A DNA stretch of 64,000 nt, from positions 12,148,001 through 12,212,000 of the forward strand of contig NC_135566.1 in NCBI RefSeq assembly GCF_964340395.1, in the 5' to 3' direction. Origin of the DNA: Glandiceps talaboti (Eukaryota; Hemichordata; Enteropneusta; Spengelidae). Each line of letters starts with the position of its first letter. The first letter of the stretch is position 1. A program made the position numbers and the translations under genes. A model generated the notes under the pieces. It was not told the origin of the DNA, did not search any database, and saw only the letters and a list, made by a program, of their open reading frames with translations. Shown here piece after piece: positions 1 to 64,000 of this stretch.

Positions 1-880
1 AGTCCTGTCTAATTGGCCAGTAGCTATCTGTAGTCATGTCTAATTGGCCAGTAGCTATCTGTAGTCTTGTCTAATTAGCCAGTAGCTATCTGTAGTCTTG
101 TCTATTAGCCAGTAGCTATCTGTAGTCTTGTCTATTAGCCAGTAGCTATCTGTAATCCTGTCTAATAGCCAGTAGCTACCTGTAGTCTTGTCTAATTGGC
201 CAGTAGCTATCTGTAGTCCTGTCTAATTAGCCAGTAGCTATCTGTAGTCCTGTCTAATTAGCCAGTAGCTATCTGTAGTCATGTCTAATTGGCCAGTAGC
301 TATCTGTAGTCCTGTCTAATTGGCCAGTAGCTATCTGTAATCCTGTCTATTTGCCAGTAGCTATCTGTAGTCCTGTCTAATTGGCCAGTAGCTATCTGTA
401 GTCTTGTCTAATTGGCCAGTAGCTATCTGTAGTCTTGTCTAATTGGCCAGTAGCTATCTGTAGTCTTGTCTAATTGGCCAGTAGCTATCTGTAGTCTTGT
501 CTATTAGCCAGTGGCTATCTGTAGTCTTGTCTAATTGGCCAGTAGCTATCTGTAGTCTTGTCTAATTGGCCAGTAGCTATCTGTAGTCTTGTCTAATTGG
601 CCAGTAGCTATCTGTAGTCTTGTCTATTAGCCAGTAGCTATCTGTAGTCTTGTCTAATTGGCCAGTAGCTATCTGTAGTCCTGTCTATTAGCCAGTAGCT
701 ATCTGTAGTCCTGTCTATTGGCTAATAGCTATCTGTAGTCTTGTCTATTGGCTAATAGCTATCTGTAGTCCTGTCTATTAGCCAGTAGCTACCTGTAGTC
801 CTGTCTATTGGCTAGTAGCTATCTGTAATCCTGTTTCTTGGCCAGTAGCTATCTGTAATCTTGTCTATTAGCCAGTAGCT
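1..880. repeat. 31-bp minisatellite array, truncated by window edge
   Basis: About 28 head-to-tail copies of a unit close to AGTCTTGTCTAATTGGCCAG followed by TAGCTATCTGT. Full units are 31 bp; variants of 29-30 bp lack one or two bases in the AATTGGCC part (TATTAGCC, TATTTGCC, TATTGGCT). Copies near 720-880 are the most diverged, which suggests the right edge is the older end. The array begins at base 1, so its true length is unknown. No coding potential. Confidence 0.95.
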
Positions 881-1749
881 ATATCGACACAGGCAAAGTA
901 CTGCTTCTAATTCATATCTTTGGTAGCAGCAGTTTAATGTGCATACAATTCCATGGTATCATACCATAATTGCCCCTGGTCTTGTCTTAACTAAGGATAC
1001 CTACAGAAGTGCTAAAATAAAGCTTTCCACACTTCTTGTACATGTCAGTGACTATGACACTAAAGCTTTCAACCTATGTGTAAATACAGCCTGTGGGCAC
1101 TTGAAACTTGGACACATCATTATCTGGGTGAACGTCTTTCCAACTTTACTATTTATTTTAACATAACATAATGACATCAGTCTTTGAAAAATAAAATTGC
1201 ACGAAAATCTCTCAGGAATCAATATAGTATATTTTGAAATTATCACCTATCGCAAATGACAGCTTTCCGGAAAACAACTGAATTTCTAAAACATTAATTT
1301 ATTTTTTTAAGTCATTACTTTTATTTTGACAAATGAATTTATTCATTTGTTGGAAAGAAAAAAAGGAAATGAAAAGAAGCAATTTATTTATCATTTCATT
1401 GTTATCTAAAATGTTTGTTTTTTAAATTTCATTAGTGATCCACTTATTTTTAATCAGTTTATATTATTTACAGACACAAAATAAAATATTCTATCCTACA
1501 ATTTGAAATAAAAGTAAATGGTATGATAATGTATACTGTCCCAATAATACATTTTATCAAGACTTACTATAAATAACTGCGTTATATTGTACCCATGACA
1601 TGGCTAGTGTGCGTCTATGCTATTGCCTTCAGTATACACTCATCAAAAACTTGTCCATCATTGCTTTTTTTCATAGTATTTTACTAAAAATTGATCACAA
1701 AACTTTTTCGATAGACTGAGAAAATATGTATGTATGAAGCATATGATTA
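881..1749. other. AT-rich intergenic stretch, nothing recognised
   Basis: Low-GC sequence with many stops in all frames. I see no exon with plausible splice sites and no RNA gene. It may include distal 3' UTR of RNF185, which ends at 3048 on the minus strand, but I cannot place a poly(A) site. Confidence 0.5.
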
Positions 1750-2510
1750 CAACTGAAAACAGTCAACCTAACACAGAACGTAACCTGGCTTGACTAAAAT
1801 TGTACTAATATTGCAACATTTCACTATCTGGCTCTACAATTGCAACATTTTATCTTCTGGCTCAACAAATTGCAACACTGTATCATCTGGCTCTACATAA
1901 ATGTTACCAATATTGCTACATTTTATTGTCTGGCTCTAAAAAAGATGTTACCAATACTGCTACATTTTATAATCTGGCTCTATACAAATCTTGCCAATAT
2001 TTCTACATTTCACCGTTTGGTTTTACTAATGTTACCAATCCTGTTACACTTTATCATCTAGCTCAACATGTTATCTTTGCAGCATAGCTTCATTCTTTGT
2101 GTATGCTAACTTTATCTTAGCAGATTGCTACACTGTATCAAAGTGACTTGTTTTGATAAGGGCATTGTTTCTTGTAATATTGTAAGGATACACTGTTAAA
2201 CTGTAAATGATTTGACGACAGCCTCTTCAGACAATGATTAATCCAGCAAAGAAAATGTAGCAAATATTGTCTAGCCAGATGATAAAATGTAGCAATTTTG
2301 GTAATATGTTTGTAGAGCAAGACAATAAAATGTAGCAATTTTGGTAATATGTTTGTAGATCCTGATGATAAAATGTAGCACGATTGGTAAGATTTGTGTA
2401 GAATCAGACAATAAAATATTGATTACTTTGTAGAGCCAGACGATAAAATGTTACAATATTGGTAATGAGCCTGGCAATGTTCTGTTTCAGGTTAACTGGT
2501 TTCAATTGTA
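1750..2510. mobile_element. Foldback-like element, copy A (tandem-repeat inverted arms)
   Basis: The left arm (about 1752-2060) carries five to eight imperfect 30-50 bp units built on TGCTACATTTTATCATCTGG. The right arm (about 2265-2510) carries the same units in inverse orientation, CCAGATGATAAAATGTAGCA. Beyond the units the outer 40 bp also match inversely: TTACAACTGAAAACAGTCAACC at the left end and the complement of GGTTAACTGGTTTCAATTGTAA at the right end. Inverted arms made of short tandem units are the hallmark of Foldback-type elements. No transposase reading frame is present, so it is non-autonomous. A relative is at 48465-49015. Target duplications are not clear. Confidence 0.75.
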
Positions 2511-3047
2511 AATAGAAGTAGACAAATTATTCATGTTTTCCAAGAAACCATCACTGAAATAGTGGTAGAAAAGTTTGCTATGTAAATTGTGTTTAATAGT
2601 TATAACTCAAACTAAGGGTGTCTTTAATGCAAAATGAAATCACTGTTGCTGTAATACACTTATGATCATTCCACTGTCTTTTAACGATGTTTTGGAGAAA
2701 AATTAAAATTAAATACCATACAGAATTCAATATTTTCACAAAAGCTGTACTTCCATATGCACATAGTAGTACCCACTGATATTGCAAGAACAGTTGGGAC
2801 AACCTGTACAATGATGCTGATTGGGTGTGACTCACTCTCAGTAATTGGCAGCCAGCCATTTTCAAAAATATGTTAGTTATTTTCCTGTCAATGCTCTCTG
2901 TCACTGTAAGAGGGCAAGTCATGTGGAAAACATTGAGTAATATTCATGGAGGAACCCTTCAATTGTGTCCATCACCCTGAGTTACAAGAAACAGTGGACT
3001 TCCAAATCACAGTCTATGTTGATGTAACTGACATATGGTCTCCATAG

Positions 3048-6000
3048 TCAAGCAATTAATAACCAAAACATGAACAGCAGTGCCACCCACAGAAAAACTC
3101 TTGACAAGAACTGTTCTTCTTCATGCTGTGGAGTTCCTGGTGCAGCTGAAGTAAAAAAAAAAAAGAGAAGAATTTCATTTCAAAGTTTTCACACCTTAGC
3201 CTTTGACATTCAGTCTTTTTGTGTAGCTCAAGGAATCCCTGATAACAGAGGAGGGAAAGTGGGTAAAATATGCAAAAATCTTTCCGTACCATATTGCTTG
3301 CATCATAATTTGGGTGGGGAACCCTGGTAAAATGCCTAGGGAACTTAGCTCAATTTTACCTGCTTATCACCCTTAACAAAAGTACTGTCATTAGTTCATA
3401 GGAACAAATTAGATTTTGTAAGAACCCTAAAAACTCACCATGTCATGTTTAGTGTCCAATATACAAGTAACACTATGGTTAGGGATGTTTACGGTACTGG
3501 TTATGTTGATTAGACGATTGTTAGAGGCTTTGTCCAAAGCCCTATCAAGATATGGGCTCAGTGTTATTAAAGCAGTATATCCGAAGTACGAACATTGTTG
3601 TTAGTGTAGTCATGGGGCAGTATGTTTAAAACAACAATAATTGTATTAATTTATACACAAATCAACCAACAAGCTGCTGTAATTTGCATGATGATGGTAC
3701 GATATTCCCTGGTAATTTTGGCCAAATTGGCTGGTAGCTTGGTTATAAGTAGTCTATCAGCTAGCCCTCGGATGTTCTTCCGATAAAATACGACACACAG
3801 CCGAACAACGCTATCGAGGATGGAACATCTGAGGTCTAGTGAATGTCATCAGGATATAAATAACTGCCAATCAGAGAACCGTATTAGCGACAAGCACAAA
3901 CAGAGGACAATAGCTAAATTTTCATGCATATTCATCTTAAGGAGGGGCTTGTAAAAATAACCACCAATGCGTTAACTAAAATGTGTGAATGACAACGTCT
4001 ACACACTCATCAAACACAATTACCATAAACTGATAAGACATAGTAATGACATAAATGTGTTTGTCAACACCTGCATGCAGAGATTGAATATATTAAAGTA
4101 TATATATGCATATATGGCCCAACCCACTGCTTATCGTAATCTCAATGGAATGTCCGGTCTGAAAATGACATTCGCTAGACTGTTCGGGCAGGCCCTCACA
4201 TGCGAACTTCGTTCGCTTATAGTTATAGCATCGAAAGAAAGCCCGAACATCTAGCAACAAGACTAGGTTATAAGGTCCCAGTGTGACATCAACACTGTCA
4301 CTAGAGGGCGCTATTCATTAGAATGGTCATGTCTGCAGTTGGCTTTACAGAACAGATTTCTGATGTTTTCTACTACTACAAAATAAATGTGTGATTGTGA
4401 GAAACATATAATGTACTTCACCTGGTCTTGGTCTACCATCATTAAAATTGAAAGTTGATGCAAATATTCCAAAAGGGAAGGCGCCAATGCCAAATGACAT
4501 TTGAAATCCACCATCTCCAAACCCAAACCCTTGGAATGGCTAGAAATAAAAGAAAAACAAAAGACAGTGTCAAAACCAGGTATCTTGCATCGTTTTTTGA
4601 ATTCATTGTTGTTGTTGTTTTTAGAAAGTTAGCAACCTTCCTGAAGACATGTATGTATATATGAAAACTATACCATTCATTACAAGGGATCTTGCAATGC
4701 AGACTGAGCATGCTCAGATGCAAAGGACTGTGGGATCATCTGTAATTACTGTAACAACTTATATGGGACAAGTGATATCGATAAACAGCCCTTCTTCACT
4801 GGTCAGGATAAGTCAGGTTGAAATGTTGATGTTTGTGTGACATACCTGTACATCTGTCTGCTGTTGGGAAAAATTACAAAAATAAGCCAAATGTATTCAA
4901 AGATTCCATCAACTACATGAGTTACTTACTTTGATGAGATATATACATAATTTGACTTACCCCATGTGTCTCAGGTTCTGGTCTTTGACCTGGAGGTCTC
5001 GGTGGTAGTTTTTCCCTGATAAAACAAAGTTACATCAACAAGTTAGTATCAAACAAACTATAGAATTTGACTGGGCAAGCAAATACACTCACACAAATTT
5101 CATTAACATATAAAATCTTTTTCATTCAGGAGATAATCATATTGCTATTTGTTTGGTTATCCATGGTCAGTGCTAAAATAAAACAAAACCCTGGAGAGAG
5201 AGCCCCCCCCCCCCCCCACCCCACCCACCACCTCCATGAAACTGACTTTGAAGTTCTAGTGCTTTCTAAGTTTACAAAGCTTGCAGAACAAAACAAAGGA
5301 AGATATCATGCGATGGCTCTAACAGAAGACCATCATAGAATTAGGTCAACAACAATGTTTTCATCTAAAAAAGTACTATTGATGACTAATCATTTACAAG
5401 TTTCAATGTGTTTTAGTTCTGAATTTATATACCTTGGGTCTTCTTGCTTTGTGTTTCCTCTGCCATATAAGGGTATAACTTTGTCTTTACTTATACCAGC
5501 TTTACACACTGGACAAACCTGTCTGTTAGGTCTGGTCTCCAACCACTGATGTAAACATGGCCAACTGCAATGTAACATTTTATGAGAAAATCAATTTTAT
5601 GAAATAGTACATTAATTGACAACTGAAGCAGTGTGTCATGTGTTTACAGTATATTTATGCTACAAATGTAAAACAAATCACAAAAGGATAAACAAATTTG
5701 TGTATCATTTGGAATTGGAAATAAGATTAGTGTTTGACACCAGCCAAGTTTGTGCTGTTCATTTAAAATGATGTATACTGATGTTTGCTACAACAAAATT
5801 CATTTAGAAATCTGGTAGATAGTTGAGATTGGTAAATGTGACAAAAAAGGGAATATTGAAAGTTTCAGTTTCATCAGGCCACTAAAAACATATTGGCAAC
5901 ACTTTCTATCCAATATTACCACTAAAATGACTCCAATAATTGTAGCATTTGTTGTGATTTTGAGGGATTTTCCTTCTGTGTTTTGTGCTTTTTTTTCATT

Positions 6001-7117
6001 CTAATGTTTAACTGGAAGCAAAAGCTATAATTACTGTAACGTTAATGCAACTATGTGATTCAGATCTGAATCACAAAGTTGGGTGGATTTTGCTGCTATA
6101 TTACACCTTGCCTGCCAAAAAATCAGGCATTTCTTAACTCCAACATTAATTACAGAGTCTTCAAGACCCAAAAAGTATTCAGAGGTACCTAATTTTGTCA
6201 AAATTGGCAAAAGTAGCAATGCATGCAGCATTTTGAAATGGGTAGTACGCTGACATCTCACATTTTCAGCGTGATCTTGTGTATTTGCTTTTGTGTTACA
6301 GGAATTGTAGCGTTTGCTTCCAGTTAAACATCAGAACAAAAAAAAAGCACAAAGACAGAAGAAAAACCCTCAAAATCACAACGCAGCTATAAAATGACTT
6401 GACTTTACCACACCGTGTTCATATAAGATCATATATGATGTACATTGTCTTTCATTCCAACTTAAATAGGAACTATGAAAATACACAATCTCTGAACAAA
6501 ACATTTGCACAGTGACACATACTACTTATTTTGAAATGATGGAGAAATTACTACCTACAAAAAGTTGAGTTGAAGCATATAATACTCAATACGATATTTA
6601 AAAAATATAAAAGTTGATGTAGTCAGTTAATAGTGTTCACAAGGGGTAGACTGTGGTTAACACCTATCGTTGTATCTTACATGATGCAAGAAATATTTCA
6701 AAATCTTGTAATTATTGTTAAGCTGACGTGTCCCATCCAACATATTTACGTGGTCTTGTCATTGATATACCTGCATGCCATATATGTTATACAGTGTACA
6801 TACAGTTGTGTATCATGTGAATGCCATCATACTGATACTAGTATGTAACATTACACCGTATTGTTTTTTAATTTTCAAAATATAACGTCTACCTGTATTT
6901 ATACGAAATAAAAGACATGTTATCACTGCATTAGATGGTGTTAAACTTACCAAAATAAATGTCCACAAAGACTTATCACTGCGTCTCTGGCAGTATCAAG
7001 ACAAATATTACACTCGAACATTTCATTGTTGCTGCCCTCCGACGTCGCATCGCTGGCTCCTCCCGACGCCCCTGATGCCGAGTCTTGTCCACTGGTCTCA
7101 GGCCCCGCTGAGCTCAT
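3048..7117 (-). CDS. RNF185: E3 ubiquitin-protein ligase RNF185/RNF5, six exons
   Basis: ER and outer-mitochondrial membrane RING ligase that ubiquitinates misfolded membrane proteins for ER-associated degradation (family knowledge). Coding exons, 5' to 3': 6951-7117, 5433-5564, 4961-5015, 4846-4860, 4422-4539, 3048-3145; total 585 nt, 194 residues, against 192 in human RNF185. All introns are GT-AG and frame is kept. The C3HC4 RING is at residues 36-77 (C36, C39, C51, H53, C56, C59, C73, C76), running from [20 protein letters not shown] to QVCPVCK, then the conserved [10 protein letters not shown]. Two C-terminal hydrophobic segments follow, about 139-155 ([12 protein letters not shown]) and 178-194, ending in FWLLIA. 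The start ATG at 7117 gives the usual Ser/Gly-rich leader. Vertebrates have two paralogues, RNF5 and RNF185; this is probably the single pre-duplication gene. Introns 1 and 5 each hold a MITE. Divergent from EIF4ENIF1. Confidence 0.95.
3750..4265. mobile_element. MULE-type MITE, 516 bp, in RNF185 intron 5
   Basis: Ends are imperfect inverted repeats: TAGTCTATCAGCTAG at the left and the complement of TAGTCTTGTTGCTAG at the right, with ATGTTC shared further in. The 9-bp direct repeat GGTTATAAG flanks it exactly (3741-3749 and 4266-4274). A 9-bp target duplication fits Mutator-like elements. No open reading frame for a transposase. A 152-bp relative at 51216-51367 shares both ends (about 80 bp left, 70 bp right) and lacks the middle. 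Confidence 0.85.
4298..4311 (+). promoter_or_regulatory. CTCF-like core motif
   Basis: TCACTAGAGGGCGC matches 13 of 14 positions of the bilaterian CTCF core CCASYAGRKGGCRS. It lies in RNF185 intron 5, just outside the MITE. This is a motif match only; occupancy is not shown. Confidence 0.4.
4846..4860 (-). other. RNF185: 15-nt microexon of RNF185
   Basis: Between exons 3 and 5, the minus strand reads AACAG, then a 15-nt block encoding QTDVQ, then GTATGT. Inclusion and skipping both keep the frame (exon 3 ends on a full codon and exon 5 starts on one). It lies in the spacer between the RING domain and the first membrane segment. Human RNF185 has a few spacer residues here (about NRG), so the position is plausible. 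Only cDNA can show how often it is used. Confidence 0.6.
5933..6389. mobile_element. MITE with ~90-bp inverted repeats, in RNF185 intron 1
   Basis: The left arm (about 5943-6035) and right arm (about 6299-6389) are inverse copies. Both contain TTGTGATTTTGAGGG, a poly-T stretch and ATGTTTAACTGGAAGCAAA. The 10-mer TAAAATGACT occurs at 5923-5932 and 6390-6399 and looks like a target duplication. The left copy is offset by about 10 bp from the inverted-repeat end, so the exact left boundary is uncertain. No coding content. Confidence 0.7.
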
Positions 7118-7379
7118 TTTCACAATGATTCTACCTACCTAATATTAAGTTAATAAGAGCTAAACAATACCGAAGGCGTTCACACACGGCAAATTCGAGA
7201 TTTCATGCGAGTGAATCACGATTACGGAAATGCAGATTATGTAGGTTTGTTCGTTAAATGTATCCTCGCGTTAGACTTATAATCGTTTTTAAATATCAAA
7301 TAATCGATTGATGGGGATACAAATGTAAAATTTACTGAGTTAGAGGATTTTACATCTTCTTTGATAGTTTTTACACCAA

Positions 7380-7500
7380 TTAAATTATTTCATAAAATAC
7401 AGTATCGAAACATAAACACGACCCGGAAGTATTTCCTGTGACGTCACTATTTACCAGTTCATATGCAAATAAACTTTGTTTACATCCGGGCAATTTATGA
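7380..7500. promoter_or_regulatory. Probable bidirectional promoter, RNF185 / EIF4ENIF1
   Basis: The region between the RNF185 start codon (7117, minus) and the presumed EIF4ENIF1 first exon (after about 7500, plus) holds close-packed classical promoter sites: the ETS/GABP site CCGGAAGT at 7423-7430, a perfect palindromic CRE TGACGTCA at 7439-7446, and an octamer ATGCAAAT at 7463-7470. There is no TATA box at a sensible place. ETS plus CRE sites without TATA are typical of head-to-head housekeeping promoters. Start sites are inferred, not seen. Confidence 0.6.
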
Positions 7501-10500
7501 TGTTTCTCCATTTCTGTGCTGTTCCAAGTTTTCAAATTTTTGTTGTGGAAAATTTCGTGGAAAATGTTAGTGAACTTGGTATCTTAGCAGTATTCGACGC
7601 TCCTAGAATTATTCCTTGCTTTTCTAGCCCGTATTTAGTGGATATCTAGTTGGTCTTAGTGTATTGGAGCTGCTTGTATCGGTGCTTTTTGAAGAAGGGT
7701 TTCAACCGAAACAACGTGGCAAGCTGTGTCGACAGTGTGGTGCTGAGGTTAGACATTTTTGTTTTTATTATTTAATGTGTGAGTGTACACAAGGGGACGT
7801 ACTAAACACTAAGGAACCCTTTTTGGTCTTATGTAACGATATAACGGTCTCCAATTTATCGCCACTCAAGAACACGGAGACTAAATTCAAGGCCAACGAA
7901 TGTGTGCACGATTTCTTCACAGTGTTGGTGCATATTCATAAGCACAAAAACCCCTCAGAGCAGAAATATATTGTATTCAAATACGCACCTGGGAAAACAA
8001 GAGAACAAGGTAACCTTACAACCCAACCAGACATAAAATGACATTATTTGACTTATTATAACCACTGTAACCAATTTGACATAAACAAGATATGTGTTTT
8101 GAGGATTCAATCAGGAAGTTGCGAATGCTGATTCACTCTTTGTTCATTTAGGAGAACAGTGAATGACACACCTGCCCTGCTTTGAATAACAAGTGTGAAT
8201 ATGATCACAAGCTTATGTATTGTAACCCATTTCTCGTATAACGGTTAAATATTACGTTCCCTTTCTCTTTGTTTTTACATAACATTTTACTGACATTGGA
8301 TGCACATCGGTACAGAATTAGGTAGTAAAAATCGTATTAAAAATGGACACTGCCATCTTGCCGTTTTCATTGACATTGAGGTTGTGAATACTGTAAACAT
8401 AAAGACAAGTAGAGGCCATGTCAATGTCTTTCAGCGGAAGTACTATTATTTGTCCGCGTTTTCCGTTAGCTATTGTCTGCCCTTACTTGTTGACAGGTCT
8501 TCTGAACCATTTACTAGAACAGATTCTTACAAATAAAAAAAAAATCAATCAGTTTTGATGGTTGAATGATCTTATGAAAGAGTGTACGAGTATCTTTCTT
8601 ATCAACAGGTAACAAAGTACAGTAGAGACCCCCTGCTTTAGTATGGAAGCAGCTCATAAAATACTACATAACAATAACATACTACAGGTATATTCTAATG
8701 AAATGTGTTGTTTACCAGAAAAGTAAAAGTTGCACACCGTGCACTACTAAAATACAACAGTATTCAGTCATCTCTATTTATAGTAATAAGCTTAAGAGTT
8801 TATTTACCACATGTCTCTGTTTATTTAGTATTGCTATTCATCATATCTAGGTAACCCTGTGGTTAGTCTTCAATACATTCATTGCACACATAAAGGCCAC
8901 ACTTCAGAATTCAGATGAGGATTGTATGTAAAGTCTGGGTGTGATATTATTTTGTTTGGCAGAGCACAGGAAGAGTTGGCACAGAACAAAAGAATGATCC
9001 CATGTAATCCCTATTAATTAAGATAATATTAATGTGATGACTTGGGATTGAAACATGACCCTTTAACTGACATAGAATATGGCCTATTTACATGAAGTCA
9101 AGGGTTCACTTTGGGAAAAGTTCTTTGTCTTGCAGTAGAGATTTACCCAGTTAACAAAAGCCTTTCCCTCGATTTCATGTATACAATAATATCAATGTTT
9201 GTGTTCGAACTTGTGATCATAGAACTTGTCATTTTCAAAAATATGCAACTGAAAATTCAAAAATTACAAGCAGGCACAAAAAAATGATATGCAAATGAAT
9301 GCACACAGAAAAAGAGCTTCACTGCATGTCATCTGTATTTTCAGTTCAGTTAGAAAAGGCACACATTACACAAATGCAAAAAAAGCATCCCTGCTGCATT
9401 TACAGTGTATGACAGTTCAAGCTAAACCTTAATGAATTCTCCTTTAATCAAAGGTCTAGTAGTTTTATGAAAGATAAAATCAATGTTATGAAGTAACATC
9501 AAGATAAGTTACATAAAGTATAAAAACATGACTTTATTATATACTGGTACCAATATACAAATGGTATCAAATTAGTCTGGATGTCAACGTTGTCTCTAAC
9601 TAAACCACAAATAGATAAAAAACAGGTCAACATGGTCTCTAACTAAACCACAAATAGATAAAGACAAATAGGTGAGTGGAGGTATAAATCATAACGACAC
9701 CGTGGAGGAACTAGACTACTATCAAATGGGAGGTAAAGAAACATTTGATGATATATACAGAGAAGTAGTAGATTGTTTATGAAAATTTGATATCTTTCTT
9801 CACCATTTATTTATAAACCTATATGAAAAAATGTAAATCATATAACACTGACTACAAATACATTTACTTTCTCTTTACTTTCATCATAGTATTTTGAGCT
9901 ATTGCATTGGGTGACGTCTGTGTGTCTGTTTATCCGTCCATGTGTTCACCCTCATATGTCTGGCATCCACCAAGTGATTTCAACCAAATCTGGTACAAAG
10001 GTAACATGCTACATGTATGTGATACATATGCATGTTGTTTTTGTTTCGCATCAGGATCATATATGGCAAACTGACAGCCAAATTTGTTGTTAAATTTTTC
10101 AATATGCGCAACTTGGAGGTGTAATACATAGTGACTCCATTCAAGTGCCTATACCTGTATTATTGAGTGCCTGTAAATGGTGTAATCCTGTAGACATCTC
10201 AATAAATGAATAAATAAATTAATAAATATACTAATACTTTGACCTTGAAAACATTCTTCAAGGTCAAATAACCAAATATGGATTATATGTCATAAATAAA
10301 AGCATTTTAAGTACATTTGTATTAACATTTTAATCATGACTTGGGTTTAACTGTGTGGCAAGTCACTTAATTTCATGGCCTTGCCTTGTATAGCAAAACG
10401 ATGGCCATATTTGTGATAGAAAGCACATTTTGCTGGTTATCTCCAAAAGTTTTGATACATACATGTATGGACACCATTAAAGTGTTTACCCTCGCATGAT

Positions 10501-13500
10501 CAATGATGAGCTTTCTAACGACCTACATTTGCATGACCGTGACAAACATTTGGTGATGACCAAAATTTTGCTTTCTACGTTAACTCAAGAAGTTGAACAC
10601 ACGAAGACACCATTTAAATGTCTATACCCTAGAAACGGTGGCTTTGTTTTTATACATTGTATCTTTGACCTCCATATTCAAGGTCAAATGGCAAATTGGT
10701 GAATAAATATGAGGGTGTGTTGCAGCTTCAGACACTGCAAATGTGCACAATAACTTTGCCATAAAAACACCAGTTTGGGAGCTCAGTCTTCAATGAAGGT
10801 TTGTCATATTTTTTTAAATGATTGTGTTCTGTAATTTTGAGAAAATGTTTTTACTTAGATTTGTCATATTAAATTGTCCTCATCTCTTGACCTTTGGGCA
10901 TGCCTTTCAAGAAACAGCAAATGTGTATGTGTGGATTCTGTCTTTGTCTATAGATGTTGCTTGGTAAACAACCTCTGCAGTAAAGTATGCAAAAGAGCAA
11001 AGACGTACCTGGAGGGTCTTAAAATTGATTTAGTACCAGGCAAAACAGACCTAGGGCTTTTTTAAATTTTGAAAAGCATTTATTTCATTCATACCTGGTG
11101 AAGGGATGTGTGCCCTCTAATGATAGCCAACTTTTGCTGTTGGGAGTCAAAAATGAGGAAAAACTGTGATTTCCTGTTAGTCGCCACATAGTAAGAGATT
11201 TTGGTGCCTCACTAGAAATTGTGTGCATCAGTGGCATGGCAAATTTGCTTAGAGGGCAAACTGGATGAGAGACTACATGTATATGTATAGCAGACATGTG
11301 CATACATGTGCATGTAGCTGTGTTGAACAATTTAGTCAAATTTCAGCCATATTTGACTTCACTAGTTTGTAAACTATCTTCTGATTAATATTACTGTTTG
11401 TGGTGTCTTGAATTTAATGAAGTGTCTACACTCGCATTTGCATGTTTGAACTTTCTGTGAAGAATATGAAAATTGACCTTTTAGTTTTACATGTGTATAT
11501 CAAAATCAAGCTTTATTGCAAAATTGATGTAGATGGAATTTATTCATTGAAAAAAGGACATTTGTTGTAGCATATTCAATTAATTTATACCCTGTTAAAA
11601 CAGTGGTATACTATGACAGAACCCCACAGCCTCACAAAGGACAGTAGGGCATACGGAAGTTATTTTCGCGAGTGATACGATGTATCCTGCAGCAGTATTT
11701 TTACGAGCAAAAACGATCAGGGTCACCCGACATCGGCTGGTAACCTTTTGACCCCATGTGGCCTATTGTTATCAGGGTTCGCATGATCATGGAAATCCTG
11801 GAATTTAAAAAAAACAAACACCTGGAAACCCCTGGAAAAATGCTCCCTACCCCTGGAAACCCTTTGAAAATGAGCGTAATTGATTGACATTTCTGTTTGT
11901 ACACTAGCAACCCACAATTTAGAACACTCCTAAATGTGGAAGTGAAATGGCGAAGCTATTTTCAAAGTCTTTTGCCAAGGTGGTGAATCAAAAATTTTGC
12001 AAACCAGAAAGTCAAACGATCATTCCATGATATACTTCGCCCACTGAACGTGTGTACATTGTATAGAAATCACTGGGCGCTGCCATGTTTGTTTTGATCT
12101 TGCGTACTTTGTATTGCTGCTGTACTGCGGTCGTCATATTGGCGACATAACATAGCCATGCATTGCAATATTGTAACAGTAGGTGTGTTAGCATGATTAT
12201 CGTAACATTATAACGAGTATCAAGGCATCACTGTACCCCTAGAAATTTTTGCATTATTTGTAAGTTTGATATATCGTACAGACCACTGATGACTTAGTTC
12301 AGTTGAATTTATAGGTTGTGGAAGTACAGTTTTGACATTTATATTGAAATTTGTTTTACATGTTCTAAAAGAATAACTACTTTTTTATGTCTGTTAGTAC
12401 AACATCGAGTTGAATTGAGAAATCGTGACATTCGGCAACACGTAGCACCATGCATAAACATTTGCGGTGCAAGTGATGAATGTGTTCAGTTATTCATAGC
12501 CCGTAATTTCGGTTTTTAGGTGACTTTTAAATATATTCAGATCAAACCTTATAATATTGAGAGACATACGTTATTTGTTTTATTTGTTTTACCGAATATG
12601 TCTGTATTAGACTGATGAATCCTGCGACTCAAATATTACACAATCAATGCTACAGTGGAACGAAACTACTACGTAGGGGGTAGTCTGTATTCAGACGCAG
12701 ATTATGTTTTGTCGTATTCCTAAAAAACCTTCTGAAATATGTTTTATTTAAATACTAGTTGTGTGCAAATACATAAATACATAACCTATAAGTTATCAAT
12801 CTAATAGTCAGTATGCACAATGCACTTACATTGTACAGAACACGTGCTCACTGAGGATTCAAAAACATAAAATATAAATTAATCCAACATCGTCTTGACT
12901 TCATGGAACGTCCTGCGCACACCATGATTTAATTCTATTAATTTCAGCGACAACAGTAATATTAAAGGTAAATTCCAAAAAGTCAAGACGACTGTTGACA
13001 GTGTACTTGGGGGGTAGAACGGAAGTCTCTCTGCTCATCTCAGAGTGAAAACAGAGGTGTACATGACTAAAGTCGATTTCAATGTGCAGGCAAACTGACA
13101 CAATAAAACATGGTAAAAGTTACACTTGATCAATGTATTGCTCAAAAAAATGTAGTTTGAAAGATTGTGATGAATTGGTTGATTTAATGATGGTAGGGAT
13201 AAGCTTTCTTGGACCTACAATGTAAATTTATATTCTAGCACTACTAAAAAAAATGCACTAGTGAGTGAACACGATTGTCAAGATTTTGATGGAGGTGAAG
13301 TCTAGTATCACAGTATTGACTCATAGTACTAAAATAATAAGACAATGAAGCAGAGATTAAGAGAAATGTGTAGACAAACAAATTAATATTTTCAATGTTT
13401 AAATATTGTAGCTAATGACTTTTCCATTTTGCTGATTGAAAATGAAAAATATTAATCTAATGGCTATGATGTTATTTGAAACCAACAACTACATAGAGTG

Positions 13501-14539
13501 TTGACTGTCTTTAAAATGTTTTGTGACATATTGTGAGAACCCTTGTTAATTACTTCTCGTCCATGTCAGAGAATTAGATGTCATTCAATAAAATTAGTTT
13601 TGATGGTCAACACGCTGGAAAATGACCCAAATCAATATGAATACCCCTTGAAAACTGACGAAAAACCCCTGGAAAGCCTTGGAATTTTTAAAACTTTTTA
13701 TGCTGTAAAGAATAATGTTCATCAATGTTTAAGAGAATAGTAATAGTAGGTATATTTACGAATTAACTTGCCAAATTCTTTGAAATACATCTGGAAGGTA
13801 CACTTCTTAGTCGTCCAGTATTAATAGTTTCATTATTGTTTCCTTGTTTCCTGAACATTATCAATGGTGGTGGCGTTTGCCTCAGGTTCAGATGCAGACA
13901 CAAATTGCAGACAACAGATAGCAAATCCTGCTTTCCTAGTTGGATATCAGTTTCAAATAACCAGAAGAATAACTACAGTAATAAATTTACTTTCAAAATG
14001 TTTCATAGAACTTGTATAATCGTCCAGTGGCAATGTTCAAAATAACAAATACATTCAATTCATTAGTAAACTTGACGATTACATTTTAGAAGTAAATTTT
14101 TACCAACTTATCAACATCTCAGTAGTAAATACATAACCTGTTGTCATTGAAAGAGTGAAAGTTTTCAAAATTTGGTGAGAAGTGCTAACAATGAAGTTCA
14201 GCAATCACATTGATGCCCTTCCTACCTAAACAAACAAAGTTCATTTATTGTGCAATCATGCCTTATTTCATTCAAGTTGCTGTTCATCTATAAAAAAAAC
14301 ATAACCTTATTCTCCATTTAAAACTGGTCTATTACATTTGTACATGTACCGTATATCTTAAAATCTGCTTTCTACCAGGAGGTATTTGTTAGTACACAAA
14401 AAACTACAAGATGGGGGGAAAAAGGAGTTTAAGATATATACAAGGTTTTTGTGAAATGAATAAAACATGGACTCATTTATAATGTAATTGAATTCAGTTC
14501 CTGCTTCTGTGATGACATTTTATCTTTGTATTGGCACAG
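7500..14539 (+). other. EIF4ENIF1: 5' leader and long first intron of EIF4ENIF1
   Basis: The first coding exon begins right after a splice acceptor (TTGGCACAG, ending 14539) and its ATG lies three bases inside, so an upstream non-coding exon must exist. The most likely place is about 7500-7750, downstream of the promoter motifs; GCTGAG followed by GTTAGA near 7750 is a possible but weak donor. The rest would be a roughly 6.8-kb intron. It is AT-rich and includes related dispersed repeat fragments near 9890-11430 that repeat a motif close to GACACCATTTAAATGTCTA (near 10131, 10470, 10605, 11415). I see no other gene in it. Confidence 0.5.
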
Positions 14540-14542
14540 GAA

Positions 14543-17500
14543 ATGGAAAGTAATTGTAACATTGAAGTAGCAAAGAATGATGAAGGACTGTGTAAAGAAT
14601 CCAACGACTCCAAGAAACCTACTTCACCAAAACACTATTCAAAAGTAAGTTGAATATTTTAATACATATGTACTGAAATCTGTGTTGCCGAGTAGCTGTC
14701 ATTTCACTCTCTCTTTACCCATCATCATAATATGTGTTTAGTGTTATAAATCTATTTAAACTCACAAGAGTATACATGTATATAAAGGGCATATTTGGTA
14801 ATCTATGCAAATGCGGGAAATTCAAACTTTCGTACACAGCATTGTTACTGAGGTCTTATTTTCACCCTATATTTCTTTCCCTATGAAATATGTGACTTCT
14901 CGTTTATGTACAAACTTTTTAAAGATTGCAAATTTATGGAAAAAAACTTCGACATTATTCTCATCATTGGTGTTATAGAGCATGAAAACTAAGGAATCAG
15001 AACCTAAACCATTACTGTATGTGCCCTGGGTGATTCTGTAATGGCTTTAACATCACATAAACCTTAATGAAACAGAATCTAAAGTCGGCCACTGCATGTA
15101 TGTGCTGTGGGCAACTTATAGGGCTTTAACATCACATAATGTCTGCCATAGTACAGAGGAAGACCAAACATTATTTGTACAACAAAGTGACATCAGTGTC
15201 AATATTGTGATTTCAATATCTTATGAACTGTATATCATATTACAGATTTGACTTGGACGATTTCACTAATTATTGCCTATCATAACCAGGCCCTAGTCTA
15301 CAGTCGATGTAGAAACTGCAAACACACATTACAAGTCAAAGAATTTCTCAGTCTATTATATTGTTATTGAAATACTTAAAGTCTGTATTGTAGTCTAGGT
15401 TAAGGTATGTCATACTTAACCTGTGTACAAACAAATTACAAACAGTTTTATGCTAGCTGAAACAAGGTTGTTATTGGGTTTAGACTGAAGTTTATCACTC
15501 TACACCAACATGAAAACAAAATATAGATATTGCCTACTCGTGTATTCCTTTGTAAATGTCATGTGTTATATTTGATAAACATGAATACTTTGAAAAAAAG
15601 ACATATACTAGGGCTCCTTAGTACTTTGTTTATATACGTGCCAACCAGTATGGGTGTTTGTATGTCAATGATACAGATACAGATAAAGGCACAGGTACAG
15701 ACACAGGTAATGGTACAGATAGAGGTACAGGTACAGATATAGATATAGATATACACATGTAGGTACAGATGCAGGTAGTACTGATACAGATACAGATATA
15801 GCTACAGATACAGATACGGTACAGATACAGGTACAGATACAGGTACAGATACAGATACAGATATAGCTACAGATACAGATACGGTACAGATACGGTACAG
15901 ATACAGGTACAGATACAGATACAGATACAGATACGGTACAGATACAGATACAGATACAGATACAGATACAGATACAGATACAGGTACGATACAGGTACAG
16001 ATACAGATACAGATACAGGTACAGGTACAGATACAGGTACAGATACAGATACAGATACAGATACAGATACAGATACAGATACAGATATGTTAAGTCAAGT
16101 TCCATCACAGGACACATGGCAGTGTTTATGTTTATGAAGGGGTCATGTGGATAATGCAAATCCTTTTGATAGATATCCTGTGGGTGGAGGGTCTATGGAT
16201 AGATTCACTCTGAGATTGATTGGAAAAAATCAAATTTGTTGCCAGAAAGTCTAGTACATGTGAATGAATGAATGAATGAATGAATGAATGTATGTATGCT
16301 TTCTAATCAGTGCAGTGGAAGCTTTCGCAGGACTTCATGTGAACTCTGGATTTGATAAACATACATGTAATCAGTGGGAACTTTCGCAGGACTTCATGTC
16401 AGCCCCAGATTTGATGAACATAGTATACTCTCCTTAGATTCACCTACATGTCAGTGAAAATGACAGTAGTTTTGGTTATGTGATTGCTTAATTCTTTTAT
16501 ACAGAAAATAGCAAATAGTATGATTGACCTAGGGCAGGGAAAGAAGTCTCCAGTGACGTCTTGCTTCATAAGTTGTATTATAAATGTCAATCACAACTAA
16601 TGAAAATTTTCCTAAATAATGTAATTAGATTTCATTTTTACTGAAATGATGGTTAGGATTTAATTTTGCAATTCTTTGTAGGATGAGTTAGTAGAATTTT
16701 CTGAGAGTCCTGCTGCAAAGATACGACCTACTTGTCTTGCTGAAGAGTTTGATGGGTAAGTCATTTATTTATCATTATTATTATCATCATTATTATTATT
16801 ATTGACTTTATTTAATCTTGATAAATTGTAACCTCTTCTTACACAACTGGAACTTTGTATGAAAAAATATACATGTACTCAGAAATGGACTTTTCTGTTT
16901 ATTTCTACACATGTATATGCCATACTTCAGTTTGAACTATTATTTCACATATCTCACTTGCATATGATAATGACCCACCCGAGTATTCGAGTGTGTATTG
17001 GCAAAGTCAGTCTAGTTGATTTGTGTATGCAGAAATATGGAACCCGTTTTTCCCTGTACCTCTGAATTGTCATTTTTCGTATCAACCCCTCTGGTATAAT
17101 GTTAAGACATGAATCTATTGACCCAAAATATTTGATGGCATATTAAAACATAAATGACCTTATGGAATGATTCCATGAGATTACATCGTGATCAATAAAT
17201 AATGCATAGATACTCAAAAAGAAAAACCACAACAGTTTTAGCAGATGACATGATGTAATTGTAAAGATGGAATTCTAAATGCTGGTATATATGGACAAAG
17301 AACAAAATTAACCCTTTTATGTTTTGACTAACATGAAAATAAATTTTGAAAATATTGTTCTGCCCTGTAAGTAGACATTTTTCCCCAATATTGGGCTTAT
17401 GTACGGAATAATAGTATTTAATTTTGTGAGATGAAATCGACATTCAAACAACTGGTTATTCATTTTGTGGTATTTTGTTATCACTTATTTCAGGAAGCAC

Positions 17501-20500
17501 AAAGGAAGTCTATGTTAGATGTTTTGATTGTGATGATATTTTAGTTCAAAATAAACCCCATCGTTAAAAAGTGAATATAAACTCACTTGGAAATTGAAAG
17601 TGCTTATTGTGTAGTAAGGAGAATATGTTTGGCTTTATTTGTCATTTTTTTATAAGTTGTAGAATGGGGGGGGGGGGGGGGGGGGTGTAGAAATCATACT
17701 GAAAGAGTGATTCCTAGTAAATAGATATTATTAAAATACAATGAGTAATATCTATCCTGTATGTTTTATCATATTGAAATCCATCCCAGAATCATTGTCA
17801 CGAAAGAGTTTTGTTCAAATTCTTACTTCATACACTTGTGTGAGTTTCCATTGTGTTTTTATCAATAGATAGTGGGATTTGAAAGGTGAACTAGAAATGT
17901 CAATTACTGAAGTGTTTTTGAAGTTATACAATTTTCCTTTCATGTGCAGTGAGTTAGGTATAAAACAGTTGCATAATGTGAAGACTTCTGAAAGATGCAC
18001 TCTGATAGGTTTTGATATCTGTGGCCTGTATTATAATGATAATTTATTTCGAGTACCAGCTCATATAAAATTTAAAAAAAAAAAAAAAAATCATCACAAA
18101 ACCACATAAAAACACTAAAAGACTCAAATACAGAAACAAAGTTAAAAACAATCCATCAACAATCTTTTCCAAAAGTTAATGTATCATCAATAATTGCGAA
18201 AATTCTAAAAGGAAAGTGTATTGTATAGTATATATGCTTTCCAGTCAGTTGGACTCTTCAAGTACTTCACATTAGCCCAAACATTAAATAAGAAAATGCG
18301 ATTTAGACAATTTTTAAGACCCACTATTTTCCAACTGACAGATTCCAGAAAGATACCAGTTTGACATTGCATGTATTTCATTCCCTGTTTTTCACCATAC
18401 TTCAGTCCTGATGGAAGATGGGATCCTGAAAGATGGCATATGAGTCAGTCGGGAAAAAGATCAAGAGGACCATCACCAATTCAGTTTATAGACAGAAGAC
18501 CTAGTGATTTAGAAAGGGATATTTTTCGCAACAGACGACCTTCAGGTAAGGGTACAGAAGTAATCTGAACGATTTAGATATTATTCCCCAATATTTTTCT
18601 TCGTTCAGCCAAGCAAAATATGAGTGACCTAAGGGGTCTTTGTCACCAGAAGTCGCTAGACAAGTAGTGACAACCCTTAGGTCATGAGTATTTTCTGGCT
18701 GAATGAAGGAAAATATTGGAGAATAACATAATTATATCAGCGCTAGTAATATCAAGGAAAAATAGGGGAAAGTGAATGGAAATTTTGAACAGTTTGGTTC
18801 ATATTTCGATCACAGCAGAACCAGTGACGTAGACACATATCGTGACATAGACCTGCATTGTTGTGACATAGAACGACCAGAGTATATATTCCATATTTTT
18901 GGCTTGTACATGGTATAATAATTTTTAGCCCCCAATGGGGGTACCACTCAGAGGGGGATATTACTTCAGGTGCGATCCATTTGTGTGTTCGTCCATGTAT
19001 GCATCCACCTGTCTGTGTGCATGCACTCTCATACATTTGTATCTCTGGCATGCACCAGCCGATCTCAGATCTCAGCCAAACACCCACAAGCACATACATT
19101 GTGGTACTGAGTATATATTTAGTAGTTTTAGATGCACCAGTATATCTATTTAGATTGAAAACCTCAAAACTTACGTAAAAGGGGTGTAATCAATACCACA
19201 GCATCAACAAGTATGCAAAAAAGATTGCACAAAGTTTATACCCAGAAATCACTTGGTACTCATTTCACTTTGATTCACACATTCAGATGCTAAAGAGAGA
19301 CTTAAGGAAGAAAGAGATGGAATTGTACTCAGCCCACAACGTCGCAGCTTTGGCCATGGATGTCAGGGCTCTATACAGAGCACATACCAACGTCGATCAG
19401 GGAGTCCGCTTGAACAGAAAGATGGTGGCGGAAACCATGGCAACAGTGGCAGCCAGTCACAGAGACGTATTGGGAGCGGGAGGCTAACCAATCGTACAAG
19501 GTCTTTGGATTATGATGACCGGGCTGATAGGAATAGCGGCAGACCGGGACGTGATCGATATGATCGGGATTATGAACATGAGAAAGATGGCAGATTTGAA
19601 AAAGATGGCAGATTTGAAAAAGATGGAAGATTTGAAAAAGACGGAAGATTTGAAAAAGATGGAAGATTTGAAAAAGATGGTAGATATGACAGATATGGGT
19701 CCAAAGATTCCAAACGATATGGTAAGTACAATAGTGATAAAGAATCTTAGTTATCATACAGTCAGTTCAATTTTATACTGAACCATTGACCTTCAATCTT
19801 TATGACAAATCATCCTTTTGAGAGTAACCACTTTGTATCTCCAAAGTAAAGTTGACCTGTAGATGGTGGTATACTCAGTAGATTATATGTGTTACATATA
19901 TACTTTCCAGCGGCATGGGTAACGTGGTAGAACACTTCCAACAAAGTAGCTATGAAAATTAGTTTAAAGGTATAATGTAGTTTTCCAGAGATTTTAGGAT
20001 TTTACCCTCTGAAGTTCATAGACTCCGGAGAGGTTAACTGCAAGGAGTGGTGACCAAGTAACTTCAAGTGGTCTGATTTCAATGATTTCTTTGTGGAGTG
20101 AACCGGGACCTACTTTGCATTGATAATGTAAATGAAAAGTGAGGGGTCATGATGAAAGTTCTTCAGATCTATAGAAACATAAAAATCTCCTGTTCCGTTC
20201 AACGTAGTTGATGAATGTTTCATATTGTGACAGATGGAAATTTTCTAACTCGAATGTTGATGTCGTGAGACATTATAGGTAATGGATACATGATTTCATA
20301 TGTTAACAGGTCACCATGGACGCAAAGAGCCTGAACCAGAATGGTATTCAGCCGGTCCATCCAGTCAGTCTGAGACTATTGAATTACGGGGATTTAATAG
20401 GAGTGATGAACTACGCAAAGAAATACAAGAACGTAGACACATACCAGAAGGTAAGAAACTGTTAGTAGTGGTATGTCACAAGATTTAGATTGTATTTCCA

Positions 20501-23500
20501 CACTTTTACACACACCCACACATTCTCGAACACCACACCCACGCACACTCACGCACCCACACACACTTACATGCTACACCCACACTCACACTCACACACC
20601 ACACCCACATACACACACACATCCCTACCCACCTTCACATTCATGAACACATCCCACCCTCACACATGCACACCTCCCCACCCTTGCACATGTAGACATA
20701 CACACAACCCACCCCACACATCCTTATCCACTCTTCCCTCCAAGAAAATGCAATGAAATTCAAAGATTCTTATGATGTCAAAAATATAATATTGTTCCAC
20801 AACCTTTGTAAATTTTCTTGTCTTATTTGTAAAAAAAATCTTACTGTAAACTCATTAGCTCTACTCCAGAAATATCCATTTTCAAACTTGACTAAAAATG
20901 GTTTAATTCGGGGAATTACAGATTGCAAAGAAAAGTATCACATTTACTTTGAAAGATTCAACTTTTGTCAAATGTCAAGTACTTTGGGATTTAACCCAGA
21001 AGAGTAAAAAAACATTTCGTGAGTTTCTTGGAAATGTAGTTACATTTGTATTAATGTTGATTATATTATATCTTTCTGTAGTTATTAGTGTCAAAAATCG
21101 CAATGGTAGTTTTGAAACTCATCGGTCCAGTTCCCCTGAGACATCCCAAGACCAAGACACAAGTGCACCTACTGAAGATCAGAGCTTTGATATAAATCAG
21201 TTCTTTAATTTTAGTGATGCCATTCCGGGACTTCAGGATGTAAGTACATATACAAATAGTTCTTTCTGATCAAATTAAACTTGTATGTTTTGTTGTTTAT
21301 GTTAAGGGTTGTTGATGCCCGAGTGGTTAACCCACTTGCCTCTTACCACTGCGGTCAAGGTTTGAACCCTTTCAGGGTTTGATTAAATTTACTACACTGT
21401 AAGTAAGAACAGCGTCGTTCAGTTTGACTCTACCAAACAAATGCAGGTTTTCCCCAAGTACTCCGGTTTCCTCCTGCACAAATACTGAACTCCCTACTGT
21501 TATTTGGCATTGCCTATTGGATGGTTTATAAAATAAATAATGTTTATGTTATAGAAAAGATATTAACAGATTGATTAATTTACAATTTGTGAAATTTATA
21601 CAGCCTAGTAAATTTCAGTATGTGAGTATTATTGTGTGTGATGATTGGAGGAGAGCTACAAACTTATTCTATTCTAGGACATAAATTCAGCAAAATGGAA
21701 AAAACTTGTGTCTTTGTTATTAGATAAATTTATGTAATGTGTCATCTGTTTATTTGAGTTACCGTGCTGATATGTCATACATGTTGCTGTTTTTACAGAT
21801 TTCGGTAACTCCAGATGTTGGAGAGGTATCACAAACCAGTAGGTTCAGTCAGTGGTTCTCATCTGGTGGTGGTAATCCTAGTCATAGTAGTAGTCACAGT
21901 GGAAGTAGAAGATCAACACCTCATGAAGAATTAGAGTCTTTACATGGTAACTACTTTATTTTGTATTCCAACATAGATGTTACATGTTTTAATGATAGTG
22001 ATACATGAGATGGCAAGCTAATCATTGGGCAATCTCAGAATACAATAAGACACACTTGCTACAATACTTTTGTATTGTTGACTGCTTGTATTGTTATCAG
22101 TTAAAATAACAATAGAAGGCATCAATAATGCTTTTATTAGAAGTTGCCAAGCAAGGCCTGCATGTCAGGAACTGATGCCAGCTGTGTATTTGAGAAGTGA
22201 AAGTACAAATATGTAAATGAAACCAATGCAGTTTATGTTTTTCATTATACGAGCTTATATTAGACACAATGAATTCATACAGTATCCTTTCCTAAATTAT
22301 ACTTCTGAAGTTTGTATAATGATATATTTTAGACTGCATCCTTGTACAAATGAAGCATCAGTTAGATGTCTGCAACGCAACACACTGCAATACTATGAAT
22401 GCAACACAACACAATACCACAATGCAACGAAACACAGCACAACATAACACAACACAAAACAACGCAACACAACACAACACAACATAACACAACACAACAC
22501 AACACAATACAACACAACACAGCCCACTGTATTCTGTTGGCATTCGTAGAACAATCTGATACGACAGTGTGTTTCTATTTTGATCTCACAGCAGAACTTT
22601 CAAGGATTAACATTGTACCATCACCGGAAGCGTCAGTATTCTTACCAATCACACCACCAGACAATAAAGAAAGACAACAAGCATTTCTGGAGATGTTACA
22701 CAAAGCCAACATCAATCCGTATGTAAATAGTAATTCTGCTGAAAAGACCACTGATGGCAAAGCACCTGGTAAGTCATACAGATACAATTTATGATGTAAA
22801 TAATTACAAAAATGGTTCAAATGTTTGACTCGTTTTGACTCAATGGTCCTTCTCAGGGATACAATTTTATATCTTTCATATTAAACTAATACCATTATTC
22901 TAGTGATTTCCTTGTATTTCTAATTCTTATAAACAGTGTTTTTGCTAAAGGCAGTAAATAGGTACAATCTACGGGGGGTTCCCATGTCATTTTACCAGGG
23001 TTCCCAAACAAAATTATTGTTACTGGGGTCCCCAACCTTAGCAAAAACACTGTAACAGTTATAAATATACAATTTATACAGAAAGATGAGATATATAATA
23101 TATTTTTGTTCAATCAAAAAGCGTACATGTATATAAGTGGTGATGGGGTGGTGTGTATGTGGAATGGGGGTGGGGGTGGGTTAGTTCCTTGTTAGATCAA
23201 TCTGTTACCTGTATTGTTAAAGATTATAATCATAGAAGCATAGAGTTACATATACTTTCCATGTATCCTTCTGAAGACCTGACATACCAAGATAAGATTT
23301 GAAAAGTACAAATAGACAAGAAATGTGATGTTATTTTTTGTTTTGTTTTGTAGTTATTGATAACAAGCCGAAGAGTGTGAGTGAACTGGAGGCTGAACTG
23401 AAGGAACTAGTGATTGGCAACAACAACATTAGAAAACCAACACATCCAGTTGTTATTACACATGTGCAGAGACCAACACCACCACCAATGACACAGAAAG

Positions 23501-26500
23501 GTGACAGACAACCAGGCAATGAAGACTTAGGCTTAGGCAATGGAGGCATGTCAGCATTTGATAAGTTGGTATTCTCCATGAAAGCAACTGGTAATTTACC
23601 ATCACAAACAAAGACTTTGGTGAGTACTCAGTTTTTTTATCTTCAAAATCTTAGCTGCTTCAGAGTTTTATCGAGGCATTTTTTTTTTAGTGTTTTCTTG
23701 TTGTTTTTGGACTTATTATTCAGAACACTGCAGTTGAGGAAAGGTGGATTGATAGTTGACCATCATGCCTTGCAAATAAAGTCATTAAAGCTTCTTTAGT
23801 AGTGTAGAAATCAACAAATGGTATTAAAAAACCACTAAACTACATCATACGATAGAGATTTGTCAAGAAGTTAGATAAATTATTTGTGGTCCAATGACTA
23901 GTAATTATATAGATAAGGATAAACTGAATCAAATGAACAAATAAAAAACAAAGAACATAACAGAAAAATTGCCCGAAATGTTAATAAAAGAAATCACGAT
24001 CTGAACAGACTTAATATTTGGTATGTTGTGAATTAGATTCAAAGATAATGGTGCATCAAGATTTAGATCGTAAATTTCTTAATAAGATAATGTACATGTA
24101 CTTAAGGCTTTAACAAGTATTTTATCTTTCTATCTTCAGCTAAAGTCTGATGGACGTCCTTTGTCACCGTTGGATGTGGCAGGAAATCCACAAAATAGAC
24201 GACCTAAGCTGAACGGACCAGGTCCTGAACCAGAAGTTCTGATACGTCCACCATCAGTCCCAACTCCCCCAAAACAGGATATCCCAATAACACTTCAAAA
24301 ACCTGAACCAAGAATGCCCCAGCAAAAGCTGTCCCCTCCACCACTACAAATCCCTATGCCACAGATGGGTCGATTAACACCCACATTTTCTCAGAAAGAA
24401 CTTCTACAGGAACTTGTCAAAAACAATCAGATGTCCTCTACAAGACCTCTGTCTTCTCCTGCAAGACCTCTGTCACCCAATTTCTTTGCTGTCAATCAGC
24501 TGAAACCAACACCTCAGCAGCAGCAACAGATGTTGAAGAACATGACGCAAAGGTAACAGGCAAACTTTCTCAAGTTACTTATTAAGATAAGTGTATAGTA
24601 CTCCAAGGTAACAGAGAACTTTCTTAAGTTACTTATCAAGGTAAATGTACAGTTGAAGGTAACAAACTTTCTCAAGTTACTTATCAAGATAAATGTATAG
24701 TTGAAGGTAACAGACAAACTTTCTCAAGTTACTTATCAAAATAAATGTATAATCAAAGGAAACAGACAAACTTTCTCAAATTACTTTTGGAAATAAGTGC
24801 AGTTTATGACAAACTATGAGCGCAGTGTGGCCAACAAGGACATGAAATTGTATCTTAAAATTTTTTTTTCCACAAAACCATTTGTAAGATTTATCGCATG
24901 ACGTTAGTGTTGTGTGACATATATGTCCATAAAATTGTTTTCTAGGTAAAGTAGTTACTGGGGCTTTAAAATACACTCATAATGTGTTCATGTATGTTGT
25001 CACAGATATTTTGTTTCGAACTTCATAATGTTGCCAAGCCAGGAGTTATTTAGAGTACTGTTGCAACAACAACAAGCTGCAGCCATCATAAATGTTGACT
25101 AATTTCTTTATATCTCAAACTTTGTAGTAGGGCAATATCACCAAGCCAGGAGTTATTGGGAGCCCTGTTAAAACAACAACAACAAGCTGCAGCTATTCAA
25201 AGACCACAGTCTCCACAAGAATTCCTACAGCAAATGTTAGGACAAGCACAATCAACTCCAAGGGGACCATCACCAGCTCCGCTCAGTAAGTATTGATAAT
25301 TAATATTGAACAAGCTGAAATAAAGCATTTGTAGTCTTTTGGTGCAGGAAGTAATTTCTGATAGGCTGGTAGATCTGACTTCCTCAGTTTTTTTGCAAAT
25401 TAAGAATTACCGAACCAAAATTGTTAACCCCAATGCCATTGCTGGTATTTTGTAAAGAATGTATTCCAAGTTCATTGCCTTTTGAAATTATACCACATTA
25501 TCGTTGGGGAGTATGTCTTTGACAAAGTAGAGGACTTGTTATAAAACATGGGAAATGCAGCTTCTGTGTTACTTGGGTTCTGTAACCTCATCAAAAACAT
25601 TGAATCTGTAATTATGTCCGTAAATTTTACCACGTTTCCCATCTCGTTATGCGCAGTTTTGAAACATCTGAATGTTAACTGATGGCATAGTAATACTGGA
25701 TAGTTCTTTAGGTTTTCATAAAGTTGTCTCCAAAGAAGTCCAGTGATATGAGTTCAGTGTTAATGCAGGAGAAAACTGGAGAAAATCAGTATTGTTTGGT
25801 AGAGTCAAACTGAATGACACTTCTTACTTACAGTGTGGTAAATTAATTTAATGAAACCCAAACCATGGCTTGAAGCCAGACTGCAGTCATAAGCGGCTAG
25901 TGGTTTAACCACTCGGCCATGACATAAGTGTTACATAACACAATCATCTTCATTTAGTACATAGACATCCCACTAGAGATAAATGAATAAAATATAGCCA
26001 TTTTCACATTCAAACACAGACATCCCACTATCAGGGGGAAGAGCGACATCACCGCTGCCATGTGGACCTATGCCAGTGCCACCGCCATCTCCTATAGGAC
26101 CATCTCCAATGGGACCTACAGCACCACCTAATACACCACAGAGTAGAACACCAGTGATACCACGGGTCCCATCGCCTCAAGATTTAGTGGCACATACCCA
26201 GAGTATCTATCAACAAGCTTTAATTAAAAAACAATTAGAAGTACAGAAAGAGAAATACCTAGCTAGAGAAGCAGCAAGGTAAGTTGGAACATGTTATTCC
26301 TAACACTGAAAACTTAGCCAGAAAGATCTGTCATTGTTTCCGCTTTATACATGTATGTGATATGCTCAAACCCATATGAGCAATCGTGGTGGTGTAGTCA
26401 GTGATTACATGAGCAGACCAGCAACTCAGACTATAACAGAAATTTAATTTGAAAAATAGGCACTGTTACTGCAGATAGCACGTTGTGAATATTATTATCA

Positions 26501-29500
26501 ATATTTTATTCCTGGTATAAGAACAGTGGCATCTTTCTGTACTTCATAACTGGCTACTTTTTTCTATATCTGTTTATATAGTCTCTAAACATAACATTAA
26601 CAGGCTAGTTTATCAAATGGCTAGCGTTAGATAAAACCTGTTCAGTTTCTGAAGTTCATGGTACTAAGCTTTCAACATGACATATCAGGTCTGGTCAGGT
26701 CAGGTCAGTCATGTATCAGGGCATTGTTTTCTGACATACTTGGGGTTCTCCCCAGTCTTTTTATAGCATATTGTAAACAGATCTAAGTCAGTATAACTAT
26801 ATGTTCATTGTTTTATACCATAATTCAAGTCTCAGTTGAACACTGCATGCTGACAACATGTTGTCTTTTTATTTCACAGAGGTAAATCTCCAAATCCTAC
26901 TGTTCAAAATATGATGCAAATGCCATGTGAAAAACAGCAGGTTTGTCTCTCCCCATCTGCTATCCAAAAGGTAAGTATTTCATCTCCCCTCCCCTTCCCC
27001 ATCTTCCCCACTTATTATTAATGATCATACCATATGCCAATAGGTCATCTTAATTTTTGTAACGGCTTTAAATAGGTAAAATATGTAAACTATCCCACAT
27101 TTTGTTGGGTTTCCTTTGCATTATACTGTAGTTGTTTCTATTTTGGTGCATGAAAATTTGGTGGAATGGCAATTTAAGACATGTCAGGTGGACTTTAATT
27201 TGGTAGACAGTGCAAGGGTAAAGTAGGCACTACTTGTACTTGGAAATATCTTACCCAGTCAGTCCACAGTATCCAGTGCAGCTGCTGTTGTTGACACCTT
27301 TCACAACAGTTGACTATAGAAATAGGACAACTCGTAAAGTATGTTACTGGGACTTATTTCAGCAGAAAAAAGCTTTTGCACCTATTCAGTTCAAATAAAT
27401 CTAGCGCCGAAAAAACATACGACTACAGTAATACAATATAAGGGATAGTACATCAAATAAACCCAAGATATCTCTGTCAGTTAACATATACCTAATTGTG
27501 TATTGATGTGACCACACTGATATGTATTGAATGAGTAACTAATATGCATGACAGTGTTTACGAGAATGTAAAGTCGATCGACACTGGTGCACATTTTTGT
27601 CATTAATACCGATTTTAACCACTCCCCAGAATAACAGTTAGTAATCTTTGATTTTCTTACCCAACCTTTTAGATCATGTCTTGTGATTATTATGTCCTCA
27701 CATCTGAACCATATTTTGAATGAGTGTACAACTTTTTTCTGATTTCACAAAGCAGAGTACACCAAGTATGTTCCCAGCCTTCACTCCAACGTCAGTCATT
27801 CGTAAAATGCACGAGACCAAAGCCGAACAACAGACAAATGAGATATTGAGTCCACAACAAGGCTTCATGAACACTGCCAACAAAATGATGATTCCACAGC
27901 CACAACTACAGACACCACCACAGGTGCCAAAGCCAATGGAACAACCCAGACGTGAGTACTTTACTCTTATTTTTATGCTAGCAAAGCTTATATTGTCGGA
28001 ACCTTTGAATATTAAGCAGAATGGACGTAAATCTGAAAATGTTATCCAAAGAAAATCTTACCATTAAAAATATTTGTAGTAAACAAAACTAGATAATGAA
28101 CTGAGTTTTATGCCCTTTGTCATCAAGTGTTGTGCTCTTTGTCATCAAGTGTTGTGTTGTCTGCAATTGCAAGTTTAGTGCTATTTGTCTAGTTTTATAC
28201 TTATTGTCATCAAGTGTTGTGCTCTTTGTCAGCAAGTTTTGTGTTCTTTGTCATCAATTTTTGTGTGTTGTGAGTGGTATACTATAACCACTGGCATTGT
28301 TTTCAGGGGTTATCATTTATAGAAATATATTGAGTATGTATTTCATATTCAACAGCTATGATGATGTCACCTCAACGTCAACCAATGAGAAATGAGATTT
28401 GTCACAAACCAGAGGCATCACCAAAGCATGAGCCTATGAGGAGTAACCCAATACCTATACCGATGCCAATGCATCAGACACCGTCACACCCTCCAGTCAG
28501 GGTGCTTCACAATCAAATGCGTCAACCAAACAGAGACACTGCTGAGACCAGTGGAGATATAGATTACAATAGAATACGAGAAGTACAGCTGCAGCAGCAA
28601 CAAAAAGCAGCAGCAGCTGTTGATGGACAAAACAACCCAAGTGTTGTACCAACAGGACCAGTACAAATGCAGAACCGTCCAATGGGACAACCTCAACTGC
28701 CTGTCCCATTACTACAACGTATGCCAGTGCAGCCAGGACAGGGTCCACCTAATAGTCCAGGAGTTTACCCACCAATGATGCGTGGAATGTACCCTGGTGG
28801 TATGAACCCTAACGTGAGGAATATGTCTCCCATGCAGATGCAACAGGTAAGCCACTTCACAAAAACAAATTTCGTCTTCAGTGTCCAGTAAGAAAAGGCT
28901 ACAGGTAAGCCACGTATACCTTCTGTGACTTAAGCCTGCAATACTTGTACATATATCTTCTGTGACTTGAGTCTGCAATACTTGTAACTGGGGTATTATT
29001 TGTTCAATCAGACAACCAACAATATATTCACTGAAAATTGTTTAAAATACCAATAATTAGACATTATACATGTTAGAGGTTTTAATTTATCTACAAATTG
29101 TTCAGCAATAAGTTGAAATTGTGATTCGTTAGGGCGTTGATTTTTGGGTGGGGACTAAAAAATCAATTTGATTGGATATATTGCACCAAATTATGTGTAG
29201 TGTTACACAAATGTGTTTACCCGCAGTTGATTCAATACTCTTGATCCTAACTGCTCAGACTCCAGAAACTGACACATTTTAGTTTGTTGAAATGCAGATT
29301 TATTATTTGTCAATTGTTGATCCTAATTTATGGTACAAAACAATACAATACGATATATTTTATTACCCAATCAAAAAGAGAAGAGGAAAATGACATCAGA
29401 AACATAAATACCAAAGAAGCAAACAATCAGATCGGATAATAGGAGTCAGGAAAAAGTGATACTAATTTTGTCTGACCCCAGAAAACAGTAAATAATGGTA

Positions 29501-30386
29501 CAAGTTTAGGGTGTAAATAAATATACAAAATGTAGCTCTACCCTCAATCCCCTGATTATCTGATTCTGAAAAGCAGTATTTAGTTTCATGGATTGTCATT
29601 CAGTATAATTACTATAACTGTGATTTACAGGGTTCTGGACCTGGACCCCGACCCATGCAGCAAGTTGGCAACGTGTTACCAATGCTGATGAACTCTAGGG
29701 CACCATTCCCAGTCACGTCAACAGGACAGCTTCAACCCAATGCTGCTGCCATTGCAGCTATGGCTGCTATGCAAGCACAAGCAGGACTGCAACGAAGCCT
29801 GTCGCAGCAGACACAGAATGTGCCTAGACCAGGTGAGCAAAAACACATAGAAATAGATACCAAAAGACTGCTTCTGTATATACTCTTATGGATGATACAA
29901 GCCATGCAATGGGAAATGGGCAATAGACCTATTGCTAGTTTCAAGATGCATCACGCTTCTCCCCATACAGTGGCATATTTTCTGTACATGCTGGGGGGTT
30001 AGCATGCTCTACTCAGGGGCATGGGTAATACCTAACTGTACCCTGTTTTTACCAGTAAAATCCTTCTCTGAGTCATTGAACGGATAATAGCAAAAGCTAG
30101 TCCAGCCAACTTATATTGTTATCTTTTTTTGTAGTCTTTCATGTGCAACCTAACATGTCTCACTTGAAGTACTTTTTATTTGTTATCAACAGATATGCCA
30201 AACACACCTCCCCTTGGAAGTTCAACTGGGAACTTTTCCTCACTAGCGCAGAGGTCCCAGTCCCCAGTCAACCTGACCAAGTGGTTTGGTAATGATATGC
30301 TGCAGCAACCACTGCCTCAAATGCCTCCAATGTTACACCACGGACAAAATGTGTTTTCAGTGGAAGACATAGAATGTCACCCTTGA
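14543..30386 (+). CDS. EIF4ENIF1: eIF4E transporter 4E-T (EIF4ENIF1), 17 coding exons
   Basis: Binds eIF4E, represses translation and links it to the DDX6/LSM14/PatL1 decay machinery in P-bodies; also a nucleocytoplasmic shuttle (family knowledge). Exons: 14543-14644, 16682-16755, 18406-18545, 19287-19721, 20310-20450, 21082-21239, 21799-21946, 22592-22768, 23354-23619, 24140-24552, 25128-25285, 26020-26278, 26880-26970, 27756-27951, 28356-28846, 29631-29832, 30193-30386; 3645 nt, 1214 residues (human 985). Motifs: eIF4E-binding YSKDELV at 32-38, split by intron 1; SPQRRSFG; Cup-homology/DDX6 segment with EPEWYSAG and SETIEL (257-276) and FDINQFFNF (333-341); RFSQWFS (365-371); AFDKLVFSMKATGNLPSQ (526-543); FTPTSVIRKM (863-872); C-terminal LSM14-type segment WFGNDMLQQPLPQMP (1181-1195). 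The extra length is Gln/Pro/Met-rich linker plus a KDGRFE repeat. ATG context is GAAATGG. Confidence 0.96.
15659..16089. repeat. Hexanucleotide ACAGAT microsatellite
   Basis: About 430 bp of (ACAGAT)n with ACAGGT, ACGGT and ATAGAT variants, in EIF4ENIF1 intron 1. The complementary strand gives a spurious open frame of Tyr-Leu and Ile-Cys repeats. Confidence 0.95.
16260..16299. repeat. Tetranucleotide (TGAA)n tract
   Basis: Seven TGAA units followed by TGTA units, in EIF4ENIF1 intron 1. Confidence 0.9.
17666..17685 (+). repeat. Poly-G run of 20 in EIF4ENIF1 intron 2
   Basis: Uninterrupted run of 20 G on the transcribed-sense strand. Able in principle to form a G-quadruplex in DNA or pre-mRNA. 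Similar runs occur at 32489-32509 and 47807-47825. Run length is the kind of thing assemblies get wrong. Confidence 0.9.
18570..18732. mobile_element. Short palindromic MITE, copy 1
   Basis: The left half (CCAATATTTTTCTTCGTTCA, then GTGACCTAAGGG) and right half (CCCTTAGGTCA, then GGCTGAATGAAGGAAAATAT) are inverse copies, so the whole element folds on itself. It lies in EIF4ENIF1 intron 3. The same palindrome, diverged, is at 62199-62352 in HECTD4. Confidence 0.8.
19583..19690 (+). repeat. EIF4ENIF1: In-frame 18-bp repeat encoding KDGRFE x5-6
   Basis: Five perfect KDGRFE units plus a KDGRYD unit at residues 205-240 of 4E-T, from tandem copies of GAAAAAGATGGAAGATTT. Synonymous differences (GGC/GGA, GAT/GAC) show that the array has begun to diverge while the peptide stays fixed. 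It lies in the charged Arg/Asp/Lys-rich region that is also low-complexity in human 4E-T. Confidence 0.9.
20495..20725. repeat. CA-rich simple repeat in EIF4ENIF1 intron 5
   Basis: Irregular CACACCCACA-type low-complexity sequence that begins about 45 bp after the exon 5 splice donor. Confidence 0.85.
21306..21548 (+). mobile_element. tRNA-derived SINE, copy 1
   Basis: Starts with a tRNA-like head: A-box region TGCCCGAGTGGTTAA (about 21315) and B box GGTTTGAACCC (21359-21369). Then a non-tRNA body with AGTACTCCGGTTTCCTCC and an AT-rich tail ending ATAAATAATG. It lies in EIF4ENIF1 intron 6. The head cannot fold as a complete tRNA, so it is not a tRNA gene. Homologous over its length with the minus-strand copy at 25728-25930. 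Confidence 0.75.
22380..22525. repeat. Pentanucleotide (AACAC)n tract
   Basis: AACAC repeats with AACAT and AATAC variants, ending about 70 bp before the splice acceptor of coding exon 8. Confidence 0.9.
24553..24790 (+). repeat. EIF4ENIF1: ~50-bp minisatellite that copies a 5' splice site
   Basis: Starts at the donor of coding exon 10 (CAAAG then GTAACAGG). Four to five units follow, with GTAACA recurring at 24608, 24659 and 24707. Each unit reads roughly AAGGTAACAGACAAACTTTC then TCAAGTTACTTATCAAGATA. The fifth unit (near 24759) has GGAAAC and has lost the GT. The copies are cryptic donors; using one would add AGG TAA and stop translation at once. Confidence 0.85.
25006..25102 (+). pseudogene. 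EIF4ENIF1: Decayed duplicate of EIF4ENIF1 coding exon 11
   Basis: 25031-25086 is a close copy of the start of exon 11 (25137-25194): both encode PSQEL then a Leu/Gln stretch ending QAAAI. The duplicate has ELFRVLL where the real exon has ELLGALL, and runs into TAA at 25100-25102. A plausible acceptor (GTCACAG, ending 25005) is in the correct phase for splicing from exon 10, so it could also act as an alternative terminal exon that truncates 4E-T after about 33 more residues. No matching donor is present. Confidence 0.7.
25121..25131 (+). promoter_or_regulatory. EIF4ENIF1: NAGNAG tandem splice acceptor
   Basis: TTTGTAGTAGG gives two acceptors 3 nt apart (exon start 25128 or 25131). Both keep the frame after exon 10 and differ by one residue (SRA against RA). 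Confidence 0.7.
25728..25930 (-). mobile_element. tRNA-derived SINE, copy 2 (reverse)
   Basis: On the minus strand it reads GGCCGAGTGGTTAAACCAC (A-box region), a B-box-like GGCTTGAAGCC, then CACTGTAAGTAAGAAG and GACTCTACCAAACAA, all shared with the copy at 21306-21548. It is inserted in EIF4ENIF1 intron 11 against the gene direction. Box B has lost the consensus and the copy looks old. Confidence 0.7.
28090..28268. repeat. Imperfect ~22-bp tandem repeat
   Basis: Six to seven diverged copies of TTTGTCATCAAGTGTTGTGC in EIF4ENIF1 intron 14. Confidence 0.75.
28984..29255 (+). repeat. Dispersed repeat, copy 1
   Basis: Homologous in the same orientation to 57271-57525: both carry CAACAATATATTCACTGAAA, GTTGAAAT, GATATATTG and a GGTGATTC/AGTTGATTC box in the same order. 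In EIF4ENIF1 intron 15. The class is unknown; no reading frame. Confidence 0.65.
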
Positions 30387-32478
30387 TCAACCCAAAACTG
30401 TTTAAGACCTCAGTTGTCACCCTTGTGACAAGCTCAGTAACCATTGAGGACCTTGTATGTCATCAGTGACTGGTTCAGGAACTGTTCGATACTGACATGG
30501 CATGACGCCACTGATAAGTGTAAAAACTGTTGAAGACACCAAATGATCAGCGACTGACTCAGCTCAGAAACTGTACGTGTCACCAGCAATCAGCTCAGAA
30601 ACTGTGGTATAGCAATATGAAAATAATGGAACACACAGTGAATAAAATAAACTATTGCCCAGTTAAGTTTGGAAGAAAAAAAAAAGAAAAAGAAAAATAT
30701 AAAATTAATGTGACAAGTTGTCAAACTTTGTTTTTTGTGTAGTGTTTCAATAATTGGAGCCAATTTGGCACAAAAGTCTCTTTTTTTGTTACTATTCATT
30801 CACTTTCAGATAAAGATAAAAAAATATCTATGAAACGTAATGTACATGTTTCTTGAGTCTTGTGAAATTGTTCAAATTTTCTGGGTGCTTCATTCTCTGT
30901 TTTCTTGATGTCCGTATATTAACAGCAATAAATGTTGCTTTGAGATCTAGGATTTTGAAAAAAGTTGGATTCAAAAAAGTTATCCAGTGATTTTTTTCTT
31001 ACATTTACAGCCCCCTCATATTTCTTATTGGAGGTGTTTATCATATGCAGTACCTTGTAATGTGGTCTTGTATTCGAAATGAACAAAGAGTATTGATATA
31101 TTGCGTTATTTTTCAAAATTTTCATATTGTCTTTAAGTTTTTGTCTGTAAATATGTTTTTTTTTTCCCTCAACCAGTCAGTTGAAAATTTATCTAGAGTG
31201 TGAAGACTTAATGTTGTTACGAGGTACAAAACTTGTGTAAAAAAGAAAACCAAAAAAATATATAAGATTGATATTTGACCTTTCTTTTTTTCATCATAGT
31301 TTTTTTTTCTGTCATTTTTTTGTGGCCTTTTGATAGCAGAATATAAGAAGATGAAAACATTATTGAAAAATGTGAATTTAACATTTATCATGTCCGAGTC
31401 CAAATGTGTATTCCATAAAAAATTGTTTCAGTGATTGTTTTCACCTAGCTTGGCATTACCTTGTTATTAAGGGATGGTTTAAATGACTCAAAATTTACCA
31501 CATAGAGAGTTAAGTCATCATTGTTTATAGATAACATCATAGAGAATGCCAAAGGAAAGACAAATATCTGCATAAAAATTATGTGTGTGAGGCAAAGTTG
31601 ACCTCGTTCGTTTATTTCATTTTTGTATTCTGTAAGCCAAATGTTTATAACTACATGTGTTCTTGTTTTCATTATGCCTAATCATTTTTGTTTCTTTTGA
31701 AGTATTACATCTTAATAAATGTGTTTAAAAAGTCACTCCAGCAAATTAGCAATGTGGCTAGGTCTGTATTAGTAACACAATCATGTCTGTCTTTGTCATT
31801 TTCATAGATATTTGTGGTATTCAATGTACTCCTTCCTTCGTGTTAATAGCTGGATTTTCATACATTGGACGTATCAGTTGATGTGTGTAGAAGTTGATCA
31901 GCTCATATCATCATTTTTTGAATCGAGTTCACGTTCAGGTGTCAATCGCCATGACAACATAGATTTACAACCAAAACAAATCAACTAGTAACTTGGACTT
32001 CCACAGTTGCATCTTGTGCTGTATGAAACAAAACTGAAATATTTAGAGAAGTTTAACCATACAGAATTAGGATGTTGATCAAGTTTGTTACTTCTCACCT
32101 AGATAGACGTACATGGTATGCATACCACATAAACCTGCTGTTGGTCATTCACAAGCTATATGCTGAATAGAAATCTGTTAAGTAGGCACGTGTATGAGAT
32201 ACTTTTAGGTGTCCAAGGGATGTTAAAGGTTTATGACAGTATTTCATTGGCTGTTGTTATTAGTTATGACAGTAATTGCTTGGCAGTTATCAATTAGTCA
32301 ATACATTTAATAATTTTAGGTGCCGCATGTCCAGGTCACAGACAAAGAATCTGTAATGGCAACACCAGTATTTGATATGCCATGGTTGCAAGTCGGTGTA
32401 TTAAAATTTGTTTTGAGGTATCCCATGGTGATCCATATGCCATGGTTGCAAGTCTGCGTATTAGTTTTTTTTTTTTTT

Positions 32479-32509
<31 letters not shown>

Positions 32510-33419
32510 TATCCCACACAATGACCTCTACCAGTATGCCATCACAGTTCATAAAGTCTCCCTACCAATAGTGAAGTGCCACAGGTGTAGGTCTGTGCAT
32601 TAAATATGTTTTTAGTTATCCCATGGATTGACTTCCACTTTGAATACCATCACAGTTCACACAGTTCTAGTTGTATTTGATTGACAATATTGATACATGT
32701 CAAAACTTGTTGATGTCTAGGGATTGACATTAAGTCATCAATAACAGAAATTTATATTTGGAAATTGTTCCTAGTTGATATATTTTGGTTGTAACACAGT
32801 AATAACCATTATGGAAAATAAAAATTAAAAATATGGTTATTTGTAACAAGACGATATTCACTTTAATTATGGTACAGTACAATTTGTAAATTTGTAAACA
32901 CACAGTATGTTTCCCTGGCTGTGCTTTTCTGTTGTCGTTGTAGAGACAAGTGTGATCAAATTTGTACTACCCTTCCTTCCTACACTTCACAAGTAACTCC
33001 AAGGCTGACACAGCCTTCCAACATAATGTCAGATGTTTACAGAGACACACAGTCAAATAAATGAATTAAAACAAAAAACAACATTGCCAAACAGGCTCAA
33101 TTTTTTTTTCTGCATTATGTTGTAAAATCAGAAGGATAGTCCTAAATTACCCCAAATTGTTGGGAAGATTATTTTTCTGTAAATGTTTGCAATTTAGTGC
33201 AGTAGCGTAAAATGAGTAACTTACACTTTTCAAGACAATGGAGATGAGACACTACAAATTAGAACAGCAAGATGGAATGTTTGAAATTGTTCGCTGTCAT
33301 TATAAAAGTTACAAATGTACCATAAAGGCTTAGAGTACCAACCCGAACATTACTATTTTGTACTTTGTATGTTTTTTTCCCCACTGCCTGCCATCGTTAT
33401 GTATAGATCAACATAGTCG
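30387..33419 (+). other. EIF4ENIF1 3' UTR and intergenic DNA
   Basis: Downstream of the stop codon. Possible poly(A) signals are AATAAA near 30642, 30929 and 31714. 30390-30620 has short imperfect repeats of AGCTCAGAAACTG. A T24 run followed by G21 lies at 32465-32509, between two partial copies of a block with ATGCCATGGTTGCAAGTC. No other gene recognised. Confidence 0.5.
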
Positions 33420-33421
33420 TA

Positions 33422-33768
33422 CTGCACGTTTCAAGTTACTGTTCACCAGCTCTGTTTGATACAACCATGCAGAAACCAATAGGAAACTGCACATGCTACA
33501 CTTCAAGATAGCAAGATTGAATGAATACAGTTTCTTGTGACATTTTGTCAAAGTGAAATGAACTAATGTGCCACCACGAGATAATCAAAACAGTGGTACC
33601 CACATGTCTGCATGTAGTTGCAGTACGTTTAAATGGTTTATTTCGTAACTGACAAAAAGTAGCAAGAAATTGCAACTTTTCTATCTAAGTGTAGATTATG
33701 ATGGTTCTTATTGATTTCTGCATGGTTGTATCAAACAGAGCCGGTGAATGGTAACTTGAAACGTGCTG
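33422..33768. mobile_element. MITE with ~60-bp inverted repeats and TA target
   Basis: The left arm starts CTGCACGTTTCAAGTTAC and the right arm is its inverse, with the shared core CTCTGTTTGATACAACCATG about 30 bp in. The element is bounded by TA on both sides (33420-33421 and 33769-33770), which suggests Tc1/mariner-type insertion. No transposase. Confidence 0.65.
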
Positions 33769-33833
33769 TAGATGTGCCTGAAAGCCGACAATTTGGATTT
33801 TGGTAATCAGGTACATTCTTCAGGTAATACTAG

Positions 33834-34352
33834 CAAGCTCCTACGCATCGATATCCCATAATCTATCGCTGCCTTCAGTGGTGCCATGTTTGCCTTATCA
33901 CAGAGTTTATATTACACGTTTGCCACCTTTTTGAAGTGGATACTGTGACACACACCTTTGGAGGTTTTGATAATAATTAATTCATAAATAGAATACATTG
34001 CCTCAATTTTGAAATACATTCTGTTAAGTTACAAAAATTCCACCAAAAGCTGGTGTCACATATATATACAAATTTTGTAGTTGTATGTCAACCAGCGGCC
34101 AGCAATCCTGTGTATACCTTGTCAAAATCTGTTCCATTGATTTAGAAATTTCACCACAGAGGAAAAGTTATTGAAAATTTGTATCATTTATCAACAAATC
34201 TTCTTGTAAATAACTTTCTTACTATTTATATTTGAACACTGGTTTTATGATAAAATCCAATATGGCCCCCACTGAATGCAGCGCTACTTTGGAAAGTTGG
34301 ACCGGAAGTTGTGGAGGTCGACTTTTTTATGGTAGCACTGTGTAGGAGCTTG
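33834..34352. mobile_element. MULE-type MITE, 519 bp, 10-bp target duplication
   Basis: Starts CAAGCTCCTACGC and ends with the inverse GTGTAGGAGCTTG; a second inverse match (CAGTGG..CCAT) lies further in. The perfect 10-bp direct repeat GTAATACTAG flanks it (33824-33833 and 34353-34362). Intergenic between EIF4ENIF1 and DRG1. No reading frame. Confidence 0.85.
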
Positions 34353-34739
34353 GTAATACTAGGTGTGGACTTCTGTATATATTGCACTATCTGACAAGAC
34401 CTAATACTTTTGTAATTTTCAGAACCATTATTGTGTACTGAAATCTGTTATAGTCTAACATAAAATCTTTTTTCTTTCTTTTCCTAGACATAACACATCT
34501 CTTTGTTTTATATATTGAAATAGATATTGTTACTGCCATGCTTGTCTTGTCTACTGAAAAAAATACTACTACAGAATCTATTAACATGGTGCATAATTTT
34601 GATGTAAAAGTGTAAAGTTGTGTATAGTCTTTCTTTGATGTTGAAGTCATACATTACATCCTCTTGACTAAGTGTATCGTAAATTTCTTTTTAAAAATTG
34701 GTAATTTGTATACAAAAGTCTTTGATGTATGATGTCACG

Positions 34740-36175
34740 GTACACACCATTGTCATAGTACATGACGTTGTCATATTGTCATTGTATGTGACATTGCCAT
34801 AGTACACGATATTGTCATAGTACCCGACATTGTATGATAGTACAAATCATTGTCATAGTACACGACTTTGTCATAGTACAAGACATTGTCATAGTACAAG
34901 ATATTGTCATAGTACAAATCATTGTCATAGTACACAACATTATCATAGTACACAACATTGTCATAGTACAAGATATTGTCATAGTACACAACATTATCAT
35001 AGTACACAGCATTGTCATAGTACACAACATTGTCATAGTACAAGATATTGTCATAGTACACAACATTATCATAGTACACAGCATTGTCATAGTACACAAC
35101 ATTATCATAGTACACAACATTATCATAGTACACAGCATTATCATAGTACACAACATTGTCATAGTACACAACATTGTCATAGTACACAACATTATCATAG
35201 TACACAGCATTGTCATAGTACACAACATTATCATAGTACACAACATTGTCATAGTACACAACATTGTCATAGTACACAACATTATCATAGTACACAACAT
35301 TGTCATAGTACACAACATTGTCATAGTACACAACATTGTCATAGTACACAACATTATCATAGTACACAACATTATCATAGTACACAACATTGTCATAGTA
35401 CACAACATTGTCATAGTACACAACATTGTCATAGTACACAACATTATCATAGTACACAACATTGTCATAGTACACAACATTATCATAGTACAAGATATTG
35501 TCATAGTACACAACATTATCATAGTACAAGATATTGTCATAGTACACAACATTATCATAGTACACAGCATTGTCATAGTACACAACATTGTCATAGTACA
35601 AGATATTGTCATAGTACACAACATTATCATAGTACACAGCATTGTCATAGTACACAACATTATCATAGTACACAACATTATCATAGTACACAACATTGTC
35701 ATAGTACACAACGTTGTCATAGTACACAACATTATCATAGTACACAGCATTGTCATAGTACACAACATTATCATAGTACACAGCATTGTCATAGTACACA
35801 ACATTGTCATAGTACACAGCATTGTCATAGTACACAACATTATCATAGTACACAACATTGTCATAGTACACAACATTGTCATAGTACACAACATTATCAT
35901 AGTACACAACATTGTCATAGTACACAACATTGTCATAGTACACAACATTGTCATAGTACACAACATTATCATAGTACACAACATTATCATAGTACACAAC
36001 ATTGTCATAGTACACAACATTGTCATAGTACACAACATTGTCATAGTACACAACATTATCATAGTACACAACATTATCATAGTACACAACATTATCATAG
36101 TACAAGATATTGTCATAGTACACAACATTGTCATAGTACACAACGTTGTCATAGTACATGAGAGACACTGTCATA
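34740..36175. repeat. 18-bp minisatellite, about 1.4 kb
   Basis: Roughly 75 tandem copies of TCATAGTACACAACATTG. Variants recur: ATTATC for ATTGTC, CACAGC for CACAAC, CAAGAT for CACAAC. Variant order forms a higher-order pattern (for example AAGATATTG followed by ACAACATTATC recurs). Because 18 is divisible by 3 and the unit lacks stops in several frames, both strands show long open frames of 443-473 codons. These are an arithmetic by-product, not genes. Confidence 0.97.
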
Positions 36176-37102
36176 GTCCTTAACAATATCACAGTCTAGT
36201 GCACAGCACACGCAGTACACAACAATATCTCTGTATATGACAATAGCATTGTCATAGCAGTCAGCAATATGGCTCTTATGTAATCATGTTACCCTGTCCC
36301 ATAGTTTATCAAGACTTAAATAGAAATAGATATTCTAGTAAACTTGCTGATGTACCCAAATGCGCTATATATGACTTGCATCATTTAAAAAGACCACCCT
36401 TTTGATATCTGTATTTGTACAGGGGTAAGTACATTTCTGATGGATGTAGCGACAAGTTATATTCCAACATATAAACCAATGCTAGACTTCCACTTCAAAA
36501 AGCAATGCTACATGAACCATCCAACTTCAAACAAAACTGTTTTCAAGCATATACCCAGTGATAGTTGAGTCAAATAATGTGGGGAGACTGTAACTGTGGA
36601 GAGACACCAGGCTGTGGGAAAACTATAGTCAAATTTAACATCCTCACAAGACTTGACTCGGCGTACTCAGCTAACCTGTCGTTATGATTAAAAAACAAGA
36701 CTAGTGTAACTAAAAGTTGAAATGGTACAATTCTTTAATGTAAAAATGGTTTGATACCAAGTTATCGTCATAAAATGTGAAATCATAAAATAAAACTATG
36801 TATTCAGCATAGGAGTATTAATGTGCCATGAATGATACATTTAAACAAAAATATTTGGATAAAATTGGTCAAAAATATTCATTGTGAAGTTGATTTTCTC
36901 TATGATAATTCAGCCTATCAGTTTTCATGAATAACATTTTAAGTCACAAACTAGACTTTGACCCCAAATGAAGTAACAATGGTGCAAACAAACCTTTCCA
37001 AATCATACATTATGTTTTATAAACCTCGCTGATGCAACTAAGGGGGCATCTGTTAACTGCTGTTGTAAAAAAGCTAGTTGTTTACGATGATGGCTGGATT
37101 TT
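36176..37102. other. Intergenic, nothing recognised
   Basis: Unique-looking AT-rich DNA with no splice-supported reading frame. Confidence 0.5.
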
Positions 37103-37415
37103 TGACTGCTACTCTTGTTCTCCATCCAGCTTATCCTGGTAGCAATTCCAACCTGTTATTGAGTTTTGGAAATGTCCACTTAAGCTGATTGGTCACAATG
37201 AGGAGTGATTATTATTACATCAGACTGTTTGATTATTCAAATGTGGTCATTATGTAAATGAACATTGAACTCCAATGAACAAGTGTGATGATTTACATGT
37301 AATGTTGATAATGTGTCCATTTATACATGTAAGCATTCTAATAAGTCTTTGGAGGATGTGGCTTAAAATATGGGTTGAAATTGCTACCAGGACAAGCTGG
37401 ATAGAGAACAAGTGT
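37103..37415. mobile_element. MITE with ~60-bp inverted repeats
   Basis: The left end CTTGTTCTCCATCCAGCTTA, then TCCTGGTAGCAATT, is repeated inversely at the right end (AATTGCTACCAGGACAAGCT, then GGAT). About 313 bp, no reading frame, target duplication not clear. Confidence 0.7.
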
Positions 37416-40400
37416 ATAGTGAAGTCACTGTAGATGCAATGAGTAGACAGGCCAAGTTTGGTGGGGCTCAGTTTGAAATACTTTAGTTTGGGTATAGTTT
37501 TGCATACATCACCAGTTCCTCAAGTTCAGTCTGACTATGATACGCAATACAGTTTATAATAATATAAATTTACTTTATAATGAAATATAATCTCACCAAG
37601 ATGTTGAAATATCCAAGCCTTTCATTTATTGTATAGATGTGATATCTTCAGTTTTCATATGTTTTGTTTGATTGAGGACCTATTCCGTACAGTGAGATCT
37701 ACAATGGGTTCCCCAATTAGCTCATCTACAATCTATGTGGGAACTCATAGTGGAATTCCATGCACAGAATAGATCCTATACCTAGTATTATTGAGGTATT
37801 TTAATATCAAGATAAATATTTTCACTTTAATATCAATTGTACATGTTCACATATTATGTTATTGAGGGAAGGGAACGTTTTGTCATTAAAGGCTGTGTGT
37901 GTAGCAAACCTCAAATTTTGCCAAGCCATATTGTTCAGTTCAGTTCAACATGGTTGAACCATTTGCAGGCTGTATTCCTCAAACTGTTGCTTTGACTGCC
38001 GAGTTACGTTAATAGCCATGTTTACATTTGTAAAGGTAGGACATCCTGCCACAGGTTGGATATGTTTATATTTATTTGAAGGATTTTGAACTTTGGAAAT
38101 AAACAAAGTTCACATCTACAGCAAATTCAGGAGTCCTAAATATCTCTCTTAGGTGCTGCACTTCTGCAGAGGTGTAGAGCACTGTAATCTGCATGAGTGT
38201 CTACACAGCCTCTAAACTGGGCCAAGTCTTATGTACACCTACGATAGGAATTGAGGGACTAATTTTGGTAGTGTGAACACAGCTAGAGATGTCTCAAAGC
38301 TTAAGTCAACGTTTTGTGTGTCTAGCTGCATAGATGGGTTAGATGAAAGCACATAATCTTGTCACCAAGTACATATAGCTAGTAATACGTGAAAGGTGTC
38401 TGTCCCTATTGAAGTGCATATCATTTCCTTCAGTGTTCCTATAATTTGCATTTATATTTCCTATTGTCCTACATTTTCTATGACTTCTATTTCTTTGACT
38501 GTAGTATGAAATGCTGTTGATTAACACTTCAGTATTGAAGGTTTTGATTTGAACCAACATGGCTAAAGACAGCCGTGGGACTTGACAAAAAAGTATAATA
38601 TCTTGTAATATCTTGGTATTTGTTCTTGATTTCAATTTCATATGTGAATGTATTAAAATGCTAATACCGGTAATTGAAGCAATGTTACTTCTTCATTTTA
38701 CACCTGACAAAACTACTGACAATTATATACATGGTTCATACATTGTGGCTTGTGTAACATCATTAAATTTCCAGTCCAGTCCAGGAATTTCAAAAGTACT
38801 CTGTGGAAGTCCAGGAATTTCAAATCATTCCTTGGAAGTTTAGGATTTTCCCATTCCTTGGATATGTAGGAGTTTCAAAGCATTTCTTTAAAGTTCTTGA
38901 GGTCTTGAAAACTATGGGAAGTTTCCAGAAAATGAAAGTTATTATCAGATCACCCATAAAGTGATGAACAATTTAAATAGTAGTTTGTTAGTGAGATGTA
39001 CATTTTATTTGAAAAATACAGCTGGAGAATGACAGTAATTGACTGAAAAAGTCCTTGAAAGTATAACTGGACAGGGCTGGAAAATTTAAGTGATTAAGTA
39101 TGAATCCTGCACGTAATTTTTTAAATTTATATTTATTTGAGATCATAATTTTATCCAAAGAAATTATGTTGTTGAAGCATTTATACTCATTTGATAGTCT
39201 TTTCATAGAAACTATACATAATGGAGAGGTTTTAAAGATATTAAGTAACTTTTCACATAAATACCAAATGAAATTTGTCAATTCTTGGTTCTGAGTTGTT
39301 CCTTTTGTAGTAGGGTACGTAGAACTCTTCAAGAAATACAGTAAGGAGAATGTCCTTGTTGTCTTCACTTTAGAAATGTCCTGCTTAATAGCGAGATTCT
39401 GCTTATTGACTTGTTTGAGGCCACTATAGTAATAAGTGATATGAGGCAAAGTAGAGTTTACTGTCAATTTTCATCTCAATATGTTGAAGTTGCGTGCAGC
39501 ATATGCAGGATTTCTCATGGGATCAACCCACAACGTCACGTTATGTCGCATGAATATAACAAAATTAAAAGATACCAATTTGGATGAACTTAGGATAAAT
39601 CTTGTAAATGCTGTACATTCAACAACCAATAAGTATGAACCTTGTAAACACTTCATATCAACAACCGATCATTTTGAAGCTTTCAAATGCTTCAAAGTTA
39701 ACCAATCAGGCCGAATTTTTGTAGGTGCTTTTCATTTCACACTCAAAATGCAGAACATTGGTAGAAAGTACGATGGTATTTATTATTCCCTCTCTTGATT
39801 TGCATGTGGTTGTCTTCCTAAAATGCAGAGCCTTGGTGATAAAAGCTTGTATTTCATCCAATCCATTAGAAATGAACTGCCAGCAGTCATATAATGTCAT
39901 ATAATATATGTATTTCACGAAATCTCTCCAGTGTGAAACTTTTTTGTGGATGTACAGTATTCTCTCTGCACTTGCACTTGATTGAGCCAAATATCACCAC
40001 TATTGTACAGCACTTTCCTTGTTTTTGTCATTTTCATTGACATTTATCAGTTGTCTTTCTTCCAAGTGTCTTTGTATTGTTACTGTAATAATTAAAAAAA
40101 AGGAAAGGAATACAGCATTTGATAAATCAATGTACATTAACTGTGTCTCAAGTCTATTTGTCTTAAACTTGATGGTAATGGTTGATCAGGAGTGATTGAG
40201 ATCCAAGTGATTAGAATTTGAATGTGTGTAAGGTATGTAACTTGGAGATGTGTACTACCATGTACAAAGGTTATATGGGATGTACCATTGTTTCAACCAT
40301 GGTCTCAATTCCAGTTAACAGAACACTTTGGTCTCCATTAACAGCATAGCTTTAATGCAATGAAATTGTCCTCAAATTTGTTAACCATCAATTAAACTGT

Positions 40401-41241
40401 TTGAAATCTTGTTAACTATCACAATGAAAATGTCTGCAATCTTGTAAACTATCAAAAAGGCACTGTCCTTGAACTTGTAATGGTGTGGTATTGGAGTCCT
40501 CTCTATGAACAGGAACTATGCATCGTGGTAAATCACACCTCTTTTACGCCATCATCCAAGACACACCATTATATTGTTATTTCTCAGTGTCGCGGAAGAA
40601 ACAACAGCTCTGGATTGTGAGAATGGAAATCGGTAAAAATTGCATAATCATGGAAGGGAACATAGATTTGATCTTTTGCCATCCTAAAGGAAAGCTCCTA
40701 GCTTCCCCATAGCTTTCATGCTCACCCTCCCTGTAATATTGGCTAATGGCAATGACTATTGAACTGAAACGATTATTCTGGAATAAGGACATAATTTACA
40801 TGAATGTATTTAACTAAGTAATCCTTACTGGCCAATTATATTTATGTATTTATATTGTGATTATATTATTTCATATTAGTTTGTCTATTCATAGATGTAA
40901 AAACTGCATTTTTATACTGTTTTTTAATCAAAAGAAAAACAGTTGCTATTTAAGTTTTTAACATAACATTCAGAAGTTTTGTGATGAAGTGTTGACAAAC
41001 ATAGAGGGATGCATGTATCTCTGGCAATCATCTTAAGTCCATAAATAGTTTGTCAGAAATATTTCATCTTTTTAAAAGCATTTCCATTTTTATAACGAGA
41101 CAACATTTATGGCAATCTCTCATATTATGACAAGTATTACATGTAAAAACAAATGGTGTTTATTCTTACTTCATATGACTGTGAGGGCGCTAGTTAGGAG
41201 AAAAGAAGATACGAACAAACAAACTACTTCCGTATTTCCGT
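37416..41241. other. Intergenic, no gene recognised
   Basis: Between EIF4ENIF1 and DRG1. A short imperfect repeat of CCAGGAATTTCAAA is at 38770-38880. An ATG-started frame of 105 codons at 39481-39798 has no recognisable domain and is not supported. The last 80 bp probably contain the DRG1 promoter. Confidence 0.45.
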
Positions 41242-41250
41242 CACCTGTGT
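41170..41250 (+). promoter_or_regulatory. DRG1: Likely DRG1 core promoter
   Basis: Taking out the MITE at 41251-41826 places this sequence directly before the DRG1 leader. It contains an inverted ETS-type site ACTTCCG at 41226-41232 and a GAGGGCGC box near 41183. Transcription start is inferred. Confidence 0.4.
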
Positions 41251-41826
41251 ACGAGTATAAAGTTGGCGTCAGATTCAGATTCAGATTCAGCTAGCGTCAT
41301 ATTGAGCGTCAGATTCAGCGTCAGATAGCCTCAGATCCGAAGACACCCGACGGACTCAATCAAAACTGAAATAATACCGTTGAGACTACAGGGAAAGATT
41401 CCACTTCACAGCCTTTTGATGGAAGATGGAATGTCTCTGCTTGCACAATTTTTAAATTTTAAATTCAAATTTTAAAAAATGACAACATATTACATACGTA
41501 AACTTAACTTTTACCAGACCATGTACATTATTGGCAAAACGTATCAACCAACGAACATACAGTGGCTGAACTTGGGGCTATCAATGTCTCGGTTGCAAGT
41601 ATTTCAACTCTATTTCACATATTTTTCCCAAATAAAAATTGTGCAAGCAGAGACATTCCAACTTCCATCAAAAGGCTGTGAAGCGGAATCTTTCCCTGTA
41701 GTCTCAACAGTATTATTTCAGGTTTGATTGAGTCCGTCGGGTGTCTTCGGATCTGACGCTGAATCTGACGCTCAATATGACGCTAGCAGAATCTGAATCT
41801 GAATCTGACACCAACTTTATACTCGT
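41251..41826. mobile_element. MULE-type MITE with ~200-bp inverted repeats in the DRG1 leader
   Basis: The left arm (41251 to about 41454) and right arm (about 41634-41826) are inverse copies with only scattered differences, starting ACGAGTATAAAGTTGG, then repeats of TCAGAT, then CCGAAGACACCCGACGGACT, then GGGAAAGATTCC. The perfect 9-bp direct repeat CACCTGTGT flanks it (41242-41250 and 41827-41835). The arms can fold into a hairpin of about 190-200 bp. It ends 43 bp before the DRG1 ATG (41870). High arm identity points to a recent insertion. No reading frame. Confidence 0.92.
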
Positions 41827-41869
41827 CACCTGTGTAATCCCCGCGAAAGTTGCAGATTCCTGCCTAAAA

Positions 41870-44800
41870 ATGGGTATTTTAGAGAGGATAGCAGAAATCG
41901 AGGCTGAAGTAAGTAGTAGGTTAATGAATCCCGGGTTAAGATGTAAGCGTTGTCTTTTTGTAATGTTGTAATCGAGAACCATACGTTGTCAGATTGACAA
42001 CACACGTGTGGTGTGGTACAATGTATCGAAAAACACATTCACAATAATACATACTGTACCATACATTCTCATCTGTGTTGGTATCAACGACATAATATGA
42101 TAATTTCAATCAACACATTTTAGGAATATTGGAACGAACTGAATACTTAACTTGTCGATAAATTATGATGTTTTCCTCCGCCCCTTTCCTAAAAAAAAAT
42201 ATGTGAAATATTTCTGTTCCGGGAGATCATATAGCGCCCGCTATGGTTTTCATATTCATAGAAGTTTCTTGAACACTTTGTTAATTATATTTAATATGGT
42301 GGTTGTGTAGTTTTTCCTTGTTTTATATCGTATTCTTTTATATTTGGTGTATATAATACATACGTTGATTTCATGTTTTTTCAAAATAAAGTTTTCAGTT
42401 TTCAACACTCCAAGTGAGTAAACTATTAGATTCTCGTTCAAGAATAAATGCCAGACTTAAATCTGGTACCAATTTCTTACTTTTCCACTAAATTTTTGAT
42501 TTGTGATCCTACTTTTGCAGATGGCCCGTACACAGAGAAATAAAGCAACAATGGGTCACTTGGGTCTCTTAAAAGCAAGGTTAGCTAAACTCAGACGAGA
42601 GTTAATCACTCCAAAGGGAGGTGGTGGTGGTACTGGTGAAGGTAAGGTATCTCATTTACATACTCATGAATATTCAAATAGATTTACAAAGGTTATGTGA
42701 GGTCAAGTATGTAACACAGTGAGGCTGTTGTGTACTGTATTGGTATTGTTTGCCAATTCAATCATTCTTGCAGCACAAAGCAAAATGAACAAAATGATCT
42801 TGACCTTCCCAAATGCAAAAATAGTTTTGGACAATTCAGCACAAAATTGGAATAAAGTGTTATTATTTTTCAAAAATGTCGGTTTGAAGAAGTCACTAGT
42901 TTAGAATTCAAATTATATGAAGTGTAGAGTTTAACGAGTGACATGTTTTGCTTCAGTAGTTTTTTAGTTTAATTACTTGACTATCGCTATGACGACAAGG
43001 ATTCAAAGATTTAGTTTACATGCCTCAAGTCATACTTATAACATGTATTGGTGTGTTATTTGACAGGTTTTGATGTGGCAAAAACAGGAGATGCCAGGAT
43101 AGGCTTTGTTGGTAAGTTTACTTACATATAACGTCTCACAGCAAGTAATAAAGATGTATGTAACTGTAACTAAGAACTTATTGTAGTAACGGTCATGATG
43201 GGTTGAAAATTACTTGAAACAATGTCAGTGAACTGTAGATAAACAACCTTGCAGTGAACTTGACATGTAAAGAATCAATGTATGATTATACGTTGGTGAA
43301 AAACTACCCCCAAAAACATGTGAATTGACATGATTTATTAAAACTGATGTTACTCAGACCTAATTACTTGGCAAAGCTCGAGTGGAACCCAAGATCTAGG
43401 AAGAGTGACACTTGATATCAGTGTTCATTTAATATAATTTATTTACAAAGCCGTTTAAGTGTTATATATCAGCTGCGTGGAGCAGAGGTAAAAATGTTCT
43501 CTCTCTACAAAGATGAGGACTAAAACTGACTAACATAAAAGACATGCCTCTTTAGAATTAATTTATAAAATTTTATGTAACAAGGAAATCACTCCCTATT
43601 TTATTTATCAAACTAATCTAAGTTTGGTTGATGTTTTGACTTAAAATCTGTGTTGATGTTTGGTTATCAGGATTTCCATCTGTTGGTAAATCTACACTTC
43701 TAAGTAATCTGGCTGGTGTCTATTCAGAGGTAGCTGCTTATGAGTTTACAACGTTAACCACTGTACCTGGTGTTATCAGGTATAAAGGGGCAAAAATTCA
43801 AGTAAGTTTGGATTTATGAAAAGATCAAACTCAATGATTTTATGTGTTTCTACCAAATAGAGAAATAGTTCTGTAAAGACGGTAATGATGTATTTGAAGA
43901 TTGTCTCAAAACTAAACTCCTATGGTGTGCTCTAGCCATTCCGCACTATTGAAGAGAACATTGCTCTGAAAATCGGCGCTATAGAAAGTTAATTGATTGA
44001 CTGACCAACCGATCGACTGTGTTTTGAAGTGAAATACACATAACACAAGAATTAATTTTCATATACATTGTTAACATTTTTCAAGAAATTTGGACTGCAA
44101 ACCTTGGGCCTGGAGAGAACCCTAAAAATAAGATGAAAACTGGGTAGAAGTCATGCTTATTAAATAACGGTAGCAATGTGTATATATCATATAATCAATT
44201 TCCAGAAAGTAGAAAGAACCAGACACCTTTGCAATGTATACTTTAATTTAATGACATTCTGTCCACATACTTAAAATAACTATTTTATATTAATAATTAT
44301 GTTTGATACCAATTTTCATATTTTTTTGAATTTCAGTTATTAGATCTTCCAGGTATTATAGAGGGCGCTAAAGATGGTAAAGGAAGAGGAAGACAAGTTA
44401 TTGCAGGTGATACAATAGATATAGTCATAGGGGGTCTTGTGTACTACTAACGCATTCATGACATAGGGGGTCTTGAGTATTGCTTAACCATACACATACT
44501 AGTTTGCCATTGCTTCACATAGCTGCTTCTTATAATGATAGCAGGATAGGTGAAGTTTATATTGCCCAGTAACTTGTGATTTTTGACAGATAGTATTATT
44601 TTATGAAACTGATTATTACCAAAATATTTACTTTGCATGTACTGTAATAAAGTATTACCGGGATACAGCACTGATTTATGGTCAGTTATACATGCTATTT
44701 GTGTACTATGAAAGCAGTCACTCTCATTGTTAATTAGAGTCATTATTCTGTATTTCTTTCAGTTGCCAGAACTTGTAGTTTAATTCTGATTGTACTAGAT

Positions 44801-47382
44801 GTACTCAAACCTTTGCAACATAAAAGAATTATAGAAAAAGAACTTGAAGGTTTTGGTATAAGGTGAGAATATATATCTCAGGTTTATTTACTACTGGTAC
44901 TAAGGAGATTATGAGATCAGTTGGTTTGTACATGATGATGTAGTACAGTAATGTAGAGTCTATGGCACTATTTCAGCCTGAGAATCGTACAAAGATATTT
45001 GTTTGTGTTTAAATGACCATTCCATTCAATAACAAGTGTCACCTTATGTTCTACTAGAGGATAACTTGCCACTTTTTGATATGATTTTGAAATGATAAAT
45101 ATGACCACTGGTAATCCAGCCTTCCGTTTACTAAGATAGATGTAAACTAAATCTATTTGTTCTTCAATGTAGTAGATTACACAAGTGGGTGATAGCGGTT
45201 CCTCTGCTGTTGTGCGACTGTAATCACCCTGTGATTAAGCTATTGGTAATATTGGAAGTCTCTAAACAGTACACTCCAAGTTCATGGAACTCTGTCAATA
45301 AAACTCTGTGATGCCTCCCTACTGAGACTATAATTAAACCAACATCCATTCAATAGCTTATCACTGTTTGTATCAACATGTTGTGAGAACAGTTTTGGTT
45401 TGTGTCTGTCTTAGTATTAAAACCGAAGGCTCAATTACCAGGGTAATATAAATATAACTTAATCTGGAATAGTGGTTCGCAAAGTGTCTTTAGTGGCCAA
45501 GATGACTGAACATTGATCAGATCAAGATATGCAGAGACACACTTCCTTTACAAGGCTTGTTAGTGACTGAATTTGTAGTATACATTATATGCCTGTCTGG
45601 TAGGATTATCACAACATGATAGAGACTTCTACATACATTGTTACCCCAATGGTAGTGTCATCACAACCCTACAAAACTGTGTCCTAAGTATTAGAGAAGA
45701 GCCCCAAATTTCAAAATTAAGTTCAATCACAGAAACTTTACTATAGGGACAGCAAATCTGAAAACAACATTGTTACTTAGAAAATAATCTTCTTGTTGTC
45801 TTTGATTGTTACAATCATTGTCAGTTATACTATCGTTTCCCTTGTGACAGAATAAATGTTAAAGTGACATATTTTCATTCTTTTTTCTCCAGGTTAAATA
45901 AAACTCCACCTAATATATCATTTAGAAAGAAAGAAAAAGGTGGTGTTAACTTGACAGCAACGTGTGCACAATCACAACTGGATCTAGACTTAGTTAAGAC
46001 TGTGTTGTCGGAATACAAAATTCACAATGCTGATATTACTCTACGATCCGATGCCACAACTGATGATTTGATTGATGTGATAGAAGGCAACAGAGCATTT
46101 ATCCCATGTATCTATGTACTCAATAAAATTGATCAGATCTCCGTCCCTGTAAGTATTGACTTTATACTTGGTGTAGAGAATCGATATGTTACCAGTTCCA
46201 AGATGCATCGCACATCGATGCAAATCCTACTTGAGAAAACGATGTTAACAAAACTCGATAAATTGCAAAAAAAAAACATATGTAGAATATTTATTGTTGT
46301 ACATACAGTTACAAACTTTTTACACATTTTTTAGCTTTTTGCAATGTATTGTGTTACAAACACAGACTTGGTCAATGTTGTTTCACTTTCATTTTTCAAG
46401 TAGGAAGCCATGATAAAATTGTTTTATAAATTAAAAATCCAAACTAAATACCCAATCCTCATCCATATGGCCACTTTAACAATGAATTCTAGAAATGTAA
46501 TTTCAAAGTGTTTTTGAAGGGAAACAGAGAATGAACATGCTATAACGTCATTTTAATTACAAGGACAATTTAAGTTGAAAGTTGAAAAAACAAGAAGTTG
46601 TTAATCTTTGTTTTATTTCCAAGGAATTGGATATAATCTACAAGATTCCACATACTGTACCTATATCAGCACATCATAAATGGAACTTTGATGATTTACT
46701 AGAGAAGATATGGGAATACCTTGACCTTGTTAGAATGTAAGTTATTCACAACAATAACACTTATAGAACCTCCCGTCTAGTCTAAGTTTCATAGCATTTG
46801 AAATCAAACATACAATGAAACCAAGAATGCACAAATTGGTTGCTGTCCCCATAAGAATAATAATACTTAACTAGAATCCCTCATTCAATTTCCTATTGTC
46901 GGTCAAATTACATGTACTACTATGGAAAACAAGGTATCAGCAGACTAAGATCGACACAAAGTAAAACCATTTTAGTTATTGCTTGTGACAGATTACACAA
47001 GTGAGTGATAACATTGCCTTGGTTATGTGGATATAATCACCCTGTAATAAAGATAGTGTGAACACTGAATACACACCCACATTCACACTCAAAGCAGGTC
47101 TTATTGATTGGTTGTCAGGGCAACATGGTATTCATATTGTTACATTTGTCACTGTACAGTTACACCAAACCTAAAGGTCAGTTACCAGACTACGAAGCTC
47201 CAGTCGTTTTGAAAAGTGGTCAATCCTGTGTGGAAGATTTCTGTAACAACCTTCACAAAGCCATCATGAAGGAATTCAAGTATGCCCTGGTATGGGGATC
47301 CTCAGTGAAACACAATCCACAGAAAGTTGGTAAAGAGCACTTGCTTGATGATGAAGATGTCATCCAAATTGTCAAAAAGTAA
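41870..47382 (+). CDS. DRG1: Developmentally regulated GTP-binding protein 1 (DRG1), nine exons
   Basis: OBG-class GTPase that works with its partner DFRP1/ZC3H15 on translating ribosomes (family knowledge). Exons: 41870-41908, 42521-42641, 43067-43111, 43671-43801, 44337-44406, 44763-44862, 45893-46148, 46624-46736, 47160-47382; 1098 nt, 365 residues (human 367). Near-identical to the animal family: basic helix with [21 protein letters not shown]1 GFPSVGKS at 69-76; switch region [11 protein letters not shown]3 DLPG at 115-118; G4 NKID at 246-249; G5 SAHH at 269-272; C-terminal TGS domain (about 292-365) ending VIQIVKK. All nucleotide-binding motifs are intact. ATG context is AAAAATGG. A hairpin MITE sits just upstream. 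Next gene, HECTD4, is tail-to-tail. Confidence 0.97.
43925..44012 (+). repeat. Possible SINE 3' end in DRG1 intron 4
   Basis: TCGGCGCTATAGAAAGTTAA followed by TTGATTGACTGA resembles the GCGCTATAAA-plus-tetranucleotide tail of many invertebrate SINEs. No A or B box was found upstream. Weak call. Confidence 0.35.
45108..45442. mobile_element. MITE family with CTGGTAAT ends, copy 1
   Basis: The left end CTGGTAATCCAGCCTTCCG, then TTTACTAAGATAGA, is inversely matched at the right end (GTCTTAG, then CCGAAGGCTCAATTACCAG). The internal block has AGATTACACAAGTGGGTGAT and CTACTGAGACTATAATTAAA. The whole element is found again on the other strand at 58146-58480, and a fragment of the internal block is at 46985-47060. 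In DRG1 intron 6. Confidence 0.75.
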
Positions 47383-48464
47383 GTCTAGATTATCCAAAAT
47401 TTGGATTGAAAACACTGCAGAGTATACTATGTTGTGATGTAAGTTTGGCATTAATTCTCACGTTATTGACGTAGTGGAGCACCGCTCTAGAAAATAAAGG
47501 GTTCTTGAGAGTCATTTAATGTAGTAGTTTTTAATAACATTATGTGTGATTTGCTGAGAAAAACAATTGAAACCGTTTCCATGTTCCTTGTTCAATGTAG
47601 GTTCCTTGCATATCTGCTTCGTGGGAGTCAGCAGATATACAATATTATGTAATAACTGAACATGAATGTTCATGGTTCCTGAGTGCTTGCTACTTTCATG
47701 TAAAACTATCACTGATCAGTGCAAAGTACAAACTTAAGTTAGTTCGTCTATTTCAGTAATAAGGGATGACCTCACAATGTCACACAAGCGAACTGTGTTT
47801 GTTTATGGGGGGGGGGGGGGGGGGGCTGGAATCAATGCAATTGGTGAACTTCATTTTCACATTTCTAACCAAATTTAGGAAAAACTTTTACACCTTCAGT
47901 GATAACAGGTTCTGTATTTACTACTGCGATGTTCATAAGTTGATTAAAATTTACTTCTAATGTGATATACAGTGCTGGGTTTCCGGTTACCGGGTAGTAT
48001 TTTAATGTGTTTACCATCATGTTTTTACATTGATCATAATGGTGTGGCCGCTATAATTTTCACCATGGTTTACATCATATAAATGTGTCAATGTCACACT
48101 CGTTGATGTTCATTTAGGGACGGGATCTATGTCCTAAATTAACAAAGTTCATTTATTGAGCTTGTGAAACATTGCGTGATCATCCCTAAGTTGTGCTACA
48201 ATACCACTTTCGCTATTTTCATATTTTAGGTTGTCCTAAACAGGACGTGTTAAAAGAAATGTCATAATATCTTGTACTTTTCATCTCATTTATTACAGAA
48301 TTTAACCATACTATATTGGTCAGACAAACTTTTGAAGACCATTGGATTATTCAGAATACCACACAATAGATGCAATAGTAAATGGTTTATATCTGGATAA
48401 ATGCAGCTGAAAGAAAAAATATTCAGTTCCATCACTGATATTGTTTCTCATGGACTTGCTATAC
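47383..48464 (+). other. DRG1 3' UTR and flank, with a MITE fragment and poly-G
   Basis: The first AATAAA after the stop is near 47493. 47497-47710 is a diverged relative of the inverted-repeat element at 56565-56925 (shared TTCTTGAGAGTCATTT, TGCTGAGAAA and GGGAGTCAGCAG). A run of 19 G is at 47807-47825. No other gene seen. Confidence 0.5.
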
Positions 48465-49015
48465 ATGACAGAAATTATGAAACCTGTAACAAAATGTTGC
48501 CTGGCTGGACAAAAATCTTACCAACATTGCTACATTTTATCATCTGGTACAACACATTGCTACATTTTATCATCTGGGGCAACACATTGCTACATTTTAT
48601 CATCTGGTACAACACATTGCTACATTTTATCATCTGGTACAACACATTGCTACATTTTATCATCTGGTACAACACATTGCTACATTTTATCGTCTGGGGC
48701 AACACATTGCTGCACTTTCTCTGTGCCAATGGTGAGCTACCATTATCAGTTACATGTATAATGTAAGGCCAACATGTGAAGGTATTAAACCTAATGTTGT
48801 GGTATTCATTCTGATATTTTTGAGACAGTCAATTGACTACAATGTAACAATTGTACTTCAATGTTTGCCATGCCAGACAATATGTGGAAATGTTAATCAG
48901 CCAGATTCAACTCCTCTGAAATCTTTGTCTGGCCAGATGATAAAATGTAGCAATTCTGGTAAGATTTTTGTCAAGGCAGATGACGTTTTGTTTCAGGGTT
49001 CGTGGTTTTCACTCT
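48465..49015. mobile_element. Foldback-like element, copy B
   Basis: The left arm has six to seven near-perfect 30-bp tandem units of ACATTGCTACATTTTATCAT plus CTGGTACAAC (48525-48715), preceded by AACAAAATGTTGCCTGGC. The right arm (about 48920-49010) has one inverse unit, CCAGATGATAAAATGTAGCA, and the inverse outer end. The two arms differ greatly in unit number, and the left units are almost identical, which suggests recent expansion after insertion. Related to copy A at 1750-2510. Confidence 0.75.
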
Positions 49016-49279
49016 AGCACATGAATTATGGTATTGTTGAACATCAACACATACTTTAGATCACATTAATTTTACCTCCTATATTTTGTTTTGTTCTTTT
49101 CTGTTTTGATTGTGATATCGCAGGAATAAACTATCAATCTATGAATTGAGAATGATAAGAACCAAGACATGTTGTTCTGTACAAATAGTTTGAATGAGAT
49201 TCCACTTTTGATGTGTATTCCAGTGTTCATGTTTATGAATGATCTCTAGTTGCAAAAAGGCAAGACCACCTGTTGATGT

Positions 49280-49475
49280 GTGTATATGTATGTGTGTGTG
49301 TGTGTGTATGTATATGTGTATGTATGTATGTATGTATGTGTGTGTGTGTATGTATGTATGTATGTATGTATGTATGTATGTATGTATGTATGTGTGTGTG
49401 TATGTGTGTGTATGTATGTATGTATGTATGTATGTATGTATCATGGTATGTGTGTATGTATGTTTTGTGTGTGTT

Positions 49476-49510
<35 letters not shown>
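49280..49510. repeat. TG / TATG microsatellite
   Basis: Interleaved (TG)n and (TATG)n blocks. They create spurious open frames on both strands (Cys-Val-Tyr-Met or His-Thr-Tyr-Ile repeats). Confidence 0.95.
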
Positions 49511-50399
49511 AGTGCAAAAGTTACAAGGAGTACACTCCTGATGTTTGAAATGAATATTCCTTTACAAAGGATAAATGCAAGTAGCAAACCTGACTCACAA
49601 TCTCTACTGACATAGTACGATCCTCCACAATTCTGATAAACGGTACAGTGAGTGAAGTCATGTTAATTTTAAACATGACTTCAGAAAATAGGGTAGGTTG
49701 ATGGGTCGGAATTTTATTATATTTTAAATTTAAAAATAAATAAATAGATAAACTGCTTCGACCCCCAACATGCGAATAAGATACTCGTCAATCACAATAC
49801 TTCCATGAGAGTTTGATGAGGTGTAAAAGAAGTAAATGAAGACAATTATACATGTAAGGTAAGTAGACGAACACAGATGAGGTAAATGCAGGAAGGTAAC
49901 ACGGAAACAGAAGTAAATTGTGAAGAAAAAAATATCCCTAAGATTTAAATTAAAAGTGACTGTCCTACTTTGATATGAAATGGTTTCCCTGCAATGTGGT
50001 GCTTTCCTTCAATGTATAATAGCAACGTACGCTTGATTGAATAAATATATTGTGTTTATTAAGAAAAAGCGACGATTTGTACTTATTCAAGTTATTGGTT
50101 TTCCACGGAGGATTATTTCTCCCGAAATATGGTGTCCCTCTTTCGGAATTTCTAACAACATTGTGTAAATGAATTTCTTTTAAATCGCTCTCTTTGTCGT
50201 TACCCCCTTTGTGTCCGGTCATTCACTTATCAATGTGATATTACCAATATCCCAAGAATGTACGAAAATAAACGAAGTTGAGTTATCGAACTGTTCCGTT
50301 ATTATTTCAATGTATCTGATAGTTTTACCGATATATTTATTAATGTTCAAAAATCGCCTCTAAATTTTCTGTTTTGGATTAAAAACTAGTCTTCTAAAA
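49511..50399. other. Intergenic, nothing recognised
   Basis: No splice-supported exon, RNA gene or clear repeat structure. Confidence 0.45.
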
Positions 50400-51560
50400 T
50401 ATGAACCATGGGCACATGTTGATATGATATTGGCAATACAAAGAAACTGACATTTTTCAACTGTTACATAATAAGTCGTTTTCATCGTGAAAAGCAAAGG
50501 CCGATTGTTCCCGAAGAGCAAATCACGGAAAACTCGGTAACTGTCGGCGTATGTTTGAACAAAAGAAATCCTTCAAACCTACTCGAGGCGATTACAGAGC
50601 TTTTAGTTCTCCTATTAACACCTGTGAGCATTACCCATTGCTCATGGGTTCACCCCTTGCCTGTGGTGTTAACTGATTCCCGTAATTTTCTGTTTCATCA
50701 CCTCATGAATAAAAAAAATAACAATTTTTAAAACTCAGTTGTCACGATTACTTAGAGACGATGTGTGAGGGCACTCTATCACGGCGTACCATACACATGG
50801 GCCGGGATGGCTTGATTCTGGGATTACGTAGAGACAATATTTCAGATCGGTAGCTAGTTGGGGCTAACTGTTTGTAGTGTCAGAACGACTTACATTTGTA
50901 TTAAATAAAAGTTGAAAAGAGTCAGTTTCTTTAATTTGTATTGCCAAGGCCAATAGCTAGCAACATGTGTGTCCATGGCCCAAGTAAAGTATATTTTATG
51001 ATAGGGCGCCCTCACACATCGATCTCTAATAGTGACAAGCTTTAAATTTTTCACTTTTTTTATTCATGAGGTGATGAAACAAAAAAATACGGGAATCAAT
51101 TAGCGGCACAGAGAAGGGAGGGGGGGGGGGGCATGAGCAATAGGTAATGCTCACAGGTGTTAATTGGGGGGGGGGGGTCGCAAGCTCTGTTATCGTCTGG
51201 AGTAGGTTTGAAGGATAGTCTATCAGCTAGCCCTCGGATGTTCTTCCGATAAAATACGACACACAACCGAACAACGCTATCGAGGATGGGCAAGCCCTCA
51301 CATGCGAACTTCGTTCGCTTATAGTTATAGCATCGAAAGAAAGCCCGAACGTCTAGCAGCAAGACTAGTTTGAAGGATTGCTTTTGTTCAAACATACACC
51401 TGACAGTTACCAAGTGAAAAATGTAACTTTTCTTTATTTCTGCATCAAAAACTCTAAAATATCATTTACTTAGGCCTGGGCATTAGTTGCTATTGGCCGT
51501 ACAGAGAAACTGTCATTTTTCAATTGTTACACAATACTAATGACTTTTCATACACTGTTT
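50400..51560. mobile_element. Large composite inverted-repeat element
   Basis: The left arm (about 50520-50770) and right arm (about 51000-51420) are inverse copies: shared TATGTTTGAACAAAAG, AACACCTGTGAGCATTACC, TGTTTCATCACCTCATGAAT and GATGTGTGAGGGC. An outer block with TTGGCAATACAAAGAAACTG appears at 50430, inverted near 50920-50990, and again directly near 51500, so the structure is nested. Two C/G homopolymer runs (51120-51131 and 51165-51177) mark only the right arm. The right arm is interrupted by the MITE at 51216-51367. Confidence 0.75.
51216..51367. mobile_element. MULE-type MITE, 152 bp, internally deleted relative of 3750-4265
   Basis: Shares the left ~80 bp and right ~70 bp with the 516-bp element at 3750-4265 and lacks the middle. 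Ends are TAGTCTATCAGCTAG and the inverse of TAGTCTTGCTGCTAG. The 10-bp direct repeat GTTTGAAGGA flanks it (51206-51215 and 51368-51377). The uninterrupted target survives in the opposite arm of the host repeat, near 50559-50590. Confidence 0.92.
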
Positions 51561-51564
51561 CCAT

Positions 51565-51670
51565 TAGTCTGTAAGGTACGCTGTGACGGGGCGCCCTCAA
51601 CCATCGGCCAACCCCTAACACCGAGAGGAGGCCGGTGAGGGCGAAACGTCATGACGTATCTTACAGTCTA
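51565..51670. mobile_element. MULE-type MITE, 106 bp, 9-bp target duplication
   Basis: Starts TAGTCTGTAAGGTACG and ends with the inverse CGTATCTTACAGTCTA; the inner parts (GGGCGCCCTCA / GGTGAGGGCG) also pair. Flanked by the perfect 9-bp repeat TGTTTCCAT (51556-51564 and 51671-51679). The TAGTCT terminus matches the two larger elements above, so it may belong to the same superfamily. Confidence 0.88.
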
Positions 51671-53223
51671 TGTTTCCATAGGAATGTCTTTTCAAACAGA
51701 TGGCTTGTCGATTTCATGCTGAGGTATTGACAGACTCATATAGCCACACAGAGAAACGAGAAGACTTTTAATGTGATAACATTACATGGCAATTTTATTA
51801 ACATTAATATTTCTCTCGCTCTATACATCACAACTTGCACATACACAACTCAAATAAAATTATCAATTTGAAATCTTCTCCATGAACACTCGTTCTTTTT
51901 AAACATTTGCATTATATCACAAAAACCGTTGTCACTCGATCATCCCATCACAAATTAATTTTGTTCAGTTCTAGGATAATACATGGCGAGTGACATCATG
52001 TCTCTATAGGAAGTGGTTTGGCCATCATTGAGGCAACTCACTAGCTCATATATCCCTAGATAGAATGTGTAATATTAACACTGTCATCATATCTACATTC
52101 TGAGGAGAGTATTCCTACATCACTGGTTGAAAATTACAACACTTTTTTTACAGTATTACATGTGACGTGGCTGTCTATAGAGGCAATGAGATAAAACGAC
52201 CAGCACAACAACACATTATAAAGTTGAACTTCATATCAGTTTTAAAGACCTCTCTTCTCTGACAAAACCATGGTAAATTCTACAACTTGTAGTACCTGGT
52301 GTAATATTTGTGTTGTAGGCTCAGATATGCTAATTCTACAAACCAATTCATCTCAGACCTCTGTGCTTTAAATGTGTTTCATAGGTCTTTCATCGTTATT
52401 GCAAAACACTCCCTAGTTTTGAAAATGTTTGTTACTGTCAGCTATCGACTACTTTTTTCATCTTCATTTCAAAACACTTCATAGTTCTGAAAATCTACAT
52501 CATTGCTAGCTATCGACTACCTTTTTATCTACAGAACTTTCAGCTAAAACCACAGGGGTCAGGAGGGATAAACAGCATTTTTTTTCAAGGTTTCCTGAAT
52601 TTCTAATATCATTTTCTTGTTTTCTCTCTCTACATTTCAAATAAATATTACCATTATAACTATCTCTTCTGTCTCGTTCCTATTTTCTACCGTCTTACCA
52701 GCATCTACCAACTTTTTGCATAAATTAGTGCACAGTTAATCCTAGAACAAACTCACAGGCTATTTGCCCAATTAACACATTACCCTCCCTGTGTAAACAT
52801 CTATGATCAGACTAATGGCAACAGGAGTCTGATCAGATCATGAACAATAAATGCTGTTAATGCCCCCTGACCCCTGTGGTAAAAAAACACTAAACTGAAT
52901 ACAAAATAACTTTATTTACACAAGATTGTATTACTAACATTCTGTATGTCAATTATTCTAAACAATGACGACATGGCATGCATCGGGAAATTTAATTCAT
53001 TTTTTGTGTTTCCTTTTTACATAAGGCCTCACATGAAGACAGAAAAAAAGTCAAACTGAAATGGAAAAATAAAATGATCAAAAGTGTGACATGTATATCG
53101 AATGTACATTGAATATGTAACTAACTATATACTAGTGCAGGGTATATACTAGTGCAGGGTATATGATGTTAAAGTTTAAATAAAATTGACAATAAAGATA
53201 TGAAGTGAAAGTGTAGTAGAATG

Positions 53224-53719
53224 TTACTACCAAACCAGACCACAGACCCTTCATTAACGGTCTATGACCACAGTGACTAGTATACAGCACAATGTTGTTT
53301 ATGTTTCACACATTTTTTTGTTACAATGTTGTTTACATTTGACACATTTTTTTGTTACAATGTTGTTTACATTTGACACATTTTTTTGTTACAATGTTCT
53401 TTACATTTGACACATTTTTTGTAACAAATACGTTTTTTTGCTACATTTTGTTACAAATTACAAAAAAAAAACACTGATAGTGTGCAAGCATATAAAATGC
53501 TGCATTTTATCTCACTGTCAACACAAATCACCATCACTTTGAGATGAAACAAGGAAGATTCAAACACAAAACTATGTTCAAGGTGAGATAAAATGTAACA
53601 TTTCACTTGTGTGGGTGCTATCTGTGCCTGTATTTTGTTAACAAAAACGTAGTGCGAGATGTAAACAATATATTGTGCCACCTAATTCAAAGTCTATAGT
53701 CTCTCTGGTTTGGTAGTAA
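53224..53719. mobile_element. MITE-like inverted-repeat pair
   Basis: Begins TTACTACCAAACCAGA and ends with the exact inverse TCTGGTTTGGTAGTAA (one extra T within). Encloses a tandem array. No clear target duplication. Confidence 0.55.
53290..53425. repeat. ~33-bp tandem repeat, four copies
   Basis: Copies of ACAATGTTGTTTACATTTGA followed by CACATTTTTTTGTT. Confidence 0.9.
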
Positions 53720-56090
53720 TCCCAAATTGATGCCATAATGACACTGATGTTTAGGCCAAAAAAGAAAAGAAAAAAAAGAATTGTTTCTGGTCAGGACATC
53801 CTGTCTAAAATGCGATGATGCAAATTTTTTTTTGATTCTCAACAAACCTGTCACTCAATCTACTATGTATGGCAGTTACTGTTTTTTTATTTAGCACTTT
53901 AGAGCAATTGTGTATGTGGGGCAGATGTTATTTGCTTGTTCATGAATGGCTCTGCAGTTGTCTTCACTGAAGTTGGGAGAGTTATTTTTGTGTTTCACCC
54001 CAGATCTGCAGACTGCATGATCTGGACAAACACACAAGAAAGACAGATGTGAGGATATCTAAGTAATGCACACGCTGACCAGAAACAATTTTTTTTGTGC
54101 CTTATGCAAGGCTAGTTTCTGTACACAAACTAATAAAAATATTACCCCTACTAGGAATCACACTGTTTGTGGACTTGAATCAAATTGTTCTATTTCTATA
54201 CTACCTTATCAAGAATGGTGCACAAAAATGATGTCTGGAAAATAACAACTCTGTAAAAACTATTTTCCATAGTACAACAAGAACACAGATTTTCATATAT
54301 ACATGTATATAGAGGTTTTTTTGTTAAATTAGTATTTCTGGGTATTTTTTATCACCCTATTCTAGCATTTTGTTTCTTCTGGTTTTTGTTTCATCTTCCT
54401 CTGCCTCTTTGTGTGGACAATTTTTGAGTTCCACATCATAAAAAATTTAATATCTACCCTTCTAGATTTTGAGAAAATTACGGTCTTTTGAATAACACAA
54501 ACTTTCTTTTCCATCCCACACACAAAAAAAGATTGTAAGCACCAAATTCTACTGAGTAAAATTGATATTTGGCAAAGAAACATATAAAAGTTGACCATTG
54601 ACTGTGTCAGATAAAAATATATTAGCCAAATACAAAGACTGTTCACGGGTAATACAGTTTCCTATATATACCTGATACTTATGATATTATTGTCAAAATG
54701 TTTGTTTTTATGTTTTGTCGTAATTAGAGAAGCACCTATGGTTGCCTAGTGATCAAACCCTGTCAACATCTCATTAATTTACAAGTTGTTGACAAACACT
54801 TTAAATGCTAAACTTGTACTGTTTACACACAGGCTTCAAGCCAGTGTACAGAGTACAATAATTCAGCTATTATACAACCAGCGACAGGCAAGCAAAACTT
54901 GTTACAAACAGGGAAAGTAAACAAATGAAATGGACTAGTAACTCTTGGCTCAGCATGTTGGAAATACATAGAAACAAGTATTACATTCCATCATTTGAGA
55001 AGAACAGTTGTATGGCCTCTTGACACAACAGAATCTCAAGTTCCTTAGGTATTTCATATACATGTAAAGAGGTTATAAAACTGCTCTTATCCAACCCTAC
55101 ATATCTCTGTACTTGCCAACATACTATACTAAGTGTTATCCTCAAATTCAGTTGTTTACTTTAGCTGTTTGTATCACTTGTAAATGCATGCCTGTTGCTG
55201 ACTGTACTTGAAGAAGGATGGGTCTTTCGCTAGTACAAAGCATATTAACAGTTTTGAAAAAAAAAACTGTGAAAAATAATAGCTTTAGAGGCTTTACCTG
55301 GCATATATGTTATGCTACAAATATTGTGGTTCAAACTCAACACATCACTTCTGAAATTTACAATGTCTATATTCCAAAGAAGTTGCATACATCTGCTTGT
55401 CACTATTTTAACTGCATGAGTGAACACAGATGATCTGTTCTACAGTCTTACAGCTTTGTACACTGGACCAATTATATTTCAATACATACTGGGTTGTTGG
55501 AGCTCTAGTCCCTTACATCTTACTCCTAAACTCACAGCTTTATACATTGGACAAACTGTCTTTCAATACATGTAGGGTTGCTGGTGCACTAGTTTTGTAT
55601 CTGGTACATATCTTCTATATGTATATCATATCTGACAAACTAAATGCAGTTTGCAGACAAAACTCATAGGAAGACCTTGTTCATATCTTAGTCAATAATC
55701 TACACATAAAAAGTACAAGGTTTAATACTTGTTCATTTCCATCTTAAAACTATATTTAGACTGAACTTTGAGTTCATTTTACGATTTTCATTCATAGTCC
55801 TTTTCCCAATCAACAATTTTCCTTTATCCACATTTTCTCTGTATGACATTTTGAAAGAGTTGAAATCAAATAAAAGTGACTAACTTCTGTTATTAGCAAA
55901 AAAAATGTGACTTTTAAAAAAAAAATATTCAACAATATGGCAGAGCAAGCAATCACAAAATTCATCATTTGTTGAGCAGTATGTTTACAGTAAGAATGCA
56001 ATCTATGTACTACACCTAAAGCACATGATAACTATACAGGTAAGAAATGATGATGTCTTTATGGATGTCATAGATGAGCTGTGAGGGCGC

Positions 56091-56185
56091 ACTTCTACTG
56101 AAATCAACATAGTCACATCATAGGATTAACTGCTGTGAGGGCGCACTTCTACTGAAATCAACCACATTCATAGGAGTTAACTGCC
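56091..56185. repeat. ~45-bp tandem duplication with GAGGGCGC box
   Basis: GCTGTGAGGGCGCACTTCTA followed by CTGAAATCAAC occurs twice in direct order, then diverges. Confidence 0.85.
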
Positions 56186-56307
56186 GATAAGTTTTCACTA
56201 TGCATACATTTACTAAAACACACTAGCACCATTAAAATACATGGTCATGTTTAATTTCAGAATTGTAAAATTGTTTCTGTGCCGTTTCGTCACACTTCTG
56301 TTCCATT

Positions 56308-59300
56308 TCATCCACTTAGTGGATCTTCACGACAGTTGATGGCATACAGAAGTCGATCAGTCATTATCTGTTGACTGGAGTACTGTGGTAACTTGATCAT
56401 AAACATACACGTTTCAACCCGGATAAACCTGGAGTCTGGGGAACCTGTAGAGATACCAAAGATGAAAACCATGTGTATAACTTGATTTGTAAGATGATGG
56501 TATAACTAATATACATTTGTACTTATATAGTTAAAGGGGAACACACTCAAGGAAATAGAGACTTTTTCATAAAATATGGGTTCTGGAGAGTGATTTCACA
56601 ATATTACATCACATAAATAATTTACGATTTCAGAGAAATCTTTGCTATGGGCTACTGCATCATGGGAGTCAGCAGAAACAATGTATTCAATGGTTGAACA
56701 TTGAATATTCATGACAGCTGCTTCACACTGAAGTGTATAACATTTTGTACTCATGAATATTCAGTGTTCAACCATTGACTAATGTATTTTTGCTATCTCC
56801 CATGATGCAATAGCCCATAGAAAAGATACCCTCTAAATGCACAAGACCAATTTGATGTTTCTCTGAAATCACAAGTAATTGTAGGTGATGTAAAATCATG
56901 AAATGACTCTCTGGAAGGCATCATATCGCTGAACACATGTACAACATGTACATATTTGGAAGTAATGATGGTGTGAAAGATATAAAAACAAAAGATTCTT
57001 ACCACTTGGACCGTCAGGTGGTGCTATTTTCATAGGGTAGGGTGGTACATGGGCTGTTTCTGCATTGCCATCTTTACAGGGACATGTACATGGTATTCTC
57101 TCTTGATTACAGGCAAACTTGACAAATTTACATAATTCTTCCTGTGAGAAACTCTCTAAGGCATTCCAGAAATATTCAATGTGCGTGTCTGTCTCCATCA
57201 GACCAACTTGATACATGGTGTGAGACTACAGTGAAAAGTGAAATGAAAAGATGTGGATTTTAGCACTAGCTGTAACCGAGGTCTTATTTTTTCAGTCACA
57301 CAGCCAACAATATATTCACTGAAAATTGTCAAAATAAACAAGACAAAGTACATGTTAATCAGTGGTCGATGTTTTCCATAAGTAGTACAGAAACAGGTTG
57401 AAATCGTTATCACCAGCGAGGGCGCTGTTTTTGGTATGGACCCATTAATCAACTTGATTTGATATATTGTGTATACAGCATGTTTATCCACAGGTGATTC
57501 AATACCGTTCATGGTGTACGATATTACGAGTAAGTTATTGTACCCAAGAAAATATTTTTTTTAGAAACATTCCAGTTGCAGCTAGTGCAACTTTAAGAAG
57601 TATAGCACACACACTGTGAGACTCACCTTAAGGAAATCTAGGTCTACTGTTGGCTGTCCACACGTTCTGAGTTCCATATCTTGTGGTGTCATTAATGGTA
57701 ATAACTGCATGGGTATGACAGATGCCAGACCACAACGTACAGCCAATAACTGACCACTACATTCTAATTCCTGCATCCGTAGTCTAGTCACAGCCTCCAC
57801 ATACTCTAGCCTGTTTTCCCAGCTGAAAGAAAATGACAGAGCCGTTATTTTAGAGATTATTTTTGATATGAATATCAATGTGATATACCTAATAATATCA
57901 ATTTATTCATATCCAGTTGTATAGAATTTTTTGGAAAGCTTACCATTCTTTAAGAAAATTTGTACCAGGTCTGTAAAAGCATTTCGTTGGAGAATTGTAG
58001 AATAAACAAGTCTCAGTAGAAGCATGGGTATATTTGTGTCTGCTCAAGTTTGATTTATGCATGAATCACTAGGTGTTATCAGGAAAACAAGGTACACAAC
58101 TTGTTACCTCTGGACCAACCATGTAAGTAAGAACATAATATTATTACTCTGGTATAAATTGAGCCTTCAATTTACTAAGTTAGACACTATCTAAAACTAC
58201 TGTTGCAATGTGTTCATACAACAGTGATAAGCTACATGTATTGAATGGTCACTCATTTAATTATAGTCTCAGTAGGGCGGCTCTCTGAAAACTAGTTTCA
58301 TAAACTTGCTGTGTACTGTTTTGGGACCTCCAATGTTTACACTACCTTGATCACAGAGTGAAATTTTGCACAACAGAGGAACTGCTATCACCCACTTGTG
58401 TAATCTATACACAAGAGTTTTAGTGTGTGTCTACCTTAGTAAACCAATGCTGTATCAAAGCCTGACATACATTACAACATACTTATTGTCTTCTGCTGGT
58501 GATGTAATGTGCATAGACTATCGTTCATGTACACAGCGAATACCCCAATTTTGAAATTTGGCCTTGACGGTCCAAAGGTCATGGTTATTAAAAGACCAGT
58601 AGTGTGGTATATCAACTTACCTGACATAGATATTTCTACCACCACGTTTTAGTTCTACTTCAGTGCCAGTCATTGATGAGTATGTAAATCTATAAGGACC
58701 ACTTTCCGAACACATCTCAGTAAACTCACTCTCATCCTCCAGCTGAACCAAAATAAACAAGATTTCAATTTTAGAATCAGAAGCTACATGTACTGGGTAT
58801 ATTTTAAAATGGCATGACTTTCTCAAGATTTGAAGGTAATAGTTTATTTTCTAATTTGGTTAAGGAGAGTCGTTCGTCCACATTTTCTACGGTCTTCACA
58901 TTTGCATAATGTATATTACCTGTTCCAATTTCTTGATAAACTTGTAAGTTACAATATCAGCTTCTTTGAGATCTTCTTCACAATCAAGTGGTACATCCAC
59001 TACACATTTCCAGAAAGTTGACAGGAGATCCATAGAAATAGGAATGTCTGCTCTGATTGACACACCCAGTAACTATGGTAACAAGAAATGTACATGTTAG
59101 TGATGAATATCTTCTCTTAATGCCACTAGGAATATCTTACCCAAAGACGCATCACTCAATGAATTGACATCGGATTAACAAGTATATGAATAAAAGTATG
59201 TGCTCTTCAACTCAAGTCTAGTCGGGTGAGGTGAGGTGAGGTGAGGTCAGGTCACTCCCTCCCTCCCTCACTCACTCCCTCCCTCCCTCCCTCCTCCCTC

Positions 59301-61027
59301 CCTCACTCACTCACTCACTCACTCAATCAAATTAATTAAATTACTTCAACCACTCCCAGACTTACCTGACCAAAGAACTGCAGCAGTTTTTCCTCAGCAT
59401 ATGTCATTGGACCAGGTCTTAGGATGTATTGACCCTTATTTCTACCAGTGGATGAACTGGGACATTGCATTAGTAGTTTTAGAATAGGACTCTGTAATTC
59501 ATGAGTCACTTGCCATAAGAAATGTCTGAATGATCCACCTAGTGAAATAAATAAATATCCAGTCATTATTATCTGGGGTATAACATACCTAATCGATCAG
59601 TGATATATTATTATATACTTGTAATTGCACTAGCTTAGTGGCCAAACACTCAAGGAGTTAAATTCACACTTTCTATTTTACGGGTGTTACACTTTCTACC
59701 CATACAGTAATAGACATTTGGGGAGGGGGCTACAAATACAAGTTTGTGTAGTTTGTGGTAAATTCATACTCTTTGTTTACATCTGATGTGAAAGTGTTAA
59801 ACTTACTTGTACCATGGACTTCCTCTCCTGTAAGTCTAACATTAAATGAATACGTCGGGTCACCACCACTGGCTATTCTGACACACAACTGAGCTGATGG
59901 TATACTACAAAGTTGTCTAAATGCCTGGCAGAACTGAGATGACATCACATCTTTAGGTTCACCTGAAGAATGGAAAACAGAAATTACTAATTTACAGTAG
60001 GTATAGAAACGGTACTATACCACACTGACAGGTAATCAAAACTTATTTCAGACATTTTTACATGTAAAACAAAATGTTGGGTTTCAATTCTCAAATTTTA
60101 AAAATCTTAAACTTCATACTTCTTAATATTCTTCACTGCTTTTATAATTAGTGGCCTGACACTAAATGTGACCTGAAAGAGGTCATTATATTTGTTCTGT
60201 GTACAGATGACAAAGTCTTGTGTGGTTCATGGGCCATTGATGCTATGACAAATGTATACACTAGTGAGGGATTACATGTAAAATAAGTTACAACAAGTAA
60301 CACTGAAGTAAAGCACTTTCTCTATGTATTACACTTGAAATTGAATGTTCGTATGATCTGCTTAAGGTAGTAATATTCTATTTCAGGTACTGAGAATCAA
60401 TATCTGATTGAACTTACCACTGACAGCCTGTAAGGGATCTAGAATAATCTCTGGAGCTGCCTGATCTAAATTTCGCTGTGCTGTAGAATTCAAAATCTGA
60501 TTGAGTAACATAGTCTTTGTATCATAGAATACCAATCCTCTAGCATTGGCTAGTAAAGCTGCTGTACTCTCACTAAATGTCCTGTATGGTCTGAGATCTA
60601 CTAATGGTAGGAAAAAAGATTCCAGTGTTGTGTTCAAAGATTGAAGTAAGGCATATCGTAGTCGGATACTCTCCAGAGGTACACCTGTCAATGTAATCAA
60701 AATGTACTTCATTAAAAATTGTCTGAGATTGGATTTGGTTTTAATCTTGCACTTGGTGTAATTATTGTGGAAATGTTAGCTTACAGACACACTATGTAAC
60801 AATTCCTTGTCAAATACTACTGATTTAATTTCAAAATATGAATGGACAGCTGTAAAATGCCAACACAAGTACATGATGAATTATAGGTGTAACGAGATCA
60901 ACACTTACTTTTGTACCCCCCACACATCTACACATCCCTCTCCCCACATACATACATACATACATACATACATACATACATACATACATACATACATACA
61001 TACATACATACATACATACATACATAC

Positions 61028-61058
<31 letters not shown>

Positions 61059-64000
61059 TACATACATACATACATACATACATACATACATACATACATA
61101 CATACATACATACATACATACATACATACATACACATATACATACATACATACGTATGTACATACATACATACATACATATGGGCAAAGGCTGGGGGGGG
61201 GGGAATAACCAGGGGCAATGGGCTGGGGCCAAAAGGCCGCGGGAGCAGACCGAGGGAAAAGAGGACAGGCCTGCTTCCATGTACATATTACATAGTTTAC
61301 AGTAACTCAAGTGATGACTTTCAACCTACCAACTCCAATTCAAAGCCAGCCATTCTATCTGTGGTGTGAGTTTCACTCTAATAATGACTTTAAGTTACCT
61401 GTCAAACAGTTGTAGTCTGGATTAGCATATTGTGCTTCAGTGAGGTATATTTCATGGGGGTGAAGTCTAGCTGGGGTAACAGCCAGTCGTCTGCATAATG
61501 AATTGACAAAAGATACCAATGCACAATCCATTTCCAGTGTCCATTTCTTACAGAGTTCCAAGGCCTCCGCAACATCAGAACAAGCACATCTATGATAACA
61601 AATCAAAACATTTACTGATTTCTTCTAGAATGACAAAAGTTTTGTGTTTATAACAAACTTGATAAAGGTCTCTAATTCTAAAATACTGCTGTAGAAATGA
61701 AGGAGTATGTGATATTAGTATTATGGATATTAGAATACCAGGATTAAAATGAACTATGGTGTACAACACATACATGGGGCCAAGTGTCTTTTTTTTATCA
61801 TAGTAGCACCAGGAAGGGCATATTCAAATGGGTTTGTACTGCTATAGGTCTGTACAAGGGATAACAGATTGTGCCCATGTCTTCTGAGTTTGTTTATTTG
61901 TTGTTGATGTTTACTCTTCTATTTGTATATTTTTTAAATTTTATTTTTTACATATTATACCTGCAATGGCTAAATAGAAGGAAACAGCTATTAATTATTA
62001 TACCATGCATGAACAAAGTTCAACAAAAAATATGGAATATATACCCTGCTTGTTCTACATCACCACAATGTGCATCGATGTCATGACAACACATGTCTAC
62101 ATCACTGGTTCTGTTGTGTTCAAAATATGAGTCCAAACGTTCAATATTGCCATTACTGAATCACCAATTTTTTTTTATATTACTGGCGATGATATAATTG
62201 TATTATTCCCAATAGTTTTCTTCATTCAGCCGAAAAATACTCGTGACCTAAGGGTTGTCACTACTTGTCTAGTGACTCATAGTGACAAGGCCCCTTAGGG
62301 GGGCTCATATTTTTCTTGATTGAATGAAGAAAAATATTGGCAAATAACATCTAATTATAATAGTGGCAGACAATATTTGACTGAATTCTTACCTGTCAAA
62401 GTGTAAATCGTATCCACATGCCATAATAGCTCTCCACACAGCTCTTACATCTTGCTTCACTTTATCAGCCACATATTGAAGGAAGCCCTCTAGAGTCAAT
62501 ACTTTGTCATCACTGGACTCCTTAACTTTGCTATCTTCTGTCTTAGTTTTCTCACTAGTCTCCTTAGCTGACTTCTCTTGTTTCTTCACTCTCTTTTCTA
62601 TGCTACTTGTTCTAGAGAAAATAAGAACCAATTAAGTAATAATTTGTTTATCATTTGAATACTTCTGATTACTAGCTGGGGTTGTCATTGACCGAGTGGT
62701 TAAGTTGAACCACTTGCCTGAATGTATATTGTTCATCTAATACATATTCATCTAAGGCCCATGATGCATCAGAGTTCTACTGAAACAACAATGGAGGTGA
62801 AAAGAGTTTCATTTCGGTGACAGATTACAGATTAGACGATTACTTATTGTCTTTGGTTTTTGAAAATACAAAATAAATTCAGAACTCAGCCGACTTACTT
62901 GACCTTGGCTGTAACTTCTCCTAAAGCAAGTCTTTCTTTGCTTCCTTTACTGTTCTTCTTGATTGGTTTGGCAGCTTTTTCACCATCTTTCCCATTCTTA
63001 CCTATTGTGCATATATCAAATACAACCCTTAACAGTGAAGTAAAGCACTTTCTCTATTTGTTACACTTATTTATAGAATTCACATCAAGTGTAAAAGTAT
63101 ACACTTTCAATTACTTTAATTTTATGCCTAGAATGTGGGCTATCCAACGTAATCAATTTGTAAACAGTGTTTTCTGCTAAAAAGAACATCACACTGATTA
63201 CAGTGAATGATAGCCATCACAATCTTGATTATATTTAGCTGGCAATGAGATCTAGACAATGTTTAATGACATCCATGTTTACAATCTAGCCAAAGACTAT
63301 TTATTTACTTTGTACCCTACTCTGTACCCTAATTGAATGTGTCAAAGGTTTTCTTCATGCAAATTAAGAAATTTACAAAGATTACAGATTTTTTTAAATG
63401 GATAGTGTGAAAGGCAATTTCTTTCCTGGTTTGCGATCGATATCACTGTAACACTAGAGGGCGCTGTCACATAAAAAGATGATGAGCCAGCATATAGATA
63501 TGCACTCTTTCTTCCCACCTTGGTCTCCTATCAATATCACTATAACACTAGAAGGCACCGTCACATAACAGAACTATAATTGTTCTTCAGAGTATGAACC
63601 ATCGTATAGATATACTTAGTACTCCTCCTACCTTGCACCTTGACTTTGGTTGGTTTGGCAATACCATATTGTCTAAGTACATGAGTAACATGCTCTGAAA
63701 TGGACTTCTTTGGAGGTCTGGCATTGCTGAAGAATTGGTACAGGAGATTTCCTGGTGTCTGTGATAACATTTGGTCTTTACTCAAGATCAAGTCACTGGC
63801 AACAAGTTCTTTACTAGCGGTGTCCAGTCTCAGTTTTTGCTCAGCTAAAGCACAACTGGTGTATATTTCTGTGAGTGTGTCGATGGCTTTGACATTCAAA
63901 CCAGCGCTAAGTTTTTTGGTGATCAGTTTCTGTTCAAAGTACCTATCAAGAGCATCTCCTGTGTGAGACTCCGCTATCAGACTTTGATTAACACCAGCAA
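56308..64000 (-). CDS. HECTD4: HECT-type E3 ubiquitin ligase HECTD4, C-terminal 12 exons (partial)
   Basis: Giant HECT ubiquitin ligase of about 4,000 residues in human; only the last 768 residues are here and the 5' part lies beyond 64000. Exons, 5' to 3': 63632-64000 (incomplete), 62899-63001, 62393-62611, 61399-61589, 60418-60684, 59807-59962, 59366-59538, 58920-59072, 58621-58742, 57627-57822, 57003-57225, 56308-56444. All introns are GT-AG and frame is kept to the stop. It follows human HECTD4 closely: LVFYDTK, ASGGDPTY, GEEVHGTSGSFRHFLWQV, EADIVTY, YQVGLMETD, FVKFACNQERIPCTCPCKDG, HVPPYPMKIAPPDG and the end REDPLSG. The HECT domain is the C-terminal ~400 residues. The thioester cysteine is in ETCMFMIKLPQYSS (codon 56407-56409). 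The Lys/Glu-rich exon at 62393-62611 is linker. No damage seen, so the ligase should be active. Confidence 0.96.
56565..56925. mobile_element. Palindromic MITE in the last HECTD4 intron
   Basis: The left arm (TTCTGGAGAGTGATTTCA, ATTACATCAC, GATTTCAGAGAAA, GCTATGGGCTACTGCATCAT) and right arm are inverse copies, meeting near TGAATATTCATGA. About 360 bp, able to form a long hairpin in the pre-mRNA. A relative lies at 47497-47710. Confidence 0.75.
57271..57525 (+). repeat. Dispersed repeat, copy 2
   Basis: Same family and orientation as 28984-29255 (shared CAACAATATATTCACTGAAA). Between HECTD4 exons; not coding. Confidence 0.65.
58146..58480. mobile_element. MITE family with CTGGTAAT ends, copy 2 (inverted)
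   Basis: Reverse-complement relative of 45108-45442, alignable from end to end (AGATTACACAAGTGGGTGAT and CTACTGAGACTATAATTAAA on the minus strand). Between HECTD4 exons 58621-58742 and 57627-57822. Confidence 0.75.
59222..59330. repeat. GGTGA and CTCCC/ACTC simple repeats
   Basis: Four GAGGT units followed by (CTCC)n and (ACTC)n. In a HECTD4 intron, about 35 bp from the donor of exon 59366-59538. Confidence 0.9.
60940..61190. repeat. (TACA)n microsatellite
   Basis: About 230 bp of TACA units with short CACA interruptions, followed by a G9 run. In the HECTD4 intron between exons 61399-61589 and 60418-60684. Both strands give spurious open frames. Confidence 0.96.
62199..62352. mobile_element. 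Short palindromic MITE, copy 2
   Basis: Same self-complementary element as 18570-18732 (TTCTTCATTCAGCC, GTGACCTAAGGG, and the inverse GAATGAAGAAAAATATTGG). It ends about 40 bp from the donor of HECTD4 exon 62393-62611. Confidence 0.8.
62678..62722 (+). mobile_element. SINE head fragment
   Basis: GGTTGTCATTGACCGAGTGG followed by TTAAGTTGAACCACTTGCC matches the tRNA-like A-box end of the SINE at 21306-21548. No B box or body follows. Confidence 0.55.
63430..63575. repeat. Duplicated ~35-bp module with CTCF-like cores
   Basis: ATATCACTGTAACACTAGAG then GGCGCTGTCACATA (about 63440-63473), and a diverged second copy ATATCACTATAACACTAGAA then GGCACCGTCACATA (about 63534-63567). The first core (63451-63464) matches CTCF CCASYAGRKGGCRS at 13 of 14 positions, the second (63545-63558) at 12. 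Motif match only. Confidence 0.5.

Follow-up and report, generated by a model that had tools for sequence, protein, structure and literature searches.

A young MITE of likely Mutator/Foldback type 43 bases before the DRG1 start codon in Glandiceps talaboti

Introduction

A transposable element with inverted arms of about 200 bp lies directly before the start codon of DRG1 in the hemichordate Glandiceps talaboti. The insertion poses a checkable question: where does the DRG1 transcript now start? A first-pass annotation, made from the letters alone, had pointed to this locus. We followed it up in a window of 64,000 nucleotides (NC_135566.1, positions 12,148,001 to 12,212,000, forward strand), and compared the element with its relatives in the host genome and with loci carrying a possible transposase. 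Coordinates are those of the window.

The element and the DRG1 gene

The features of the locus are listed here in the order of their positions.

41226..41241, plus strand: ETS-like words ACTTCCGT (41226) and ATTTCCG (41234)
41242..41250: left target-site duplication CACCTGTGT, from sequence, word counts and copy comparison
41251..41454, plus strand: left arm, 204 bp, starting with ACGAGTATAAAGTTGG
41266..41326, plus strand: repetitive outer left arm, GATTCA/GCGTCA-type repeats (right-arm counterpart 41751-41809)
41455..41632: element interior between the arms, 178 bp
41633..41826, minus strand: right arm, 194 bp, with a 10-bp deletion
41777..41869, plus strand: right-arm ATG in the frame of DRG1, open for 31 codons (MTLAESESESDTNFILVTCVIPAKVADSCLK)
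41827..41835: right target-site duplication CACCTGTGT
41836..41869, plus strand: original sequence from the duplication to the DRG1 ATG (34 bases)
41870..41908, plus strand: DRG1 exon 1, 13 residues, ATG context AAAAATGG
42521..42641, plus strand: DRG1 exon 2, opening with an in-frame ATG (MARTQ...)
43067..43111, plus strand: DRG1 exon 3
43671..43801, plus strand: DRG1 exon 4
44337..44406, plus strand: DRG1 exon 5
44763..44862, plus strand: DRG1 exon 6
45893..46148, plus strand: DRG1 exon 7
46624..46736, plus strand: DRG1 exon 8
47160..47382, plus strand: DRG1 exon 9

The element had a length of 576 bp (41251-41826). The perfect 9-bp target duplication reported in the first-pass annotation was confirmed on both sides of it, and its 9-mer occurred exactly twice on the plus strand of the 64 kb and not at all on the minus strand. 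The gap of 43 nt between the element end at 41826 and the DRG1 ATG at 41870 was also read as annotated. The arms aligned in two blocks split by a 10-bp indel, an outer pair (41251-41326/41751-41826, 76 nt, 97% complementary) and an inner pair (41327-41454/41633-41760, 128 nt, 96% complementary). They had been called near-perfect, which holds if the indel is ignored (96-97%), but not if gaps are counted, when identity across the outer 200 bp was 92% (6 mismatches, 10 gaps). Both arms contained tandem units, of 12 bp (4.8 times) and 28 bp (1.9 times) in the left arm and of 12 bp (2.8 times) in the right.

The longest stop-to-stop frame fully within the element (41476-41727, 83 aa) had no Pfam match. 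In the 64-kb window, an Rfam scan at gathering score and a tRNA scan both gave zero matches. The promoter and terminator scan that was run covers bacterial sigma-70 sites and is uninformative for this locus.

DRG1 was assembled from nine exons into a product of 365 aa, with an intact frame and GT/AG at all internal boundaries, and the gene is thus as intact as previously described. The product matched yeast Rbg1 over residues 4-365 (E 3.8e-158). Its score was 529.6 bits against Rbg1 and 391.8 bits against Rbg2, the counterparts of DRG1 and DRG2, and this identified the gene as that of DRG1 (developmentally regulated GTP-binding protein 1), a conserved GTPase present here in full length, rather than DRG2.

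An ETS-type site had been placed on the far side of the element. Two ETS-like words were indeed found there, just before the left duplication, and are probably a remnant of the original DRG1 promoter. On both strands of the window, CGGAAGT occurred six times and CGGAAAT twice. The reconstructed pre-insertion site reads ...ACTTCCGTATTTCCGT CACCTGTGT AATCCCCGCGAAAGTTGCAGATTCCTGCCTAAAA ATG, in which the two words began 59 and 51 bases before the DRG1 ATG. Through the insertion, they now lie 585 bases farther from the ATG.

Upstream of DRG1, on the same strand, an EIF4E-T (EIF4ENIF1-like) frame was detected at 19274-19750 (PF10477, E 4e-10). Human EIF4ENIF1 and DRG1 are also neighbours, on chromosome 22, and their nearness in both genomes suggests an old conserved synteny. 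Between the two genes lay an 18-bp minisatellite of ~76 copies (ACATTGTCATAGTACACA, 34791-36158), open in several frames. A 30-bp unit was repeated 6.5 times downstream of DRG1 (48524-48718). Units of the CTACATTTTATC type, which look like this repeat, were also present in arrays close to the beginning of the window (1810-2069). Two PF00632 frames on the minus strand (56896-57902) belonged to a HECT-domain ubiquitin ligase.

Copies in the genome and age of the family

The host genome (590 Mb, 47 contigs) was searched with the window element, which gave 493 first-look candidates. Forty of the 493 were scored, spread over many contigs. Besides the window's own place, the 39 others were 86-96% identical to the window copy. 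The element is short and non-coding, with inverted arms and many dispersed copies, and the earlier identification as a MITE therefore stands. Thirty copies, including that of the window, were fetched for comparison.

An exact 9-bp duplication flanked 23 of the 30 copies, the window copy among them. Two copies had a duplication of 8 bp (L010, L013), and two had one of 9 bp if a mutated end base is assumed (L022, L024). At L015 a duplication was looked for and none was seen; the other exceptions in this tally were L018, which runs into Ns, and L028, which is truncated. Base counts over the 23 duplications and their flanks revealed no strong consensus. At L004, one family copy had inserted within another. 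The inner copy was flanked by the exact duplication CTATCAATG, and the joined flanks matched the family consensus across the site with two substitutions. As the pre-insertion site is readable here, the nested copy is direct evidence of a 9-bp duplication upon insertion. At L023 (1501-2308), a full copy stood in tandem with a 191-bp deletion form, and the 9-bp CTTTTCATG was present at all three junctions. A 16-base end pattern of the family matched 11 viral-contig stretches, and a 29-base arm pattern had zero matches in prokaryote genome contigs.

Substitution relative to the 587-bp consensus of the 30 copies had a median of 1.9% (range 0.9 to 6.0%). In sequence terms, this is a young, non-autonomous MITE family. 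The window copy differed from the consensus by 11 substitutions in 576 and by 11 gap columns, some of them common to other copies. The 10-bp arm deletion was found in 5 of the 30 copies, window copy counted, and so did not necessarily arise at this locus.

The insertion could be a segregating allele, heterozygous in the sequenced individual, with an empty allele that masks its effect. A young family and a perfect duplication are what such an allele would show, but the differences of the window copy from the consensus, some of them shared, mean that the insertion need not be very recent. We regard heterozygosity as possible but unlikely.

Likely affiliation with Mutator/Foldback elements

Target duplications of MULEs measure 8-11 bp, and their TIRs are commonly hundreds of bp long (excerpt of PMC6446971). 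The Mutator/Foldback family Tm1 of root-knot nematodes includes MITE-like members; its ends are composite, most of its duplications measure 9 bp, and it has a MULE-type transposase (excerpt of PMC3169594). The window family showed 9-bp duplications, TIRs of ~200 bp and composite inverted repeats. Its 9-bp duplications and long, internally repetitive ends make it likely to be a Mutator/Foldback-type (MULE) derivative.

With Tm1, as described in that excerpt, the family shares non-coding members, composite and internally repetitive TIRs, and duplications (8-10 bp in Tm1, mostly 9) without clear consensus. In contrast, Tm1 has its own end sequence, built of mostly 14-bp tandem units, and a member with a MULE transposase and the same ends is known. 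MULEs in general, the Rehavkus and Phantom groups included, have similar duplications (8-11 bp, often 9) and long TIRs and also occur in or near genes (excerpt of PMC6446971); they differ from the window copy, which has no transposase.

The MULE transposase domain PF10551 gave 31 matches in the genome, and 12 of these 31 loci were compared with the family consensus. They formed two sets with eight loci in common: ten at ±1.5 kb (L042-L051) and ten in stretches of 7-12 kb (L052+L054, L053, L055-L062). Among the 12 loci, no autonomous partner with the ends of the family was found, and only chance-like words of 11 to 31 bases matched.

At the MULE-domain locus L055, the ends were composite tandem repeats, and a scan that allowed 7-11 bp found GTCTACAAT as an exact 9-bp duplication on either side of the domain. 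This architecture thus exists in this genome together with a MULE transposase. Foldback-like ends of tandem GGACAA(A/C/T)(C/T)GCCCCC-type units were seen at L055 (1889-5175) and L053 (517-4645); the arm arrays of the window element are short and less regular than these. No exact duplication was found at the composite ends of L053. L052/L054 had 267-bp arms (97%), with a tentative 9-bp duplication that was AT-rich and near-palindromic and was therefore not relied on. Long ends could be used at three MULE loci, and of these only L055 had a clear 9-bp duplication. For L058 no duplication was found, and the ends of L061 were a simple AT repeat. In the stretches of L056, L057, L059, L060 and L062, inverted ends at a wide spacing were absent altogether, perhaps because these elements have decayed or extend beyond the sequence compared.

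Merlin elements have duplications of 8-9 bp. A superfamily of this kind, with duplications of ~9 bp, could have produced a family that only resembles Mutator/Foldback, and the lack of a transposase linked to its ends among the 12 of 31 MULE loci would agree with that. This origin is nevertheless improbable, given long composite ends combined with 9-bp duplications, which fit MULE/Foldback, and the same architecture at L055.

Leader folding and the start of DRG1 transcription

RNA of 41242-41869 was predicted to fold at -374.6 kcal/mol, whereas 20 shuffles averaged -138.5 (z -33.6). Predicted leaders that start upstream of or at the left edge of the element reached -378 to -387 kcal/mol and contained seven upstream ATGs. 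The predicted fold was -90 kcal/mol for a start at 41455 and -63 kcal/mol for one at 41633. Without any upstream ATG, it was -24 kcal/mol from 41778, and -14.1 and -13.1 kcal/mol from 41827 and 41836. Starts past ~41455 escape the long hairpin, and starts past 41777 escape all upstream ATGs. The leader hairpin of the first-pass annotation is therefore stable in prediction, but a problem only for starts upstream of ~41455.

A leader with the whole element would hardly be scannable, and the gene is conserved and intact; economy therefore favours a start past the long stem. Judged from the needs of translation, DRG1 transcription now most likely begins in or downstream of the right arm. Our preferred explanation as a whole, to which we give a probability of about 0.6, is a recent insertion of a MULE-derived MITE that acts mainly as a spacer, with the DRG1 start past the long hairpin. 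A young non-coding MITE, mobilised by a transposase made elsewhere, would have inserted between upstream promoter sequence and the DRG1 ATG. The start site would lie either in the 34 bases of original sequence that precede the ATG or where the right arm ends, and DRG1 would survive since the ribosome never meets the 200-bp stem. The element, 576 bp plus the second 9-bp duplication, would mainly space the upstream sites from the start site.

CpG observed/expected was 0.87-1.11 in 500-bp windows starting from 41001 to 42001, element included, against a median of 0.31 for the whole window. As it is raised on both sides of the element, it does not place the start site.

Alternatively, DRG1 might now be transcribed from a start site that the element itself provides, in either its loop or its right arm. 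Leaders from 41600-41760 lack the long hairpin (predicted -65.8 to -24.5 kcal/mol), and their sole upstream ATG is that at 41777, in frame with DRG1 and open. This ATG comes first for any start after 41584 and before 41777, in which case DRG1 with a 31-residue, mostly element-encoded N-terminal extension could result. In maize, the terminal repeat of MuDR contains a promoter, according to the title of a reference cited in PMC3440606. Against such a start, an in-frame open ATG 31 codons upstream has estimated odds of ~1 in 13 by simple codon odds, so that the ATG at 41777 is by itself no evidence. Moreover, starts between 41455 and 41584 meet other upstream ATGs before it, and the TATAAAG motif of the end sequence, as read, faces the element interior, away from DRG1. 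An element-supplied start thus appears doubtful, and it is very improbable that the right arm provides both start site and start codon for a second DRG1 with the 31-residue extension, the MITE end forming part of the first exon of this gene for a ribosome-associated GTPase.

Transcription from an upstream start would put the whole hairpin in the mature leader, and DRG1 translation would then be strongly reduced, or the RNA edited or diced. The predicted hairpin is stable enough for this. A-to-I editing in animals mainly hits double-stranded RNA of evolutionarily young repeats (excerpt of PMC9989829), and RescueMu in a 5' leader blocked expression of the gene on the plasmid (excerpt of PMC545602). 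However, DRG1 is a highly conserved gene with an intact frame, a null leader on both alleles would presumably be costly, and the seven upstream ATGs would be a further hindrance. A mature leader of this kind is quite improbable, and the suggestion that DRG1 translation is unusual here found no support beyond the sequence.

Removal of the element by splicing, also proposed in the annotation, was disfavoured, though weakly. With a simple matrix, no donor scored above 3 between 40901 and 41869. The matrices are approximate: one of the six known DRG1 donors (2.87) fell below the cut-off of 3 and one of the seven known acceptors below the cut-off of 2. In addition, an acceptor-like site at 41710 scored 4.57.

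An assembly artefact, with a repeat copy misplaced before DRG1, is possible in principle as for any repeat, but it had no support, and the perfect locus-specific 9-bp duplication and an identity of at most 96% to the 29 other fetched copies leave it a negligible chance.

Position of copies relative to genes

Maize Mu has a known preference for inserting at 5' ends, near transcription starts and in 5' leaders (excerpts of PMC7337890 and PMC545602). The DRG1 insertion resembles these in its place at the 5' end of a host gene; Mu differs in being a plant element and in its preference, which was not demonstrated for the window family by a paired CpG test over 27 of the 30 copies. CpG observed/expected was higher near the copies (0-250 bp) than far from them (1000-1500 bp) in 14 of these 27 (Wilcoxon p = 0.19), and the comparison of 0-500 bp with far gave p = 0.17. 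The three copies left out were L004 (nested), L018 (next to Ns) and L023 (beside another copy).

Of 643 flank frames with a length of at least 45 aa, 20 were picked by hand, representing 14 of the 30 copies, and run against Pfam. Host-gene domains above cut-off were found beside six copies (L009, L011, L014, L015, L021, L028), a tally that is descriptive only, as it has no random control loci. The L009 copy ended 136 bases short of an in-frame ATG in a frame with a sulfotransferase domain; an out-of-frame ATG came earlier, at 62 bases. In an EMP24-domain frame, the first ATG came 762 bases downstream of the L021 copy, and the L015 copy was flanked by two frames that encode a Rieske protein's transmembrane and Rieske domains. 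The L002 copy was located within a retroelement, and the flank of L029 gave one Ig match below cut-off.

If ~25,000 genes are assumed, chance alone should place a copy within ~50 bp of an ATG ~0.1 times in 40 copies and ~1 time in 493. With ~1 expected among the 493 candidates, the position before DRG1 is unsurprising and needs no targeting.

Significance

The element family is of a well-known kind, and its insertion before DRG1 is an ordinary kind of event. A MITE before DRG1 was not described in the literature searched, with searches that used neither the name DRG1 nor the end sequence. Once start-site data are at hand, this locus would cleanly test, in a natural setting, how a conserved gene copes with a hairpin of 200-bp arms inserted at its 5' end. 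The outcomes to be told apart are a start site that bypasses the hairpin, a start taken over by the element, and a loss that is tolerated on one allele.
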